Shown here piece by piece: positions 1 to 64,000 of a stretch of DNA of 64,000 nucleotides (the stretch's first letter is position 1; each line of letters opens with the position of its first letter). Below the pieces are notes generated by a model. The model did no database searches. It had not been told where the DNA came from and saw only the letters and a list, made by a program, of their open reading frames with translations. The stretch comes from Streptomyces bikiniensis (GTDB taxonomy: Bacteria; Actinomycetota; Actinomycetes; Streptomycetales; Streptomycetaceae), in contig JNWL01000034.1 in assembly GCA_000716465.1 (NCBI GenBank), forward strand, positions 1 to 64,000, given 5' to 3'. The position numbers were made by a program, and so were the translations under genes.

Positions 1-111
1 GTCCACCGCCGCCGCGAACGGCGCGATCTTCGCCTCCGCCAGCGCACGCACCGACTCCCGGAGCATGTCGTGCTCCTCCGAAGGACGGTACAGATCGAAG
101 TCCTTGCCCAT
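1..111 (-). CDS. Acyl-CoA dehydrogenase, N-terminal fragment (runs off the left edge)
   Basis: The minus strand reads from an ATG at 109-111 into MGKDFDLYRPSEEHDMLRES, then VRALAEAKIAPFAAAVD to the window edge. This is the alpha-helical N-terminal segment typical of FAD-dependent acyl-CoA dehydrogenases, which oxidise acyl-CoA to trans-2-enoyl-CoA. A GGGGAG Shine-Dalgarno lies just upstream. Only 37 codons are visible, so substrate range and catalytic base cannot be judged. The gene is divergent from nothing close by; the ScbR-like gene lies behind it on the same strand, separated by a hairpin and an inverted repeat. Confidence 0.8.
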   Translation of the reverse strand, partial: MGKDFDLYRPSEEHDMLRESVRALAEAKIAPFAAAVD

Positions 112-136
112 GATGTGGAGCTCCCCTAGACGCTTG

Positions 137-174
137 TGGCACTGAGTACCCTCAGCAAAGCACACTCAGTGTCA
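137..174. promoter_or_regulatory. Inverted repeat in the promoter of the acyl-CoA dehydrogenase gene
   Basis: CACTGAGT at 140-147 is matched by its exact reverse complement ACTCAGTG at 164-171, 16 bases apart, within about 60 bases of the dehydrogenase start. A third related sequence (CCCTCAGC) lies in the spacer. The size and place fit an operator for a dimeric repressor of fatty-acid catabolism, but the cognate regulator is not identifiable from the window. Confidence 0.45.
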
Positions 175-183
175 CGAACGCCA

Positions 184-216
184 GAGCGCCCCGACGCGTC
201 ATGCGTCGGGGCGCTC
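184..216 (-). terminator. Hairpin terminator after the ScbR-like gene
   Basis: A perfect 14-bp stem (184-197 with 203-216) closes a 5-base loop, 24 bases beyond the stop of the receptor gene. There is no U tract, as is common for Streptomyces terminators. Confidence 0.75.
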
Positions 217-239
217 GGAGAACCGCGCGGTCGGTCTTG

Positions 240-953
240 TCAGCGAGAGGACGTCGTGAGGTTCTCGCCGTCCTCGGCGAAACGCTTCTCGTCGTACTCG
301 GCGGCCAGCCTCCGTGCGTGCTCCTCGGTCATTTCCAGGCGGATCAGCAGGGCCGGGGTGCATATGGTCGGCAGCACGTACCGGAGCAGGACCAGGACCC
401 GGTGGGTCAGGTCGTTACGGTCGCACAGGATCTGGGACATCGCCTGAATTCCGGAGAAGGAACCGGCGAAGAGTTCGGCCGTGTCCGTCACGTCCACGTG
501 GAGGAGGAGTTCTCCCCGCACCTTCGCGACGGTGAGGATCTCCGCCACCTGGTCGATCCAGGCGCGGAAGGGGGCCGCCCTGTCGACCCCCGCGGCGCCG
601 CTGTCCATGGCCAGCGCGACGCTCGCCCGTACCAGCGGGTCGCGCTGCAGCCGGTGGGCGAGAAGGAAGGCCTGGTCGATCAGTTCCTGGAGCTTGACGG
701 GCTGGGGCGTGAGCGGTTCGTCGAGCATCTGGGCGTCCAGCACGCCGAGGGCCAGGTCCTCCTTGGAGGCGAAGTGGAAATACAGCGCCCCCTTGGTCAG
801 TCCGGCGCGCACCAGGATCTCCCCGATGGTCGTCCGTTCGTAGCCCCGCTCGGCGAAAACGGCGGCGGCCGACTCCAGGATCAGCCGCCGGGTCCGAATT
901 GCACGCGCTTGCTGCGCCAAAGCGCCTCCCGCTGTCTCGCTGTCTGTGCTCAC
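240..953 (-). CDS. Gamma-butyrolactone receptor-type TetR repressor (ScbR/ArpA family)
   Basis: 237 aa from a GTG at 951-953. The ARAIRTRRLILESAAAVF start, the helix-turn-helix TTIGEILVRAGLTKGALYFH and the following FASKEDLALGVL are hallmarks of the ScbR/ArpA autoregulator receptors, which sit on operators until a diffusible butyrolactone binds the C-terminal pocket. A Trp in FRAWIDQV lies where the family's ligand-contacting Trp is expected. An in-frame ATG further up (1133) would run through the afsA coding region and is unlikely. The gene is divergent from afsA with a shared promoter, the classic receptor/synthase pair. Whether this is a true receptor or a pseudo-receptor cannot be told from sequence alone. 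Confidence 0.88.
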   Translation of the reverse strand: MSTDSETAGGALAQQARAIRTRRLILESAAAVFAERGYERTTIGEILVRAGLTKGALYFHFASKEDLALGVLDAQMLDEPLTPQPVKLQELIDQAFLLAHRLQRDPLVRASVALAMDSGAAGVDRAAPFRAWIDQVAEILTVAKVRGELLLHVDVTDTAELFAGSFSGIQAMSQILCDRNDLTHRVLVLLRYVLPTICTPALLIRLEMTEEHARRLAAEYDEKRFAEDGENLTTSSR

Positions 954-971
954 CCTGTGACGTGAAGCATT

Positions 972-997
972 GAAAAGAAAACCGCGCTCTACGTACC
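972..997. promoter_or_regulatory. Putative autoregulatory element (ARE) between receptor and afsA
   Basis: The shared promoter contains GAAAAGAAAACCGCGCTCTA followed by CGTACC. Read on the minus strand this gives a TACGTA half and a CGGTTTTC half, resembling the AC-rich/CGGTTT halves of known ARE sites bound by ScbR-type receptors. This is pattern similarity only. Confidence 0.45.
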
Positions 998-1050
998 CTA
1001 CGCCGGACGGATTTGCCGTTCGGGGTGCGCAGGGACTGCGAGGGGGAGCC

Positions 1051-2001
1051 ATGGAACAACACCACCGTGGAGGAACGACACCCGTTCCGGGGGAGTTCGT
1101 CCACCGGGCGGACCCCGCCGACATCATTCCCACGGGCTGGGCACAGGTGGAGGAGAACCGTTACTCCGTCTCCGCTCGCTGGCCTGCTTCGCATCCCTTC
1201 TTCTCCCTGGTGGCAGGTGACCGGCACGACCCCGTGTTGGTGGCCGAGACGATACGTCAGGCCACCATGCTCGTCCTTCACGCCGAGCTCGGGGTACCCG
1301 TGGAGGATCAGTTCGTCATGTGGGAGCTGAACTACACCGCCGATCCCGGAGAACTCGCCGTCGACGGCCCCTCGTCGGAGATCGTCGCCGAGATCTCCTT
1401 CCCCGAGCTCGACAGGCGCGCGGGCAAGGTGCGCGGCCTGCGCACCAGCGTCCTCATGACCCGGGACGGCCGGCGGGTCGCCACCGGCGACAGCACGGCG
1501 CGCTGCACCCCGGGCCCGGCGTACCGCCGGATGCGGGGCGAGCGGATGGCCGCCCTCGGCCGCCCGGTCCCCCTGATCCCCGGAGTGGACCCGCACCTGG
1601 TCGGCCGCGAGGACCCCAAGGACGTCGTCCTGGGCCCCGGCGACCGCCCCGACCGCTGGCAGCTGCGGATCAACACCGCCCACCCCACCCTCTTCCGCCG
1701 CCCGAACGACCACGTCCCCGGGATGCTCCTCCTCGAAGCGGCCCGCCAGGCGGCGATGCTGGCGACCGGCAGCACCGCCTACCTCCCCGCCGCCATGGAG
1801 CTCTCCTTCTCCCGCTACGTGGAACTCGACAGCCCCTGCTGGATCGAGGCCGAGGTCCTGAGCGCCCCCGCCGACCCGGCGACCACCGTCCGGGTCACCG
1901 GCCACCAGGACGGAAGCCGCGTCTTCCTCTGCACCCTCACCTCCCCGTCCCGGGAGCCGGTCGCGGCCGGGCCCTGCCCCGCCGTCCGGTCGGCGGGCTG
2001 A
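1051..2001 (+). CDS. afsA: AfsA/ScbA-type butyrolactone synthase
   Basis: 316 aa from ATG 1051, chosen because AGGGGGAG lies directly upstream; the longer frame from 970 adds an unconserved tail. AfsA enzymes condense a beta-ketoacyl thioester with dihydroxyacetone phosphate in A-factor-type signal synthesis. Two hotdog-like repeats are visible. The first centres on PVLVAETIRQATMLVLHAEL (about residues 70-90). The second centres on NDHVPGMLLLEAARQAAML (about 222-240), the family signature. The stop lies 8 bases before the next start, so synthase and epimerase probably form one transcript. Confidence 0.88.
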   Translation: MEQHHRGGTTPVPGEFVHRADPADIIPTGWAQVEENRYSVSARWPASHPFFSLVAGDRHDPVLVAETIRQATMLVLHAELGVPVEDQFVMWELNYTADPGELAVDGPSSEIVAEISFPELDRRAGKVRGLRTSVLMTRDGRRVATGDSTARCTPGPAYRRMRGERMAALGRPVPLIPGVDPHLVGREDPKDVVLGPGDRPDRWQLRINTAHPTLFRRPNDHVPGMLLLEAARQAAMLATGSTAYLPAAMELSFSRYVELDSPCWIEAEVLSAPADPATTVRVTGHQDGSRVFLCTLTSPSREPVAAGPCPAVRSAG

Positions 2002-2009
2002 TCCGGACC

Positions 2010-2966
2010 ATGGGCCCCCGCATCCTGATCACCGGCGCGTCCGGATTCATCGGCGGCCGGGTGGCGGCCGCCGCCGCGGCGACGGTGGAGGCCGGGCACG
2101 TACGCCTGCTCACCCGCGGCCCGCTCGACCCGCCGGCCGCCGGGCCGGAGGGGGCCCCGGCGGTCGAGACCGTCCTGGGCGACCTCCGGGACCCCGGCTC
2201 CCTGCGCCGGGCCTGCGAGGGGATCGACGTGCTGGTCCACTGCGCCTCCGCGATCGGCGGGGACGAGGAGACGGCCCGCGCCGTCAACGACGAGGGCACC
2301 CGGGCCCTGGTCGACGCGGCCGTACGCGCCGGGGCGACCAGGATCGTCGCCCTGGGCACGGCCTCCGTCCACGGCCGCGGCCCCTTCCGGGCCGCCGCCC
2401 CCGGCACCCTGCCGATCGCCCCGGTCTCGGCCACCAGCCGCACCCGCGCGGCGGGCGACCGGCACGTCACGGAGGCCGGCGGCACCGTCCTGCGCCCCCA
2501 CCTCGTGTACGGGACCGGGGACCGGCGGATGCTGCCGGGCCTGGTCACGCTGCTCGGCGCCCTGCCCGGCCCGCTCGACGGCGGCACCTCGCGGCACTCC
2601 ATGATCGACGCGGACAGCCTGGCGCGCGTCCTGCTCGGCGCGGCGCTCTCGCCCAGGACCCAGGCCGGCCCCCACCACGTGAACCACCCCGAACCGGTGC
2701 CGGTCGCGGACCTCCTCGCGGTGGGCGAGGCCCTGCTCGTCCACCGCGCCGGGCCGCGCCGGGGACCGGCGGTGACCGTCGCCGAGGCGCGCACCCTCCT
2801 CGCGGACCACCCCTTCGCCCTCCACCACCTCGACATGCTCGCCACCGACCACTGGTTCGCCGACGAACGCCCCTGGCGGGAGCCGGGCCGCGACCCGGGA
2901 GCGCCCTTCACCGAGGGGTTCGCGAGGCACGCGGAGTGGTACCGGAGCCTCCTCGGCCGTTCCTGA
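2010..2966 (+). CDS. NAD(P)-dependent epimerase/reductase (ScbC-like)
   Basis: 318 aa, extended short-chain dehydrogenase fold. The N-terminus ILITGASGFIGGRVA is the GxxGxxG dinucleotide-binding loop, followed by GDLRD and VLVHCAS. A catalytic YxxxK is not obvious: the region after LGTASVHG lacks it, so activity as a classical epimerase is uncertain. The position directly behind afsA matches ScbC-type reductases, inferred to reduce the butyrolactone intermediate. The start is ATG 2010; the ribosome site is weak, suggesting coupling to afsA. A hairpin follows. Confidence 0.75.
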   Translation: MGPRILITGASGFIGGRVAAAAAATVEAGHVRLLTRGPLDPPAAGPEGAPAVETVLGDLRDPGSLRRACEGIDVLVHCASAIGGDEETARAVNDEGTRALVDAAVRAGATRIVALGTASVHGRGPFRAAAPGTLPIAPVSATSRTRAAGDRHVTEAGGTVLRPHLVYGTGDRRMLPGLVTLLGALPGPLDGGTSRHSMIDADSLARVLLGAALSPRTQAGPHHVNHPEPVPVADLLAVGEALLVHRAGPRRGPAVTVAEARTLLADHPFALHHLDMLATDHWFADERPWREPGRDPGAPFTEGFARHAEWYRSLLGRS

Positions 2967-2973
2967 ACGGGAA

Positions 2974-2998
2974 GCCCGCCCGGTCTCCCCGGGCGGGC
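2974..2998 (+). terminator. Terminator of the afsA operon
   Basis: GCCCGCCCGG (2974-2983) pairs with CCGGGCGGGC (2989-2998) across a 5-base loop, starting 8 bases after the epimerase stop. Confidence 0.75.
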
Positions 2999-3058
2999 CC
3001 GAGACCCCCTCGCGCACCCCTCCTCCGGGCGGTTCCCGGTCGATAAAGTGGGGGCACG

Positions 3059-3652
3059 ATGACACGTTTCCGCGAGAGCGTCCGGTCCCTGCTGCGCGAG
3101 CAGGTGCTCGACGCGGCCTACCGCCTCGTCGCCGCCGAGGGGTGGAGCGGGCTGCGCATGACCTCCATCGCGCGGGCCGCCGGCATCAGCCGCCAGACCC
3201 TCTACAACGAGTTCGGCTCGAAGGAGGCCATCGGAAACGCCCTGGTCCAGCGCGAGCTGGAAGGCTTCCTGATCGGCATCGAGCGCGAACTCGACGCGCA
3301 CCGCGGCGCGTTGGAGTCGGCTGCGGCGGCCGGAGTCGGCTACACGCTCCAGCAGACCGTGGACAACCCCCTCATCAAGAGCGTCCTGGTCGCGGCGCGG
3401 GGCGGCGAGGACGACCTCCTCGCCTACCTCACCACCCGTACGGAGCCGGTCTTCGGCACGGCGATGGCGATGCTCGACGCGTACGCGACCGAGGCCTGGC
3501 CCGACGTGGACGCCGAGTCGCGCGGCCTCGCCGTCGAGACGGTCGTGCGGCTCACCGTCAGCCACATCGTCCAGCCGGTGGCCCCTCCCGCGGAGACGGC
3601 GGCGCGCATCGCCAGGATCACGGCGAGGATCGCGTACCCGGGCGGCACCTGA
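3059..3652 (+). CDS. TetR-family transcriptional regulator
   Basis: 197 aa. The N-terminal helix-turn-helix is clear: VLDAAYRLVAAEGWSGLRMT, SIARAAGISRQTLYNEFGSK. The C-terminal domain (DNPLIKSVLVAARGG) is of the type seen in AlkX-like TetR proteins, but the ligand is unknown. A GTGGGGG ribosome site precedes ATG 3059. It is expressed alone: hairpins lie on both sides. No neighbouring target is evident. Confidence 0.8.
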   Translation: MTRFRESVRSLLREQVLDAAYRLVAAEGWSGLRMTSIARAAGISRQTLYNEFGSKEAIGNALVQRELEGFLIGIERELDAHRGALESAAAAGVGYTLQQTVDNPLIKSVLVAARGGEDDLLAYLTTRTEPVFGTAMAMLDAYATEAWPDVDAESRGLAVETVVRLTVSHIVQPVAPPAETAARIARITARIAYPGGT

Positions 3653-3725
3653 GGCGCGCGCCGTCTCCGGGCCGGAAGTACGGAGCCGGGGCCGTACGCG
3701 CGACTCCCGAGCCGGACGTACGACG

Positions 3726-3766
3726 AGGTCCGGTGCCGAACACGGGGGATCTTCGGCACCGGACCT
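3726..3766 (+). terminator. Terminator after the TetR gene
   Basis: A perfect 15-bp stem (3726-3740 with 3752-3766) with an 11-base loop, followed by a T-containing tail. Confidence 0.8.
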
Positions 3767-3929
3767 CTGTTGAATATTCTACGAGATGGTCCGGGGTGCT
3801 CGCGCACGCCCCCCCGGCCGACGGGCGAAGCGCGGCCCGACGGGGTACACCTCCCCTGAGACGCGGATGCGGCCGGACCCGGCCGGGACACCCCTCGCCC
3901 GCGTCCCCGACGCCGAGGAGGAGGCCGCC

Positions 3930-4136
3930 GTGGAAGGCAGGAGCAAGGGATTCGTGCATTCCTTCAACCGTCTCGGGGGATACGGGTTCGTCGTCCCCGT
4001 CGGCTCCGAGGACCAGGTCTGGTTCAGCGCGGAGGACATCGAGGACGAGAGCCGGACCGTCTCGGAGGGGCAGCAGGTCTCCTTCGTCCTGGTCCTCGGG
4101 GACGGCCGCTTCGAGGCCAAGGAGCTGCGCGTCTGA
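3930..4136 (+). CDS. Small cold-shock-domain protein
   Basis: 68 aa from GTG 3930, chosen because a GAGGAGGAGG ribosome site lies just upstream. The upstream ATG at 3786 adds an unconserved, Arg/Pro-rich stretch. The protein is a single OB-fold cold-shock domain: RSKGFVHSFNRLGGYGFVVP carries the RNP1-like motif and QVWFSAEDI the RNP2-like motif. The usual aromatic KGYGFI/VFVHFS residues are partly changed, so it is a divergent member. It probably binds single-stranded RNA or DNA. Confidence 0.8.
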   Translation: MEGRSKGFVHSFNRLGGYGFVVPVGSEDQVWFSAEDIEDESRTVSEGQQVSFVLVLGDGRFEAKELRV

Positions 4137-4140
4137 CGGC

Positions 4141-4175
4141 CACCGCGCCCCGGGGCGCGCCCCCGGGGCGGTGGT
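4141..4175 (+). terminator. Terminator after the cold-shock gene
   Basis: An imperfect GC-rich hairpin (CCACCGC...GCGGTGG ends, one bulge) begins 4 bases after the stop codon. Confidence 0.55.
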
Positions 4176-4189
4176 ACTGTGCCGAGGCC

Positions 4190-4364
4190 AGTCGCACCTT
4201 TGTACGCACCCGAACGGGTGGGTGCACGGGTCAGGGAATCCGGTGCGAGACCGGAACTGACGCGCAGCGGTGAGGGCGACGGGCGGAGCATCGGCCACTG
4301 GGCGGCGACGACGGCCCGGGAAGGCGCCCCGTCCGGCTGACCCCGAGTCCGAAGACCTGCTGGC
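4190..4364 (+). ncRNA. Cobalamin riboswitch (importer operon)
   Basis: The leader carries the conserved pieces in order: CAGGGAATCCGGTGCGAGAC, CCGGAACTGACGCGCAGCGG, a GCCACTG segment, CCGGGAAGG, and finally GAGTCCGAAGACCTGC. These match the cobalamin aptamer core and B12 box. The lipoprotein gene starts about 80 bases downstream, leaving room for a platform that hides its ribosome site (AGAGGAAG, 4432-4439). Known logic: adenosylcobalamin binding lowers expression of the importer. Confidence 0.93.
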
Positions 4365-4443
4365 GGCCCCGGCGGCACACGCGCGCCCGGGGAGCACCGT
4401 ACGACAGGCTCCGCGCATGAGCCCTGGCCGCAGAGGAAGTCCC

Positions 4444-5508
4444 GTGCCGCTCGCACACCCCGTCCGCTCCGCCGTGCCGTTCCTCACCGGAGCCCTGCTC
4501 CTGACCGCGACGGGCTGCGGCGCGGGGACCACCCCCGCCCCCGACCGGCCCGCGGGCGGCGCCGCCGGGGAGGCGAAGACCGGGTACCCCGTCGTCCTCG
4601 ACGACAACTGCGGACGGCCCGTCCGCGTCGAGCGCGCGCCCGAGCGGGCCGTCGCCCTCGACCAGGGCGCGGCGGAGATCATGCTCTCCCTCGGCCTCGC
4701 CGACCGCATGGTGGGCACCGGCACCTGGACGGATCCCGTCCTCAAGGGCCTGGAGAAGGAGAACGCCAAGGTCCCGCGCCTCGCCGACCGCTACCCCTCC
4801 TTCGAGAAGGTCCTCGACACCGAACCCGACTTCGCCGCCGCCTCCTTCACGTACACCCTCGGCAAGGGCGGCGTGGCGACCCGCGAGCGGTTCGAGGAGC
4901 TCGGCGTCCCCACGTACCTCTCGCCCACCGACTGCGTCGGCAAGGACAACGGCGGCGACGGCGACGGCGTCCGCGTCCGGCCGCTCACCATGGAGACGGT
5001 CCACGGCGAGATCCGCGACCTGGCCCGGATCTTCGGAGTCCCGGAGCGCGGCGAGAAGCTCGTCGCGGAGCTCAAGGCCCGGGTGACGAAGGCGACTTCG
5101 GGTGGAAGCTTCGAGAACGCCACGGTCCTCTACTGGTTCGCCAACTCCGAGGCGCCCTACATGGCGGGCTGCTGCGGCGCCCCCGGCATCGTCTCCCGCG
5201 AACTGGGTGCCAAGAACGTCTTCGACGACACCAAGGAGGAGTGGCCCCAGATCAACTGGGAGACCGTCGCCGACCGCGACCCCGACGTCCTCGTCATCGG
5301 TGACCTCACCCGCCGCTCGCAGTCGGCCGAGAGCGCCGCCAAGAAGATCGAGTTCCTGGAGTCCGACCCGGTCACCCGCAACATGACCGCGGTGAAGAAC
5401 AAGCGGTACGTGCTGCTCAGCGGCCAGGCGCTCAACCCCACGGTCCGCACCGTCGAGGCCGTCGAGAAGGTGGCGGCGGCCCTCCGCTCGTACGGTCTCG
5501 CCAAGTGA
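4444..5508 (+). CDS. btuF: Cobalamin-type ABC transporter substrate-binding lipoprotein
   Basis: 354 aa from GTG 4444, which has a good AGAGGAAG site; ATG 4417 upstream has none and would push the signal peptide inward. A signal peptide ends in LLTATGC, a lipobox-like Cys that would anchor the protein outside the membrane. The body has the periplasmic-binding (FecB/BtuF) layout: VERAPERAVALDQGAAEIML, GLADRMVG, then a C-lobe with NWETVADRDPDVLVIGDLT. The riboswitch makes B12 or a corrinoid the likely ligand; a siderophore is less likely. It overlaps the permease by four bases (GTGA). Confidence 0.85.
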   Translation: MPLAHPVRSAVPFLTGALLLTATGCGAGTTPAPDRPAGGAAGEAKTGYPVVLDDNCGRPVRVERAPERAVALDQGAAEIMLSLGLADRMVGTGTWTDPVLKGLEKENAKVPRLADRYPSFEKVLDTEPDFAAASFTYTLGKGGVATRERFEELGVPTYLSPTDCVGKDNGGDGDGVRVRPLTMETVHGEIRDLARIFGVPERGEKLVAELKARVTKATSGGSFENATVLYWFANSEAPYMAGCCGAPGIVSRELGAKNVFDDTKEEWPQINWETVADRDPDVLVIGDLTRRSQSAESAAKKIEFLESDPVTRNMTAVKNKRYVLLSGQALNPTVRTVEAVEKVAAALRSYGLAK

Positions 5509-6587
5509 CGCCCACTGCCCCTCCGCCCACTGCCCCTCCGCCCACCGCCCCTCCGGCCGGGGCTTCGGTGCGGAAGGGAGCCGCGGTCCTGCTGGGGACG
5601 GCGGCCGGGCTCGCGCTCCTGGCCGCGTCGATCGCCGTGGCCATCACCATCGGCCCGGCCCGCATCGGCGTCGCCGACGTGTGGGCGACGGTCGCCGCCC
5701 ACCTCGGCGGGGGCGTCCCGGAACTCTCCCCGATCCGGGACGGGATCGTGTGGGACCTGCGGCTTCCCCGCACCCTGCTCGCCGCCGTCTGCGGCGCCGG
5801 CCTCGCCCTCTGCGGCGCGGTGATGCAGTCGCTGCTGCGCAACCCGCTCGCCGACCCCTTCGTCCTGGGCGTCTCCTCCGGCGCCTCGACCGGCGCGGTC
5901 GCGGTCGTCGTCCTCGGTGTCGGCGGGGGAGTGCTCTCCGTCACCGGCGGGGCGTTCCTCGGGGCGGTCTGCTCCTTCGCGCTGGTGCTGCTGCTCAGCC
6001 ACACCCTCGGCGGCTCCACGGACCGCGTGGTCCTCTCCGGGGTCGCCGCCATGCAGCTCTTCTCCGCCCTCACCTCCTTCGTGGTGATGACGGCCGCCGA
6101 CGCGGAGACCACCCGGGGCGTCCTCTTCTGGCTGCTCGGCTCGCTCGCCGGGGCCGGCTGGACCGACGTGTGGGTCTGCCTCGGCGTCCTCGCGGCGGCC
6201 CTGACGACCTGCCTCGGGTACGCGCGGACCCTGGACGCGTTCGCCTTCGGCGAGGAGGCCGCCGCCTCCCTCGGCGTCGCCGTCGCCCGGACCCGGATCG
6301 TCCTCCTCTGCGCCACCGCGCTCCTGACGGCCGCCCTGGTCTCCGCCGCCGGGGCCATCGGCTTCGTCGGGCTCGTCCTGCCGCACGCCGCCCGCGCGCT
6401 CGTCGGCCCCGGGCACACCCGGCTGCTCCCGGTCACCGCCCTGGCCGGAGCCGTCTTCCTCGTCTGGGCCGACACCCTCGCCCGTACCGTCCTCGACCCC
6501 CAGGAGGTCCCGGTGGGCGTGGTCACCTCGCTGATCGGCGTACCGGCCTTCGTCCTGGTCCTCTACCGCACGAGGAGCACGCGATGA
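5505..6587 (+). CDS. btuC: FecCD/BtuC-type ABC transporter permease
   Basis: 360 aa from GTG 5505, which overlaps the lipoprotein stop. About ten hydrophobic segments and the family landmarks are visible: WDLRLPRTLLAAVCGAGLAL, LRNPLADPFVLGVSSGAS, and GAIGFVGLVLPHAARALVGP, the cytoplasmic loop that contacts the ATPase. The first 20 residues are a PTAPP tandem repeat and probably not part of the fold. Partner of the lipoprotein before it and the ATPase after it (overlap ATGA at 6584). Confidence 0.88.
   Translation: MTPTAPPPTAPPPTAPPAGASVRKGAAVLLGTAAGLALLAASIAVAITIGPARIGVADVWATVAAHLGGGVPELSPIRDGIVWDLRLPRTLLAAVCGAGLALCGAVMQSLLRNPLADPFVLGVSSGASTGAVAVVVLGVGGGVLSVTGGAFLGAVCSFALVLLLSHTLGGSTDRVVLSGVAAMQLFSALTSFVVMTAADAETTRGVLFWLLGSLAGAGWTDVWVCLGVLAAALTTCLGYARTLDAFAFGEEAAASLGVAVARTRIVLLCATALLTAALVSAAGAIGFVGLVLPHAARALVGPGHTRLLPVTALAGAVFLVWADTLARTVLDPQEVPVGVVTSLIGVPAFVLVLYRTRSTR
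5509..5553 (+). repeat. Three tandem 15-nt units at the start of btuC
   Basis: CGCCCACTGCCCCTC occurs at 5509 and 5524 and, with one change, at 5539. It encodes PTAPP repeats at the permease N-terminus. Unit length is a multiple of three, so copy-number change keeps frame. Confidence 0.85.
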
Positions 6588-7465
6588 CCCCCACCCGCGA
6601 GGACACGGGCCTGCGCGCCGACCGGGTCTCGCGCACCGCCGGCGGCACCCTCGTCCTGGACGGCGTCGGCATCGCCCCGGTCCCCGGCACCGTCACCGGC
6701 CTCCTCGGCCCCAACGGCTCCGGCAAGTCCACGCTCCTGCGCCTGCTCGCCGGCGTCCTCGCCCCCGACTCCGGGACCGTCACCCTCGACGGCGAGCCCC
6801 TTGCCGGGCTGGGCCGCAGGACCGTCGCCCGGCGCCTCGCCACGGTCGAGCAGCAGTCCGACACGCAGACCGACCTGACCGTCCTCGACGTCGTACGGCT
6901 CGGCCGCGTCCCGCACCGCAGGGCCTGGACCCCGCCCTCGGTGGCGGACGAGGCCGCCGTCCGCTCCGCCCTCGCCCGCACCGGCCTCGCCGACCGGGCC
7001 CGCCAGCCCTGGCGGACCCTCTCCGGCGGCGAGCGCCAGCGCGTCCAGATCGCCCGCGCCCTCGCCCAGGAGCCGCGCGAGCTCCTCCTGGACGAGCCCA
7101 CCAACCACCTCGACGTCCAGCACCAGCTGGACCTCATGGAACTCGTCTCGGGCCTGCGCCTCACGGCCGTCGTCGCCCTGCACGACCTGAACCTCGCGGC
7201 GATGTACTGCGAGCGGTTGGTGGTCCTCTCCGGCGGACGCGTCGTGGCCGCCGGCACGCCGGACGAGGTGCTCACCGAGGAGCTGATCGCGGACGTCTAC
7301 CGGGTCCGGGCCGCCGTGACGCACCCGGACCCCGGCGGCCGCCCCCACGTCCGCTTCCTGGGGACGGCCGGGCCGCCCTACTCCCCTTCGCCGGGCTCCG
7401 GCGCCAGCGCGTCCATGAAGGAGCTGACCGAGAACACCGCGCGCCCGGGACCGGCCGGACCGTAG
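6584..7465 (+). CDS. btuD: ABC transporter ATPase of the cobalamin importer
   Basis: 293 aa. Walker A GPNGSGKST (about 42-50), Q-loop VEQQSDTQTDLT, signature LSGGERQRVQIARAL, Walker B ELLLDEPTNHLD and a switch His in ALHDLNLAAMYC are all present. It energises the importer made by the two preceding genes. The last 29 codons overlap the 3' end of the convergent radical-SAM gene, an 88-base antisense overlap, and no terminator separates them. The C-terminus past HVRFLG looks unconserved. Confidence 0.9.
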   Translation: MTPTREDTGLRADRVSRTAGGTLVLDGVGIAPVPGTVTGLLGPNGSGKSTLLRLLAGVLAPDSGTVTLDGEPLAGLGRRTVARRLATVEQQSDTQTDLTVLDVVRLGRVPHRRAWTPPSVADEAAVRSALARTGLADRARQPWRTLSGGERQRVQIARALAQEPRELLLDEPTNHLDVQHQLDLMELVSGLRLTAVVALHDLNLAAMYCERLVVLSGGRVVAAGTPDEVLTEELIADVYRVRAAVTHPDPGGRPHVRFLGTAGPPYSPSPGSGASASMKELTENTARPGPAGP

Positions 7466-8709
7466 CCGGGCGGGGCGGTCAGGTCGTTCTCCCGGAGCGT
7501 CTCCGTGTACGCCTCCAGGAGCCGCAGGTGGTACTCCAGCGGGGCGCCGTCCGGGTTCTCGCGGCCCAGCGGCGTCGTCGGCTCCGGGCACCAGGTGGTG
7601 AACCGGGGCGTGATCCCGCGCGACATGAAGAACCGCAGCCCCTCCCGCGTGGAGGCGATCGCCTCGTCCACGGTCAGGAAGCCCGAGGGGCGCGCCATCT
7701 CGACCCCGGCGACGAAGTTCGGGATGACGTTGCGCGGCCCGAAGACCTCCGCCGAGTCCAGGATGCGGCGGTGCCACTCGTCCCGGCCGATGTAGCGCTC
7801 CTTGCCGGGGCAGTACAGCTCGAACAGGCGCCGGTCCCACACCTCGTAGTTCGGGTGGTAGATCCGGATGCCGTAGTCGTGGAACCGCCGCACGTCCTCC
7901 TTGGGCAGGGCCTGCGCGACGACCTTGCCGATCCAGCGGCCCGGGAAGCGCTTCTCGATCGCCTGCGCGTACTGCCCGTAGAAGTCGGCCTCGTCCTTGC
8001 CGCCGACCTTCGAGGTGACGGCCCCGCCGGTCAGGGTGTACGCGGTCGAGGCGCGGGCCGTGTCGTGCCGGTCGATGATCTCCAGGGCCTCCAGGACCTC
8101 GTCCACCGGCTTCACCCCGGTGTACGGGCGGCCCGCCGCCTTGTGCTGGCGCCAGTTGTGGTTGATGTCGCAGTACTGGCACTCCTCCTTGGCGCCGAAG
8201 TACTGGCACACCCGGAAGACCGTCAGGTAGATCAGATAGCCCCACTGGATCGTCGGCGCCACCTCCATCACGGACTTGCCGTTCGACAGCGGGTGCCGGT
8301 AGTACTCCGGCATCGGCGGCAGGCCGACGTCCGCGATCCGCGCCCCGTCCAGGAACAGCGCGAGGGCCCCGTCGGCGTCCGGCGCGACCCGGTACGGCGA
8401 GGACGGGTTGACCCGCACCGACACCACCGTGCGGCGCAGCCCGTACGGGCCGCCGGTCAGCACGATCTCCTCCGGCGGGCGGTTCAGGGCCGCCTCCCCG
8501 AGCTCGGGCAGCGTCCGGTGGTCGAAGGAGAAGATGAAGTACGACTTCGGCTTCACCTCACCCCCTTCGTTGCCGGACAGGGCGGAGGGGTCGAAGGCGA
8601 CCCCTCCGCGCAGCAGGTCCTCCTTGAGCACGGCCTCCCGGGGGATCCCCGGGAAGCGCTCCATGAGGGACTCCACGACGGACGTACGGGTGGGTGCGAC
8701 GCTGGACAC
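7378..8709 (-). CDS. Radical-SAM protein with a spaced CX8CX2C cluster motif
   Basis: 443 aa from GTG 8707-8709, preceded by CGGAG at good spacing. Residues about 168-180 read CQYFGAKEECQYC, that is C-X8-C-X2-C, in the place where radical-SAM enzymes carry their [4Fe-4S] cysteines; the common form is CX3CX2C. Downstream come LTGGAVTSKVGGKDEADFYG, a GGE-like element for SAM binding, then IYHPNYEVWD and NFVAGVEM, as in the radical-SAM barrel. The substrate is unknown. The 121-aa gene lies 67 bases upstream on the same strand and may be co-transcribed. The 3' end overlaps btuD antisense. Confidence 0.75.
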   Translation of the reverse strand: MSSVAPTRTSVVESLMERFPGIPREAVLKEDLLRGGVAFDPSALSGNEGGEVKPKSYFIFSFDHRTLPELGEAALNRPPEEIVLTGGPYGLRRTVVSVRVNPSSPYRVAPDADGALALFLDGARIADVGLPPMPEYYRHPLSNGKSVMEVAPTIQWGYLIYLTVFRVCQYFGAKEECQYCDINHNWRQHKAAGRPYTGVKPVDEVLEALEIIDRHDTARASTAYTLTGGAVTSKVGGKDEADFYGQYAQAIEKRFPGRWIGKVVAQALPKEDVRRFHDYGIRIYHPNYEVWDRRLFELYCPGKERYIGRDEWHRRILDSAEVFGPRNVIPNFVAGVEMARPSGFLTVDEAIASTREGLRFFMSRGITPRFTTWCPEPTTPLGRENPDGAPLEYHLRLLEAYTETLRENDLTAPPGYGPAGPGRAVFSVSSFMDALAPEPGEGE

Positions 8710-8776
8710 AGGCGGATCTCCGGAGGTGAGGGGCTTGGTCTGTTCTTCGTCTTCGGCGGTCTGCGGCTGAGTGGGA

Positions 8777-9142
8777 CTAACCGACGAGGGCGTCGAGCCG
8801 TTCGATGATCCTGCGGAGTTCGCGGGCGCCGCGAGGCGACATCGCCCGGAGCACGCCGTCGAGCAGGGCACGGCCTTCGAGGGGGTCGCCGCAGCAGTAC
8901 CAGTGCACGTTGCCGAACTCGTCGTCGTGCCAGAGCTCGCGCTCGGGGCGGTGGACGTGGTCCTTCCACATGCGCAGTGCCGCGCTGGTGTCTCCCGGCT
9001 GGAGGTAGTTTCGCGTGCGTTCGAGGCGAACGATTTCGGACAGCGCTCGCGGTGAGAGGCGGTCGACGGCCGGCCTCGAGCGCCGTGAGTGCTGTCGGCC
9101 CGGGATGCCGGCCCGGATGCGTCCTGGCCGTCTACGCGGCAT
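8777..9142 (-). CDS. Conserved-looking 121-aa protein upstream of the radical-SAM gene
   Basis: ATG 9140-9142 has an AAAGG ribosome site five bases upstream. The first 30 residues are Arg-rich. The body (LSPRALSEIVRLERTRNYLQ, DTSAALRMWKDHV, WHDDEFGNVHWYCCGDPLEG, ARELRRIIERLDALVG) looks folded and helical, with an aromatic/Cys patch HWYCCGD. I do not recognise a named family. Spacing to the radical-SAM gene suggests an operon. Confidence 0.6.
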   Translation of the reverse strand: MPRRRPGRIRAGIPGRQHSRRSRPAVDRLSPRALSEIVRLERTRNYLQPGDTSAALRMWKDHVHRPERELWHDDEFGNVHWYCCGDPLEGRALLDGVLRAMSPRGARELRRIIERLDALVG

Positions 9143-9740
9143 GGACCTTTCGGTTGGTCATCATGCCGTACATGGTGCCACGAGCTCGGACGGCGCCTCG
9201 AACGGGTTCGCTCCTCCGGGTCTTCGCCGGACGTGGGGACCGCCTTCGTCCGGTCGTGTGCTCGGGCCGAGGAACACGCGCGACCGCGACGAAGGCGGTG
9301 GCGGCCGCCGTGCCTGCGGAGTCGTCGGCGCGGGTGGTCGCGGTCGTGGCTCCCGCCCGTGTGCGGTTTCACCGGCTTCCGGCGCCGGGGTCCGCGGCGG
9401 GAGCGGACGGGCGGGACGCCTCGCGCGAGCGGTTCCGGGCGGGCCGGCGGCACTGCGTCCGGCACATGTTCCTGTAGGAGAGCGCCGCCGCACGCGGCTA
9501 CTGCGTGATCGAGTAGCCCCGCCGGACGAATGCGTAGTGCCCCCGGCGGCCCGTGCCCGGGTGTCCTGCCGCCCGCGTCCCCGGCGAACGGACGCCGCGC
9601 ACCCCGGGACCGACGGGCCGGGACGCGGCGGGGCGGCTCACCCCCGTCGCCGTGGCTGCGCGGTACGGAACGGAGCGTCGCACCGCGCCCCCGCCGCCGG
9701 CAGCGGCCGAGGCGGTCGTGCCCGGGAGCGGGCGGGGCGG
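9143..9740. other. About 600 bases without a convincing gene
   Basis: This lies between the start of the 121-aa gene and the stop of the AfsR-like gene, both on the minus strand, so it should hold the promoter of the former and terminator of the latter. Open frames here are Arg/Pro/Ala-rich and lack ribosome sites. The one with an unusual end (61 aa, 9498-9683 minus, ending YAFVRRGYSITQ) is noted but not called. No clear hairpin or repeat was found. Confidence 0.6.
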
Positions 9741-12581
9741 TCAGGCGCGGGGGACGAGGTCCAGTTCGGCCAGCGCGGCCGCGGCGTCGGCGGCGTGGTC
9801 GGGGGAGGGGCTCTTGGCCAGCGCCCGGTTCAGGTGGCGGCGGGCGGCCTCCCGGTCGCCGCGCATCCGGGCGGCCAGTCCCAGACCGATCTCCGCGCGC
9901 ACCTCGCCCCGGCCGTAGGCCCGTTCGCCCGACACGGACAGCGCGCGTTCGTACAGCTCCGTCGCCTGCCGGGCACGGCCGGCCGCCAGGGCGGTCCTGC
10001 CGAGCCAGGTCAGGGTCTCGACGACCTCGGTCCACAGCCCGAGCTCCTCGGCGACCAACAGCCCCGCCCGGTGCAGCCGCTCGGCCCGGACCCGGTCCCC
10101 TTCGCGCTCGGCCGCCAGCGCCAGCGCCCGGGTGGCCCGCAACTGCCCCCAGCGGTCGCCCACCTCCTGGAACAGCGCGGCGCCCAGCTCCGCCCGGTCG
10201 TGGTCCCCGGCCGGGTCGTTGCCCGCCAGTTCCACCAGCGCCGCCGCCTCGCCCCAGCGGTCCCGGGCTGCCCGCGCGCCGGCCAGGCTCGCCCTCACCA
10301 ACCGCAGCCCCTCGGACCGGAGGCCCTGCCCGAGCAGGCCGGTGCCGACGAACCACTGCAACCGGGCGCGCAGCACCGGGTCGCCGATCCCTGACGCCGG
10401 GTCCTCGTCCGCCGCGACGGCCGGCTCCGCGTCCACCGAGGAGGTGCGCAGCTCGATGCCGGTCAGCCAGGCCCGCGCCGCCGGCCGAGCCCCCGCGTCG
10501 GCCCCGTCGTCGACGGCCAGTGCCGTCTGGAGCGACCTGCGGGCCTCGGTGAGCCGTCCCCGAAGGAACCAGTACCAGCTCAGCGCGTTCACCAGCCGCA
10601 CCGCGCACCCCGGGGCACCGCCGGCCGCGGCGAACTCCAGGGCGCGTCGCAGGTTCACGGTCTCCGCGTCCAGCCGCTCCAGGCAGCGGCGCTGCTCCGG
10701 GCCTCGCAGCAGCTCGCTCTCCCGCTCCGCCGCCTCGGTGTGCCGGCGCACGAAGCGAGCCCGGACGGCGGCCTCCTCCCCGGCCTCCGCCAGGCGCTCG
10801 CCGCAGTACGCGGCCACCGACTCCAGCAGGCGGAACCGATCTCCCTCCCGCACCACCAGCGAGCGGTCCACCAGCCGGGACAACAGGTCCGGCACCCGCT
10901 CCGGGCCGAGGTCCGCACCGGCGCAGACCGCCTCGGCGAACCGAAGGGTGCAGCCGTCCGCGTGCACGGCCAGCCGCCGCAGCACGGTCCGCTCGTCCGG
11001 GGAGAGCAGCTGCCAGCTCCAGTCGAGCATGCTGCGCAGCGTCTGCTGGCGCGCAGGGAGGCCCCGCACCCGGGCCGCCGGCGGGGTGAGCCGGTCCTCC
11101 AGGCAGGCGGCGAGCTCGTCAGGGCTCAGGGTCCGCAGCCGAGGCGCCATCAGTTCCAGCGCGAGCGGAATGCCGTCCAGGCGACGGCAGATGGCGGCCA
11201 CCGCCGCCGCGTTGCCCGCGTCGAGGGCGAAGCCGGGCGCCGCCGCGGCCGCCCGCTCCACGAACAGCTCGACGGCGCCGGACCGGGCCACCGCCTCCGC
11301 GTCGGCACGCTCCGGCAGTGCCAGCGGCGGCACCGGGTGCACCAGCTCGCCGGGGACGTCGAGGGCCTGCTGGCTGGTGACGAGCAGGTGCCCGGCGGGG
11401 ACCGCCGACAGCAGGGCCCCGGCGAGCACGGCCACCGGCTCGACCAGGTGCTCGCAGTTGTCCAGCAGGACCAGCAGCTCCTTGCCGGCAACCGCCCGGC
11501 ACAGCCAGCCCACCAGGTCGTCCAGGTCCGGCTCGGTCGCCGCGGTGTCGCACAGGCCCAGGGTCGTGATGACCCGCTCGGCGACGTCGTCGTGGTCCGC
11601 CGCGGCGCTCAGACCGGCCAGTTCCACCAGCCACACGCCGTCGGCGAACCGCTCGGACAGGTCGCGCGCCGCGGCGATCGCCAGCCGCGTCTTGCCCACG
11701 CCGCCCAGACCGGTGAGCGTGACCAGACGGGTCCTGGTGCCCGGGCTCAGCAGGGCGCGCACCCGCTCGACCGCCGAACGCCGGCCGATCAGCGGCGTCA
11801 GCGGCGTGGGGAGGTTGGTGCGACGGGACGGCGCCGCTGCGACCGGCGCGGCCAGCTCCGGTTCCTGACGCAGCATCGCCTCGTGCAGGGCGGAGACCTC
11901 CGGCCCGGGCGACACCCCCAGCTCCTCGACCAGCCGACGCCGCAGCTCCTGGAAACCGTGGAGCGCCTCGCCCTGCCGCCCGGCCCGGTACAGCGCGCGC
12001 ATGTGAGCCATCCGCAGCCGTTCGCGCAGCGGGTGCCGGGCCACCAGTTCGCCCAGCTCCGCCGCCAGCGCAGGGTGCTCGCCCAGCACCAGCCGCACCT
12101 CGGCCTGGTCCTCGACGACGCTCAGGCGCAGCTCCTCCAGCCGGGCGACCTCGGCGCGGACGAACAGCGACTCGGCGACGTCGGCGTAGGCCGGGCCCCG
12201 CCACAGCGCGAGCGCCTCGGCGAACAGGCCCGCCCGTGCCGAGGGCTCGCGGCGCCCGCGGGCCCGCTCGACCAGCTCCTGGAAGCGGGCCGCGTCCAGC
12301 GCGCCGTCGGGCATCACGAGCCGGTAGCCGGCGGGCTCCCGGACCACCCGCTCCCTGCCCAGCACCCGGCGGAGCTGGGAGACCTTGGTCTGCAGGGTGT
12401 TGGCCGAGCCGCCGGGCGGATTGCCCGCCCACAGGTCGTCGATCAGGCGGTCGGCCGGCACCGGCCCCCCGCCGTGCACCAACAGGTCCGCCAGCAGGGC
12501 GCGCACCTTGGCCTCGGGAACCTTGACCGGCCGCCCCTCGGCGTCCCAGACGGCCAGCGGGCCGAGCACCCCGTAACGCAT
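9741..12581 (-). CDS. AfsR-like regulator: OmpR-type DNA-binding/BTAD + NB-ARC ATPase + TPR
   Basis: 946 aa from ATG 12579-12581. Residues 1-95 form the winged-helix domain (MRYGVLGPLAVWDAEGRPVK; NTLQTKVSQLRRVLG). Residues 97-245 form the bacterial transcriptional activation domain. Then comes an NB-ARC type ATPase with Walker A GLGGVGKTR (291-299), a Walker B-like LLVLLDNCEH, and a TPR-rich C-terminal half. This is the AfsR architecture, which activates specialised metabolism or transporter genes. It is divergent from the MFS pump with about 95 bases between, so the pump is the likely target. No biosynthetic genes adjoin it. Confidence 0.85.
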   Translation of the reverse strand: MRYGVLGPLAVWDAEGRPVKVPEAKVRALLADLLVHGGGPVPADRLIDDLWAGNPPGGSANTLQTKVSQLRRVLGRERVVREPAGYRLVMPDGALDAARFQELVERARGRREPSARAGLFAEALALWRGPAYADVAESLFVRAEVARLEELRLSVVEDQAEVRLVLGEHPALAAELGELVARHPLRERLRMAHMRALYRAGRQGEALHGFQELRRRLVEELGVSPGPEVSALHEAMLRQEPELAAPVAAAPSRRTNLPTPLTPLIGRRSAVERVRALLSPGTRTRLVTLTGLGGVGKTRLAIAAARDLSERFADGVWLVELAGLSAAADHDDVAERVITTLGLCDTAATEPDLDDLVGWLCRAVAGKELLVLLDNCEHLVEPVAVLAGALLSAVPAGHLLVTSQQALDVPGELVHPVPPLALPERADAEAVARSGAVELFVERAAAAAPGFALDAGNAAAVAAICRRLDGIPLALELMAPRLRTLSPDELAACLEDRLTPPAARVRGLPARQQTLRSMLDWSWQLLSPDERTVLRRLAVHADGCTLRFAEAVCAGADLGPERVPDLLSRLVDRSLVVREGDRFRLLESVAAYCGERLAEAGEEAAVRARFVRRHTEAAERESELLRGPEQRRCLERLDAETVNLRRALEFAAAGGAPGCAVRLVNALSWYWFLRGRLTEARRSLQTALAVDDGADAGARPAARAWLTGIELRTSSVDAEPAVAADEDPASGIGDPVLRARLQWFVGTGLLGQGLRSEGLRLVRASLAGARAARDRWGEAAALVELAGNDPAGDHDRAELGAALFQEVGDRWGQLRATRALALAAEREGDRVRAERLHRAGLLVAEELGLWTEVVETLTWLGRTALAAGRARQATELYERALSVSGERAYGRGEVRAEIGLGLAARMRGDREAARRHLNRALAKSPSPDHAADAAAALAELDLVPRA

Positions 12582-12677
12582 GCCCGCAGTGTATCTCCGG
12601 GCGACCCTCAGGAAATCGTGCGTGACCGTCTGCATCGTGGCCCCGAACGTTCTCGGACGGAGACCATGGGGAGTTCC
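12582..12677. promoter_or_regulatory. Shared divergent promoter of the AfsR-like gene and the MFS pump
   Basis: About 95 bases separate the two starts. This must hold both promoters and any SARP direct repeats. I see no clear heptameric direct repeats by eye. Confidence 0.4.
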
Positions 12678-14243
12678 ATGAGCACAACAACCGCAGGCGG
12701 GGCCGGGGCCCGGGAATGGGGAGGACTGGCGGTCCTGTCGTTGCCCACCGTGCTGCTGGGCCTGGACGTCACCGTGCTGTACCTCGCCCTTCCCTCCCTG
12801 GCGGAGGACCTGCGCCCGAGCGGCACCGAAGAGCTGTGGATCATGGACGCCTACGGCTTCCTGATCGCCGGCTTCCTGATCACCATGGGCACCCTGGGCG
12901 ACCGCATCGGCCGGCGCAGGCTGCTGCTGCTGGGGGCGGCCGCCTTCGGAGTCGTCTCCGTGCTGGCCGCCTACTCCACCAGCGCCGAGATGCTCATCGC
13001 CGCCCGCGCGGCCCTCGGGATCGCCGGCGCCACCCTCATGCCGTCCACCCTGGCGCTGATCAGCAACATGTTCTCCGACGAGCGCCAGCGCTCGCTGGCC
13101 ATCGGCGTCTGGGCCACGAGCTTCGCGCTCGGCATGGCACTCGGCCCGGTGGTCGGCGGCGCGATGCTCGACCACTTCTGGTGGGGTTCGGCGTTCCTCC
13201 TCGCGGTCCCGGTCGCCGTCGTGCTGCTGGTGGCCGCGCCCCTGCTGATCCCCGAGTACCGGGCGCCGCACAGCGGCCGCTTCGACCTGCTCAGCGTCGT
13301 GCTGTCGTTGGTCGCGATCCTGCCGGTGATCTACGCGGTGAAGCAGTTCGCCAAGGACGGCCTGGACCTCGCCACTGTCGCCGCCACGGTGGTCGGCGTG
13401 GTGTTCGCGGTGGTGTTCGTCAAGCGCCAGGGCAAGCTGGCGAGCCCGCTGCTGGACATGCGCCTGTTCACCGACCGGACCTTCAGCGCCGCGCTGAGCG
13501 TCCTGCTGGTCGGCCTGGTGGGCGTCGGCGGCTCCATGCTGCTGATCACCCAGCAGCTCCAGCTCGTCGAGGGGCTGCCGCCTGTCGAGGCGGGGCTGTG
13601 GATGGGCCCGCCCGCGATGCTGATGTTCCTCGCGGCGATCGGAGCTCCGCTGGTGTCGCGCCGGGTGCCGCCGGGGATCGTGGTGGCCGCCACGCTGACG
13701 CTGTCCACGGTGGGGTACGTGCTGCTCACCCAGGTCGACGCCGGGGACGGCGTGGCCCTGATGGTGATCGGCTTCGGCCTCGTCTACCTCGGACTGGGGG
13801 CGATCGCCGCCCTGGGCACGGACCTGGTGGTCGGGGCCGCGCCGCCGGAGAAGGCCGGCTCGGCCTCGGCCATGTCGGAGACCGTCCAGGAGCTGGGCCT
13901 CGCCCTGGGCGTGGCGATCCTGGGCAGCCTGGCCACCGCCGTCTACCGCAACCGCATCGACGGCGAGATCCCCGCCGGTACGCCCTCGGACGTCGCCGAG
14001 CCCGCCGGCGACAGCCTGGCCGGCGCGGCGTCGTCGGCCCAGCGGATGCCCGAGGGGTGGTTCGAGGCGGCCAAGGAGGCGGCCACCTCCGGTCTGAACA
14101 CCGCCATGCTGGTCGCCGCGGTGTGCACGCTGGTGCTGGCGCTGCTCTCCGCCGTCGTCCTGCGGCACGTCGGGGTCATCGGCGGCCAGGAGCCGGACGC
14201 CGGGGAGAGCGTCCCGGCGGAACGTGCCGGGTCACAGGTGTGA
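12678..14243 (+). CDS. DHA2-family MFS drug exporter (EmrB/QacA type, 14 TM)
   Basis: 521 aa from ATG 12678, preferred over ATG 12666 because GGGGAG (12668-12673) sits five bases before it. Landmarks: TVLLGLDVTVLYLALPSLAE at TM1 and the loop motif GTLGDRIGRRRLLLLGAAAF. The TM5 region FALGMALGPVVGGAMLDHFW carries the antiporter motif C. About 14 hydrophobic helices fit proton-driven drug efflux. The divergent AfsR-like gene is the likely regulator. The convergent gene 68 bases on is the damaged LysR fragment, perhaps the pump's former regulator. Confidence 0.88.
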   Translation: MSTTTAGGAGAREWGGLAVLSLPTVLLGLDVTVLYLALPSLAEDLRPSGTEELWIMDAYGFLIAGFLITMGTLGDRIGRRRLLLLGAAAFGVVSVLAAYSTSAEMLIAARAALGIAGATLMPSTLALISNMFSDERQRSLAIGVWATSFALGMALGPVVGGAMLDHFWWGSAFLLAVPVAVVLLVAAPLLIPEYRAPHSGRFDLLSVVLSLVAILPVIYAVKQFAKDGLDLATVAATVVGVVFAVVFVKRQGKLASPLLDMRLFTDRTFSAALSVLLVGLVGVGGSMLLITQQLQLVEGLPPVEAGLWMGPPAMLMFLAAIGAPLVSRRVPPGIVVAATLTLSTVGYVLLTQVDAGDGVALMVIGFGLVYLGLGAIAALGTDLVVGAAPPEKAGSASAMSETVQELGLALGVAILGSLATAVYRNRIDGEIPAGTPSDVAEPAGDSLAGAASSAQRMPEGWFEAAKEAATSGLNTAMLVAAVCTLVLALLSAVVLRHVGVIGGQEPDAGESVPAERAGSQV

Positions 14244-14268
14244 GCGTGCCGGAGCCACGCACCCCCCC

Positions 14269-14284
14269 CGCCCGGCGCCGGGCG
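14269..14284. terminator. Short GC palindrome between convergent genes
   Basis: CGCCCGGCGCCGGGCG is a perfect 16-base palindrome (6-bp stem, 4-base loop) 25 bases after the MFS stop. A weak bidirectional terminator candidate. Confidence 0.35.
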
Positions 14285-14311
14285 ACCGGTGCCGGTGCGG
14301 GGCGGCCCGGG

Positions 14312-14985
14312 TCACCCGGCGTCCTCCGCCACCACGTCCCGGGCCAGCCGGACGAAGGAGCGCAGCGCCGGATGCTGGTTGTTGGACGCCCAGACCAGGT
14401 ACACCGGCACCGGGGGCGCGTCCCGGAGGGGGAGGTACGTGATCTCGGAGTGCGGGTGCATCCACGCGGTGGAGGCCGGCGTCACCCCGAGGCCGACGCC
14501 TGCGGCGATGTACGTCTGCCAGTCGTCGAGGGTGTCGACCTCCACCGCGACGACGGGCCGCCTGCCGTCCTGCCAGAGGCGGAGACTGGTGGTGCCGGAG
14601 AAGGAGTTGATCACCAGGGCGTGGTCGGCCAGGTCCGCCAGCCGGACCTCGCCCACTGCGGTGAGCGGGTTGTCCGTCGCCACCGCCACCACTCGGGGCT
14701 CCATGACGAGCAGCTCCTCGTGCAGGTTCCGGCCCCGGGCGTGGGTGCGCATGATCGCCACGTCCGACAGCCCGCTGGTGAGCCCGCCGGCGGGGTCGTC
14801 CACCCGCCGCAGACGCACCTCGACGTCCGGGTGGACCTCCTGCCATCGGCGCAGGATCTCGCTGGTGTACACACCGACCGCCGACCAGGCGTGTCCGACG
14901 CGCAGGGCGCGCACCCTCTGCAGGTCCGAGCGCATGGCGTCGTCGAAGGCGGTGACGGCCGCGTCGGCCTTGGCGCAGAAGGTCT
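14312..14985 (-). pseudogene. LysR regulator fragment: ligand-binding domain without DNA-binding domain
   Basis: About 220 residues at the C-terminal end of a long fused frame are a LysR substrate-binding domain: RALRVGHAWSA, ILRRWQEVHPDVEVRLRRVD, LSDVAIMR, VVAVATDNPL, GLGVTPAS. The fragment begins with TFCAKADAAVTAFDDAMRSD, which in LysR proteins follows the winged helix (LTPAG-T-F). The winged helix itself is absent. Instead the frame runs straight into metE coding sequence at about 14980-14990 with no stop between. It could not act as a regulator. It probably derives from a regulator of the adjacent MFS gene or of a lost neighbour. Confidence 0.85.
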
Positions 14986-16075
14986 TGCCGGCCCGCAGGT
15001 CGGCGCGGGCGGTGCGCAGCTCGCCGGTCTGCGGGAAGGACCCGATGGTGGTGGTCGGGAGCAGCGGCAGGCCCAGGTGGGCGCGCTGGGCGGAGGCCCG
15101 CTCGGGGTACGGCTGCGAGCGGCGGGAGTCGGCCTCCGTCACGGCGGCGGTCCGGGCGCGCACCCGCGGGTTCCGGGTGAGGGGGGAGGTCGCGCGGGAG
15201 GCGACGGCGGCGAACCCGTCCAGGTTGGCCGCGGCCGGGCCGGTGAAGTCGAGCGCCAGGCCCTCGACCGGCGCCTTGGCCAGGACGGGCAGGGCGTCCC
15301 CGAGGCGGTCGAAGTACGAGGCGACGAGGAGCTTGGGCCGGTCGGTGAGCGCGCCGAGGTCGCGATAGGCACGGGCGGCGGCGTTCAGGTCGGCCGGGGT
15401 GCGGTCCTGGACGAGCGCGGGCTCGTCCAGCTGCACCCACGCGGCGCCGGCCGCCCGCAGGTCCGCGAGGACCTCCGCGTACACCGGCAGGAGCCGGTCG
15501 AGCAGGGGCAGCGGGTCGAAGTCGGCGGCCACGCCCGGCGCGGGCTTGGCGAGCAGCAGGTAGGTGACGGGTCCGACGAGGACCGGACGGGCCGCCGGCC
15601 CCAGAGCCAGGGCCAGGGCCTCCTTGAGCTCCGCGACCTGCTTGGAGGAGTCGGCCGAGAAGACCGTGTCCGGGCCCAGCTCCGGCACCAGGTAGTGGTA
15701 GTTGGTGTCGAACCACTTCGTCATCTCCAGCGGGGCGACGTCCTGCGTGCCGCGCGCCATCGCGAAGTAGCCGTCCAGGGCGTCCGCGGCGACCGCCTCC
15801 CGGTGCCGCGCGGGAATCGCGCCCACCATGACGCTGGTGTCCAGGACGTGGTCGTACTACGAGAAGTCGCCGGTCGGCACCTCGTGGACGCCGGCTCCGG
15901 CGAGCCGCCGCCAGTTCGCGCGGCGCAGTTCGGCGGCGGTGGACCGGAGGGAGTCGGCGGTGACGCGGCCCTTCCAGTAGCCCTCGATCGCCTTTTTCAG
16001 CTCCCGGTCACGGCCCTGGCGGGGGTAGCCGTACACGGTGGCCCGTGCTGCCGCGGCTGCGGACTTCGTGGTCAC
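14980..16075 (-). pseudogene. metE: Broken metE: cobalamin-independent methionine synthase remnant
   Basis: From GTG 16073-16075 (AAGGAG site) the frame reads as MetE: ATVYGYPRQGRDRELKKAIE, GYWKGRV, then VPTGDFS and an amber TAG at 15857-15859 where MetE has Tyr (GDFSYYDHVLD; TAC to TAG). Past the stop the same frame continues as MetE: MVGAIPARHREAVAADALDG, EMTKWFDTNYHYLVPELGPD, LVASYFDRLG. At about 15205 LDGFAAV jumps to SRATSPLTRNP, an in-frame loss of roughly 100 residues. After LPTTTIGSFPQTGELR and RADLRAG it fuses to the LysR fragment. The whole zinc-binding catalytic C-terminal half is gone. Non-functional as methionine synthase. Confidence 0.92.
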
Positions 16076-16254
16076 GGAGATCTCCTTCGCGAGATGAATC
16101 CCTGAGATCCCGGAGACGGGACGGGGGTGCGAAGGGGCGACGGACCGGACGGTCGCGAGCACGCGCGGCGGGGCGCGGTCGTCCGCCTGGTATGTGCGCC
16201 GACCCGCCCTCGAGGTCACCGGGATGTCCGCGCGCGGAATCGTCCGCGTGCGGG

Positions 16255-16430
16255 CAGCGGGCAGGTCTTCGGACTCGCGGGCGCGTCGTGTCGTGCACGA
16301 CTCCTACTGGCCGTCGCTTCCCAGACCCTTCCCGGGTCCAGTGCGTATGGCGGCGGTCGTTCCCGCTCACCGCTGCGGGGCAGCCCCGGATTCCCACCGG
16401 ATTCCCACCGGGTTCCCTCTTACGACGCGT
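16255..16430 (-). ncRNA. Cobalamin riboswitch upstream of the broken metE
   Basis: Read on the minus strand: AGAGGGAACCCGGTG, GGAATCCGGGGCTG, CCCCGCAGCGGTGAGCGGG, a GCACTGG segment, CCCGGGAAGG, and CGCGAGTCCGAAGACCTGCC. This is a complete-looking cobalamin aptamer about 180 bases before the metE start. In Streptomyces it lets cobalamin shut off the B12-independent enzyme. The aptamer appears intact though its gene is not; one motif (GGTGGGAATCC) is partly duplicated. Confidence 0.92.
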
Positions 16431-16560
16431 CCCGCCTGGCGGACGGGGCGAACCAGCTGCCCGGCCAGACTGTGGGGTCGATCGCCGGACGGGAGGAGTG
16501 CGTCTCGCCATGCGGACGCGGAGGTGAGACGGGCGGTTGCCGCCCGCGGAGCATCGCGAC

Positions 16561-16617
16561 CGCGCGACCGCAGGGCCGCACGACGCCGGGGCCGCGCGAC
16601 CGCAGGGCCGCACGACG
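16561..16617. repeat. Direct repeat, two 25-base copies
   Basis: The same 25 bases (beginning CGCGCGACCGCAGGGCCGCA) occur at 16561-16585 and 16593-16617, period 32, in non-coding sequence between the metE riboswitch and a terminator. Origin unknown; a slippage product is enough to explain it. Confidence 0.75.
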
Positions 16618-16620
16618 GCG

Positions 16621-16652
16621 GGGCCGGGGACGGCACCACCCGTCCCCGGCCC
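16621..16652 (-). terminator. Terminator of the glyoxylate-shunt operon
   Basis: A 13-bp perfect stem around a six-base loop (centre CACCAC), about 75 bases past the hydroxyacyl-CoA dehydrogenase stop. Confidence 0.7.
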
Positions 16653-16726
16653 CTCGCCGTACCGCCGCCGGGTCCTCTCTCGGGACCCTCCACCGGGCCC
16701 CTCCCCGGCGGCGGGTGCCGGCCCCC

Positions 16727-17670
16727 TCAGGCCGGCCGCCCGGACGTCTCCGCCCGGTCGTACACGTGGAACCCCCGGCCGGTCTTCCGGCCGAGCAGCC
16801 CCGCCTCCACCATCCGCAGGAGCAGCGGGGGAGGGGCGTACAGGGGCTCCTTGAACTCCTCGTACAGCGAGTCCGCGATGGACGCGACCGTGTCGAGTCC
16901 GATCAGGTCCGCGAGCCGCAGCGGCCCCATCGGGTGGGCGCAGCCCAGTTCCATGCCCCGGTCGACGTCCGTGGCGGAGGCGAACCCCGACTCCGTCATC
17001 CGGATCGCGGACAGCAGGTACGGGACGAGCAGGGCGTTGACGACGAAGCCGGCCCGGTCGCGGGAGCTGATGGCGGTCTTGCCCAGGGTCTCCGTCGCGA
17101 AGGACGTCACCGCGGCCGTCGTCGCCGCCGAGGTGTGGAGGGTCGTGACGATCTCCACGAGCGGCAGCACGGGCACCGGGTTGAAGAAGTGCAGCCCCAC
17201 GACCCGGTCGGCGCGCTCGGTGGCCATGCCGAGCCGCATGACCGGGAGCGAGGAGGTGTTGGTGGCGAGGACCGCCGCCGGGTCGGTGACGATCTTGTCG
17301 AGCGCGGCGAACACCCGGGACTTGACGGCGGGATCCTCGACCACCGCCTCGACCACGAGCTGCCGGTCCGCGAGGTCGGACATTTCGGCGGTGGCCGTGA
17401 TCCGGTCGAGCGCCGCCTCGGCGGAGGGGCGGTCCAGCTTGCCGCGCCGGACGGCCCGTTCGAGGGAGACGGCGACCCGCTCGCGGGCGGCCCGCGCCGC
17501 CGCGCGGTCGGCCTCGCAGATCACGGTGGGGAGCCCGGCCCGCGCGCAGACCTCCGCGATGCCCGCGCCCATCTGCCCGCCGCCCACGACGCCGACGCGC
17601 CGGATGCCGCCGCCCGGACCGGGACTCGTACCGGCCTCCGTGCCGCCGCCCGGACCGGCGCCCGCGCCGC

Positions 17671-17674
<4 letters not shown>
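16727..17674 (-). CDS. 3-hydroxybutyryl/3-hydroxyacyl-CoA dehydrogenase
   Basis: 315 aa from GTG 17672-17674, which overlaps the malate synthase stop. After a Gly/Pro-rich lead of about 25 residues comes RRVGVVGGGQMGAGIAEVCA, the NAD-binding fold. The catalytic His lies in VVGLHFFNPVPVLPLVEIV, and the C-terminal helical domain has NALLVPYLLSAI and GCAHPMGPLRLADLIGLD. The family oxidises 3-hydroxyacyl-CoA to 3-ketoacyl-CoA. Fourth base overlap with malate synthase implies co-translation, linking short-chain acyl-CoA use to the glyoxylate shunt. Confidence 0.88.
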
Positions 17675-19278
<1,604 letters not shown>

Positions 19279-19346
19279 CGGTGTCTCCTGAGGGGGAGCG
19301 GGTGGTGCGGGGGAGGGCGGGGGCGCGGGTCGTACGGGGAGGGGGT

Positions 19347-19379
19347 GCGGGGACGGGTGACGTGGACACCCGCCCCCGC
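19347..19379 (-). terminator. Hairpin after isocitrate lyase
   Basis: GCGGGGACGGGTG (19347-19359) pairs with CACCCGCCCCCGC (19367-19379), one mismatch in 13. It lies 23 bases beyond the aceA stop and before malate synthase, so it may act as a partial terminator inside the operon. Confidence 0.55.
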
Positions 19380-19401
19380 GGTTCGAGGGGCCTCGGAGGG
19401 C

Positions 19402-20685
<1,284 letters not shown>

Positions 20686-20707
20686 GATGGTCTCTCCCGG
20701 GGAGTGT

Positions 20708-20953
20708 CGAACTTTGCGAAGGTCGGCGAAGACTCGCGAAGCTCCGTATGAGGTGACGAACGGCCCGCCGTGCCCCGGGCGGAGACGACCGGGTCCTACG
20801 ACGTCAGGGCATGAGCCGTGCCCCGAACTCCGCCTCCTGCCGGGTCACCGGCGGGCCGTGGTCCGACTTTCGCAGTGGCACTCCGTGCCATCAACCATGG
20901 CCGCATGCCAACTTCTGCGAATCTTTCACCCCGGGTTTGCCAAGTTTGCGAAG
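20708..20953. promoter_or_regulatory. Repeated TTTGCGAA boxes between aceA and its regulator
   Basis: Four related sites: CGAACTTTGCGAAGG (20708-20722), GGCGAAGACTCGCGAAGC (20725-20742), CAACTTCTGCGAATC (20909-20923) and TTGCCAAGTTTGCGAAG (20937-20953). They form two clusters, one near each divergent start. The core resembles the TTTGCAAA-type box bound by RamB in Corynebacterium, the same regulator family as the gene at 21014. Binding is inferred. Confidence 0.6.
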
Positions 20954-21013
20954 CCCCGAAAGGGCCCGGGGTGACCTAGGGTGTGACCCACGTACGACCC
21001 GAAGGGAACGGCC

Positions 21014-22441
21014 GTGAGCAAGATCTACGCGGGGGCGCGGCTGCGGCGGCTGCGCGAGGAGCGCCGGCTGAGCCAGGCGGACCTGGCCAGGGTGCTCAGG
21101 ATCTCGCCCAGCTACCTGAACCAGATGGAGCACGACACCCGGCCCCTGACGGTCCCCGTCCTGCTGCGGGTCGCCGAGTCCTTCGGCGTCGACCCCGACT
21201 TCTTCTCCGAGCGGGACACCGGCCGGCTCCTGGCCGACCTGCGCGAGACCCTGGCCGACGAACTCGACCGCTCCGCGCTCTCCGCCGCCGACCTCGCGGA
21301 GCTCGCCTCCCGCCTCCCGCACGTGGCCGCCGTCCTCCTCGACCTCGGCCGCGGCCGCCAGGCCCTCACCGAGCGCCTCGCCGCCCTGAGCGGCGACCGC
21401 GGCGACGCCCTCGCCCCGGACGCGGCGCGCGCCCGCACGCCGCACGAGGAGATCCGCGAGTTCTTCTACCGGCGCCGCAACTACCTCCACGACGCCGACC
21501 TCGCCGCCGAGGGGCTCGCGGAGGAGATCGGCGTCCGCCCCGGCGAGGTGCGCCGGGCCCTCGCCGCCCGGCTCGACGAGCGCCACGGCGTCCGGATCGC
21601 CGCCGACGCCGAGGCCGACCGGCAGCTCCACCGCTACGACCCGGCCGCCCGCATCCTGCACCTCTCGCCCCGGCTGCGCCCCGGCCAGCAGGCCTTCCGC
21701 ATGGCCACCCAGCTCGCCCTGCTCGAACAGGACGCCCTGCTCTCCGGGTACGCCTCCGAGGACTACGAGGAGGGCTCCCGCACCTGGTCCCTGGCCCGCA
21801 TCGGCGTCGCCAACTACCTGGCCGCCGCGCTCGTCCTGCCGTACCGCGCCTTCCACACCGCCGCGGAGGAGACGCGCTACGACATCGAGCGGCTCACCGA
21901 CCGCTTCGGACTCGGCTACGAGACGGTCTGCCACCGCCTCAGCACCCTCCAGCGCCCCCGTCTGCGCGGGGTGCCGTTCTCCTTCGTCCGGGTCGACCGG
22001 GCCGGGAACATGTCCAAGCGGCAGTCCGCCACCGGCTTCCACTTCTCCCGCGCCGGCGGCACCTGCCCCCTCTGGAACGTGTACGAGGCGTTCGCCGCCC
22101 CCGGCCGCATCCACGTCCAGGTGGCGGCCATGCCCGACGGGCAGCGCTACCTGTGGACCGCCCGCACGGTGACCCGCCACCGGGGCGGCTGGGGCGAACC
22201 CGGCAAGACCTTCGCCATCGGCCTCGGCTGCGAACTGCGCCACGCCTCCCGGCTCGTCTACTCCGACGGCCTCGACCTCGGCAACAGGGCCGCCGCCACC
22301 CCCATCGGCATGGGCTGCCGGGTCTGCGAACGCCTCGACTGCCCCCAGCGGGCGGTGCCCCCGCTCGGCCGCGCCCTCGCCGTCGACGAGCACACCAGCA
22401 CGTTCGTCCCGTACGCGGTGGAGGAGCAGGGGAGGGGCTGA
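21014..22441 (+). CDS. Short-chain fatty-acyl regulator (ScfR/RamB family)
   Basis: 475 aa from GTG 21014. The N-terminal XRE helix-turn-helix is RLSQADLARVLRISPSYLNQ, then MEHDTRPLTVPVLLRVAESF. The middle carries an IrrE-like peptidase-fold segment (ARIGVANYLAAALVLPYRAF, ETRYDIERLTDRFGLGYETV). The Cys-bearing C-terminal domain (ATPIGMGCRVCERLDCPQRA) is typical of RamB/ScfR proteins, which control aceA and aceB by sensing acyl-CoA status. It is divergent from aceA with binding-box-like repeats between. Confidence 0.9.
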   Translation: MSKIYAGARLRRLREERRLSQADLARVLRISPSYLNQMEHDTRPLTVPVLLRVAESFGVDPDFFSERDTGRLLADLRETLADELDRSALSAADLAELASRLPHVAAVLLDLGRGRQALTERLAALSGDRGDALAPDAARARTPHEEIREFFYRRRNYLHDADLAAEGLAEEIGVRPGEVRRALAARLDERHGVRIAADAEADRQLHRYDPAARILHLSPRLRPGQQAFRMATQLALLEQDALLSGYASEDYEEGSRTWSLARIGVANYLAAALVLPYRAFHTAAEETRYDIERLTDRFGLGYETVCHRLSTLQRPRLRGVPFSFVRVDRAGNMSKRQSATGFHFSRAGGTCPLWNVYEAFAAPGRIHVQVAAMPDGQRYLWTARTVTRHRGGWGEPGKTFAIGLGCELRHASRLVYSDGLDLGNRAAATPIGMGCRVCERLDCPQRAVPPLGRALAVDEHTSTFVPYAVEEQGRG

Positions 22442-22504
22442 GGGAGGGGCCGCCCGGGCCGGGCCCGATACTGTCCGGACGATCTCGGAACGGTGGGGGG
22501 CGCG

Positions 22505-23287
22505 GTGGACTGGACGACGCTGCTCGGCGGGGTGGCCGCCGGACTGCTGATCTCCGTCGTGACCGCGCCGGCCGGGGTCTCGGGGGCGGTGTTCCTGCTC
22601 CCGGTCCAACTGAGCGTCTTCGCCGTGCCGAACCCCTCCGTCACGCCGACGAACCTGCTGTTCAACGTGGTCGCGGGCCCCGGCGCCCTGTGGCGCCACG
22701 CCAGGACCGGCGCCCTGCGCGGCCCCCTCACCCGCCTCCTGGTGGCGGGCACCCTCCCCGGGGTGGTGGCCGGCGCCGTCGTCCGCGTCTTCGCCCTCCC
22801 CGGCCCCACCGTCTTCCGCGCCCTCATCGCCGCGCTGCTGCTGCCCCTGGGCGTGTGGCTGTGCGTCCGCACCCTGCGCCCCGCCCGGAAGCGGACCGGC
22901 GCCGAGCCCTCGCCCCGCGCGGTCACCGGACTCGCCCTGGCCGTCGGGGTGGTGGGCGGGATCTACGGCATCGGCGGCGGCTCCCTCCTCGGCCCGGTCC
23001 TGGCGGGCCGGGGCGTCCCCGTCTCCCGCGTGGCCCCGGCCGCGCTCGCCGCCACCTTCGCGACCTCCGTCGTCGGCGCCGCCACCTTCGCCCTGCTCTC
23101 CCTCACCACCACCGAGGCCGCCGCCCCGGACTGGGCCCTGGGCCTCGCCTGCGGCTTCGGCGGCCTGATCGGCGGCTACCTCGGCGCCCGCCTCCAACCC
23201 CACCTCCCAGAAACCGCCCTCCGCCTCCTCCTCGGCACCCTCGCCACGGTCCTGGGGGCGCTGTACGCGGCCCAGGCACTGTTCTGA
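22505..23287 (+). CDS. TauE/SafE-family membrane permease
   Basis: 260 aa from GTG 22505 (GGGGGG just before); GTG 22493 is an alternative. Seven to eight hydrophobic segments and the paired family motifs are visible: SVTPTNLLFNVVAGPGALWR in the first half and GGIYGIGGGSLLGPVLAGRG in the second. The family exports sulfite, sulfoacetate or other organosulfur anions; the substrate here cannot be assigned. No neighbour suggests sulfur metabolism. Confidence 0.82.
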   Translation: MDWTTLLGGVAAGLLISVVTAPAGVSGAVFLLPVQLSVFAVPNPSVTPTNLLFNVVAGPGALWRHARTGALRGPLTRLLVAGTLPGVVAGAVVRVFALPGPTVFRALIAALLLPLGVWLCVRTLRPARKRTGAEPSPRAVTGLALAVGVVGGIYGIGGGSLLGPVLAGRGVPVSRVAPAALAATFATSVVGAATFALLSLTTTEAAAPDWALGLACGFGGLIGGYLGARLQPHLPETALRLLLGTLATVLGALYAAQALF

Positions 23288-23374
23288 CCGGAGGAACGAA
23301 CGGCGGCGCGCGCATCGGACCGGAAGGCGCGGGTGGCAGAGGCCGCCTCCACCGCGTTCCGGGAGGAACCGTGC

Positions 23375-23695
23375 ATGGCCGAGACCGCCGCCCACCACGG
23401 GCTGTTCCGCGACACCGCCCTGCACGTGGACGACACCGCCGGGCCGGGCCGGCCGGTCGTCCTGATCCACGGCCGGCCGCTGTCGGGCGAGTCGTGGAAG
23501 TACCGGGTGCCGGCCCTCGCCGAGGCCGGGTAGCGCGTGGTCACCTACGACCGCAGGGGGTTCGGCGGGACGCGTTCTACCGCCCGGACCCGCGACGCGC
23601 TGCCCCGCAGCCGGGTCCACCTGGTCCCGGGCGGCCCGCACGGCGTGAACGCCGGCCACGCGGCGGAGTGGGACCGGGTGCTCCTCGACTTCTGA
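23375..23695 (+). pseudogene. Alpha/beta-hydrolase (chloroperoxidase-like) pseudogene
   Basis: From ATG 23375 (GGGAGGAA site) the frame shows a hydrolase N-terminus, PVVLIHGRPLSGESWKYRVP, ALAEAG, then an amber TAG at 23531-23533 where relatives have Tyr before RVVTYDRRGFG. The same frame resumes with RVVTYDRRGFGG and then jumps to RVHLVPGGPHGVNAGHAAEW, the family C-terminus with the catalytic His. About 180 residues, including the nucleophile elbow and the acid, are missing, with frame kept. It cannot be catalytic. Confidence 0.88.
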
Positions 23696-23726
23696 GTCCT
23701 GAGTCCCGCGGAGCCGTACGGAAGGC

Positions 23727-24545
23727 CTACGGCAGCGCCCCCGCCCGCCGCGCCGCCACCACCGCCTCCATCCGCGTGTGCGCCCCCAGCTTCCGCATCG
23801 CCGAGCGCAGGTAGCCCTTCACCGTCTCCGGGCGCAGCCCGAGCCGTACGGCCGCCGTCGCGTTCGTCGCGCCCGAGGCGACCGCCGCCAGGACGTCCGT
23901 CTCGCGCGGGGTCAGGGCCACCCCGGGGAGGGCGGCGGGGGCGCCGGAGGCCGTCTCCAGGCGGCCGCAGACCGCCAGGAGCCGTTCCCGCAGCTCCGGG
24001 TCCGTAACCTTCGGCGCCAGCTCGCGCAGCTCGCCGTACGCCTGCCGGACCTCCTCCCAGGAGGGGCCCGGCGGGGGCGGGGCCAGGAGTTCCCGGACCT
24101 CGTCCCGTACCGCCAGCGCCTGCTCCAGGTCGCGGGCCGCCGCCACCGCCGCGTCGAAGACCCGCTCGCCGACCGGCAGCGCGTCGCGCAGCGCCCCGTA
24201 CAGCACGCCCCGCACCTTCCGGCGCACGACGACCGGCACCGCGATCACCGACCGCAGCCCCTCCGCCGACACCGGACCGTCGTACTCGTGGGTGATGTGC
24301 CGCGCCGACGGGTAGTCCGTCACCGCGCACGGCCGTCCCAGCGCCAGGCACTTCCCGCCCAGGCCGGAGCCCGCCGAGATCGCGAGCCCGCGCAGGGCCG
24401 GTGTCACCGCGCCGTTCAGCTCGCCGATCCGCAGCCCCCGGGTCTCGTGCGTCAGCCCCCCGAAGACCACCGGGAGCCCGGTGGCGCGGCGCAGCCTCAG
24501 CAGCGCCCCGCGCAGCTCCACCGACGATTCGACGTGCTCGCGCAC
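23727..24545 (-). CDS. GAF-domain LuxR-type transcriptional regulator
   Basis: 272 aa from GTG 24543-24545, chosen for its AAGGAG site; the frame can extend 20 codons upstream but that stretch is Ala/Arg-rich and lacks one. Residues about 15-150 form a GAF-like sensor ([40 protein letters not shown]). The C-terminus is a LuxR helix-turn-helix ([37 protein letters not shown]). It is divergent from the two acyl-CoA synthetases and is the likely regulator of that operon. Confidence 0.85.
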
Positions 24546-24602
24546 CGCGTTCTCCTTCGTGGCCGCCGGCCCCGCCGCGCCGGCCCTCGCCGTCCGCGGG
24601 TT

Positions 24603-24620
24603 CACCCCCGAACGGGGGTG
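24603..24620. promoter_or_regulatory. Perfect 18-base palindrome between LuxR gene and synthetase operon
   Basis: CACCCCCGAACGGGGGTG is fully self-complementary, followed by an imperfect repeat GGTGAGACCTGGGTCACC. Both sit in the 135-base divergent promoter. Candidate operator for the GAF-LuxR protein. Confidence 0.5.
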
Positions 24621-24680
24621 GTGAGACCTGGGTCACCGATTACACGATGTCCTGGACCGGTCCCGCAACGAGGAGGACAC

Positions 24681-26360
24681 ATGACGGCAACCAGTGCGAC
24701 CGAGGAGTTCCGGGCCGCCCGGGACTTCCTCCTGGAGCACCGGGAGGACTACGCGGCGGCCTACGAGGGCTTCGCGTGGCCCCGGCCCGAGCGGTTCAAC
24801 TGGGCGCTCGAATGGTTCGACGTCGTCGCGGAGGGCAACGACCGCACCGCCCTGCACATCGTGGAGGAGGACGGCTCCGGGACGAAGGTGTCCTTCGCGG
24901 AGATGTCCGCCCGCTCGAACCGGGTCGCGAACCGGCTGCGGTCCCTGGGCGTCCGCGCCGGGGACCGGATCGTGGTCATGCTGGGCAACCAGGTCGAGCT
25001 GTGGGAGACCGTCCTCGCCGCGATGAAGCTGCGGGCCGTCGTCATCCCCGCCACCCCGCTCCTCGGCCCCGCCGACCTGCGCGACCGCGTCGACCGGGGC
25101 CGCGCCCGCCACGTCCTCGTGCGCGCCGAGGACACCGCCAAGTTCGACGACGTCCCCGGCGACTACACCCGGATCGCGGTCGGCGGCGACGGGACGGGGG
25201 AGTGGCGGGAGTACGAGCTCGCCGCCCGCGAGTCCGACGCCTTCGAGCCGGACGGCGACACGCGCGCCGACGACACCCTGATGCTGTACTTCACCTCGGG
25301 CACGACCGCCCGCCCCAAACTGGTCGAGCACACCCACACCTCGTACCCGGTCGGGCACCTCGCCACCATGTACTGGATCGGGCTCAAGCCCGGCGACGTG
25401 CACCTCAACATCTCCTCGCCCGGCTGGGCCAAGCACGCCTGGTCCAACCTCTTCGCCCCGTGGAACGCCGAGGCGACCGTCTTCGTCCACAACTACACGC
25501 GCTTCGACCCGGCCCGCCTCATGGACGAGATGGAGCGGAACGGGGTCACCAGCTTCTGCGCCCCGCCGACCGTCTGGCGGATGCTGATCCAGGCCGACCT
25601 GGGGCAGCTCAAGACCCCGCCGCGCGAGGTCGTCGCCGCCGGCGAACCGCTCAACCCCGAGGTCATCGAGGCCGTCCGGCGCGCCTGGGGCATCACCGTC
25701 CGCGACGGCTTCGGGCAGACCGAGACCGCCGTCCAGGTCTCCAACAGCCCCGGCCAGCGCCTCAAGGAGGGCTCCATGGGCCGCCCGAGCCCCGGCTACC
25801 GGGTGACCCTGGTCGATCCGGTGAGCGGCCGCCCGGACGTCGACGAGGGCGAGATCTGCCTCGACCTGTCCGCCCGCCCGGTGGGTCTGATGGCCGGCTA
25901 CCACGGCGACCCGGAGCGCACGGCGGAGGCGATGGCCGGCGGCCACTACCGCACCGGCGACATCGGCGCGCGGGACGCGGACGGCTACATCACCTACATC
26001 GGCCGGTCCGACGACGTCTTCAAGGCCTCCGACTACAAGATCAGCCCGTTCGAGCTGGAGAGCGCGCTCCTGGAGCACGAGGCCGTCGCCGAGACCGCCG
26101 TCGTCCCCGCTCCCGACCCGCTGCGGCTCGCCGTCCCCAAGGCGTACGTGGTCCTCGCGGCGGGCTGGGAGCCGGGCCCGGAGACCGCGAAGGCCCTCTT
26201 CGCGCACTCGCGCGCGGTCCTCGCCCCGTACAAGCGGATCCGGCGCATCGAGTTCGCCGACCTGCCCAAGACCGTCTCCGGCAAGATCCGCCGGGTGGAG
26301 CTGCGCCGCCTCACCGCCGAGGGCGGCGGCACCGAGTACGCGGAAGGGGACCTCGCATGA
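24681..26360 (+). CDS. Acyl-CoA synthetase (acetyl/medium-chain ligase type)
   Basis: 559 aa; ATG 24681 follows GAGGAGG. An adenylate-forming enzyme that activates a carboxylate with ATP and loads CoA. Motifs: [17 protein letters not shown] (P-loop-like A3), [29 protein letters not shown] (A5), [20 protein letters not shown] (A7/A8), and the catalytic Lys in [15 protein letters not shown] (A10). The pattern resembles medium-chain (AcsM-like) ligases rather than acetyl-CoA synthetase. Overlaps the next gene by ATGA. Confidence 0.88.
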
Positions 26361-27955
26361 GCACGCCGGAACTCTCGTACGCGCACGGCACCTCCACCAC
26401 CCCGCTGCTCGGGGACACCATCGGAGCCAACTTGGACCGGGCCGTCGCCGCCTGGCCCGACCGCGAGGCGCTGGTCGACGTCCCCACCGGGCGCCGCTGG
26501 ACGTACGCGGAGTTCGGCGCGGACGTCGACCGGCTCGCCGGGGCGCTGCTCGGCAGCGGCGTCCGCAAGGGCGACCGGGTCGGCGTCTGGGCCGTGAACT
26601 GCGCGGAATGGGTCCTCGTCCAGTACGCCACCGCCCGCGTCGGCGCCGTCATGGTCACCATCAACCCGGCCTACCGCGCCCACGAGTTGGCGTACGTGCT
26701 CAACCAGTCGGGCGTCTCCCTGCTCTTCGCCTCCCTCGCCCACAGGACGAGCGACTACCGGGCGATGGTCGAGCAAGTGCGGGGAGAGTGCCCGGGGTTG
26801 CGCGAGACGGTGTACTTCGGGGACGCGAGCTGGGACGCGTTTCTCACCCGGACGCCCGGGGAGTCGCGCCCGGAGCCGCTCTCCTGCGACGAGCCCGTCA
26901 ACATCCAGTACACCTCGGGGACCACGGGCTTCCCGAAGGGGGCCACGCTCTCCCACCACAACATCCTCAACAACGGTTACTTCGTCGGGGAGATGATCGG
27001 CTACAGCGAGCAGGACAGAATCTGCATTCCCGTCCCGTTCTACCACTGTTTCGGCATGGTCATGGGCAACCTCGCGGCCACCTCGCACGGTGCCTGCATG
27101 GTGATCCCCGCCCCCTCCTTCGACCCGGCCGCCACCCTCCGGGCGGTCCAGGAGGAGCGCTGCACCTCGCTGTACGGGGTGCCGACGATGTTCATCGCGG
27201 AGCTGAACCTCCCCGACTTCGCGACGTACGACCTGTCCACCCTCCGCACCGGCATCATGGCGGGCTCGCCGTGTCCGGTGGAGGTGATGAAGCGGGTGGT
27301 CGCCGAGATGAACATGGCGGAGGTGTCGATCTGCTACGGCATGACCGAGACCTCGCCCGTCTCCACCCAGACCCGCCGCGACGACGACCTGGAGCGCCGC
27401 ACCGGCACCGTCGGCCGGGTCCTGCCGCACGTCGAGGTGAAGGTCGTGGACCCGGCGAGCGGGCTGACCGTGGAGCGCGGCGCGGCGGGCGAACTGTGCA
27501 CCCGGGGCTACGGCGTGATGCTCGGCTACTGGGACGAGCCGGAGAAGACCGCCGAGGCGATCGACCCCGGCCGCTGGATGCACACCGGCGACCTGGCGGT
27601 GATGCGCGAGGACGGCTACGTGCAGATCGTCGGCCGCATCAAGGACATGATCATCCGGGGCGGTGAGAACGTCTACCCGCGCGAGATCGAGGAGTTCCTG
27701 CACGGCCACCCCAAGGTCGCGGACGTCCAGGTGGTCGGGGTCCCCGACGAGCGCTACGGCGAGGAGATCCTGGCCTGCGTGATCCCCCGCGACCCGGCCG
27801 ACCCGCCCACCCCGGAGGAGATCACCGCCTTCTGCCGCGACCGCCTCGCCCACTACAAGATCCCGCGCCGGGTGGAGATCCTCGCGGAGTTCCCGATGAC
27901 GGTGAGCGGGAAGGTGCGGAAGGTGGAGCTGCGGGAGCGGTACGCCGGGAACTAG
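26357..27955 (+). CDS. Fatty-acyl-CoA ligase (AMP-binding)
   Basis: 532 aa. Motifs: [100 protein letters not shown], and catalytic Lys in [16 protein letters not shown]. This fits medium/long-chain fatty acid or short-branched acid CoA ligases. It is translationally coupled to the preceding synthetase. The stop lies inside a hairpin that also forms the end of the convergent GNAT gene. Confidence 0.9.
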
Positions 27956-28512
27956 GGCCTGTCCGACCCTGATCCGCCGGACAGGCCCTGGCGGGTGCCG
28001 GTGAGGTCCCTGCGCATGCAGACGCGGGGCCAGGCCGCCAGGCCGTGGGCCGCCTCCGCGTGGACGATCGCGCGCAGGCCCTCCGTGAGGGCCGGGTCGG
28101 AGTCGGTGAGGGGGCGGAAGCCGAGCCGGGCGTAGTACGGGGCGTTCCAGGGCACCTCGGCGAAGGTCGTCAGGGTCAGCGCCGTCAGGCCCTCCTCCCC
28201 GGCGGTCACCGCCAGGTGCTCGATCAGGGCCCGCCCGACGCCCCGGCGGGCGGCGTCCGGGTGCACCGACACCTGCTCGATGTGGGCGGCGCCGTCGACC
28301 GGGTCGATGAGCAGGTACGCCACCGGACGGTCGGCGGCGTCCGCCGCGACCCGGGCCCGGCCCGCCCGGCGGTACGCCTCCAGGGTCTCCAGGGACGGCG
28401 GGTCGTCGTCGGCGATCGCCGCCATGCCGAGGGAGCGGAAGGGTTCGCCCGCCGCCCGCTCGATGTCCTGGAGCAGCGGGAGGTCGGCCGCGACGGCCGC
28501 TCTGATGCGCAT
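27952..28512 (-). CDS. GNAT-family N-acetyltransferase
   Basis: 186 aa. [20 protein letters not shown] and the acetyl-CoA loop [20 protein letters not shown] mark a GNAT fold, followed by [14 protein letters not shown]. The acceptor is unknown. The last 12 residues ([13 protein letters not shown]) are encoded by the terminator hairpin shared with the convergent ligase, whose stop overlaps by four bases. Confidence 0.85.
27954..27989. terminator. Bidirectional terminator overlapping two stop regions
   Basis: AGGGCCTGTCCG (27954-27965) pairs with CGGACAGGCCCT (27978-27989). It spans the ligase stop and lies inside the GNAT coding end. Confidence 0.75.
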
Positions 28513-28548
28513 ACGGCAGTATGACGCGGGGCGGGTGCGGGACGGTCC

Positions 28549-29337
28549 TCAGGGGCGGGTGGTGCCGCCCGGCGGCGGCCGGTTCCGGTCCGCGTCCCCG
28601 GGCCGGTCGAGCAGCCCGCCGTCCCGCGAGAAGCGGGGCAGGAACAGGGCGAGCGCCGGATCCCCGTACAGCGCCACGTACAGCTGGACCAGGCGCCCGT
28701 CCGTCACCTCCCGCCGGTGGGCCGGCAGCGGGTACCGCTCGCGCAGCCCGGCGAGCAGCCGCCGCGCCGCACCGGTCGTGACGGGCAGCCGCAGCAGCAC
28801 CGCCACCGCCCCGAGGGCCGGTGGCAGGCCGACCGCCAGCACCGCCGGCAGGTCCGCGCGGAACGCCCCCGTCGCGACCGCCCCGACGAGGACGGTCAAC
28901 AGCACGCAGCCGAGCAGGGCCCGCACCACCCACAGCTGCGCGACCGGCCGCAGCAGCCCGGCCCCGCGCAGCTCGCCGCTGAGCGCGTCCACGGCCCGCC
29001 GCGCCTCGGGGCGCTGCGTGAGGTCCCCCAGGGCGAGGGCCCGGCGGAGCGCCCCGTGCACCCCGAGCTGCACGGGGTCACGGGTCCGGCCCGGCCCGCC
29101 GTTGGCCCGAATCGTATGTTTGCGGCCCGCCGCGACCGCCCCGCGCTGGTGCAGTGCCACGAGCGCCACGATGACGGCGGCCCGCCGCCCGCCGCGCAGC
29201 AGCGCGAGCGCCTGCGGCGTCGGCACGGCGTCCGCGCCCGGTGGACCGCTCTCCCGGCTGCACGTTCGCGCCAGCACGGCGGCGAGCAGCAGCTCGGCCC
29301 ACGCCGCTCCGATGAACCACCACATCCCCGTCGGCAT
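28549..29337 (-). CDS. TIGR04222-like membrane protein
   Basis: 262 aa from ATG 29335-29337 with GGGGG upstream. MWWFIGAAWAELLLAAVLAR forms a first membrane helix; a second pair, LWVVRALLGCVLLTVLVGAV and LPAVLAVGLPPALGAVAVLL, lies in the middle. Between them is a soluble His/Arg-rich segment with GDLTQRPEARRAVDALSGEL. This helix pattern is typical of the actinobacterial TIGR04222-domain proteins of unknown role. The start is 155 bases from the stop of the next gene up. Confidence 0.65.
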   Translation of the reverse strand: MPTGMWWFIGAAWAELLLAAVLARTCSRESGPPGADAVPTPQALALLRGGRRAAVIVALVALHQRGAVAAGRKHTIRANGGPGRTRDPVQLGVHGALRRALALGDLTQRPEARRAVDALSGELRGAGLLRPVAQLWVVRALLGCVLLTVLVGAVATGAFRADLPAVLAVGLPPALGAVAVLLRLPVTTGAARRLLAGLRERYPLPAHRREVTDGRLVQLYVALYGDPALALFLPRFSRDGGLLDRPGDADRNRPPPGGTTRP

Positions 29338-29492
29338 GACGCCCACCCCCCAAGGGAGTTGTGCCCGGCGGAGCGTGTTCCTCACGCGTGAATGGCCGAT
29401 TTCGGATGCCGAGGTGTTGTGGGGGGAGGCCGGGGGCGCGCTCCGCGGAGCCCGGGCGCCGGGTGCGGGCGCGGAGGAGCGCGGGCGCGGGG

Positions 29493-30521
29493 TCAGGCGC
29501 CTCCCGCGGCCAGGTCGTCGGCGGCGTGGTTGACCGGCTGCGGGGTGCCGGTCAGGTCGAGGACGAAGAGCGGCAGGCCGACCTCGGCGGCGCGCGTACG
29601 GGCCTCCGGGGTGTAGCCGGCGAGCGAGAAGAACACGCTCGTGGCCGAGGCGCCCAGTCCGTTGAGCCAGAGGCACTCGACCGCCCGCAGTCCGGTGGGG
29701 CGGGTGCTCGGGTCCACCTGGGCGACGAGTCCCGGCGCCCGCAGGTCCACCCCGGAGGCGGGCCGCTCCTCGGGCTGGACGACGTCCCGGAAGCCGAGCC
29801 AGCGCAGGTACGAGGCCGCGGCGGCCACCGCGTCCCGCCCGGTCCGGATCGTCACGGGCCGGAAGGCGCCCCGCGCCGGGGCCGGGCGCGGAGCCGTGGG
29901 CGGCGGCGGGACGTGGGCGGGGTGGCGCTCGGCGAACGGGCGGTACGGCCTCCGGGGCGGCGGGGTGCCGGGGGTGCGCGGGGCGGCGGGACCGGGGGCG
30001 GGGACGCCGGGGCCGGTCCGGTCGGGGCTTTCGCGGCCCGCGCCGGCGTCCGTACGGCCCGGGGCGTCCGTACGCCCCGGGTCGTCCTTATGGCCGGTAC
30101 GGGTGCCGGGACCGGCACCGGCCTCCGAACCGCCCGCGGTGTTCCCGCCACCGGAGCCGCCGGAGCCACCGGGGCCGCCGGAGCCACCGGGGCCACCGGG
30201 GCCGCCCAGGCCGCTCGGGTCGTCGGAAGCGCCCCCGCCGCCCCCGGAGGGCACCGCGTCCGCCGCCCGGACCGGCACCCGCAGGACCGCGCCGCACTGG
30301 CAGCCGAGCTCCGGGTGCGGCCAGTCGTCCTCGCGGCCGCAGGCGCCGCAGCGGACGGTGACCCACTCGTCCGTCCAGTTCCGGTGCGTGATCGGCTCCG
30401 CCACCGCGCCCGCCGCCACCGGCGGCGCCACGGGGCTCCCGCACGCACAGGGGAAGGCGGGCGCCGCGTACGCCTGCGTGCTCAGGCATTCCGGGCAGCG
30501 CACCGGTACCGGATCTCCCAC
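29493..30521 (-). CDS. Zinc-ribbon protein with a nuclease-like (Mrr-type) C-terminal domain
   Basis: 342 aa from GTG 30519-30521, AGGGGG upstream. Two Cys4 ribbons open it: VRCPECLSTQAYAAPAFPCA followed by CGS, and VRCGACGREDDWPHPELGCQ followed by CGAVL. A Gly/Ser/Pro-rich linker of about 120 residues follows. The last 110 residues read AAAASYLRWLGFRDV, GVDLRAPGLVAQVD, SVFFSLAGYTPEA, LPLFVLDLTG, the layout of a restriction-endonuclease-like (Mrr) fold. The usual QxK lysine is Asp here (AQVD), so cleavage activity is doubtful. Function unknown. Confidence 0.65.
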   Translation of the reverse strand: MGDPVPVRCPECLSTQAYAAPAFPCACGSPVAPPVAAGAVAEPITHRNWTDEWVTVRCGACGREDDWPHPELGCQCGAVLRVPVRAADAVPSGGGGGASDDPSGLGGPGGPGGSGGPGGSGGSGGGNTAGGSEAGAGPGTRTGHKDDPGRTDAPGRTDAGAGRESPDRTGPGVPAPGPAAPRTPGTPPPRRPYRPFAERHPAHVPPPPTAPRPAPARGAFRPVTIRTGRDAVAAAASYLRWLGFRDVVQPEERPASGVDLRAPGLVAQVDPSTRPTGLRAVECLWLNGLGASATSVFFSLAGYTPEARTRAAEVGLPLFVLDLTGTPQPVNHAADDLAAGGA

Positions 30522-30639
30522 GGTCCAACCCCCTGTCGTCCGCTCCCATCGTCCACCCATCCACCGCCCCGGGGGAGGGTGTTCGGCCACTTCGGACACC
30601 CGGAACCGCCCCCGAACCGTTCCGGCACGCGGACCTCCC

Positions 30640-30707
30640 TTGACGGTTCTTCGCCACCCCACCTACATTGCTTCCACATAGCAGAACAGCTTTTCCGTAT
30701 TACGGAA
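30640..30707 (+). promoter_or_regulatory. gcl promoter with two AllR-type boxes
   Basis: A -35 TTGACG (30640-30645) and -10 TACATT (30664-30669) are 18 bases apart. Directly after, two 15-base palindromes, TTCCACATAGCAGAA (30672-30686) and TTCCGTATTACGGAA (30693-30707), start exactly 21 bases apart and cover the probable transcription start. The perfect second one is a strong operator candidate for the IclR repressor encoded at 58017. Confidence 0.75.
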
Positions 30708-30777
30708 ACGGGTGGTGAACCTCCGAGACGAGAGGGAAGTCCGCCCGGTTCCGCCCGGCCGAAGCAGGAGCACTCCC

Positions 30778-32565
<1,788 letters not shown>

Positions 32566-32580
32566 CCCCGGAGCCGTGAC

Positions 32581-32618
32581 ACGGCCCCCGTCCCGCCGAG
32601 CACCGGGACGGGGGCCGT
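32581..32618. terminator. Bidirectional terminator between gcl and the ArsR gene
   Basis: ACGGCCCCCGTCCC (32581-32594) pairs perfectly with GGGACGGGGGCCGT (32605-32618), followed by TTT. Confidence 0.9.
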
Positions 32619-32619
32619 T

Positions 32620-33600
32620 TCACGTCCCGGTGCCCTGCGCCCGTACGAGCACCGCGCCCGCCTCCGTCCACTCGTACAGGACCGACCGGCCGGCCCGTCC
32701 CCGCCGGACGAGGCCCGCCTCCCGCAGCACCTTCAGGTGCCGGCCCACCGAGCCGAGGCCCTGCCCGGTCAGGGCCACCAGTTGGCTGGTGGACTTCGGC
32801 GTCCCCAGGCGCACGAGCACCCCCGCCCGCCCCGGTCCGAGCAGCGCGCCCAGGGCCCGCGGCACGACCGGGCCCGAGGCGTCCGCCAGGACGCCCGCGC
32901 AGGGGTAGACCACCGCGAACCGCTCCGTGCCCTCCCAGGACACCCAGCCCGTCGCCGGGGTCACCGGCACGAAGAGCAGCCGGCCGCCGTCGACCGAACG
33001 CGGCGGGTACGGGCGGGCGTTGACCTGGAGCCGACCGTCGCCGAGCCAGCGCATCCGGCCCGGCGACAGCTCGTCCAGGGCCGCCGCCCAGCCGGCCCGG
33101 CCCAACCGCGCGGTCCGCGCCGTCACGTCGGCTTCGAGGATCCTCCGCCGCCGCGGCCACTCCGGGAGCACGGTCTCCTCCCACACCCACGTCAGGACCT
33201 CCGCCATCCGCCCGGGCAGGTCCCGCGCCGAGCGCAGCGGCTCCGGCACGGGGCCGCCGAGGGCGACGGCGAGCTGCGGCACCGCCCCGGCCGGGTCGGC
33301 GGCGCGGACGGCCTCCACCTCCTCCCCGAAGGGGCGCTCGCCCTCGCCGAGCGGTGGCGGCGTCAGGAAGTCCGCGTTCCAGGTGGGGCCGATCGCGGCC
33401 CGTACGAGCAGGGCGTCGAGCGGCTCGGCCGCCAGACGCGCCCGGTAGGCGGGCAGCGAAGAGGCCAGCCAGGCCCGTTCGCCCGGATGGGTCGCGGCGG
33501 CCGCGTGCAGGGTCTTGAGCGCGGCGATCGTCTCGGCCAGCGGCGAGACCACGAAGCGGCCGCCCGCGAGCGAGTCGGTCCCGATCCGCCACCAGCCCAT
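32620..33600 (-). CDS. ArsR-type transcriptional regulator, large
   Basis: 326 aa from ATG 33598-33600 with GGGGGG upstream. The N-terminal 230 residues form an unrecognised sensor-like domain (FVVSPLAETIAALKTLHAAA). The C-terminal 80 are an ArsR winged helix: GTPKSTSQLVALTGQGLGSV, GRHLKVLREAGLVRRGR. No metal-binding Cys cluster is seen. It is divergent from an MFS transporter 80 bases away, the likely target, and looks unrelated to the allantoin genes around it. Confidence 0.82.
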   Translation of the reverse strand: MGWWRIGTDSLAGGRFVVSPLAETIAALKTLHAAAATHPGERAWLASSLPAYRARLAAEPLDALLVRAAIGPTWNADFLTPPPLGEGERPFGEEVEAVRAADPAGAVPQLAVALGGPVPEPLRSARDLPGRMAEVLTWVWEETVLPEWPRRRRILEADVTARTARLGRAGWAAALDELSPGRMRWLGDGRLQVNARPYPPRSVDGGRLLFVPVTPATGWVSWEGTERFAVVYPCAGVLADASGPVVPRALGALLGPGRAGVLVRLGTPKSTSQLVALTGQGLGSVGRHLKVLREAGLVRRGRAGRSVLYEWTEAGAVLVRAQGTGT

Positions 33601-33681
33601 CCCGCCGCCCCCCGAGCTCCTCGGTTTCGCCTCCGCGCGAAACGATAACGGTGGGCGCCAAGCGCCCCCGAGACTCCCCGC

Positions 33682-35001
33682 ATGTCCCGTTACCACGCCC
33701 GCCACGGCACCCGTCGGGAAGCCCGTCACGACACCCGCCGGGAAGCCCGTCACGACACCTGCCGGGACGCCCGTCACCGCACCCGCCAGGGCCCCCGCTA
33801 CCGCTCCCTCTTCCGTACCCCCGAATTCGCCCCGCTCTTCCTCACCGGCTCCGCCCACACCGCCGCGCAGACGGTGGCCGGGCTCGGGCTCGCCACCCTC
33901 GTCTTCCGCGCCACCGGTTCGCCGCTCCTCTCGGCCCTGGCCCTCTTCGGGCCCTCGCTCGCCCAGCTCCTCGGCGCGACCACGCTGCTCTCCGCCGCCG
34001 ACCGGCTGCCGCCGCGCGCCGCGCTCTCCGGGATCGCCCTCTTCTTCGCCGTGGGCACGGCCGTCCTGGCGGTCCCCGCCCTCCCCACCTGGGCGGTCTT
34101 CGCGGTCCTCCTCGCCGAGGGGCTCGCGGCCTCGCTGGGCGGCGGGGTGCGGTACGGCCTCCTGAACGAGATCCTGCCGCGCGAGGCGTACCTCCTCGGC
34201 CGCTCGGTGACGAACATGTCCACCGGCGTCTGCCAGATCGGCGGTTTCGCGGCCGGCGGGCTCCTCGTCGCCCTGCTCTCGCCGCGCGGCGCGGTCCTCG
34301 CCGGCGCCGGGCTCTACCTCGCCGCCGCCCTCCTCGCCCGGCTCGGCCTCGCGGCGCGCCCTCCGCGGGCGGAGGGACGCCCCTCGATCGCCGCGACCCG
34401 GCGCGCCAACGCCCTGCTCCTGTCCCTGCCCGCCCGCCGCCGCTGCTACCTCGCGCTCTGGGTGCCCAACGGGCTGATCGTGGGCTGCGAGTCGCTGTTC
34501 GTGCCGTACGCCCCCGAGCGCGCCGGACTCCTCTTCGTCTGCGGCGCGTTCGGAATGCTGGTCGGGGACACCGCCGTCGGCCGCTTCCTGCCGGAGCGGC
34601 TGCGCGCCCGGCTCCGCTTCCCGCTCCAGGCGCTGCTCGCGGCCCCGTTCCTGCTCTTCGCCCTCGACCCCGGGCTTCCGCTCGCGCTCGCCGCCGTGAC
34701 CGTGTCGGCAGTGGGGTACGGGGCGAGCCTGCTGCACCAGGAGCGGTTGACGGCCCTGGTGCCGGAGGAGCTGGGCGGTCACGCCCTGGGCCTGCACTCC
34801 TCGGGGATGCTGGCGTTCCAGGGGGTGAGCGCGGCCCTGGCCGGCACCCTGGCCCAGTACGCCTCGCCGCGGACCGGGATGGTGCTCCTCGCCGTCGCCT
34901 CGCTCGCCGTGACGTTCCTCCTGGCGCGGGCCGACCGGCGGGAAACGAAGAAGAGCGCGGAACCAGGGACCGTAAACCTGGTTCCGCGCTCTCCCGTCTG
35001 A
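33682..35001 (+). CDS. MFS transporter
   Basis: 439 aa. About 12 hydrophobic segments; RSLFRTPEFAPLFLTGSAHT begins the first and LLNEILPREAYLLGRSVTNM follows TM4, as in the YfcJ/enterobactin-exporter-like MFS group. The first 36 residues are a hydrophilic tandem repeat (ARHDTRRE type) encoded by four 24-base units and may be dispensable; the true start could lie after it. The last 16 codons overlap a terminator hairpin. Divergent from the ArsR gene. Confidence 0.8.
   Translation: MSRYHARHGTRREARHDTRREARHDTCRDARHRTRQGPRYRSLFRTPEFAPLFLTGSAHTAAQTVAGLGLATLVFRATGSPLLSALALFGPSLAQLLGATTLLSAADRLPPRAALSGIALFFAVGTAVLAVPALPTWAVFAVLLAEGLAASLGGGVRYGLLNEILPREAYLLGRSVTNMSTGVCQIGGFAAGGLLVALLSPRGAVLAGAGLYLAAALLARLGLAARPPRAEGRPSIAATRRANALLLSLPARRRCYLALWVPNGLIVGCESLFVPYAPERAGLLFVCGAFGMLVGDTAVGRFLPERLRARLRFPLQALLAAPFLLFALDPGLPLALAAVTVSAVGYGASLLHQERLTALVPEELGGHALGLHSSGMLAFQGVSAALAGTLAQYASPRTGMVLLAVASLAVTFLLARADRRETKKSAEPGTVNLVPRSPV
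33700..33795 (+). repeat. Four tandem 24-base units at the MFS N-terminus
   Basis: Units begin at 33700, 33724, 33748 and 33772 (type CGTCACGACACCCGCCGGGA plus AGCC). They encode HDTRREAR-like octapeptides, in frame, before the first membrane helix. Confidence 0.85.
34953..34991 (+). terminator. Terminator inside the 3' end of the MFS gene
   Basis: A perfect 15-bp stem (34953-34967 with 34977-34991) with a 9-base loop. It lies before the stop codon at 34999-35001, so the last residues are read through the hairpin. Confidence 0.75.
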
Positions 35002-35298
35002 TGTCCGCCCGACGGTGCGAGGCTGGCGCGACAGGACGTTCGCGCCGCCGGGCGGAGTCTCGGGATTCCCCGTACGGGGGAGGCGTTGGGACCGCGGCGG
35101 TGCCGACGGGCGGAGCGGCCGTCCCCTCCTTCAGGTCAGGAAGGGGGCCGTCGCCCTTACCACCGCACTGGCTCGGCGCCGCCGCGGTCCTCACGCTGTC
35201 CGGTCCACCGGCCACCCCTCATTCGGGCCGGTGTTCCGGACCGCGTACGGCGCTGACCTCCCGTCAAGTGCCGTACGCAGTCTGGGTTCCGCCGTGGA
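35002..35298. other. Intergenic, no gene seen
   Basis: About 300 bases between two convergent genes. A short imperfect inverted repeat around 35200-35245 (GGTCCACCGGCC... GGCCGGTGTTCCGGACC) is the only structure. No open frame with a ribosome site. Confidence 0.5.
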
Positions 35299-36753
35299 TC
35301 AGTCGCGCAGGGCGGCGACCGCCTCGGCGACGCGCCTGCCGTACTCCGGGTCGGCGGCGGCGAAGTGCGCGACGTTCTTCTCGACGACGTCCTCGCGGGA
35401 CACCTGGGAGAGGCTGCCGGCGATGTTGGCGACCAGACGGCCCTTCTCGTCCTCGGACATCAGGCGGTAGAGCTCGCCGGCCTGGAAGAAGTCGTCGTCC
35501 TTGACGTGCGCGGGCGTCTCGTGGGTGCCGGTCCAGCCGTGGATCGCGAGCGGCGCGGAGAGCGCGGCGTCGGTCTGGGCCGGGCCCTGGTACGAGTTGG
35601 GCTCGTAGTTCTTGTCGTGGCGCGAGCCGTTGCGGGTGGCCATGAAGCCGTCCCGGCCGTAGTTCTGCGCCGTGGTCGCCCTGGGGGCGTTGACCGGCAG
35701 CAGGGTGTGGTTCACGCCGAGGCGGTAGCGGTGGGCGTCCGCGTAGGCGAAGAGACGGCCCTGGAGCATCTTGTCCGGCGAGGGGCCGATGCCCGGGACG
35801 AAGTTGTTCGGGGAGAACGCGGCCTGCTCGACCTCGGCGAAGACGTTGTCCGGGTTGCGGTCGAGGACCAGGCGGCCCACCCGCTGGAGCGGGTAGTCGG
35901 CGTGCGGCCACACCTTGGTGAGGTCGAACGGGTTGAAGCGGTAGTCCGCGGCCTCGGCCGCCGGCATGATCTGGACGTAGAGGGTCCAGGAGGGGTTGAC
36001 GCCCCGCTCGATCGCCTGGAGCAGGTCGGTCTGGTGCGAGTTGGCGTCCTTGCCGACCAGTTCGGCGGCCTGCTCGGCGGAGAGGCTGCGGATGCCCTGG
36101 TTCGTCTTGAAGTGGTACTTGACGAAGAAGGCCTCGCCCGCCTCGTTGGTCCACTGGTAGGTGTGCGAGCCGAAGCCGTGCATGTGGCGGTACGAGGCGG
36201 GGATGCCGCGGTCGCCGAAGAGCCAGGTGATCTGGTGGGTGGACTCGGGGGAGTGCGCCCAGAAGTCCCAGACGTTGTCCGGCTCCTGCTTGCCCGTGAA
36301 CGGGTCGCGCTTCTGCGAGTGGATGAAGTCGGGGAACTTGATCGGGTCCTTGATGAAGAACACCGGGGTGTTGTTGCCGACGAGGTCGTAGTTGCCCTCC
36401 TCGGTGTAGAACTTCAGCGCGAAGCCGCGGGGGTCGCGCACCGCGTCCGCGCCGCCGAGCGAGTCGGCCACGGTGGAGAAGCGGATGAAGGTCTCGGTCC
36501 GCTTGCCGACCTCGGAGAGGAAGGCGGCCTTCGTGAAGCCGGTGACGTCGTCGGTGACCTCGAAGTACCCGTACGCGCCGGAGCCGCGGGCGTGCACCAC
36601 GCGCTCCGGGATCCGCTCACGGTTGAAGCGCGCGAGCTTCTCCAGCAGGTGCTGGTCCTGGAGGAGGAGGGGGCCACCGACGCCGGCGGTGGCGGAGTTC
36701 TGGTTGTCGGCGACGGGGGCGCCGGACTCGGTCGTAAGCACGCGCTGCGACAT
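35299..36753 (-). CDS. Catalase (monofunctional haem, small subunit)
   Basis: 484 aa from ATG 36753. It disproportionates hydrogen peroxide. [20 protein letters not shown] holds the distal His, [20 protein letters not shown] the distal Asn, and [20 protein letters not shown] the haem-ligand Tyr. Length fits small-subunit catalases. The promoter carries the same TCAACA-N3-TGTTGA box and -35/-10 layout as the urate operon, so its likely job is removal of peroxide made by uricase. Confidence 0.96.
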
Positions 36754-36795
36754 CGTGACCTTCCGTACGGGAGCTGCACTGTGTGACGGTGCCAG

Positions 36796-36836
36796 GAGCG
36801 TAGGTACGCCCTCCGAAAAACGTCAACAGTTTGTTG
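36796..36836 (-). promoter_or_regulatory. Catalase promoter with a TCAACA-N3-TGTTGA box
   Basis: On the minus strand: TCAACAAACTGTTGA (36822-36836), whose right half forms a -35 TTGACG (36820-36825), an 18-base spacer, and -10 TACGCT (36796-36801). The spacer shares CGGAGGGCGT with the uraD promoter. A repressor on this box would block the -35. Confidence 0.75.
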
Positions 36837-36852
36837 AAAATGAAGTGTGGTG

Positions 36853-36914
36853 TTCCGGTCGGCGGCGGCGCCTGGGCGCGACAGGACAGTTGTCAGCGCC
36901 GCCGCCGACCGGAA
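36853..36914 (-). terminator. Terminator of hyi-glxR
   Basis: A perfect 19-bp stem (36853-36871 with 36896-36914) around a 24-base loop, 30 bases past the glxR stop and upstream of the catalase promoter. Confidence 0.85.
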
Positions 36915-36944
36915 ATCGGGGGCCCCGGGGAAGCGGGGGCGGGG

Positions 36945-37835
36945 TCAGACCTGCTGGCCGGAGAGGCGCTCGACGGCGCGCAGCAGGGCCGAGTGGTCCA
37001 GGCCGCCGTCGCCCTGCGCGCGCAGGGAGGCGACGAGCTGGGCGACGACCGCGCCGACCGGAAGGGCGGCACCCACGTTGCGGGCGGCGTCGGTGACGAT
37101 GCCCATGTCCTTGTGGTGCAGGTCGATGCGGAAGCCCGGCTTGAAGTCCCGGTTCAGGAAGTTGTCCTTCTTGCGGGTCAGCACGGTCGAGCCGGCCAGA
37201 CCGCCGTTGAGGACGTCGAGGGCCGCCTGGAGGTCCACGCCCGACTTCTCCAGGAAGACCACGGCCTCGGCGCAGGCCTGGATGTTGACCGCCACGATGA
37301 GCTGGTTGGCGGCCTTCACCGTCTGGCCGGAGCCGTGCGGGCCGCACAGCACGATCGTCTTGCCGAGGGCCTCCAGGATCGGCAGGGCCTCGTCGAAGTC
37401 GGCCTGCTCGCCGCCGACCATGATCGAGAGCACGGCCTCGATGGCGCCGGCCTCGCCGCCGGAGACCGGGGCGTCGATGACGCGGATGCCCTTCTCGGCG
37501 GCGTTCTTGGCGAGGTCGACCGAGGTCTGCGGGGTGATCGACGACATGTCGATGACCAGCGCGCCCTGCTTCGCGTTCTCCAGGATGCCCTCGGGGCCGT
37601 AGGAGATCGCCTCGACCTGCGGGGAGGCGGGCACCATCGTGATGACCACGTCGGCGTCCTTGACGGCCTCGGCGATCGAGCCCGCGGCGGTGCCGCCGGC
37701 CTTGGCGAGGCGGTCCAGCTTGTCCTGCTCCAGGGTGAAGCCGGTGACCTGGTAGCCGGCCTTGAGGAGGTTCTCGGACATGGGGGAGCCCATGATGCCG
37801 AGGCCGATCCACGCGATCTTGGGAAGGTTGCTCAT
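36945..37835 (-). CDS. glxR: 2-hydroxy-3-oxopropionate (tartronate semialdehyde) reductase
   Basis: 296 aa from ATG 37833-37835. It reduces tartronate semialdehyde from Gcl to D-glycerate. NAD-binding IAWIGLGIMGSPMSENLLKA, substrate loop DAPVSGGEAGAIEAVLSIMV, catalytic Lys in GSGQTVKAANQLIVA. Beta-hydroxyacid dehydrogenase family; genomic context makes the substrate clear. It follows hyi by 59 bases on the same transcript. Confidence 0.95.
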   Translation of the reverse strand: MSNLPKIAWIGLGIMGSPMSENLLKAGYQVTGFTLEQDKLDRLAKAGGTAAGSIAEAVKDADVVITMVPASPQVEAISYGPEGILENAKQGALVIDMSSITPQTSVDLAKNAAEKGIRVIDAPVSGGEAGAIEAVLSIMVGGEQADFDEALPILEALGKTIVLCGPHGSGQTVKAANQLIVAVNIQACAEAVVFLEKSGVDLQAALDVLNGGLAGSTVLTRKKDNFLNRDFKPGFRIDLHHKDMGIVTDAARNVGAALPVGAVVAQLVASLRAQGDGGLDHSALLRAVERLSGQQV

Positions 37836-37894
37836 GGTGAGGGTGCCTCTCGGAAAACTCTGGTGGTACGGGGGAGGGGGCGCGGGTCGGCCGG

Positions 37895-38728
37895 TCAGCG
37901 GGCCGCGCGGGCCTCGGCCGGGAGCCACGCGAAGGACGCGGCGGCGTCGGCGGCCTTGTACTCCAGGCCGACCCAGCCGTCGTAACCGGCCTTCTTCAGC
38001 TCGTCGAGGAGCTGCTCCAGGGGCAGGTCGCCGGTGCCCGGCGCGCCGCGGCCCGGGTTGTCCGCGATCTGCACGTGACCGGTCTTGTCCGCGTACTGCG
38101 CGATGACCGCGCTCACGTCCTCGCCGTTCATCGACAGGTGGTAGACGTCGAGCAGGAACTTGGCGTTGCCGAGTCCGGTGGCCGCGTTGACCTTGTCGAC
38201 GACCTCGATCGCGGCGGGGGCGCTCACCAGCGGGTAGAGCGGCGACTCCGGCTTGTTGAGGGTCTCGACCAGGAGGATCGCGCCGACGCGGTCGGCGGCC
38301 CGGGCGGCCAGGACCAGGTTCTCCAGGGCGAGGGAGTCCTGGATCTGCGGGTCCACGCCCTCGACGCGGTTGCCGTAGAGCGCGTTGAGCGCCTTGCAGC
38401 CGACCGAGGCGGCGAAGTCGGCGGCCACGTCGATGTTGGCGCGGAAGCGGTCCGACTCCTCACCCGGTACGGAGAGGGCCCCGCGGTCCGGGCCGGGGAG
38501 CTGCCCGGCATAGAAGTTCAGTCCCACCAGCTGGGTGCCGGCGTCCTCGAGGGCCTTCTTGAGGGCGTCGAGCTCGCTCTGCTCGGGGGTGGCGGTGTCG
38601 ATCCAGGGCCACCACAGCTCGACCGCGGTGAAGCCCGCCGCGGCGGCGGCCGCGGGGCGCTCCAGGAGCGGGAGTTCCGTGAAGAGGATCGACAGGTTCA
38701 CATCGAAGCGCTGATCGGTGTATCCCAT
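37895..38728 (-). CDS. hyi: Hydroxypyruvate isomerase
   Basis: 277 aa from ATG 38726-38728. It interconverts hydroxypyruvate and tartronate semialdehyde. A xylose-isomerase-like TIM barrel: FDVNLSILFTELPLLERPAA, LVGLNFYAGQLPGPDRG, LVETLNKPESPLYPLVSA with the acidic metal ligand, FLLDVYHLSMNGEDVSA, and GHVQIADNPGRGAPGTGD. First gene of the hyi-glxR operon. Paired AllR-type boxes lie 17-52 bases before the start. Confidence 0.95.
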   Translation of the reverse strand: MGYTDQRFDVNLSILFTELPLLERPAAAAAAGFTAVELWWPWIDTATPEQSELDALKKALEDAGTQLVGLNFYAGQLPGPDRGALSVPGEESDRFRANIDVAADFAASVGCKALNALYGNRVEGVDPQIQDSLALENLVLAARAADRVGAILLVETLNKPESPLYPLVSAPAAIEVVDKVNAATGLGNAKFLLDVYHLSMNGEDVSAVIAQYADKTGHVQIADNPGRGAPGTGDLPLEQLLDELKKAGYDGWVGLEYKAADAAASFAWLPAEARAAR

Positions 38729-38744
38729 GAGGGGTAGGCGCTCC

Positions 38745-38809
38745 TTCCGTATAGCGGAAGTAAGTTTCTGTCTGTCGGAATGTTGCAAGCAGGTCGCCGG
38801 GCTTGTCAA
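38745..38809 (-). promoter_or_regulatory. hyi-glxR promoter with paired AllR-type boxes
   Basis: Minus strand: -35 TTGACA (38804-38809), 18-base spacer, -10 CAACAT (38780-38785). Palindromes (plus-strand sense) TTCTGTCTGTCGGAA (38766-38780) and TTCCGTATAGCGGAA (38745-38759) again start 21 bases apart and overlap the transcription start, the same layout as gcl. Confidence 0.72.
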
Positions 38810-38867
38810 GGGGTCCCCGCAGGTCCGGGGCTCCCGCGGGGCCCGGGAGGGGCCGTAGCGTGGGGTC

Positions 38868-39122
38868 ATGGTGCGTTTGAGAGTGGAGTTCACGACCGAG
38901 CCGTTCGACCTCGACGAGGCGCCGGCGCACGCGGTCGTGGCCCGTGAGGTCATCCAGTCGGCCGACCTGGACGCGGTCGACGTCGGTCCCTTCGGCAACA
39001 CGGCGGAGGGCGGCGCCGACGCGGTCCTCACCGCCGTCGACGCGCTGCTCCGCGAGTCGCTCGCGGCCGGCGCCACGCGCGTCTCGCTCCAGGTCAACGT
39101 GATCGGGGGGGACGGGAAGTGA
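38868..39122 (+). CDS. Small thiamine-binding-like protein (MTH1187/YkoF type)
   Basis: 84 aa from ATG 38868. RLRVEFTTEPFDLDEAPAHA, then DVGPFGNTAEGGADAVLTAV and AGATRVSLQVNV, match the layout of the MTH1187/thiamine-binding family (beta strand, GPxGT-EG loop, helix, strand). It is not a catalytic fold. It is translationally coupled to the next regulator gene (GTGA overlap at 39119) and divergent from hyi, so it may share AllR control. Since Gcl is thiamine-dependent, a thiamine link is possible but is only inference. Confidence 0.6.
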   Translation: MVRLRVEFTTEPFDLDEAPAHAVVAREVIQSADLDAVDVGPFGNTAEGGADAVLTAVDALLRESLAAGATRVSLQVNVIGGDGK

Positions 39123-39505
39123 ACGAACACCCCCTGATCGCCGCGGTGAAGCCCCTGGTCGACGCCATGGGCGCCGAGCTGCTGGGGCCCGAGCTGGCCG
39201 AGCCCGACGACGTCGTCCTGTCCTGGGAGGGGGAGGACGTGCTCGCCGTGCGCCTCCCGCAGCTCTCGGAGTCCCTGGACCACATCCTGGCCGCGATGGA
39301 GCGGCAGCACGGGACGCCGCTCGCGGAGCTCGACCGCAAGTCCAAGCAGGAGATCGTCCGGCTCCTGGAGGCGCGCGGGGCCTTCTCCGTGCGCCACGGG
39401 GTGGAGACGGTGGCGGGCGCGCTCGGCGTCAGCCGCTTCACCGTGTACAACTACCTCAACCGCGAGACCGCCCTGAACAGGGAAAAGGCCGTCAAGGCCG
39501 ACTAG
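39119..39505 (+). CDS. DauR/YheO-like helix-turn-helix regulator lacking the PAS domain
   Basis: 128 aa from GTG 39119. The C-terminal half (LDRKSKQEIVRLLEARGAFS, VRHGVETVAGALGVSRFTVY, NYLNRE) matches the HTH_22 domain of YheO/DauR-type regulators. The N-terminal half (HPLIAAVKPLVDAMGAELLG) is short, about 90 residues, where relatives carry a full PAS-like domain. A strong terminator follows, then the uraD promoter with a TCAACA-N3-TGTTGA box. This protein is a candidate reader of that second box class. Confidence 0.7.
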   Translation: MNEHPLIAAVKPLVDAMGAELLGPELAEPDDVVLSWEGEDVLAVRLPQLSESLDHILAAMERQHGTPLAELDRKSKQEIVRLLEARGAFSVRHGVETVAGALGVSRFTVYNYLNRETALNREKAVKAD

Positions 39506-39523
39506 TTGATCATGTGTGTCCAC

Positions 39524-39557
39524 AAGCCGTCGTCCGCATGTCGGGACGACGGCTTTT
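39524..39557 (+). terminator. Rho-independent terminator before uraD
   Basis: AAGCCGTCGTCC (39524-39535) pairs with GGACGACGGCTT (39544-39555) and is followed by TT, a classic U-tailed hairpin. Confidence 0.9.
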
Positions 39558-39571
39558 GTGTCACCGACTTT

Positions 39572-39612
39572 TCAACAAAGTGTTGACGTTGTGTTGCGGA
39601 GGGCGTTAGCTA
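39572..39612 (+). promoter_or_regulatory. uraD-hiuH-uricase promoter with a TCAACA-N3-TGTTGA box
   Basis: TCAACAAAGTGTTGA (39572-39586) overlaps a -35 TTGACG (39583-39588); an 18-base spacer ending CGGAGGGCGT leads to -10 TAGCTA (39607-39612). Near copy of the catalase promoter. Confidence 0.75.
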
Positions 39613-39660
39613 TCCGCAGCCCGTCCGACGCACAGCGAAAAACAGCCACGGAGGCTTCCC

Positions 39661-40167
39661 GTGACTTCAGGTACGACACCGGGCCTGGCCCGGTTCAACA
39701 CCTCGGCGGACAGCGAGGCCCTCGCCGCGCTCCACGAGGTGTGCTCCAGCTCGGCGTGGGGGAGCAAGATCCTCGCCCAGCGCCCGTACGCCACCGCCGA
39801 AGCCCTCTTCCTCGCCAGCGACGCCGCCATGGCCGAGCTGACCGCCGAGGACCTGGCCGAGGCGATGGCCGGGCACCCGCCGATCGGTCGTCCGAAGGCC
39901 GGGGACCCGACCTCCTCCCGCGAGCAGAGCGGGATGGCCGGCGCCTCCGAGGAGCTCAAGGCCGAGATGCTCGAACTCAACCTGGCCTACCAGGACAAGT
40001 TCGGTCATGTCTTCCTCATCTGCGCCACCGGCAGGAGCGGCGAGCAGATGCGCGACGCGGTCCGCGAGCGGATCGGCAACTCGCCCGAGACGGAGCGCGA
40101 GATCGTCCGCACCGAACTGGGCAAGATCAACCGCATCCGGCTGACCCGCCTCGCCGAAGGCGCGTAG
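39661..40167 (+). CDS. uraD: OHCU decarboxylase
   Basis: 168 aa from GTG 39661. It decarboxylates 2-oxo-4-hydroxy-4-carboxy-5-ureidoimidazoline to S-allantoin. FNTSADSEALAALHEVCSSS opens the helical fold; GHPPIGRPKAGDPTSSREQS holds the catalytic His and the SxxEQ motif, and KFGHVFLICATGRSGEQM the C-terminal part of the pocket. First gene of the urate operon. Confidence 0.94.
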   Translation: MTSGTTPGLARFNTSADSEALAALHEVCSSSAWGSKILAQRPYATAEALFLASDAAMAELTAEDLAEAMAGHPPIGRPKAGDPTSSREQSGMAGASEELKAEMLELNLAYQDKFGHVFLICATGRSGEQMRDAVRERIGNSPETEREIVRTELGKINRIRLTRLAEGA

Positions 40168-40230
40168 GCCCCGCGAAGGGCCCGCGAGCCCCGCAGAGGA
40201 CTCGTAGCAAAAGAGGAAGGGAGCTCCGCA

Positions 40231-40635
40231 ATGAGCACCGACACCACGGCCTCGGTGTCCACGCACATCCTGGACACCAGCATCGGCCGCCCCGCCGAGG
40301 GCGTCGCCATCGCCCTCGCGGCCCGCGCCGGCTCCGACGCGGAGTGGACCGCGCTCGGCGGTTCCGCCACCGACGCGGACGGACGCTGCAAGGACCTGCC
40401 GGCCCTGCCGGAGGGCACCACCCACGTACGCCTCGACTTCGAGACCGAGGCGTACTTCTCGACCCAGCACAGTGCGAAGAAGCAAGCCGAGGCGCAGCAG
40501 GACGCCCCCCGCGTAAGGGACAGCGGTGCGTTCTTCCCGGAGGTGGCGATCACCTTCGCCGTCACCCCGGGCGAGCACTACCACGTACCGCTGCTGCTCA
40601 ACCCGTTCGGCTACTCCGTATACCGAGGGAGCTAG
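40231..40635 (+). CDS. hiuH: Hydroxyisourate hydrolase
   Basis: 134 aa from ATG 40231. Transthyretin-like fold that hydrolyses 5-hydroxyisourate. STHILDTSIGRPAEGVAIAL has the N-terminal catalytic His region, and the protein ends in the diagnostic YRGS (FGYSVYRGS). A 15-residue hydrophilic insert (AKKQAEAQQDAPRVRDSG) lies in a loop. Only five bases separate it from uricase. Confidence 0.95.
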   Translation: MSTDTTASVSTHILDTSIGRPAEGVAIALAARAGSDAEWTALGGSATDADGRCKDLPALPEGTTHVRLDFETEAYFSTQHSAKKQAEAQQDAPRVRDSGAFFPEVAITFAVTPGEHYHVPLLLNPFGYSVYRGS

Positions 40636-40640
40636 CAGAC

Positions 40641-41564
40641 ATGCCCACGATTCTCGGCCAGAACCAGTACGGCAAAGCAGAGAACCGCGTCGTCAAGATC
40701 ACGCGGGACGGCGCCACCCACCACATCAAGGACCTGAACGTCTCCGTCGCCCTCTCCGGCGACCTCAGCGACGTCCACCTCACCGGCTCCAACGCCAACT
40801 GCCTCCCCACCGACACGACGAAGAACACCGTCTTCGCGTTCGCCAAGGAGTACGGCATCGAGTCCGCCGAGCAGTTCGGCATCCACCTCGCCCGCCACTT
40901 CGTGACGAGCCAGGAGCCGATCAAGCGCGCCCGGATCCGGATCGAGGAGTACGCCTGGGAGCGCATCGCCTCCTCCGACGCCAACTCCAAGTTCATCGGC
41001 GCCGACGAGGTCAACCACTCCTTCGCCCGCAAGGGCCAGGAGACCCGCGTCACCCAGATCACCTACGACGGCGAGAAGTGGGAGGTCATCTCCGGCCTCA
41101 AGGACCTCGTCGTCATGAACTCCACCAACTCGGAGTTCTGGGGCTACATCAAGGACCAGTACACGACCCTCCAGGAGGCGTACGACCGCATCCTGGCCAC
41201 CCAGGTGTCCGGCCGGTGGCGGTTCAACTGGACCGACGACGACCAGCGCATGCCCAACTGGGAGCGGTCCTACGAGCAGACCAGGAAGCACATGCTGGAG
41301 GCCTTCGCGGAGACCTACTCGTACTCCCTCCAGCAGACGCTCTACCAGATGGCCACCCGGATCATCAACCACCGTTCGGAGATCGACGAGGTCCGCTTCT
41401 CGCTCCCGAACAAGCACCACTTCCTGGTCGACCTCGAACCCTTCGGCCTGAAGAACGACAACGAGGTCTACTACGCCGCCGACCGCATGTACGGCCTCAT
41501 CGAGGCCACCGTCCTGCGTGACGGAGCCACGGCGCAGATCCCGGTCGACATGACCAACCTCTAA
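40641..41564 (+). CDS. Factor-independent urate hydroxylase (uricase)
   Basis: 307 aa from ATG 40641. It oxidises urate to 5-hydroxyisourate with release of hydrogen peroxide. Two T-fold halves: GQNQYGKAENRVVKITRDGA, NCLPTDTTKNTVFAFAKEYG (catalytic Thr), DEVNHSFARKGQETRVTQIT (uricase signature), STNSEFWGYIKDQYTTLQEA, and SLPNKHHFLVDLEPFGLKND. Last gene of the operon; a terminator-like hairpin separates it from the permease. Confidence 0.96.
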   Translation: MPTILGQNQYGKAENRVVKITRDGATHHIKDLNVSVALSGDLSDVHLTGSNANCLPTDTTKNTVFAFAKEYGIESAEQFGIHLARHFVTSQEPIKRARIRIEEYAWERIASSDANSKFIGADEVNHSFARKGQETRVTQITYDGEKWEVISGLKDLVVMNSTNSEFWGYIKDQYTTLQEAYDRILATQVSGRWRFNWTDDDQRMPNWERSYEQTRKHMLEAFAETYSYSLQQTLYQMATRIINHRSEIDEVRFSLPNKHHFLVDLEPFGLKNDNEVYYAADRMYGLIEATVLRDGATAQIPVDMTNL

Positions 41565-41580
41565 GCGGCACCTGAGTGAC

Positions 41581-41614
41581 CGGCCCCCGCCCGCCCGCAG
41601 TCGGGCGGGGGCCG
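41581..41614 (+). terminator. Hairpin between uricase and the first purine permease
   Basis: A perfect 13-bp stem (41581-41593 with 41602-41614) starting 16 bases past the uricase stop, no U tract. May be partial, reducing readthrough into the permease. Confidence 0.7.
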
Positions 41615-41638
41615 CACCAGACCGGAGGGAACCTTCCC

Positions 41639-43045
41639 ATGGCACAGCCTGCACAGGGGCCGGCAACCGCCGAAGGCCCGTGTTCCACCCCCTCGTCCTC
41701 CCCGGCCCCCTGCCACCCGGTGGACGAGAAGCTCCCCGCCTCGCGGCTCGTCCCCGCGGCGCTCCAGCACATCGCCGCCATGTACGCCGGCGTCGTCACC
41801 CCTCCGCTCATCATCGGCCAGGCCGTCGGCCTCGACGCGGCCGGCATGACCCGGCTCATCGCCGCCAGTCTGCTGATCGCCGGCTGCGCGACCGTCCTGC
41901 AGACCCTCGGCGCCGGACGCTTCGCCGGCAACCGGCTCCCGTTCGTCAACGCCGCCTCGTCCGCCGGCATCGCCCCGATGCTCGCCATCGCCGAGACCAG
42001 CGCCCCCGGACACCAACTGCCCGCCATCTACGGCGCGGTGATGGTCGCCGGAGTCTTCTGCCTCGCCGTAGGACCCTTCTTCGGCCGGCTCCTGCGCTTC
42101 TTCCCGCCGCTCGTCACCGGCGTCGTCATCACCCTCATCGGGGTCACCCTGATGCCCGTGCCCGTCGCCTGGGCCCAGGGCGGGGACCGGACCGCCGCCG
42201 ACTTCGGCGCCATGCGGTACCTGGCCCTCGCCGGCTTCACCCTCGTCGTCATCCTGCTCTTCCAGCGCTTCGGCAAGGGCTTCGTCAAGCAGATCGCCCT
42301 GCTCCTCGGCCTCCTCATCGGCACCCTCGCCGCGATCCCCTTCGGGATGGCCGACTTCGGCGCCCTGCGCGAGGCACCCGTCGCCGCCCTGCCCGCCCCC
42401 TTCGCCTTCGGCGCCCCCGAGTTCCAGCCCGCCGCGATCCTCTCCCTGTGCATCGTGATGCTGGTCCTGATGACCGAGTCCAGCGCCGGGATGCTCGCCC
42501 TCGGCGAGATCTGCGAGCGGCGCACCGACGGCCGGACCATCACCCGCGGCCTGCGCACCGACGGCATCGCCACCCTCCTCGGCCCCGTCTTCGGCGGCTT
42601 CCCGACCTCGGCCTTCGCCCAGAACGTCGGCGTCGTCTCGCTGACCCGGGTCCGCTCCCGGTACGTGGTCGCCACCGCCGGCTGCGCCCTGCTCGTCCTC
42701 GGCGCCTTCCCGGTCCTCGGCGCGGTCGTCTCCACGGTCCCGATGCCCGTCCTCGGCGGCGCCGGCATCGTCCTCTTCGGCTCGATCGCGGTCAGCGGCA
42801 TCCGCACCCTCTCGGAAGCCGGACTCGACGACAGCTCCAACATCATCCTGGTCGCCGTCGCGCTCGGAGCGGGCATCATCCCGCTCGCCGCCCCCACCTT
42901 CTACGCCGACTTCCCGGCCTGGGCGCAGACCGTGCTCGGCTCCGGCATCAGCGCGGGCGCGCTCGTCGCCGTCCTGCTCAACCTGTTCTTCCACCATCTC
43001 GGCACCCGGAGCCGTCACACGGCCCCGGCACTCAAATCCTCCTAG
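41639..43045 (+). CDS. NCS2 nucleobase:cation symporter (urate/xanthine type)
   Basis: 468 aa from ATG 41639 (GGAGGG site). LQHIAAMYAGVVTPPLIIGQ and the family motif AFAQNVGVVSLTRVRSRYVV mark an NCS2 xanthine/urate carrier with 14 transmembrane segments. MTESSAGMLALGEICERR holds the conserved TM8 Glu. It likely brings in urate, xanthine or 8-oxopurine for the flanking enzymes. About half identical by eye to the second permease at 44813. Confidence 0.92.
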   Translation: MAQPAQGPATAEGPCSTPSSSPAPCHPVDEKLPASRLVPAALQHIAAMYAGVVTPPLIIGQAVGLDAAGMTRLIAASLLIAGCATVLQTLGAGRFAGNRLPFVNAASSAGIAPMLAIAETSAPGHQLPAIYGAVMVAGVFCLAVGPFFGRLLRFFPPLVTGVVITLIGVTLMPVPVAWAQGGDRTAADFGAMRYLALAGFTLVVILLFQRFGKGFVKQIALLLGLLIGTLAAIPFGMADFGALREAPVAALPAPFAFGAPEFQPAAILSLCIVMLVLMTESSAGMLALGEICERRTDGRTITRGLRTDGIATLLGPVFGGFPTSAFAQNVGVVSLTRVRSRYVVATAGCALLVLGAFPVLGAVVSTVPMPVLGGAGIVLFGSIAVSGIRTLSEAGLDDSSNIILVAVALGAGIIPLAAPTFYADFPAWAQTVLGSGISAGALVAVLLNLFFHHLGTRSRHTAPALKSS

Positions 43046-43093
43046 GGTCCTGCCGTGCCCACACCACCCCCGAGGAATGAAGGAAGCACCGCC

Positions 43094-44485
43094 ATGGCAG
43101 CACCTTCGGCAGCCCCCCAACGGATCGTCGTCGAGAACGCGGCGATCGCGACCGTCGACGCGAACGACACCGAGTACGCCTCCGGGTACCTCGTCGTCGC
43201 CGACAACAAGATCGAGTCCATCGGCGCCGGCAAGGCCCCCGAGGGCCTGGAGAACGTGGTCCGGCGCATCGACGCCACCGGCCACCTGGTCACGCCCGGC
43301 CTGGTCAACACCCACCACCACTTCTACCAGTGGATCACACGCGGCCTGGCCACCGACCACAACCTCTTCAACTGGCTGGTGGCGCTCTACCCGACCTGGG
43401 CCCGCATCGACGAGCAGATGGTCCGCGCCGCCGCCCGGGGCTCGCTGGCGATGATGGCCCGCGGCGGCGTCACCACCGCCATGGACCACCACTACGTCTA
43501 CCCGGTGAACTCCGGCGACCTCTCCGGCGCCATCATCGGAGCCGCCTCCGAGATGGGCGTCCGCTTCACCCTCGCCCGCGGCTCCATGGACCGCAGCGAG
43601 AAGGACGGCGGCCTGCCGCCGGACTTCGCCGTCGAGACCACCGAGGGCGCGCTCGCCGCGACCGAGGAGACCGTGAAGCGGTACCACGACGCCTCCTTCG
43701 ACGCGATGACCCAGGTCGCCGTCGCCCCCTGTTCCCCCTTCTCCATCTCCACCGAGCTGCTCCGCGAGGGCGCGGCGCTCGGCCGCCGGCTGGGCGTGCG
43801 CATGCACACCCACGGCTCGGAGACCGTGGAGGAGGAGAAGTTCTGCCACGAGCTCTTCGGCATGGGCCCGACGGACTACTTCGAGTCCACCGGCTTCCTC
43901 GGCGAGGACGTGTGGATGGCGCACTGCGTCCACATGAACGACTCCGACATCGCCGCCTTCGCCCGGACGAAGACCGGTGTGGCGCACTGCCCGTCCTCCA
44001 ACGCGCGCCTCGCCGCCGGCATCGCCCGCGTACCGGACATGCTCGCGGCGGGCGTCCCCGTCGGCCTCGGCGTCGACGGCACCGCCTCCAACGAGTCGGG
44101 CGAGCTCCACACCGAGCTGCGCAACGCGCTCCTCATCAACCGCCTCGGCGCCCACCGCGAGGCCGCGCTCAACGCCCGCCAGGCCCTGCGCCTCGGCACC
44201 CACGGCGGTGCGCAGGTCCTCGGCCGCGCCGACAGCATCGGCTCCCTCGAAGCCGGCAAGCTCGCCGACTTCGTCCTCTGGAAGATCGACGGCCTCGGCC
44301 ACTCCACCATCGCCGACCCGGTCACCGCCATCGTCTTCGGCGCGGCGGCCCCGGTCACGGCCTCCTTCGTCAACGGCAGGCAGATCGTCGAGAACGACCG
44401 GCTGCTCACCGTCGACGAGGACACCATCGCGCGCGACGCGCGCACGGAGGCGCAGCGCCTGGCCCGCATCGCGGCCCAGGCCTGA
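43094..44485 (+). CDS. 8-oxoguanine deaminase-type amidohydrolase
   Basis: 463 aa from ATG 43094 (AAGGAAG site). Metal ligands in NTHHHFYQWITRGLATDHNL, RMHTHGSETVEEEKFCHELF, VWMAHCVHMNDSDI and GLGVDGTASNESGELHTELR. The first two and the NESGEL segment fit 8-oxoguanine deaminase (giving urate) better than guanine deaminase; hydroxyatrazine chlorohydrolase is a relative. Between two purine permeases, it would feed urate to the upstream operon. Confidence 0.85.
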   Translation: MAAPSAAPQRIVVENAAIATVDANDTEYASGYLVVADNKIESIGAGKAPEGLENVVRRIDATGHLVTPGLVNTHHHFYQWITRGLATDHNLFNWLVALYPTWARIDEQMVRAAARGSLAMMARGGVTTAMDHHYVYPVNSGDLSGAIIGAASEMGVRFTLARGSMDRSEKDGGLPPDFAVETTEGALAATEETVKRYHDASFDAMTQVAVAPCSPFSISTELLREGAALGRRLGVRMHTHGSETVEEEKFCHELFGMGPTDYFESTGFLGEDVWMAHCVHMNDSDIAAFARTKTGVAHCPSSNARLAAGIARVPDMLAAGVPVGLGVDGTASNESGELHTELRNALLINRLGAHREAALNARQALRLGTHGGAQVLGRADSIGSLEAGKLADFVLWKIDGLGHSTIADPVTAIVFGAAAPVTASFVNGRQIVENDRLLTVDEDTIARDARTEAQRLARIAAQA

Positions 44486-44530
44486 CCCTCCCCACGGAGT
44501 CCGGCCGAGGGGGACGGCCCTCGGCCGGTC

Positions 44531-44604
44531 GCCGCGGATCCGAGCGGGATCCGCGGCAGCCGACCGGGAGGTGCCGTACGCAGAAGACCTACGGCACCTC
44601 CCGG
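44531..44604 (+). terminator. Tandem hairpins after the deaminase gene
   Basis: GCCGCGGATCC/GGATCCGCGGC (44531-44541, 44547-44557) and a 15-bp stem (44564-44578 with 44590-44604) follow one another. Together a strong terminator. The rest of the 327-base gap up to 44812 holds only the direct repeat listed next and a Pro-rich frame I do not believe. Confidence 0.85.
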
Positions 44605-44619
44605 AACGGTGACACCGCC

Positions 44620-44667
44620 CGCACCCCCACCGGGCACCCCGTCCGCACCCCCACCGGGCACCCCGCC
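44620..44667. repeat. Two tandem 24-base units
   Basis: CGCACCCCCACCGGGCACCC plus CGTC at 44620-44643 is repeated with one change at 44644-44667, in the gap before the second permease. Confidence 0.8.
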
Positions 44668-44812
44668 CGCGCCGCCGCCTCCGCGGCCGCACCACCCGGC
44701 CTCCCGAGGCCCCTCCCCGCGACGAGCCGCACCTCCCGCACCCCGCACCGCATCGCACCACCTCCCAGACACCCGCGTCGCCGCCGACGTGTAACCGACC
44801 GGAGGAACCGCC

Positions 44813-46261
44813 GTGGCATCCAAGCCCCAGGTTCGCAATGCACAAGACGCAGGCTCCGCCCCCGAAGACCGCGAGAAGCATCCGGTCGACGAGACGCTGC
44901 CCCCAGTGAAGATGCTCACCAGCGGTCTCCAGCACGTGGCCGCCATGTACGCGGGCGTCGTCGCGCCGCCCCTGATCGTCGGAGCGGCCGTCGGCCTCTC
45001 CGGCACCGAACTCACCTTCCTCACCGGCGCCAGCCTCTTCACCGCCGGCCTCGCCACCTTCCTCCAGACCCTGGGCGTCTGGAAGATCGGCGCCCGCCTG
45101 CCGTTCGTCAACGGCGTCACCTTCGCCGGCGTCGCCCCGATGCTCGCGATCGTCGACACCACCGACGACAAGGCCGACGCGCTCCCCGTGATCTTCGGCG
45201 CGATCATCGTCGCCGGACTCCTCGGCTTCCTCGCCGCCCCCTGGTTCTCCCGGCTCGTCCGGTTCTTCCCGCCGGTCGTCACCGGCACCGTCATCACCCT
45301 CATAGGCGTGTCCCTCCTCCCGGTCGCGTTCGGCTGGGCCCAGGGACCCAACCCCCAGGCGAAGGACTACGGTTCGACGACCTTCCTCTCCCTCGCCGGC
45401 ATCACCCTCGTCGTCGTCCTGCTCCTGCGCCGCTTCACCCGCGGCTTCCTCAAGCAGATCGCCGTCCTGGTCGGCCTCGTCATCGGCACCCTCATCGCCA
45501 TCCCGTTCGGCGTCACCGACTTCTCCCCGGTGACCGAGGCGGACATCGTCGGCTTCCCGTCCCCCTTCCACTTCGGCGCCCCGCAGTTCGCCCTCGCCGC
45601 GATCATCTCCATGTGCGTGGTCATGCTGGTCTCCATGACCGAGTCGACCGCCGACATGCTGGCGCTCGGCGAGATCGTGGAGCGGCCCGCCGACGAGAAG
45701 ACCATCGCCGCCGGACTGCGCGCCGACACCCTCGGCTCCGCGATCAGCCCCCTCTTCAACGGCTTCATGTGCAGCGCCTTCGCCCAGAACATCGGCCTGG
45801 TCGCCATGACCCGGATCCGCAGCCGCTTCGTCGTCGCCTGCGGCGGCGGCTTCCTGGTCCTCATGGGCCTCTCGCCGGTCGCCGCCTCGCTCATCTCGGT
45901 CGTGCCCCGTCCGGTCCTCGGCGGCGCGGGCGTCGTCCTCTTCGGCTCGGTCGCCGCCAGCGGCATCCAGACCCTCGTCAAGGCCGGCCTGGAGAAGGAC
46001 AACAACGTCCTGATCGTGGCCGTCTCGCTGGCCGTCGGCATCATCCCGATCACGGCGCCGGAGTTCTACCACGCCTTCCCGGAGACCGCGAAGATCATCC
46101 TGGACTCCGGCATCTCGACCGGCTGCGTCGCCGCCGTCCTGCTCAACGTGGTCTTCAACCACCTGGGCCGGCGCCGGGACGACGACGAGGTCACCGCGCC
46201 GATGGAGCCCGGCGAGGAGATCTCCGGCAGCCGCACCGCGAAGGCGGCGCACGTCCACTGA
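44813..46261 (+). CDS. NCS2 nucleobase:cation symporter, second copy
   Basis: 482 aa from GTG 44813 (CCGGAGG site). LQHVAAMYAGVVAPPLIVGA and AFAQNIGLVAMTRIRSRFVV give the NCS2 signature; MTESTADMLALGEIVERPAD holds the TM8 Glu. It has a longer charged C-terminus than the first copy. The two probably differ in substrate (for example urate versus xanthine/8-oxoguanine), which sequence alone cannot settle. Its stop overlaps the racemase frame as CTGA. Confidence 0.92.
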   Translation: MASKPQVRNAQDAGSAPEDREKHPVDETLPPVKMLTSGLQHVAAMYAGVVAPPLIVGAAVGLSGTELTFLTGASLFTAGLATFLQTLGVWKIGARLPFVNGVTFAGVAPMLAIVDTTDDKADALPVIFGAIIVAGLLGFLAAPWFSRLVRFFPPVVTGTVITLIGVSLLPVAFGWAQGPNPQAKDYGSTTFLSLAGITLVVVLLLRRFTRGFLKQIAVLVGLVIGTLIAIPFGVTDFSPVTEADIVGFPSPFHFGAPQFALAAIISMCVVMLVSMTESTADMLALGEIVERPADEKTIAAGLRADTLGSAISPLFNGFMCSAFAQNIGLVAMTRIRSRFVVACGGGFLVLMGLSPVAASLISVVPRPVLGGAGVVLFGSVAASGIQTLVKAGLEKDNNVLIVAVSLAVGIIPITAPEFYHAFPETAKIILDSGISTGCVAAVLLNVVFNHLGRRRDDDEVTAPMEPGEEISGSRTAKAAHVH

Positions 46262-47118
46262 ACCCGCACCCCGTCCCCCCGGCCGCCCCGGCCCCCGCCC
46301 CCACGGCGGGGCCCGGGGCCGCCGCGCGCACGGCGCCCCCGGGAACGACCGGGAGCGCCACGGGGACCGGAACCGGCACCGGGACCGGCGCCAGGGCCGG
46401 GACCGGGACCGGGAGCGGGGCCAGGAGCGGCATCGGCAACGGAACCGGCACCGGCACCAGGCCCGGGACCGTCGTCCTGATCAACCCCAACACCTCCGCC
46501 ACCACCACCGCGATGATGACCGCCATCGCCAGGCGCGCCCTGGGACCCGCCCACCCCGTCCGGGGCGTGACCGTCGCCCGGGGGCCGCGCATGCTCACCG
46601 ACCTCGCCGCGCTGCGCGCCGCCACCCCCGAGGTCCTCGCCGCGGGAGCCGCCGCCACCGCCGGCGGCGGCTGCGCCGCCCTCCTCGTCGCCGCCTTCGG
46701 GGACCCGGGCCTGGACGCCCTGCGCGAGGCGACCGGACTCCCCGTGGCCGGCCTCGGCGAGGCGGCGCTCCTGGAAGCGGCCGCCGACGGCGCCCCGTTC
46801 GGCATCGCCACCACCACCCCGCTCCTGGCCGACCCCATCACCGCCCGGGTGGCGGAACTCGGGCTCTCCGACCGGTACACGGGCCTGCGGCTCACCGCCG
46901 GCGCCCCCGAACGCCTCTCCGCCGACCCGGCGGCGCTCCTCGACCGCCTGGAGCGGGCGGTCCGCGCCTGCGCGGAACGCGACGGGGCCCGCACCGTCGT
47001 CATCGGCGGCGGCCCGCTCGGCGAGGCGGCCGAGGAGCTCAGGACCCGGTGCGCGGTCCGGATCGTCGCCCCGATCCCGGCCGCCTGCCGGTCGCTGGCC
47101 CGCCTCCTGACGGAGTGA
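46258..47118 (+). CDS. Aspartate/glutamate (hydantoin/allantoin) racemase-family protein, start unclear
   Basis: The conserved protein begins VVLINPNTSATTTAMMTAIA at 46471 and runs 215 residues to LARLLTE, with GGGCAALLVAAFGDPGLDAL (first catalytic Cys region) and FGIATTTPLLADPITARVAE. The second catalytic Cys may be in RVRTRCAVRI-like sequence near the end. No ATG, GTG or TTG occurs in this frame from well inside the permease gene down to the conserved start. The entry is drawn from a CTG at 46258 that overlaps the permease stop (CTGA); CTG 46477 is another option. The leader would be a 70-residue Gly/Thr/Ala-rich tail. In context an allantoin racemase is plausible. Confidence 0.6.
   Translation: MNPHPVPPAAPAPAPTAGPGAAARTAPPGTTGSATGTGTGTGTGARAGTGTGSGARSGIGNGTGTGTRPGTVVLINPNTSATTTAMMTAIARRALGPAHPVRGVTVARGPRMLTDLAALRAATPEVLAAGAAATAGGGCAALLVAAFGDPGLDALREATGLPVAGLGEAALLEAAADGAPFGIATTTPLLADPITARVAELGLSDRYTGLRLTAGAPERLSADPAALLDRLERAVRACAERDGARTVVIGGGPLGEAAEELRTRCAVRIVAPIPAACRSLARLLTE
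46351..46470 (+). repeat. GGNACC-type hexamer repeat array before the racemase
   Basis: Degenerate hexamers (GGGACC, GGAACC, GGCACC, GGGAGC) run for about 120 bases and would encode Gly-Thr/Gly-Ser pairs. The array lies exactly where a normal start codon and ribosome site for the racemase would be expected. Confidence 0.8.
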
Positions 47119-47140
47119 CGACGGAAGGCGCCCGCCCCGC

Positions 47141-47800
47141 TCACCCCTCCACCGCGATCCGGCGCCGGCACTCCCGCGCCAGGGACGGATACGCGGCGCC
47201 GATCGCCTCGTACAGGCGCCTGCGCAGCAGCCGTTCGGCCTCGCCGCGTCCGGTTTCGCCGTACAGGCCGTCGAGCAGCGTCTCGTACCGCGCGAGGGCA
47301 TGCCGCAGATAGCTCACCTGCCACCGTACGAGCGACCCGGCGGGCGCCCCGGCCGTCCGCGCCGTGCCCTTGCCGTCCGGTCCGGGCGCCCCGGCCGTCC
47401 GCATCCCAGCCTTGCCGTCCGGTCCGGGCGTCCCCGGGCTCCGGGCCCCCAGCAGGTGCCGGTGGCGGACGGCGCGGCGCTCCAGCTCGGGGCCGGGCAG
47501 CCGGGGCACCTCGATCGGCTCCGTGCGGATCGCGGTGAGGACGGCGGCCCGCCGCCGCTCGGCGTACGCCCCGGTGGCCGAGGAGCGGGCCCGCGAGAGC
47601 GCCGCCGCCTCGGCGAACTCGGGCGTCCGCTCCACGGTCTCCACCCGGGCGAGCAGATAGAGCCGCACGGGCGCGAGGGACCAGCGGCGCGGGTCGCGCC
47701 CCTGCACGTCGGGCGTGCCGAGCAGGTCCCGGACCATCGCGTCGGTCCAGCCGCGCCCGCGCATTCCGGCGAGCGACACATAGGTCGTACGGTCCGTCAT
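47141..47800 (-). CDS. Hypothetical protein, 219 aa
   Basis: ATG 47798-47800. The N-terminus YVSLAGMRGRGWTDAMVRDL followed by LGTPDVQGRDPR resembles a small DNA-binding or substrate-recognition helix pair seen in actinobacterial proteins with internal repeats. The remainder is Arg/Glu-rich helices. A GPDGKAG-RTAGAP repeat in the middle comes from a 42-base tandem repeat. No named family recognised. Convergent with the racemase gene. Confidence 0.6.
   Translation of the reverse strand: MTDRTTYVSLAGMRGRGWTDAMVRDLLGTPDVQGRDPRRWSLAPVRLYLLARVETVERTPEFAEAAALSRARSSATGAYAERRRAAVLTAIRTEPIEVPRLPGPELERRAVRHRHLLGARSPGTPGPDGKAGMRTAGAPGPDGKGTARTAGAPAGSLVRWQVSYLRHALARYETLLDGLYGETGRGEAERLLRRRLYEAIGAAYPSLARECRRRIAVEG
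47342..47432 (-). repeat. 42-base tandem repeat inside the hypothetical gene
   Basis: Two full units (47342-47383, 47384-47425) plus part of a third; GGGCGCCCCGGCCGTCCGC recurs at 47342 and 47384, and TTGCCGTCCGGTCC at 47370 and 47412. In frame, adding 14 residues per unit. Confidence 0.8.
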
Positions 47801-48026
47801 GTTTCCCCCAGAACTCGACTACGGAGAGTGACGATCCCAGTGAAGCGCACCCCACTGACAACGCCCCGCCACCGGCACCGCCTCTTCGCCGGCACCGCCT
47901 TTTCTTCGGCACCGCCTCTTCATCGACTTCTTCGGCGGCGCCCCTTCATCGACGCCGCCCCCTTGTCGAGCCCGTTCCGACTGTGCGATATAGGTCTGGA
48001 CCTTTCCCACGGACGGAGGCCGTACC

Positions 48027-48998
48027 GTGCAACGCCCGTTCCCCCCACGCCGCTCGACCGCCCTGGCGGCGCTCCTCGCGCTCGCCCTCACCGCCTGCTC
48101 GGCCGCCGGTGCCGAGCCGAAGGACACCAGCGCCCCCACCGCGCCCACCGGAGTCACCGCCACCTCGGGCAGCTCCACCACCGTGCACGTCATGTGGAGC
48201 GCGGCCACCGACGACCGCGCCGTCACCGGCTACGAGGTCCACCTCGACGGCCGCAAGGTCAAGGACCTCCCCGCCACCACCCTCATGACCGACGTCGTCG
48301 GCCTCGCCCCGGCCACCCCCCACCGCTTCACCGTCCGCGCCCGCGACGCCGCCGGCAACGCCTCGCCCCCCAGCGCCGCCGTCGCCGCCACCACCCTCCC
48401 GGCCGCCGCCAAGGACCGCACGCCCCCCACCGCCCCGACCGGCCTCCGCGCCACCCCCGACGGCAGCCGCGCCGCCACCCTCCGCTGGACCCCGGCCCGG
48501 GACGACACCCAGGTCACCGCGTACGACGTCTACCAGGCCGACACCCGCGTCCACACGGTCCCGGGCACCACCACCGGCACCCGTCTCACCGGCCTGCGCC
48601 CCGGCACCGCCTACGCGTTCACCGTCCGCGCCCGCGACGCCGCCGAGAACTCCTCCCCGGACAGCAACACGGTCGACCTCACCACCGCCCCGGCCCCCGG
48701 CGCACCCCCGAACACCGCCCCCACCGACCTCGCCGCCACCGCCGCGAAGGGCGGCGAGATCACCCTCACCTGGACCCCGCCGAAGACGGGCGCCCCGGTC
48801 ACCCACCACGAACTCCACCTCAACGGCCGCTTCGCCACCACCATCGTCTGGGGCACCGCACCGCCCCCCGGCCGCGCCACCTACACCTTCCCGGTCACCG
48901 ACCCCCCGGGCACCCGCTACACCCTCACCCTCCGCGCCCGCCTCCCCGACGGCACCTGGGGCGACTTCTCGGCCCCGAGGACGGTCACCGTGCGCTGA
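48027..48998 (+). CDS. Secreted lipoprotein with three fibronectin type III domains
   Basis: 323 aa from GTG 48027. Signal peptide with lipobox LALTAC at about residues 19-24, so it should be anchored on the outer face of the membrane. Three FN3 repeats follow: PTAPTGVTATSGSSTTVHVM; PTAPTGLRATPDGSRAATLR; NTAPTDLAATAAKGGEITLT, each with the W and Y core residues and TVRARDAAGN-like ends. No catalytic domain is attached. The 200 bases before it contain only short CCGGCACCGCCTCTTC-like repeats. Confidence 0.85.
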   Translation: MQRPFPPRRSTALAALLALALTACSAAGAEPKDTSAPTAPTGVTATSGSSTTVHVMWSAATDDRAVTGYEVHLDGRKVKDLPATTLMTDVVGLAPATPHRFTVRARDAAGNASPPSAAVAATTLPAAAKDRTPPTAPTGLRATPDGSRAATLRWTPARDDTQVTAYDVYQADTRVHTVPGTTTGTRLTGLRPGTAYAFTVRARDAAENSSPDSNTVDLTTAPAPGAPPNTAPTDLAATAAKGGEITLTWTPPKTGAPVTHHELHLNGRFATTIVWGTAPPPGRATYTFPVTDPPGTRYTLTLRARLPDGTWGDFSAPRTVTVR

Positions 48999-49081
48999 AC
49001 CCCGGCCCCGAACTGCGGCGACACACCTGCCGCCCGCTCCTTGCAGCCCTGAACCGCCCGCCCGGAACTACCCTGGGAAGC

Positions 49082-50878
49082 GTGGCCGAGACCGTTCTCA
49101 CCAACACCGGGCTCGACAGGTTCCTCGAACTCGTCGGCGGAGCGCCCGAGCACCACGACCCCGCGTTCGCGCGGGCCGCCGAGGCGGTGCTCGGGCTCCT
49201 CGCGCTCCGAGGGGCCGACCGGGGGACGGGGCTGCCCGAGCCGACGCCCGAGCTGACGCGGCAGCTCCTCGTGGAGGACCTGCCGTCGTTCGTGTACGTG
49301 CCGCCCGGCGAGCTCGCGCTCTACCCCGCCGTGCTCGGGGCGCTCGCCGCCCGCTTCGACGGGGACCGCGCCGAGCGGGTCGCCGGAGTGGTCGCGGACG
49401 CCGGGACCGACTTCGAACGGGCCATGCACGATCCCGGCAACCTCACCTGGCACCGCTGGTACGCCTCCCTCCTGCACACCTGCGGCGCCGACCTCACCGA
49501 CGCCGAGGACGTACGGCGCAGGCTCGCCGCCCTCGACGGCGCGCCCCTGCCCGACGGCGTGCGCCGGGCGGACCTCATGGGGCGGACCGCCCTCGCGGAC
49601 GTCCTGCTCACCGAGGCCCTCACGCGCGCGTACGTACGGGACGCCGAGGCGCCGCCGCCCGTCGGGCCGCTGCTCACGGACCACGCCGTCGCGACCGGCA
49701 TCGGACGGGTGGCCACCGCCCTCCAGGACCGGTGGACCGCCGCCGGCCTCGCCGAACAGCTCGCCGGCCCCTACGCCCACTACGCCCCCGGGCCCGACGC
49801 CTTCCCCCACCTCGTCCTGGCCGACGCCCTCCTGGACGAGCACCTCGACCACCACGGCGACCCCGCCGCTCCCGTGCCCCCGCCGCCCGCGATCGGACCC
49901 GGGTCCGCCGAGGAGGACGCGGACGCCCTCCTCGCCGCCGTCGAGGAGCTCGCCGAGGAGGAGTTCGAACCGTACGGGGGCGAGGCCCCGCACCTCCTCT
50001 ACGTGGTCTACCAGCGCGGCTGCTCCGCCGAGTCCGTCGCCCGCAAGGCCGCCGAGTACGAGGACTGGACCGTCGACCCCGCCCTGGAGGACCTGCCCGT
50101 CCCGGTGCCGGACGACGCGCCCGAGGCGTACGCGGTCCCGCCCGTGCCGGAGCTCGTCCGGCTCCTGGGCACCCCGGAGCTGAACGAGGCCGACCGCGCC
50201 CGGCTCGAAGGGCCCGCCCGGGACCTGGCCGCCGTCCTCGACCGGCTCGCCGCCACCGGCCTGGTCTTCCGCACCGGCGACGCCTTCGGGCTCACCCCGC
50301 GCGGCGCCGGCGCCGTGCGCTACCTGCTCGGCGTGCGCGGGGTCGCCGCGCCCGACGCCGCCGAGGCCGCGGCCTGGCCCGCGCCCGTCCTGGTCGCCGC
50401 CGCCGGGAGCTGGCCCGCGCCCGTCGCCGCGCGCGTGCTCGCCGACTGGCTCCACGCGCGCGTGGACACCGCCCACGCCTGGTCCCGACTCCTCGACGCC
50501 CTCGGCACCGTCCACGCCGGCACCTCCGAAGCGGCCGCCACCCGGGGGCTCTTCACCGTCCTGGACACCACCACCGCCCCGCCCGGGGCGCTGCGCGCCG
50601 CCCTCCGCGACCCGGTGCTCGGCGCGTACGCCCTCCGGGCCCTGGAGGACCGCGGCGAGGAGGCCGACCCGGTCCAGGTGCCGACCTCGGCCCGGGCCCT
50701 GCACGTCCTCGACGCGCTGCCCGCCAAGAAGGGGCCCCTGGAGTCCCGCCGCGCCGCCTTCGACGAGACGGCCGCCGCCTGGCCCGGCGGCTCCGCCGCC
50801 CTGGTCCGCGCGATGGCCGGGGCCGACCGCCACGAGGCGGAACGCGTCCTCGGACCGCTCGGCATCGCCCTGCCGTGA
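49082..50878 (+). CDS. Large hypothetical protein, 598 aa
   Basis: GTG 49082; GGGAAG close upstream. No signal peptide or membrane helix. The sequence is Ala/Leu/Asp/Glu-rich and looks helical-repeat in character (DRFLELVGGAPEHHDPAFAR; LARAATALQDRW-like segments), with an acidic stretch EEDADALLAAVEELAEEEFE near residue 280. I recognise no domain. Codon use matches neighbours, so it is probably a genuine actinobacterial gene of unknown role. Convergent with the second malate synthase, with a strong terminator between. Confidence 0.65.
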   Translation: MAETVLTNTGLDRFLELVGGAPEHHDPAFARAAEAVLGLLALRGADRGTGLPEPTPELTRQLLVEDLPSFVYVPPGELALYPAVLGALAARFDGDRAERVAGVVADAGTDFERAMHDPGNLTWHRWYASLLHTCGADLTDAEDVRRRLAALDGAPLPDGVRRADLMGRTALADVLLTEALTRAYVRDAEAPPPVGPLLTDHAVATGIGRVATALQDRWTAAGLAEQLAGPYAHYAPGPDAFPHLVLADALLDEHLDHHGDPAAPVPPPPAIGPGSAEEDADALLAAVEELAEEEFEPYGGEAPHLLYVVYQRGCSAESVARKAAEYEDWTVDPALEDLPVPVPDDAPEAYAVPPVPELVRLLGTPELNEADRARLEGPARDLAAVLDRLAATGLVFRTGDAFGLTPRGAGAVRYLLGVRGVAAPDAAEAAAWPAPVLVAAAGSWPAPVAARVLADWLHARVDTAHAWSRLLDALGTVHAGTSEAAATRGLFTVLDTTTAPPGALRAALRDPVLGAYALRALEDRGEEADPVQVPTSARALHVLDALPAKKGPLESRRAAFDETAAAWPGGSAALVRAMAGADRHEAERVLGPLGIALP

Positions 50879-50897
50879 CGCGGGGGAGCGGGAAAAG

Positions 50898-50946
50898 GGA
50901 CGGGCCCCGCTCCCGGTGCTGTGCGACACCGGGGCGGGGCCCGTCC
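50898..50946. terminator. Bidirectional terminator before malate synthase 2
   Basis: GGACGGGCCCCGC (50898-50910) pairs with GCGGGGCCCGTCC (50934-50946) and the loop holds a second stem (CCCGGTG/CACCGGG), giving one long hairpin. Confidence 0.85.
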
Positions 50947-51010
50947 TGAACGCCGTCCGACGACTGTGCGGGCAGCCGGATCAGCGGTACGGGGCGACCG
51001 TACGACCGAG

Positions 51011-52633
51011 TCAGCCGACCAGCTGCTCGTACGCCGGGAGGGTCAGGAAGTCCGCGTAGTCCGCGTCGAGGGAGACGTGGAGCAGCAGGTCGTGGGCCTG
51101 CTGCCACTTTCCGGCGGTGAAGGCCTCCTCGCCGATCTCGGCGCGGATCGCGGCCAGTTCCTCGGCGGCGACCCGGCGGGCCAGCTCCGGGGTGGCCGTC
51201 TCGCCGTTCTCGAAGACGACGCCCGCGTTGATCCACTGCCAGATCTGGGAGCGGGAGATCTCGGCGGTGGCCGCGTCCTCCATCAGGTTGAAGATGGCGA
51301 CGGCGCCGAGGCCGCGCAGCCACGCCTCGATGTAGCGGATGCCGACCTGGACGGCGTTGCGCAGGCCGTCGTAGGTGGGCTTCGCGTCGAGCGAGTCGAT
51401 TGCGATCAGGTCGCCGGCCGCGACGGAGACGTCCTCGCGCAGGCGGTCCTTCTGGTTCGGCTTCTCGCCGAGGACGGCGTCGAAGGAGGCCATCGCGATC
51501 GGCACCAGGTCGGGGTGGGCGACCCAGGAGCCGTCGAAGCCGTCGCCGGCCTCGCGGTCCTTGTCGGCCTTGACCTTCTCGAACGCGACCTTGTTGACCT
51601 CGGCGTCCCTGCGGGACGGGATGAAGGCCGCCATGCCGCCGATCGCGTGCGCGCCGCGCTTGTGGCAGGTGCGCACGAGGAGTTCGGTGTACGCGCGCAT
51701 GAACGGGGCCGTCATCGTGACCGCGTTGCGGTCCGGCAGGACGAACTTGGCGCCGCCGTCGCGGAAGTTCTTGACGATGGAGAAGAGGTAGTCCCAGCGG
51801 CCCGCGTTCAGGCCGGCGGCGTGGTCGCGGAGCTCGTAGAGGATCTCCTCCATCTCGTACGCGGCCGTGATGGTCTCGATGAGGACCGTGGCGCGGACGG
51901 TGCCCTGCGGGATGCCGACGTAGTCCTGGGCGAAGACGAAGATCTCGTTCCAGAGGCGGGCCTCCAGGTGCGACTCCGTCTTCGGCAGGTAGAAGTACGG
52001 GCCCTTGCCGAGGTCGATCAGGCGCCGGGCGTTGTGGAAGAAGTACAGGCCGAAGTCGACGAGCGCGCCGGGGACGGGCCGTCCCTCGAAGGTGAGGTGG
52101 CGCTCCTCCAGGTGCCAGCCGCGCGGCCGCATGACGACCGTGGCCAGCTCCTCGGCGGGCTTGAGGGCGTACGACTTGCCGGAGCGCGGGTCCGTGAAGT
52201 CGATGTTCCGGGTGTACGCGTCGATCAGGTTGAGCTGGCCCAGGACCACGTTCTCCCAGGTCGGCGCCGAGGCGTCCTCGAAGTCCGCGAGCCACACCTT
52301 CGCGCCGGAGTTGAGCGCGTTGATCGTCATCTTGCGGTCGGTGGGGCCGGTGATCTCGACCCGGCGGTCGTTCAGGGCCGCCGGGGCCGGCGCGACCTTC
52401 CAGGAGTCGTCGGCGCGGATCGCGGCGGTCTCCGGGAGGAAGTCCAGGGTGGACGTGCGGGCGATCTCGGCGCGGCGCTCCGCCCGGCGGGCGAGGAGCT
52501 CGTCCCGGCGCGGGGTGAACCGGCGGTGCAGTTCGGCGACGAAGGCCAGGGCGGCCTCGGTGAGTACCTCTTCCTGGCGCGGCAGGGGCTCGGCATCGAC
52601 GACGGCCAGGGGGGACGGCGCTGGTGCGGACAT
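51011..52633 (-). CDS. Malate synthase A, allantoin-regulon copy
   Basis: 540 aa from ATG 52633. Same reaction as the copy at 17671: glyoxylate plus acetyl-CoA to malate. Signature [71 protein letters not shown]. The two copies differ over most of their length by eye, so this is an old paralogue rather than a recent duplicate. Its promoter carries both operator classes of the purine regulon. Confidence 0.95.
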
Positions 52634-52770
52634 GAACTGTCACTTCCTTCAGCGGACTTCGCGGGCGGTGCCAGGCGGCCGCCGGGCGTCACGGGACGGC
52701 ACGGAGTGCCACCGGAGCCGAGATACGGCCGCGAGCGCCGTCTGGAGTAGCAGGCGCTTCTGAACAGTGG

Positions 52771-52810
52771 ATACTAGTTTCCTCATGGTGGAAGTTCAAT
52801 GGTTTGTTGA
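52771..52810 (-). promoter_or_regulatory. Malate synthase 2 promoter carrying both operator classes
   Basis: Minus strand: -35 TTGAAC (52794-52799), 17-base spacer, -10 TAGTAT (52771-52776). An AllR-type TTCCTCATGGTGGAA (52779-52793) fills the spacer, and a weak second-class box TCAATGGTTTGTTGA (52796-52810) covers the -35. Confidence 0.7.
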
Positions 52811-52912
52811 TGTCGAGATTCTCCGGATCGACAGAAAGCGGCGCTCAGTGCCAGGCCGCTCACTCCCGGTCGCCCACCCGGAAGCGCCCCTTCCGCAATG
52901 CTCGCTCCGGGC

Positions 52913-53551
52913 TCACTCCAGGCGTGACAGATCCGCCTCCGTGTCGATGTCGTAGGGCTCCGCCACGTCCGAGCAGTCCACCGGCGTGATCGCGTCCCGG
53001 TGCGCCGCCAGGTAGTCCCGCGCGCCCCGGTCGCCCACCGCCGTCTCCGCGACGCCCGCCCAGTGCCCGGCGCCGAACAGCACCGGATGGCCCCGCCGCC
53101 CGTCGTACGAGGCCGCCGCGAGCGAGTCCCGCGAGCCGTACGCCGCCCGGACCCGGGCCACCGCCTCCGCCCCGATCCCCGGCTGGTCGACCAGGGACAC
53201 GAGCGCCGCGTCCACCCCGCGCGGGTCGGCGGCGAGCGACGCGAGCCCGGCCCGGAGCGAGGAGCCCATCCCCGCCTCCCACTCCGGGTTGTCCACCAGG
53301 ACGCACCCGGGCAGCTCCGCCCGCTCCCGCACGGCGTCCGCCGACGCCCCGAGCACCACGTGCACCACCTCGCACCCGGCCGCCCGCAGCACCCCCACCG
53401 CGTGCTCCACCAGGGGGCGGCCCCGATGCGCGAGGAGCGCCTTGGGCCGGCCTCCGAGTCGCCGTCCGCCCCCGGCGGCGAGCAGCAGACCGGCCACGAC
53501 GGGGGAGCGGTCGGAGGGGAACGGGTCGGTTCGGTCTTCCGGAGTCGTCAT
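52913..53551 (-). CDS. MobA-like nucleotidyltransferase
   Basis: 212 aa from ATG 53549-53551. LLLAAGGGRRLGGRPKALLA is the nucleotide-binding loop of the MobA/GlmU fold; VDAALVSLVDQPGIGAEAVA carries the metal-binding acidic pair, and RRGHPVLFGAGHWAGV the substrate side. It belongs to the MocA/CoxI-associated transferases that finish the molybdenum cofactor for xanthine dehydrogenase-type enzymes, which would suit purine breakdown. No molybdenum enzyme is in the window. Confidence 0.85.
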   Translation of the reverse strand: MTTPEDRTDPFPSDRSPVVAGLLLAAGGGRRLGGRPKALLAHRGRPLVEHAVGVLRAAGCEVVHVVLGASADAVRERAELPGCVLVDNPEWEAGMGSSLRAGLASLAADPRGVDAALVSLVDQPGIGAEAVARVRAAYGSRDSLAAASYDGRRGHPVLFGAGHWAGVAETAVGDRGARDYLAAHRDAITPVDCSDVAEPYDIDTEADLSRLE

Positions 53552-53767
53552 GGAGACTGCATACCGCATCCGGACGGAAACACACGGTTGCCCGAATCAG
53601 CCTTGCGGGGGGTGGCGCGAGGGGTGGCGAAGGAGTTAACTGGCCCGACTCGCGGCGCCCGACCGCCGTCCGGAGTCGTCCGGAGGGGGCGGTCCGGGGC
53701 GTTCCGCGTGCTCGGGGTGTGGAGTGGTGTGGAGTTCTGCGCACGGTGTCGTGCGAGGGGGAGAACC

Positions 53768-54094
53768 ATGTTGCGAAGCGTGGAGCAGAGGCCGGTGGGC
53801 ATCGAGGGCGTGGACCCCAGGGTGACCGAACTGAGGTCGGCCGTGTCCCGCCTCCGGCGCGAACTCGCCTCGCACCGAGCCGAGTTGACGGACCGGGAGA
53901 TCGCCGAGGGAGAGCTCGCGGCGCTGGACGCCATGGCGCTCGGCGGCGCTCCGGAGGTACGGCGGCTGCGCCGCTCCCTGCTGATCGTCGCGGGCTGCGT
54001 CGGCTCCGTCAGCGCGCTCGCGGACGCCCTCGCGGGGGTCCGCCGGGCCGTCGAGCTGTTCGGCGCGCCGCCGGAGCGCGGTACGGAGAACTGA
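53768..54094 (+). CDS. Small DUF5955-like protein
   Basis: 108 aa from ATG 53768 (GAGGGGGAGAA site). VTELRSAVSRLRRELASHRA, DREIAEGELAALDAMALGGA and RSLLIVAGCVGSVSALADAL suggest a helical pair with a hydrophobic C-terminal helix. This matches small actinobacterial DUF5955-type proteins, function unknown; assignment from memory. Convergent with the two-component genes. Confidence 0.65.
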   Translation: MLRSVEQRPVGIEGVDPRVTELRSAVSRLRRELASHRAELTDREIAEGELAALDAMALGGAPEVRRLRRSLLIVAGCVGSVSALADALAGVRRAVELFGAPPERGTEN

Positions 54095-54127
54095 GGGGTC
54101 GTCGAGCGGCGGCCCGGTCCCGGGTGC

Positions 54128-54754
54128 CTACCGTCTGATCAGCCGCCGGGCCGTCGCCGCCGCCACCGCCGCCGTACGGGAGTCCACGCCCAGCTTCGCG
54201 AAGACGTGGACCAGATGGGACTTCACCGTCGCCTGGCTCAGGAACAGCGCCTTGCTGATCTGCGCGTTCGACAGGCCCTCGCCGACCAGTTGGAGCACCT
54301 CCAGCTCGCGCTTGGTCAGCGCCTCCGCAGGGGTCCGCATCCGGTCCATCAACCGGTGCGCCACCGCCGGCGCGAGCGCCGACTGCCCGGCCGCCGCCGT
54401 CCGCACCGCCGCCGCCAGCTCCTCCGGCGGCGCGTCCTTCAGGAGGTAGCCGCAGGCGCCCGCCTCCACCGCCGCCAGGATGTCCGCGTCCGTGTCGTAC
54501 GTCGTCAGGACCAGCACCTTCGGCCCGCCCGGCGCCGCCGTGATCGCCGCCGTCGCCTCCGAACCGTGCATCCCCGCGCCGAACTGGAGGTCCATCAGGA
54601 CCACGTCCACGCCCCCGGCGGCGGCCAGCTCCACCGCGCGCTCGGCGGTGGCGGCCTCCGCGACGACCGCGAAGTCCGGCTCGGTGTCCAGGACCGCGCG
54701 CAGGCCCGCCCGTACCACCGGATGGTCGTCGGCGAGCAGAAGGCGGACGGTCAT
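54128..54754 (-). CDS. NarL/LuxR-type response regulator
   Basis: 208 aa from ATG 54752-54754. Receiver domain with the acidic pair in LLLADDHPVVRAGLRAVLDT, phosphoacceptor Asp in VDVVLMDLQFGAGMHGSEAT, Lys in ACGYLLKDAPPEELAAAVRT. LuxR helix-turn-helix at the end: LTKRELEVLQLVGEGLSNAQ, ISKALFLSQATVKSHLVHVF. Overlaps the upstream kinase gene by four bases (ATGA). Confidence 0.93.
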   Translation of the reverse strand: MTVRLLLADDHPVVRAGLRAVLDTEPDFAVVAEAATAERAVELAAAGGVDVVLMDLQFGAGMHGSEATAAITAAPGGPKVLVLTTYDTDADILAAVEAGACGYLLKDAPPEELAAAVRTAAAGQSALAPAVAHRLMDRMRTPAEALTKRELEVLQLVGEGLSNAQISKALFLSQATVKSHLVHVFAKLGVDSRTAAVAAATARRLIRR

Positions 54755-56013
54755 GCGGAACCTCCGGTGGTGGGGGAGCGGTCCTCGGGGGACAGCGGAA
54801 GGGAGACGGCGACGGCGGTGCCCTGGCCCGGCGCGGACTCGACGGTGAACGTGCCGCCGAGCGACTCCGCCCGCGACCGCATCGCCGGAAGCCCGAAGCC
54901 GCCCTCGGACGAGGGGCGCACGGAACCGGGCTCGAAGCCCTCCCCGTCGTCGACCACGTCCAGGGTCACCGACGCGTCCATGAACGACAGGGTGATCTCC
55001 GCGCGCGAGGCCGAGGCGTGCCGCACCGTGTTCGCGAGGGCCGACTGCGCGATCCGCAGCAGCGCCACCTCGTACGGGGTCGGCAGCTCCACCGGCGTCC
55101 CGCTCACCGAGAACCGGACCCGGGGGCCCGTCCCCGGCCCGTGCGTACCCGTTCCCGGCCCGTACGGCCCCGCCCCCGGCTCGCACAGGCGTTCCAGGGC
55201 CGCCGCCAGCGAGCCGTGCTCCAGGTCCGACGGCGTCAGGGCCCGGACGAAGCGCCGCGCCTCCGCCAGGTTGTCCTGCGCGGCCCGGCGCGCCCGCTCG
55301 ATGTGCCCGGCGGCGGGGGAGCCCGGCGGCAGCGCCCGCTCGGCCGCCCGCAGCAGCAGCTGGATCGAGGACAGGCCCTGCGCGAGCGTGTCGTGGATCT
55401 CCCGCGCGAGCCGTTCCCGCTCGGCCAGCGTCCCCGCGTGCCGCTCCGCCGCCGCCAGCTCCGCCCGCGTCGCGACCAGCTCCTCGATGAGCCGGCGCCG
55501 CCGCTCGCTCTCCCGGTACAGCGCCTGGTAGCCGAGGACCGTCGCCACCGCGACCGCCGCGCCGAGCAGCGGACCGATGAAGACCCCCGGGTTGAGCGCG
55601 GCGCCGTGCCCCACGTACGAGAGGATCGCCGCGCCCGCCGTGAGCGCCACGGCCGGCAGCGACCAGCGGACGGGCAGCAGGTGCAGCTGGAGGAAGTACA
55701 GCGGGAACGCCACCCAGAGCGCCTCCGGCGTCAGCCAGAGCATCACCAGCCAGGACGCGCCCAGGATCCCCAGCCAAGCGCCGGCCGCCCGCCGGGAGGT
55801 CCGTACCGCCGGCAGGTACGACCCCGCCGCGTAGACCGCCCCCGTCACCGCCGCCGCCACCGTCCCGGCGGCCGAGTGCGCCCGCACCGCCGCCAGGACG
55901 AGCAGGCCCGCCATGAGCAGGTGCAGACAGAGGCGCAGCACGAGCGGGGCGGGGGTGAGGGAGCGACGGGCGGGGCGGCGGGAGGAGGGGTGGAGGGGGG
56001 AGTCGGGAGCCAT
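54751..56013 (-). CDS. Membrane sensor histidine kinase (HisKA_3 type)
   Basis: 420 aa from ATG 56013. About five membrane helices in the first 165 residues, then the H-box LAEREHLAREIHDT-like sequence (ERERLAREIHDTLAQGLSSI) and an ATPase domain with VVDDGEGFEP and GGFGLPAMRSRAESLGG. The HATPase N-box is short but recognisable (LRIAQSALANTVRHA). Partner of the response regulator; the divergent FtsX-type ABC transporter 100 bases away is the likely target. Confidence 0.9.
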   Translation of the reverse strand: MAPDSPLHPSSRRPARRSLTPAPLVLRLCLHLLMAGLLVLAAVRAHSAAGTVAAAVTGAVYAAGSYLPAVRTSRRAAGAWLGILGASWLVMLWLTPEALWVAFPLYFLQLHLLPVRWSLPAVALTAGAAILSYVGHGAALNPGVFIGPLLGAAVAVATVLGYQALYRESERRRRLIEELVATRAELAAAERHAGTLAERERLAREIHDTLAQGLSSIQLLLRAAERALPPGSPAAGHIERARRAAQDNLAEARRFVRALTPSDLEHGSLAAALERLCEPGAGPYGPGTGTHGPGTGPRVRFSVSGTPVELPTPYEVALLRIAQSALANTVRHASASRAEITLSFMDASVTLDVVDDGEGFEPGSVRPSSEGGFGLPAMRSRAESLGGTFTVESAPGQGTAVAVSLPLSPEDRSPTTGGSA

Positions 56014-56125
56014 GGTTCCTCCAGGTTAGACAGCGGGCGGGTGACCCGGCTCAACCGAAAGTTCGATTGCGGGGCCATCCGCCGCGCGATGCCCGCGAGG
56101 GGGTGCGCGGACCATGCTGGGCGGC

Positions 56126-57205
56126 ATGTTCGTGGCATGGAGAGACATGGGATTCGCCAAGGGGCGGTTCGCCCTCATGGGTGCGGTGGTCGTCCTGATC
56201 ACCCTGCTCGTGGGGCTGCTGTCCGGGCTGACCGCCGGACTCGCGCGGGAGAACGTCTCCGCGATCACCGGGCTGCCCGCCGACCGGCTGGCCTTCGCGG
56301 CGCCGCCGTCCGGGCGTTCGGCCTCCTTCACCGACTCGGCGGTGACGGAGGAACAGTGGCGGGCGTGGGCGCGGCGGCCCGGGGTGACGGACGCGGAGCC
56401 GCTCGGCATCCGCACCCTCGGAGCCACCGCGGGCGACCGCACCGCCTCCGTCTCCGCCTTCGGTACGGAGCCGGGGTCCGGGCTCGCGCCCGCGCCCGTC
56501 GCCGACGGGAAGGCGGTCCTGTCGGAGCCGGCGGCCGAGGAACTGGGCGCGGACGCCGGGGACACGGTCCGCCTCGGCCCCCTGGAGGTCGTCGTCGCGG
56601 CCGTCTCCGGCGACGCCTCGTACAGCCACACCCCCGTCGTGTGGACCTCCCTGGACGACTGGCGGAAGGTCGACCGGAGCGGCACCGCCGCGCGGGAGCA
56701 GGCCACCGTCATCGCCCTGCGCGGGGACGGCGGGACCGACTGGGCGGCCGGTGACGCGGCCCTCGGCACCGAGGCGCGGACCGTCGGGGACGCCCTCGCC
56801 GCCATCGGCTCCCACCAGGCGGAGAACGGCTCCCTCCAGCTCATGCGCGGCTTCCTCTTCGCGATCTCCGCGCTGGTCATCGGGGCCTTCTTCACCGTCT
56901 GGACCATCCAGCGCGCCGGTGACGTCGCCGTCCTCAAGGCGCTCGGCGCCTCCACCCCGTACCTCCTCAAGGACGCCCTCGGGCAGGCCGTCCTCGTGCT
57001 CGTCGCGGGCACCCTGCTCGGCACCGGGCTCGCGGTCGGCATCGGCGCCCTGATCGGCGGCGGGGACGTGCCCTTCGTCCTGGAGCCGCTCACCGTCCTC
57101 GGTCCGGCCGCCGTCATCGCCGTGCTCGGCGTGCTCGGCGCGACCCTGTCCGTCCGGCGGATCACCGCCGTCGACCCCCTCACGGCCCTGGGCAGCGCCC
57201 GGTGA
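56126..57205 (+). CDS. FtsX/MacB-type ABC transporter permease
   Basis: 359 aa from ATG 56126; ATG 56114 is four codons earlier. One N-terminal helix (FALMGAVVVLITLLVGLLSG), a large extracytoplasmic domain of about 200 residues, and three C-terminal helices (LFAISALVIGAFFTVWTIQR, then FVLEPLTVLGPAAVIAVLGV and neighbours) give the FtsX layout. Works with the next gene. Such systems next to a two-component pair often meet cell-envelope stress or export a peptide. Confidence 0.87.
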   Translation: MFVAWRDMGFAKGRFALMGAVVVLITLLVGLLSGLTAGLARENVSAITGLPADRLAFAAPPSGRSASFTDSAVTEEQWRAWARRPGVTDAEPLGIRTLGATAGDRTASVSAFGTEPGSGLAPAPVADGKAVLSEPAAEELGADAGDTVRLGPLEVVVAAVSGDASYSHTPVVWTSLDDWRKVDRSGTAAREQATVIALRGDGGTDWAAGDAALGTEARTVGDALAAIGSHQAENGSLQLMRGFLFAISALVIGAFFTVWTIQRAGDVAVLKALGASTPYLLKDALGQAVLVLVAGTLLGTGLAVGIGALIGGGDVPFVLEPLTVLGPAAVIAVLGVLGATLSVRRITAVDPLTALGSAR

Positions 57206-57265
57206 GCCACCCCGCCACGCAAGGCAGCGCCCGATGAACCCCCTCGCCATCCACCGGAGCACCCG

Positions 57266-57946
57266 ATGAGCCTCGTCCTCGACGCCGTCACCCTCACCTA
57301 TCCCGACGGCGACGGCCGGATCACCGCCCTCGACTCCGTCTCCCTCGCCGTCCCCGCCGGGTCCCTCACGGCGGTCGTCGGACCCTCCGGTTCCGGCAAG
57401 TCCAGCCTGCTCGCGGTGGCCGCCACCCTCGTCACCCCGGACCGGGGTCGGGTCCTCGTCGCCGGTACGGACACGGGGGCGCTCACCCCGGCCGGCCGGG
57501 CGGAGCTGCGGCGCGAGCACATCGGGATCGTCTTCCAGCAGCCCAACCTGCTGCCCTCGCTGAGCGCGGTGGAGCAGCTGCAGGTGATGGCCCACCTGTC
57601 GGGCCGTTCCCCGAAGGCGGTACGGGGCCGGGCCCTGGAACTGCTCGACGCGGTGGGCCTCGCGGACCTGGCCGGACGTCGGCCGCACCGCCTTTCGGGC
57701 GGCCAGCGGCAGCGCGTCAACATCGCGCGGGCCCTGGTGAACGAGCCGTCCGTCCTCCTGGTGGACGAGCCGACCAGCGCCCTCGACCACGAGCGGGGGG
57801 CGGCGGTCATGGACCTCCTCGCCCGCCTGGCGGGGGAGCGGGGCACGGCGACGGTCCTGGTCACCCACGACCGGACCCATCTGTCCCGGGCGGACCGCAC
57901 GGTCGCGGTCCGGGACGGGCGGCTCTCGGAGGCCGTACCGGCGTGA
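57266..57946 (+). CDS. ABC transporter ATPase (MacB/LolD type)
   Basis: 226 aa from ATG 57266. Walker A GPSGSGKSS (about 40-48), Q-loop VFQQPNLLPSLSAVEQ, signature LSGGQRQRVNIARALVNEPS, Walker B VLLVDEPTSALD, switch His VTHDRTHLS. Pairs with the FtsX permease before it. A 20-bp hairpin ends the operon. Confidence 0.92.
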   Translation: MSLVLDAVTLTYPDGDGRITALDSVSLAVPAGSLTAVVGPSGSGKSSLLAVAATLVTPDRGRVLVAGTDTGALTPAGRAELRREHIGIVFQQPNLLPSLSAVEQLQVMAHLSGRSPKAVRGRALELLDAVGLADLAGRRPHRLSGGQRQRVNIARALVNEPSVLLVDEPTSALDHERGAAVMDLLARLAGERGTATVLVTHDRTHLSRADRTVAVRDGRLSEAVPA

Positions 57947-57960
57947 CGCCGGCCCTTCAC

Positions 57961-58005
57961 GCGCGAGGGCGCCCGGAACCACGGAGGTTCCGGGCGCCCT
58001 CGCGC
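57961..58005. terminator. Strong bidirectional terminator (20-bp perfect stem)
   Basis: 57961-57980 pairs perfectly with 57986-58005 across a 5-base loop. It separates the ABC operon from the convergent allR gene. Confidence 0.95.
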
Positions 58006-58016
58006 ACGAGTGCGGT

Positions 58017-58823
58017 TCAGGCCTGGCCGTTGCCCGCCGTGTTCGCCAGCGCGGCCGACAGGTCGCGCGCCACTTCCTGGAGGATCGGGACGATCTTCTC
58101 CGTGGCCGCCTCGGTGACCCGGCCCGCCGGGCCCGAGATGGAGATGGCGGCGGCGGTGGGGGAGTCCGGCACGGAGACCGCGAGGCAGCGGACCCCTATC
58201 TCCTGCTCGTTGTCGTCGACCGCGTACCCCGCCTCGCGGACCGCCACGAGCGCGTCGAGGAAGCCCTCGGGCGTGGTGATCGTCTTCTCGGTCGCGGCCG
58301 GCATGCCGGTGCGGGCGAGCAGCGCGCGCACCTCCTCCGGCGGGGTGTGCGCGAGGAGCGCCTTGCCGACGCCGGTCGAGTGCGGCAGGACCCGCCGGCC
58401 GACCTCGGTGAACATGCGCATCGAGTGCTTGGACGGCACCTGCGCCACGTACACGATCTCGTCGCCGTCGAGCAGGGCCATGTTCGCGGTCTCGCCGGTC
58501 TCCTCGACCAGCCGGGCGAGGTACGGCCGGGCCCAGGTGCCGAGGAGGCGGGCGGCGGACTCGCCGAGCCGGATGAGCCGGGGGCCGAGCGCGTACCGCC
58601 GGTTGGGCTGCTGGCGCACGTAGCCGCAGGCGACCAGGGTGCGCATCAGGCGGTGGATGGTGGGGAGCGGCAGCCCGCTGCTGGCGGAGAGCTCGCTCAG
58701 CCCGACCTCGCCCCCGGCGTCGGCCATCCGCTCCAGGAGGTCGAAGGCGCGCTCAAGGGACTGGACGCCCCCGCTCGCGGCGGGTTTGGCGGCGTCGGTG
58801 GTGCTGGCGCTGGACGTCGGCAC
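58017..58823 (-). CDS. allR: IclR-family repressor, AllR type
   Basis: 268 aa from GTG 58821-58823. The N-terminal winged helix VQSLERAFDLLERMADAGGE, LSELSASSGLPLPTIHRLMR and the C-terminal IclR effector domain (TANMALLDGDEIVYVAQVPS, LPHSTGVGKALLAHTPPEEV, AVDDNEQEIGVRCLAVSVPD) are complete. It is divergent from allB and lies in the same order as the S. coelicolor allantoin regulator as I recall it. It is the probable reader of the TTCC-N7-GGAA boxes; ligand (allantoate, glyoxylate or similar) not deducible. Confidence 0.9.
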   Translation of the reverse strand: MPTSSASTTDAAKPAASGGVQSLERAFDLLERMADAGGEVGLSELSASSGLPLPTIHRLMRTLVACGYVRQQPNRRYALGPRLIRLGESAARLLGTWARPYLARLVEETGETANMALLDGDEIVYVAQVPSKHSMRMFTEVGRRVLPHSTGVGKALLAHTPPEEVRALLARTGMPAATEKTITTPEGFLDALVAVREAGYAVDDNEQEIGVRCLAVSVPDSPTAAAISISGPAGRVTEAATEKIVPILQEVARDLSAALANTAGNGQA

Positions 58824-58985
58824 GTCACGGTCCTTTCGGGGCGGGCGGGCAAGGCAGCAGCCTACCGGGCCACCGGCCGGGGCACACGGCCCCGGTCCCG
58901 GCGTCGGCGCCGGTCAGGGGGTGTTTGTCCGGTGTCGACGGAGGTCCGGAGCGGTCCGGGGCTGCCCCCCCTGTGCGGAGCTACG

Positions 58986-59115
58986 TTCTACTGTACGAAA
59001 TTTACATTCCACTTCGTGGAAACATCCAAGGCGGGCCCGATGGCCGCCGATGCTGGAAGTGTGCCCTTGACGACATGTCGTCCGGAAGTGAAGACTCCTT
59101 CAACAGTTCGTTGAA
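58986..59115. promoter_or_regulatory. allR-allB intergenic operators of both classes
   Basis: TTCCACTTCGTGGAA (59007-59021) is a perfect 15-base palindrome; a weak copy TTCTACTGTACGAAA starts exactly 21 bases upstream (58986-59000). A second-class site TTCAACAGTTCGTTGAA (59099-59115) lies 68-82 bases before allB. A TACATT (59003-59008) may be a -10. The 358-base gap holds no gene. Confidence 0.72.
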
Positions 59116-59181
59116 TTTCTCCGTGGAGACCGCCCCGAGCAGGGACGGCTCCTCCCAGGAGCAGTGGAAGAAGGGGTACGG

Positions 59182-60516
59182 GTGGACATCGACCTGGTCC
59201 TGCGCTCGACGCGCGTCATCACCCCCGAGGGGACGCGCCCGGCGTCGATCGCCGTCTCCGGCGGGACGATCGCGGCCGTGCTGCCCCACGACGCGGAGGT
59301 GCCGGCCGGCGCCCGGCTGGAGGACGTCGGCGACGACGTCGTCCTGCCCGGCCTCGTCGACACCCACGTGCACGTGAACGACCCCGGCCGCACCGAGTGG
59401 GAGGGCTTCTGGACCGCCACCCGCGCGGCCGCCGCCGGCGGCATCACCACCCTGCTCGACATGCCGCTCAACTCGCTGCCGCCCACCACCACCGTGGAGA
59501 ACCTGCGCGTCAAGCAGGACGTCGCCCGCGCCAAGGCCCACATCGACGTCGGCTTCTGGGGCGGCGCCCTGCCCGACAACGTCAAGGACCTGCGCCCGCT
59601 GCACGACGCCGGCGTCTTCGGCTTCAAGTGCTTCCTGTCGCCCTCCGGCGTCGAGGAGTTCCCCGAGCTCGACCAGGAGCAGCTGGCGACCTCCCTCGCC
59701 GAGATCTCCGGCTTCGGCGGCCTGATGATCGTGCACGCCGAGGACCCGCACCACCTCGCCGCCGCGCCCCAGCGGTCAGGCGGCGCGTACGCCGACTTCC
59801 TCGCCTCCCGGCCCCGGGACGCCGAGAACACGGCCATCGAGAACCTGATCAACCAGGCCCGCCGGCTCGACGCCCGCGTCCACGTCCTGCACCTCTCCTC
59901 CTCCGACGCCCTGCCGGCCCTCGCCGCCGCCAAGGCCGAGGGCGTGAAGGTCACCGTCGAGTCCTGTCCGCACTTCCTCACCCTCACCGCCGAGGAGATC
60001 CCGGACGGCGCCACCGAGTTCAAGTGCTGCCCGCCGATCCGCGAGGCCGCCAACCAGGACGCGCTGTGGCAGGGGCTCGCGGACGGCACGATCGACTGCG
60101 TCGTCTCCGACCACTCGCCGTCCACCGCCGACCTCAAGACCCCCGACTTCGCCTCCGCCTGGGGCGGGATCTCCTCCCTCCAGCTCGGCCTGCCCGCCGT
60201 CTGGACCGAGGCCCGCCGCCGCGGCCACGACCTGACGGACGTCGTCCGCTGGATGTCCACCGGCCCCGCCCGGCTCGCCGGACTCGACCGCAAGGGCGCC
60301 ATCGAGGCCGGCCGCGACGCCGACTTCGCCGTCCTCGACCCCGAGGCGACCTTCACCGTCGACCCGGCCGAGCTCCAGCACCGCAACCGGATCACCGCCT
60401 ACGCGGGCCGGACCCTGCACGGCGTCGTCACCTCCACCTGGCTGCGCGGCGAGCGGATCGCCGACCGCGGCGTCCTCGCCGAGCCCTCCGGCCGCCTCCT
60501 CGAAAGGAACAACTGA
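59182..60516 (+). CDS. allB: Allantoinase
   Basis: 444 aa from GTG 59182 (AAGGGG, six bases). It opens allantoin to allantoate. Binuclear metal site: [20 protein letters not shown], carbamylated Lys in [16 protein letters not shown], His in [34 protein letters not shown], and Asp in [18 protein letters not shown]. Cyclic amidohydrolase family; the [10 protein letters not shown] segment marks allantoinase over dihydropyrimidinase. Three bases separate it from alc. Confidence 0.96.
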
Positions 60517-60519
60517 CCC

Positions 60520-61638
60520 GTGAGCACCGGCATACCCTCCTTCACCGGCGACGCCAGCCCCTACGGCGGCGGCGACCCGTACGCCGACTACCGCACGGCC
60601 GACTTCCCCTTCACCCAGCACGCGGACCTCGCGGACCGGCGTCTCGGCGCGGGCGTGATCGCGGCCAACGACGAGTTCTTCGCGGAGCGCGAGAACCTGC
60701 TCAAGCCCGGTGCCGCCGAGTTCGACCCCGAGCACTTCGGCCACAAGGGCAAGATCATGGACGGCTGGGAGACCCGCCGCCGCCGCGGCGTCTCCGCCCA
60801 GGAGCCGCACCCCACCGAGGACGACCACGACTGGGCCCTCGTACGGCTCGGCGCGCCCGGCGTGATCCGCGGCATCGTCGTCGACACCGCCCACTTCCGC
60901 GGCAACTACCCGCAGGCCGTCTCCGTCGAGGCCGCGTCCGTCGCCGGCTCGCCCTCGCCCGAGGACCTCCTCGCCGACGACGTGAAGTGGACGGTGCTCG
61001 TCCCGCGCACCGCCGTCGGCGGCCACGCCGCCAACGGCTTCGCCGTCGACGTCGAGCAGCGCTTCACGCACCTGCGCGTCAACCAGCACCCCGACGGCGG
61101 CATCGCCCGCCTCCGCGTGTACGGAGAGGTCGCCCCCGACCCGGCCTGGCTCGGCGTCCTCGGCACCTTCGACCTCGCGGCCCTGGAGAACGGCGGCCGG
61201 GTCGAGGACGCCTCCGACCGCTTCTACTCCCCGGCCACCAACACCATCCAGCCCGGCCGCTCCCACAAGATGGACGACGGCTGGGAGACCCGCCGCCGCC
61301 GCGACAAGGGCAACGACTGGATCCGCTACGCCCTGGTCGCCGAGTCCGAGATCCGGGCCGTCGAGATCGACACCGCCTACCTCAAGGGCAACAGCGCCGG
61401 CTGGGCCGCCCTCTCCGTCGCGGCCGAGGGCTCCGAGGAGTGGACCGAGGTCCTGCCCCGGACCCGCCTCCAGCCCGACACCAACCACCGCTTCGTCCTG
61501 GACGCCCCGGCGGTCGGCTCCCGCGTCCGGATCGACATCTACCCGGACGGCGGCATCTCCCGCCTCCGCCTCTTCGGCTCCCTCACGGAGGCCGGCGCGG
61601 CGCGGCTGACCGCCCGCCACCAGGAACTGGGCGGCTGA
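60520..61638 (+). CDS. alc: Allantoicase
   Basis: 372 aa from GTG 60520. It hydrolyses allantoate to ureidoglycolate and urea. Two homologous jelly-roll repeats are visible: GKIMDGWETRRRRG with WALVRLGAPGVIRGIVVDTA, and HKMDDGWETRRRRDKGNDWI with EIRAVEIDTAYLKGN; both end in RLRVYG or RLRLFG. Co-transcribed with allB. Next enzyme, ureidoglycolate lyase, is not in the window. Confidence 0.96.
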   Translation: MSTGIPSFTGDASPYGGGDPYADYRTADFPFTQHADLADRRLGAGVIAANDEFFAERENLLKPGAAEFDPEHFGHKGKIMDGWETRRRRGVSAQEPHPTEDDHDWALVRLGAPGVIRGIVVDTAHFRGNYPQAVSVEAASVAGSPSPEDLLADDVKWTVLVPRTAVGGHAANGFAVDVEQRFTHLRVNQHPDGGIARLRVYGEVAPDPAWLGVLGTFDLAALENGGRVEDASDRFYSPATNTIQPGRSHKMDDGWETRRRRDKGNDWIRYALVAESEIRAVEIDTAYLKGNSAGWAALSVAAEGSEEWTEVLPRTRLQPDTNHRFVLDAPAVGSRVRIDIYPDGGISRLRLFGSLTEAGAARLTARHQELGG

Positions 61639-61642
61639 CCTC

Positions 61643-61778
61643 CCGGGGCGCCCCGCCGACAGGGCGCCCCGGCCCAGCCCCCCGGCCGGGCGACCCGCCC
61701 GGCCCCCACGACCCGAGCGGGACACGACACCCCGCCCGGCCCCCGGGGGCGCACCGGCCCGACAGCACCGGTGCGCCC
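61643..61778 (+). terminator. Two hairpins after alc
   Basis: CCGGGGCGCCC (61643-61653) pairs with GGGCGCCCCGG (61662-61672), and GGGCGCACCGG (61747-61757) with CCGGTGCGCCC (61768-61778). The rest of the 245-base gap is featureless. Confidence 0.75.
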
Positions 61779-61882
61779 TCGCACATCGCCTCCCCGCGGG
61801 GCCTCCGCCCCCACAGGACCTCAGGCGCCGGGGAGCCCCCGTCCCGGGGAGCCCCGCCCGTGCCGGGGCCGCCCGCCGGCGG

Positions 61883-62623
61883 TCACGCCGCGTGCCCGCC
61901 GTCCACCGAGAACTCCGCCCCCGTCACGTACCGCCCCTCCGGGCCCGCCAGGAAGGCGACCATCGACGCCACCTCGTCCGGGGTGCCGAAGCGGCCGAGG
62001 GCCGTGAGGGCCGTCTGGCCCTCCGCGAACGGTCCGTCCGCCGGGTTCATGTCGGTGTCGACCGGACCGGGGTGGACCAGGTTCGCCGTGATGCCCCGGC
62101 CGCCCAGCTCGCGGGCGAGCGCCTTGGTCAGGCCCGTCAGGGCGGTCTTGCTCATCGTGTACAGGGTCCCGCCGGGGCCCGGCACCCGCTGGGTCATGCA
62201 GCTGCCGATCGTGACGATCCGGCCGCCGTCGGGCAGCCGGCCCGCCGCCGCCTGCGAGGCGAGGAAGACCGCCCGGACGTTCACCGCGAGGACCCGGTCC
62301 ACGTCCGCGAGGGTCAGCGACTCCAGCGGGCCGAGGACCCCGACGCCCGCGTTGTTCACCAGGACGTCGAGCCGGCCCAGGGCGTCCGCCGCCCACGCGA
62401 CCGCGCCCGCCGCGTCCCCGGGGTCGGCCGCGTCGGCCCGCAGCGGCAGCGCCTTCCGGCCCGCCGCCTCGATCCGCGCCGCGACCTCGGCGGCCCGCGC
62501 CTCGCCCCGTACGTAGGTGAAGGCCACGTCCGCGCCCTCCCGGGCGAGCCGTACCGCCGTCGCCGCGCCGATCCCCCTGCTGCCGCCCGTCACCAGGACC
62601 GCCGTGCCGTTCATCGTGGACAT
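61883..62623 (-). CDS. Short-chain dehydrogenase/reductase
   Basis: 246 aa from ATG 62621-62623 (GGAGG). AVLVTGGSRGIGAATAVRLA is the cofactor loop, DVLVNNAGVGVLGPL the NNAG motif, then a Ser in IVTIGSCMTQ and YTMSKTALTGLTKALARELG as the catalytic YxxxK. The usual classical SDR length. Substrate unknown; it looks unrelated to the allantoin genes. Confidence 0.9.
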   Translation of the reverse strand: MSTMNGTAVLVTGGSRGIGAATAVRLAREGADVAFTYVRGEARAAEVAARIEAAGRKALPLRADAADPGDAAGAVAWAADALGRLDVLVNNAGVGVLGPLESLTLADVDRVLAVNVRAVFLASQAAAGRLPDGGRIVTIGSCMTQRVPGPGGTLYTMSKTALTGLTKALARELGGRGITANLVHPGPVDTDMNPADGPFAEGQTALTALGRFGTPDEVASMVAFLAGPEGRYVTGAEFSVDGGHAA

Positions 62624-62797
62624 CCCGAACCTCCGTCGAAGCACTGAGTGGTTGCGGGTTCAATGAAAGTCGGGGGAGCGGGCGGACGCTGGCGGCAATC
62701 GGACGCCGACCCCTCCGGCGGACCGATGAGTTCCGCCCGGCGGCGCGGTCGGAGCTTTCGGAACACGATGGTCCGGAGAACGGAAAGGACACCCGCC

Positions 62798-63406
62798 ATG
62801 GCCACCCTCAGCCTCACCCAGTTCCTCACCCTCGACGGCGTCGTCCAGGCGCCCGGCGGCCCCGACGAGGACCGCGGCGACGGCTTCGCACACGGCGGCT
62901 GGTCCGTGCCGTACGGCGACGAGGACTTCGGACGCTTCATGGACGAGGTCTTCGCCCGGCCGACCGCCTTCCTCCTCGGCCGCCGCACCTACGACATCTT
63001 CGCCGGCTACTGGCCGAAGCGGACCGACCCGGAGAACCCGGTCGCGGCCAAGCTGAACGGCCTTCCCAAGTACGTCGTCAGCAGCACCCTCACCGAGGCC
63101 GACTGGGCCGGGACCACCCTGCTCCGCGGCGACGCCGCCCAGGAGGTCGCCGGCCTCAAGGAGCGGCTCGACGGCGAGATCCAGATGCACGGCAGCGCCG
63201 GCCTCGCCCGCACCCTCCTCGACCACGACCTCATCGACACCCTCCACCTGCTCGTCTTCCCCGTCGTCCTCGGCACGGGCCGCCGCCTCTTCACCGACGG
63301 CGTCCGTCCCACCGCCTTCCGCCCCGCAGGGACGCGCACCACCGCCGCGGGCGTCGCCATCCACACGCACGAGCTCGAAGGACGGCCTTCGTACGGCAGT
63401 TACTGA
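62798..63406 (+). CDS. Dihydrofolate-reductase-like (RibD C-terminal) protein
   Basis: 202 aa from ATG 62798 (GAAAGGA). LSLTQFLTLDGVVQAPGGPD, FLLGRRTYDIFAGYWPK and EIQMHGSAGLARTLLDHDLI match the RibD C-terminal/DHFR-like fold found in many small actinobacterial proteins; LHLLVFPVVLGTGRRLFTDG closes it. It binds NADPH in relatives. Its role is unknown, and it is divergent from the SDR gene. Confidence 0.88.
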   Translation: MATLSLTQFLTLDGVVQAPGGPDEDRGDGFAHGGWSVPYGDEDFGRFMDEVFARPTAFLLGRRTYDIFAGYWPKRTDPENPVAAKLNGLPKYVVSSTLTEADWAGTTLLRGDAAQEVAGLKERLDGEIQMHGSAGLARTLLDHDLIDTLHLLVFPVVLGTGRRLFTDGVRPTAFRPAGTRTTAAGVAIHTHELEGRPSYGSY

Positions 63407-63547
63407 GCGGGCGCGGGGACGCGGGGCGGCCATGGCGGCGGCCGTGGAAAGGTGTAGCCACCACGGGCCGCTCCGGGTACGGTGATCCCTCCGCGTGCGA
63501 GCCGCCGAAGCCTCCACCCCGTCCAGAGAGTTGGAGGAACGGCCCCG

Positions 63548-64000
63548 ATGTCGGCTCCGTCGTTCGCCGCCCCCCTGCCCCTCGGCGCCCCGCGCCGCGC
63601 CTGGCTCACCGACCTGCCCGTCCTGCTCGTCGCCGCCTTCTGGGGCACCAGCTACCTCGCGGCGAAGGGCATCACCACCACCCACACGGTCGTCGCCGTC
63701 CTCGTCCTGCGGTTCGCGGTGGTGCTGCCCGTCCTCGTCGCCGCCGGATGGACCAGGCTCCGCGCCCTGACCGCCGCCCAGTGGCGCGGCGCCGGCACCC
63801 TCGGGCTCATCCTCGGCGGGATCTTCCTCCTGGAGACCTATGGCGTCGTCCACACCTCCGCCACCAACGCGGGCCTGATCATCAGCCTCACCATGATCCT
63901 CGCCCCGCTCGCCGAGGCCGCCGTCACCGGCGTGCGCCCGACGCGCGCCTTCCTCGCCGCCGCCGCGCTCTCCGTCGCGGGCGTCGTCCTGCTCACCCAG
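63548..64000 (+). CDS. EamA/DMT-family transporter, N-terminal part
   Basis: 151 codons from ATG 63548 (TTGGAGGAA) to the right edge. LTDLPVLLVAAFWGTSYLAA, VLVLRFAVVLPVLVAAGWTR, GTLGLILGGIFLLETYGVVH and NAGLIISLTMILAPLAEAAV show the repeated EamA membrane helices of drug/metabolite exporters. No stop yet; the rest lies beyond the window. Confidence 0.88.
   Translation, partial: MSAPSFAAPLPLGAPRRAWLTDLPVLLVAAFWGTSYLAAKGITTTHTVVAVLVLRFAVVLPVLVAAGWTRLRALTAAQWRGAGTLGLILGGIFLLETYGVVHTSATNAGLIISLTMILAPLAEAAVTGVRPTRAFLAAAALSVAGVVLLTQ

Follow-up and report, generated by a model that had tools for sequence, protein, structure and literature searches.

MetE requires its C-terminal domain for catalysis, and fusion pseudogenes can arise by rearrangement at short shared sequences. 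Repression of metE by B12 via a cobalamin riboswitch is described as a tested case for Priestia megaterium (PMC9600662), and is likewise stated for other bacteria (PMC4428469). Here we analyze a metE locus on contig C34 (JNWL01000034.1) of the Streptomyces bikiniensis draft genome, an assembly of 7.39 Mb in 163 contigs that is 99.77% complete; "the window" denotes the whole stretch of 64,000 nucleotides that was studied.

The locus is reminiscent of a riboswitch-controlled metE, with an N-terminal domain close to that of S. cinereoruber MetE and a riboswitch upstream, but it carries a stop codon, a 104-residue deletion, no catalytic domain and a riboswitch core with 11 additional nucleotides. 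Its other half is similar to the LysR of an AfsR-MFS-LysR cassette in effector-binding domain, neighbours and orientation, but lacks the helix-turn-helix, the 5' end being replaced by metE. As in fusion pseudogenes, two truncated unrelated genes are joined and the reciprocal product was not found; here, the frame happens to be kept. The locus is most likely a fusion pseudogene of recent origin, found so far only in this genome, where both methionine synthases are retained. We give a probability of roughly 0.9 to the reading that a redundant metE under B12 control was inactivated by a nonsense mutation, a deletion and a rearrangement involving an accessory cassette. It would be a clear-cut and seemingly recent case of such a loss in Streptomyces, with a countable set of lesions and with changes to the sensor RNA as well as to the gene.

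A truncated metE joined to a truncated lysR

On the minus strand, genes for isocitrate lyase, malate synthase and a 3-hydroxyacyl-CoA dehydrogenase-like protein are followed by a cobalamin riboswitch and the metE remnant. The features of the region, with positions in the window, are:

19402..20685, minus strand, isocitrate lyase (aceA; PF00463)
17671..19278, minus strand, malate synthase (aceB; PF01274)
16727..17662, minus strand, 3-hydroxyacyl-CoA dehydrogenase-like gene upstream of metE (named by eye; start approximate)
16243..16472, minus strand, cobalamin riboswitch preceding the metE remnant (RF00174; 76.9 bits, gathering score 31.5)
14987..16075, minus strand, metE remnant (GTG start at 16075; alignment to the second metE, on contig C2, ends at 14987)
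15857..15859, minus strand, TAG stop at codon 73 (tyrosine in the intact copies compared)
15203..15211, minus strand, in-frame deletion point (104 residues, 312 bp, gone: end of the N-domain plus linker)
14981..14993, minus strand, metE/lysR joint (break at 14987/14986; both parents encode Ala-Gly)
14312..14986, minus strand, LysR effector-binding domain, N-terminal helix-turn-helix missing (LysR_substrate, E 2.3e-29)
12678..14243, plus strand, MFS-type transporter, cassette member convergent with lysR (named by eye; 84–86% to L021–L024)
9741..12581, minus strand, AfsR-like regulator, cassette member divergent from the MFS gene (named by eye, start approximate; 76–78% to L021–L024)

The same gene order is presumably found around metE in S. 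coelicolor (SCO0982 to SCO0985). A homologue of the dehydrogenase (77%) lies immediately upstream of intact metE in the relatives L031 and L033, as seen in the approximately 1.2 kb of upstream sequence compared for each relative's metE locus.

Aligned with the intact 772-aa MetE of S. cinereoruber (P0001), the remnant shows 96% identity over residues 1–289 with one TAG; the similarity resumes at residue 391 and extends, at 78%, to approximately residue 471 (E 2.2e-176, beyond chance). A two-residue insertion (ALALALG for ALALG) was also seen by eye. In Pfam searches, Meth_synt_1 was recognized on either side of the TAG (profile positions 3–62 and 74–276 of 313), indicating an interrupted domain without the last part of its profile, while for the catalytic Meth_synt_2 the best stretch covered only positions 1–28 of 324. 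With so little left of a domain that is needed for catalysis, MetE activity would not be expected from the remnant. The frame downstream of the TAG (14312..15829, minus strand) encodes 505 aa, and the metE segment upstream of it extends to the GTG. No Shine-Dalgarno-like stretch was seen by eye before its ATG at 15829.

The preliminary description of this DNA had read a decayed metE fused in frame to part of a lysR gene: a MetE N-domain in one frame with a single TAG, an in-frame deletion of about 100 residues, the start of the MetE C-domain, a LysR domain without winged helix, and a frame of 505 aa starting at 15829. The Pfam domains and alignments agree with it on all of these points. PF03466 (LysR_substrate) is nearly complete (7–207 of 209), and no helix-turn-helix family was found in the Pfam search.

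The riboswitch and its alteration were both absent from that description. Measured from GGGAA to TGCCC, the core has 40 nt in the window, which corresponds to an 11-bp tandem duplication; the same core measures 29 nt in 26 metE leaders, namely those of 25 of the 27 relatives' loci and of the C2 copy, the two remaining loci (L048, L051) having failed to match the core motif. Among the genome's other riboswitches, one (L011) has a 29-nt core and two (L010, L013) gave no motif match. In the Rfam alignment, the hairpin after GGGAA carries the 11 extra bases in its loop. Loss of riboswitch function through the duplication is plausible. The core folded in isolation without the usual hairpin, but this is weak evidence, as neither sequence folded better than its shuffles.

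The LysR half shares 79–80% identity with its counterparts from four named Streptomyces records (L021–L024), which are all that was confirmed by a scan with exact peptide patterns from which the own genome was left out (E 5e-120, relative to the candidate stretches only). All four LysR frames have, by eye, the N-terminal part that is missing in the window. AfsR-like, MFS and LysR genes occur in identical order and orientation in the four records, and thus the lysR half came with the 9.7–14.3 kb block. The link to this block that had been suggested earlier holds in that the lysR belongs to it and the joint is where it meets the metE locus; the single deletion proposed alongside is considered below. 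When the DNA of the LysR half and the 3' part of the MFS gene was searched for in 149 other Streptomyces genomes (threshold E<=1e-60, with scores for two candidates per genome), a full-length match was obtained in one, and the MFS part alone in eight more, which makes the cassette accessory. Judging from its contig coordinates, the single genome is probably the S. californicus record already compared.

DNA identity to the genome's other metE stops at position 14987, and identity to the four intact LysR genes starts at the same point; the junction had been located earlier at about 14980–14990. Ala-Gly is encoded at the joint in 8/8 metE and 4/4 lysR sequences compared (L029 gave none), with GGCCGGC before the joint in one of the four lysR orthologues and GCCGGC in two of the eight metE sequences. 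Judged from these relatives of the parent genes, a shared microhomology of up to 6–7 bases is therefore possible, and could have helped the rearrangement. Both the deletion and the joint keep the frame, for which the chance is about 1 in 9.

The joint was found in 1/295 Streptomyces genomes, the source genome itself, and in 0/294 others, in a search (40 bases, at most 3 mismatches) that would miss more diverged copies. No fused MetE-LysR protein was present among the 120 listed of 7995 matches.

A second metE and metH in the same genome

An intact metE is present at C2:49142-51445 (85% to P0001), preceded by its own riboswitch (C2:51618-51844) and adjoining a ScfR-type regulator (PF09856). Of the set compared, L028 is closest to it (95.7%), and the ScfR neighbour of L028 is 95% identical over the part compared. 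The two metE copies are approximately 84% alike in DNA, and the remnant is closer to S. cinereoruber-type MetE (93%) than to the C2 copy (86%); the two riboswitch-preceded genes are of different lineages. The B12-dependent synthase (metH-type) domain PF02965 occurs once in the genome, on C13. Among 36 relatives of the same genus, 22 have one metE, none has two and 14 have none (E<=1e-40), and thus metE is often absent.

The preliminary description had raised possible methionine or B12 dependence, had noted that an intact metE elsewhere would weaken this, and had left metH to be looked for. As both intact metE and metH are kept, such a dependence is not expected, and beyond this correction the locus has little consequence. 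Redundancy may be what allowed the loss.

As a separate observation, in locus L008 (C2:46000-55000) the intact metE is flanked by the ScfR regulator on one side and by a malate synthase-like gene (49.5% to the aceB of the window) on the other, so that both copies neighbour glyoxylate-cycle-type genes.

The existence of two metE copies in a 163-contig draft, together with a joint seen in no other genome searched, could also reflect misassembly or a base error that created the joint or the stop. We consider this improbable: the copies differ too much in DNA to be easily collapsed, the remnant is more similar to another species' MetE than to the C2 copy, four separate lesions would have to be accounted for, and a false join would leave the missing halves on other contigs, where they were not found. 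Searches of the own genome gave only the C2 gene for the lost C-terminal half of MetE, and a best match of only 51% identity for the lost N-terminal half of LysR. A reciprocal rearrangement was rejected within this assembly, since neither half is found elsewhere in it.

Age of the lesions and fate of the product

The remnant departs at 1 of 176 columns conserved at >=98%, the columns being drawn mostly from proteins picked for likeness to it; in the comparison of 146 intact proteins, 142 depart 0–3 times and four depart 5–11 times. Its dN/dS values against seven intact genes (0.13–0.20) lie within those between intact genes (0.10–0.22). Old decay of the metE part was rejected, there being no excess substitution. 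With little other decay in the remnant, the lesions look recent relative to the divergence of the compared genes; less likely, its product is still under selection. The kept frame and low substitution count, which could be held against a pseudogene, fit either recent death or retained use.

For the LysR half, dN/dS is 0.25–0.31 against the four orthologues, slightly less being seen between L021 and the other three intact, distant orthologues (0.22–0.25). The intact MFS neighbour shows the reverse trend (0.20–0.26, versus 0.28–0.29 between orthologues). The difference hints weakly that selection on the LysR half has relaxed.

The dN/dS of the LysR half, still well below 1, together with an effector-binding domain that is nearly complete and in frame, and with a riboswitch and start region still upstream, could suggest a working hybrid, made from 15829 or from an in-frame start nearer the joint, whose LysR domain would dimerise with a LysR paralogue and modify it. 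We regard it as very improbable, as its ATG follows no Shine-Dalgarno-like stretch (by eye), the attached MetE N-domain is without its last part, the joint is confined to one genome among 295, and the dN/dS of the LysR half is slightly raised. Even harder to credit is a variant in which silencing by the riboswitch with duplicated core has been lost and the effector-binding domain of the hybrid serves a LysR paralogue as a decoy partner; were it true, a piece of a regulator would have been captured by a former B12-responsive leader. Under the preferred reading of a fusion pseudogene, no useful protein would be made.

How the joint may have arisen

We propose that, with the intact C2 copy and metH present, the metE copy near aceA, aceB and hadh was no longer needed. 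This copy would then have gained the nonsense codon, the internal 312-bp deletion and the 11-bp riboswitch duplication, and both its catalytic domain and the DNA-binding end of the cassette lysR would have been lost in a rearrangement; this order of events is the one we infer.

Two routes to the joint can be considered: lysR may have been adjacent to metE beforehand, one deletion making the joint, or the accessory block may have moved in and then been broken at the joint. S. californicus is the sole relative in which metE and lysR were seen on one contig, where they are approximately 428 kb apart (C1:3522-5849 and about 433.5–434.1 kb); the minus strand carries both, and lysR is the upstream gene. 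With lysR upstream of metE, a simple deletion does not fit there. In S. inusitatus, the two genes lie on separate contigs of 250,040 and 226,038 bases, and no metE was found at E<=1e-30 in the other two named cassette genomes. None of the relatives compared had the cassette adjoining metE.

Neighbouring features of the window

A second cobalamin riboswitch (4172-4378, plus strand) is followed by genes for a periplasmic binding protein and a FecCD permease, and by a frame that by eye resembles an ATPase. The region (4172-7465) probably encodes a B12 importer; about 7 kb separate it from the metE remnant. At 240-2001, opposite strands encode an AfsA (A-factor biosynthesis) protein and a TetR-family regulator, possibly a gamma-butyrolactone signalling pair.
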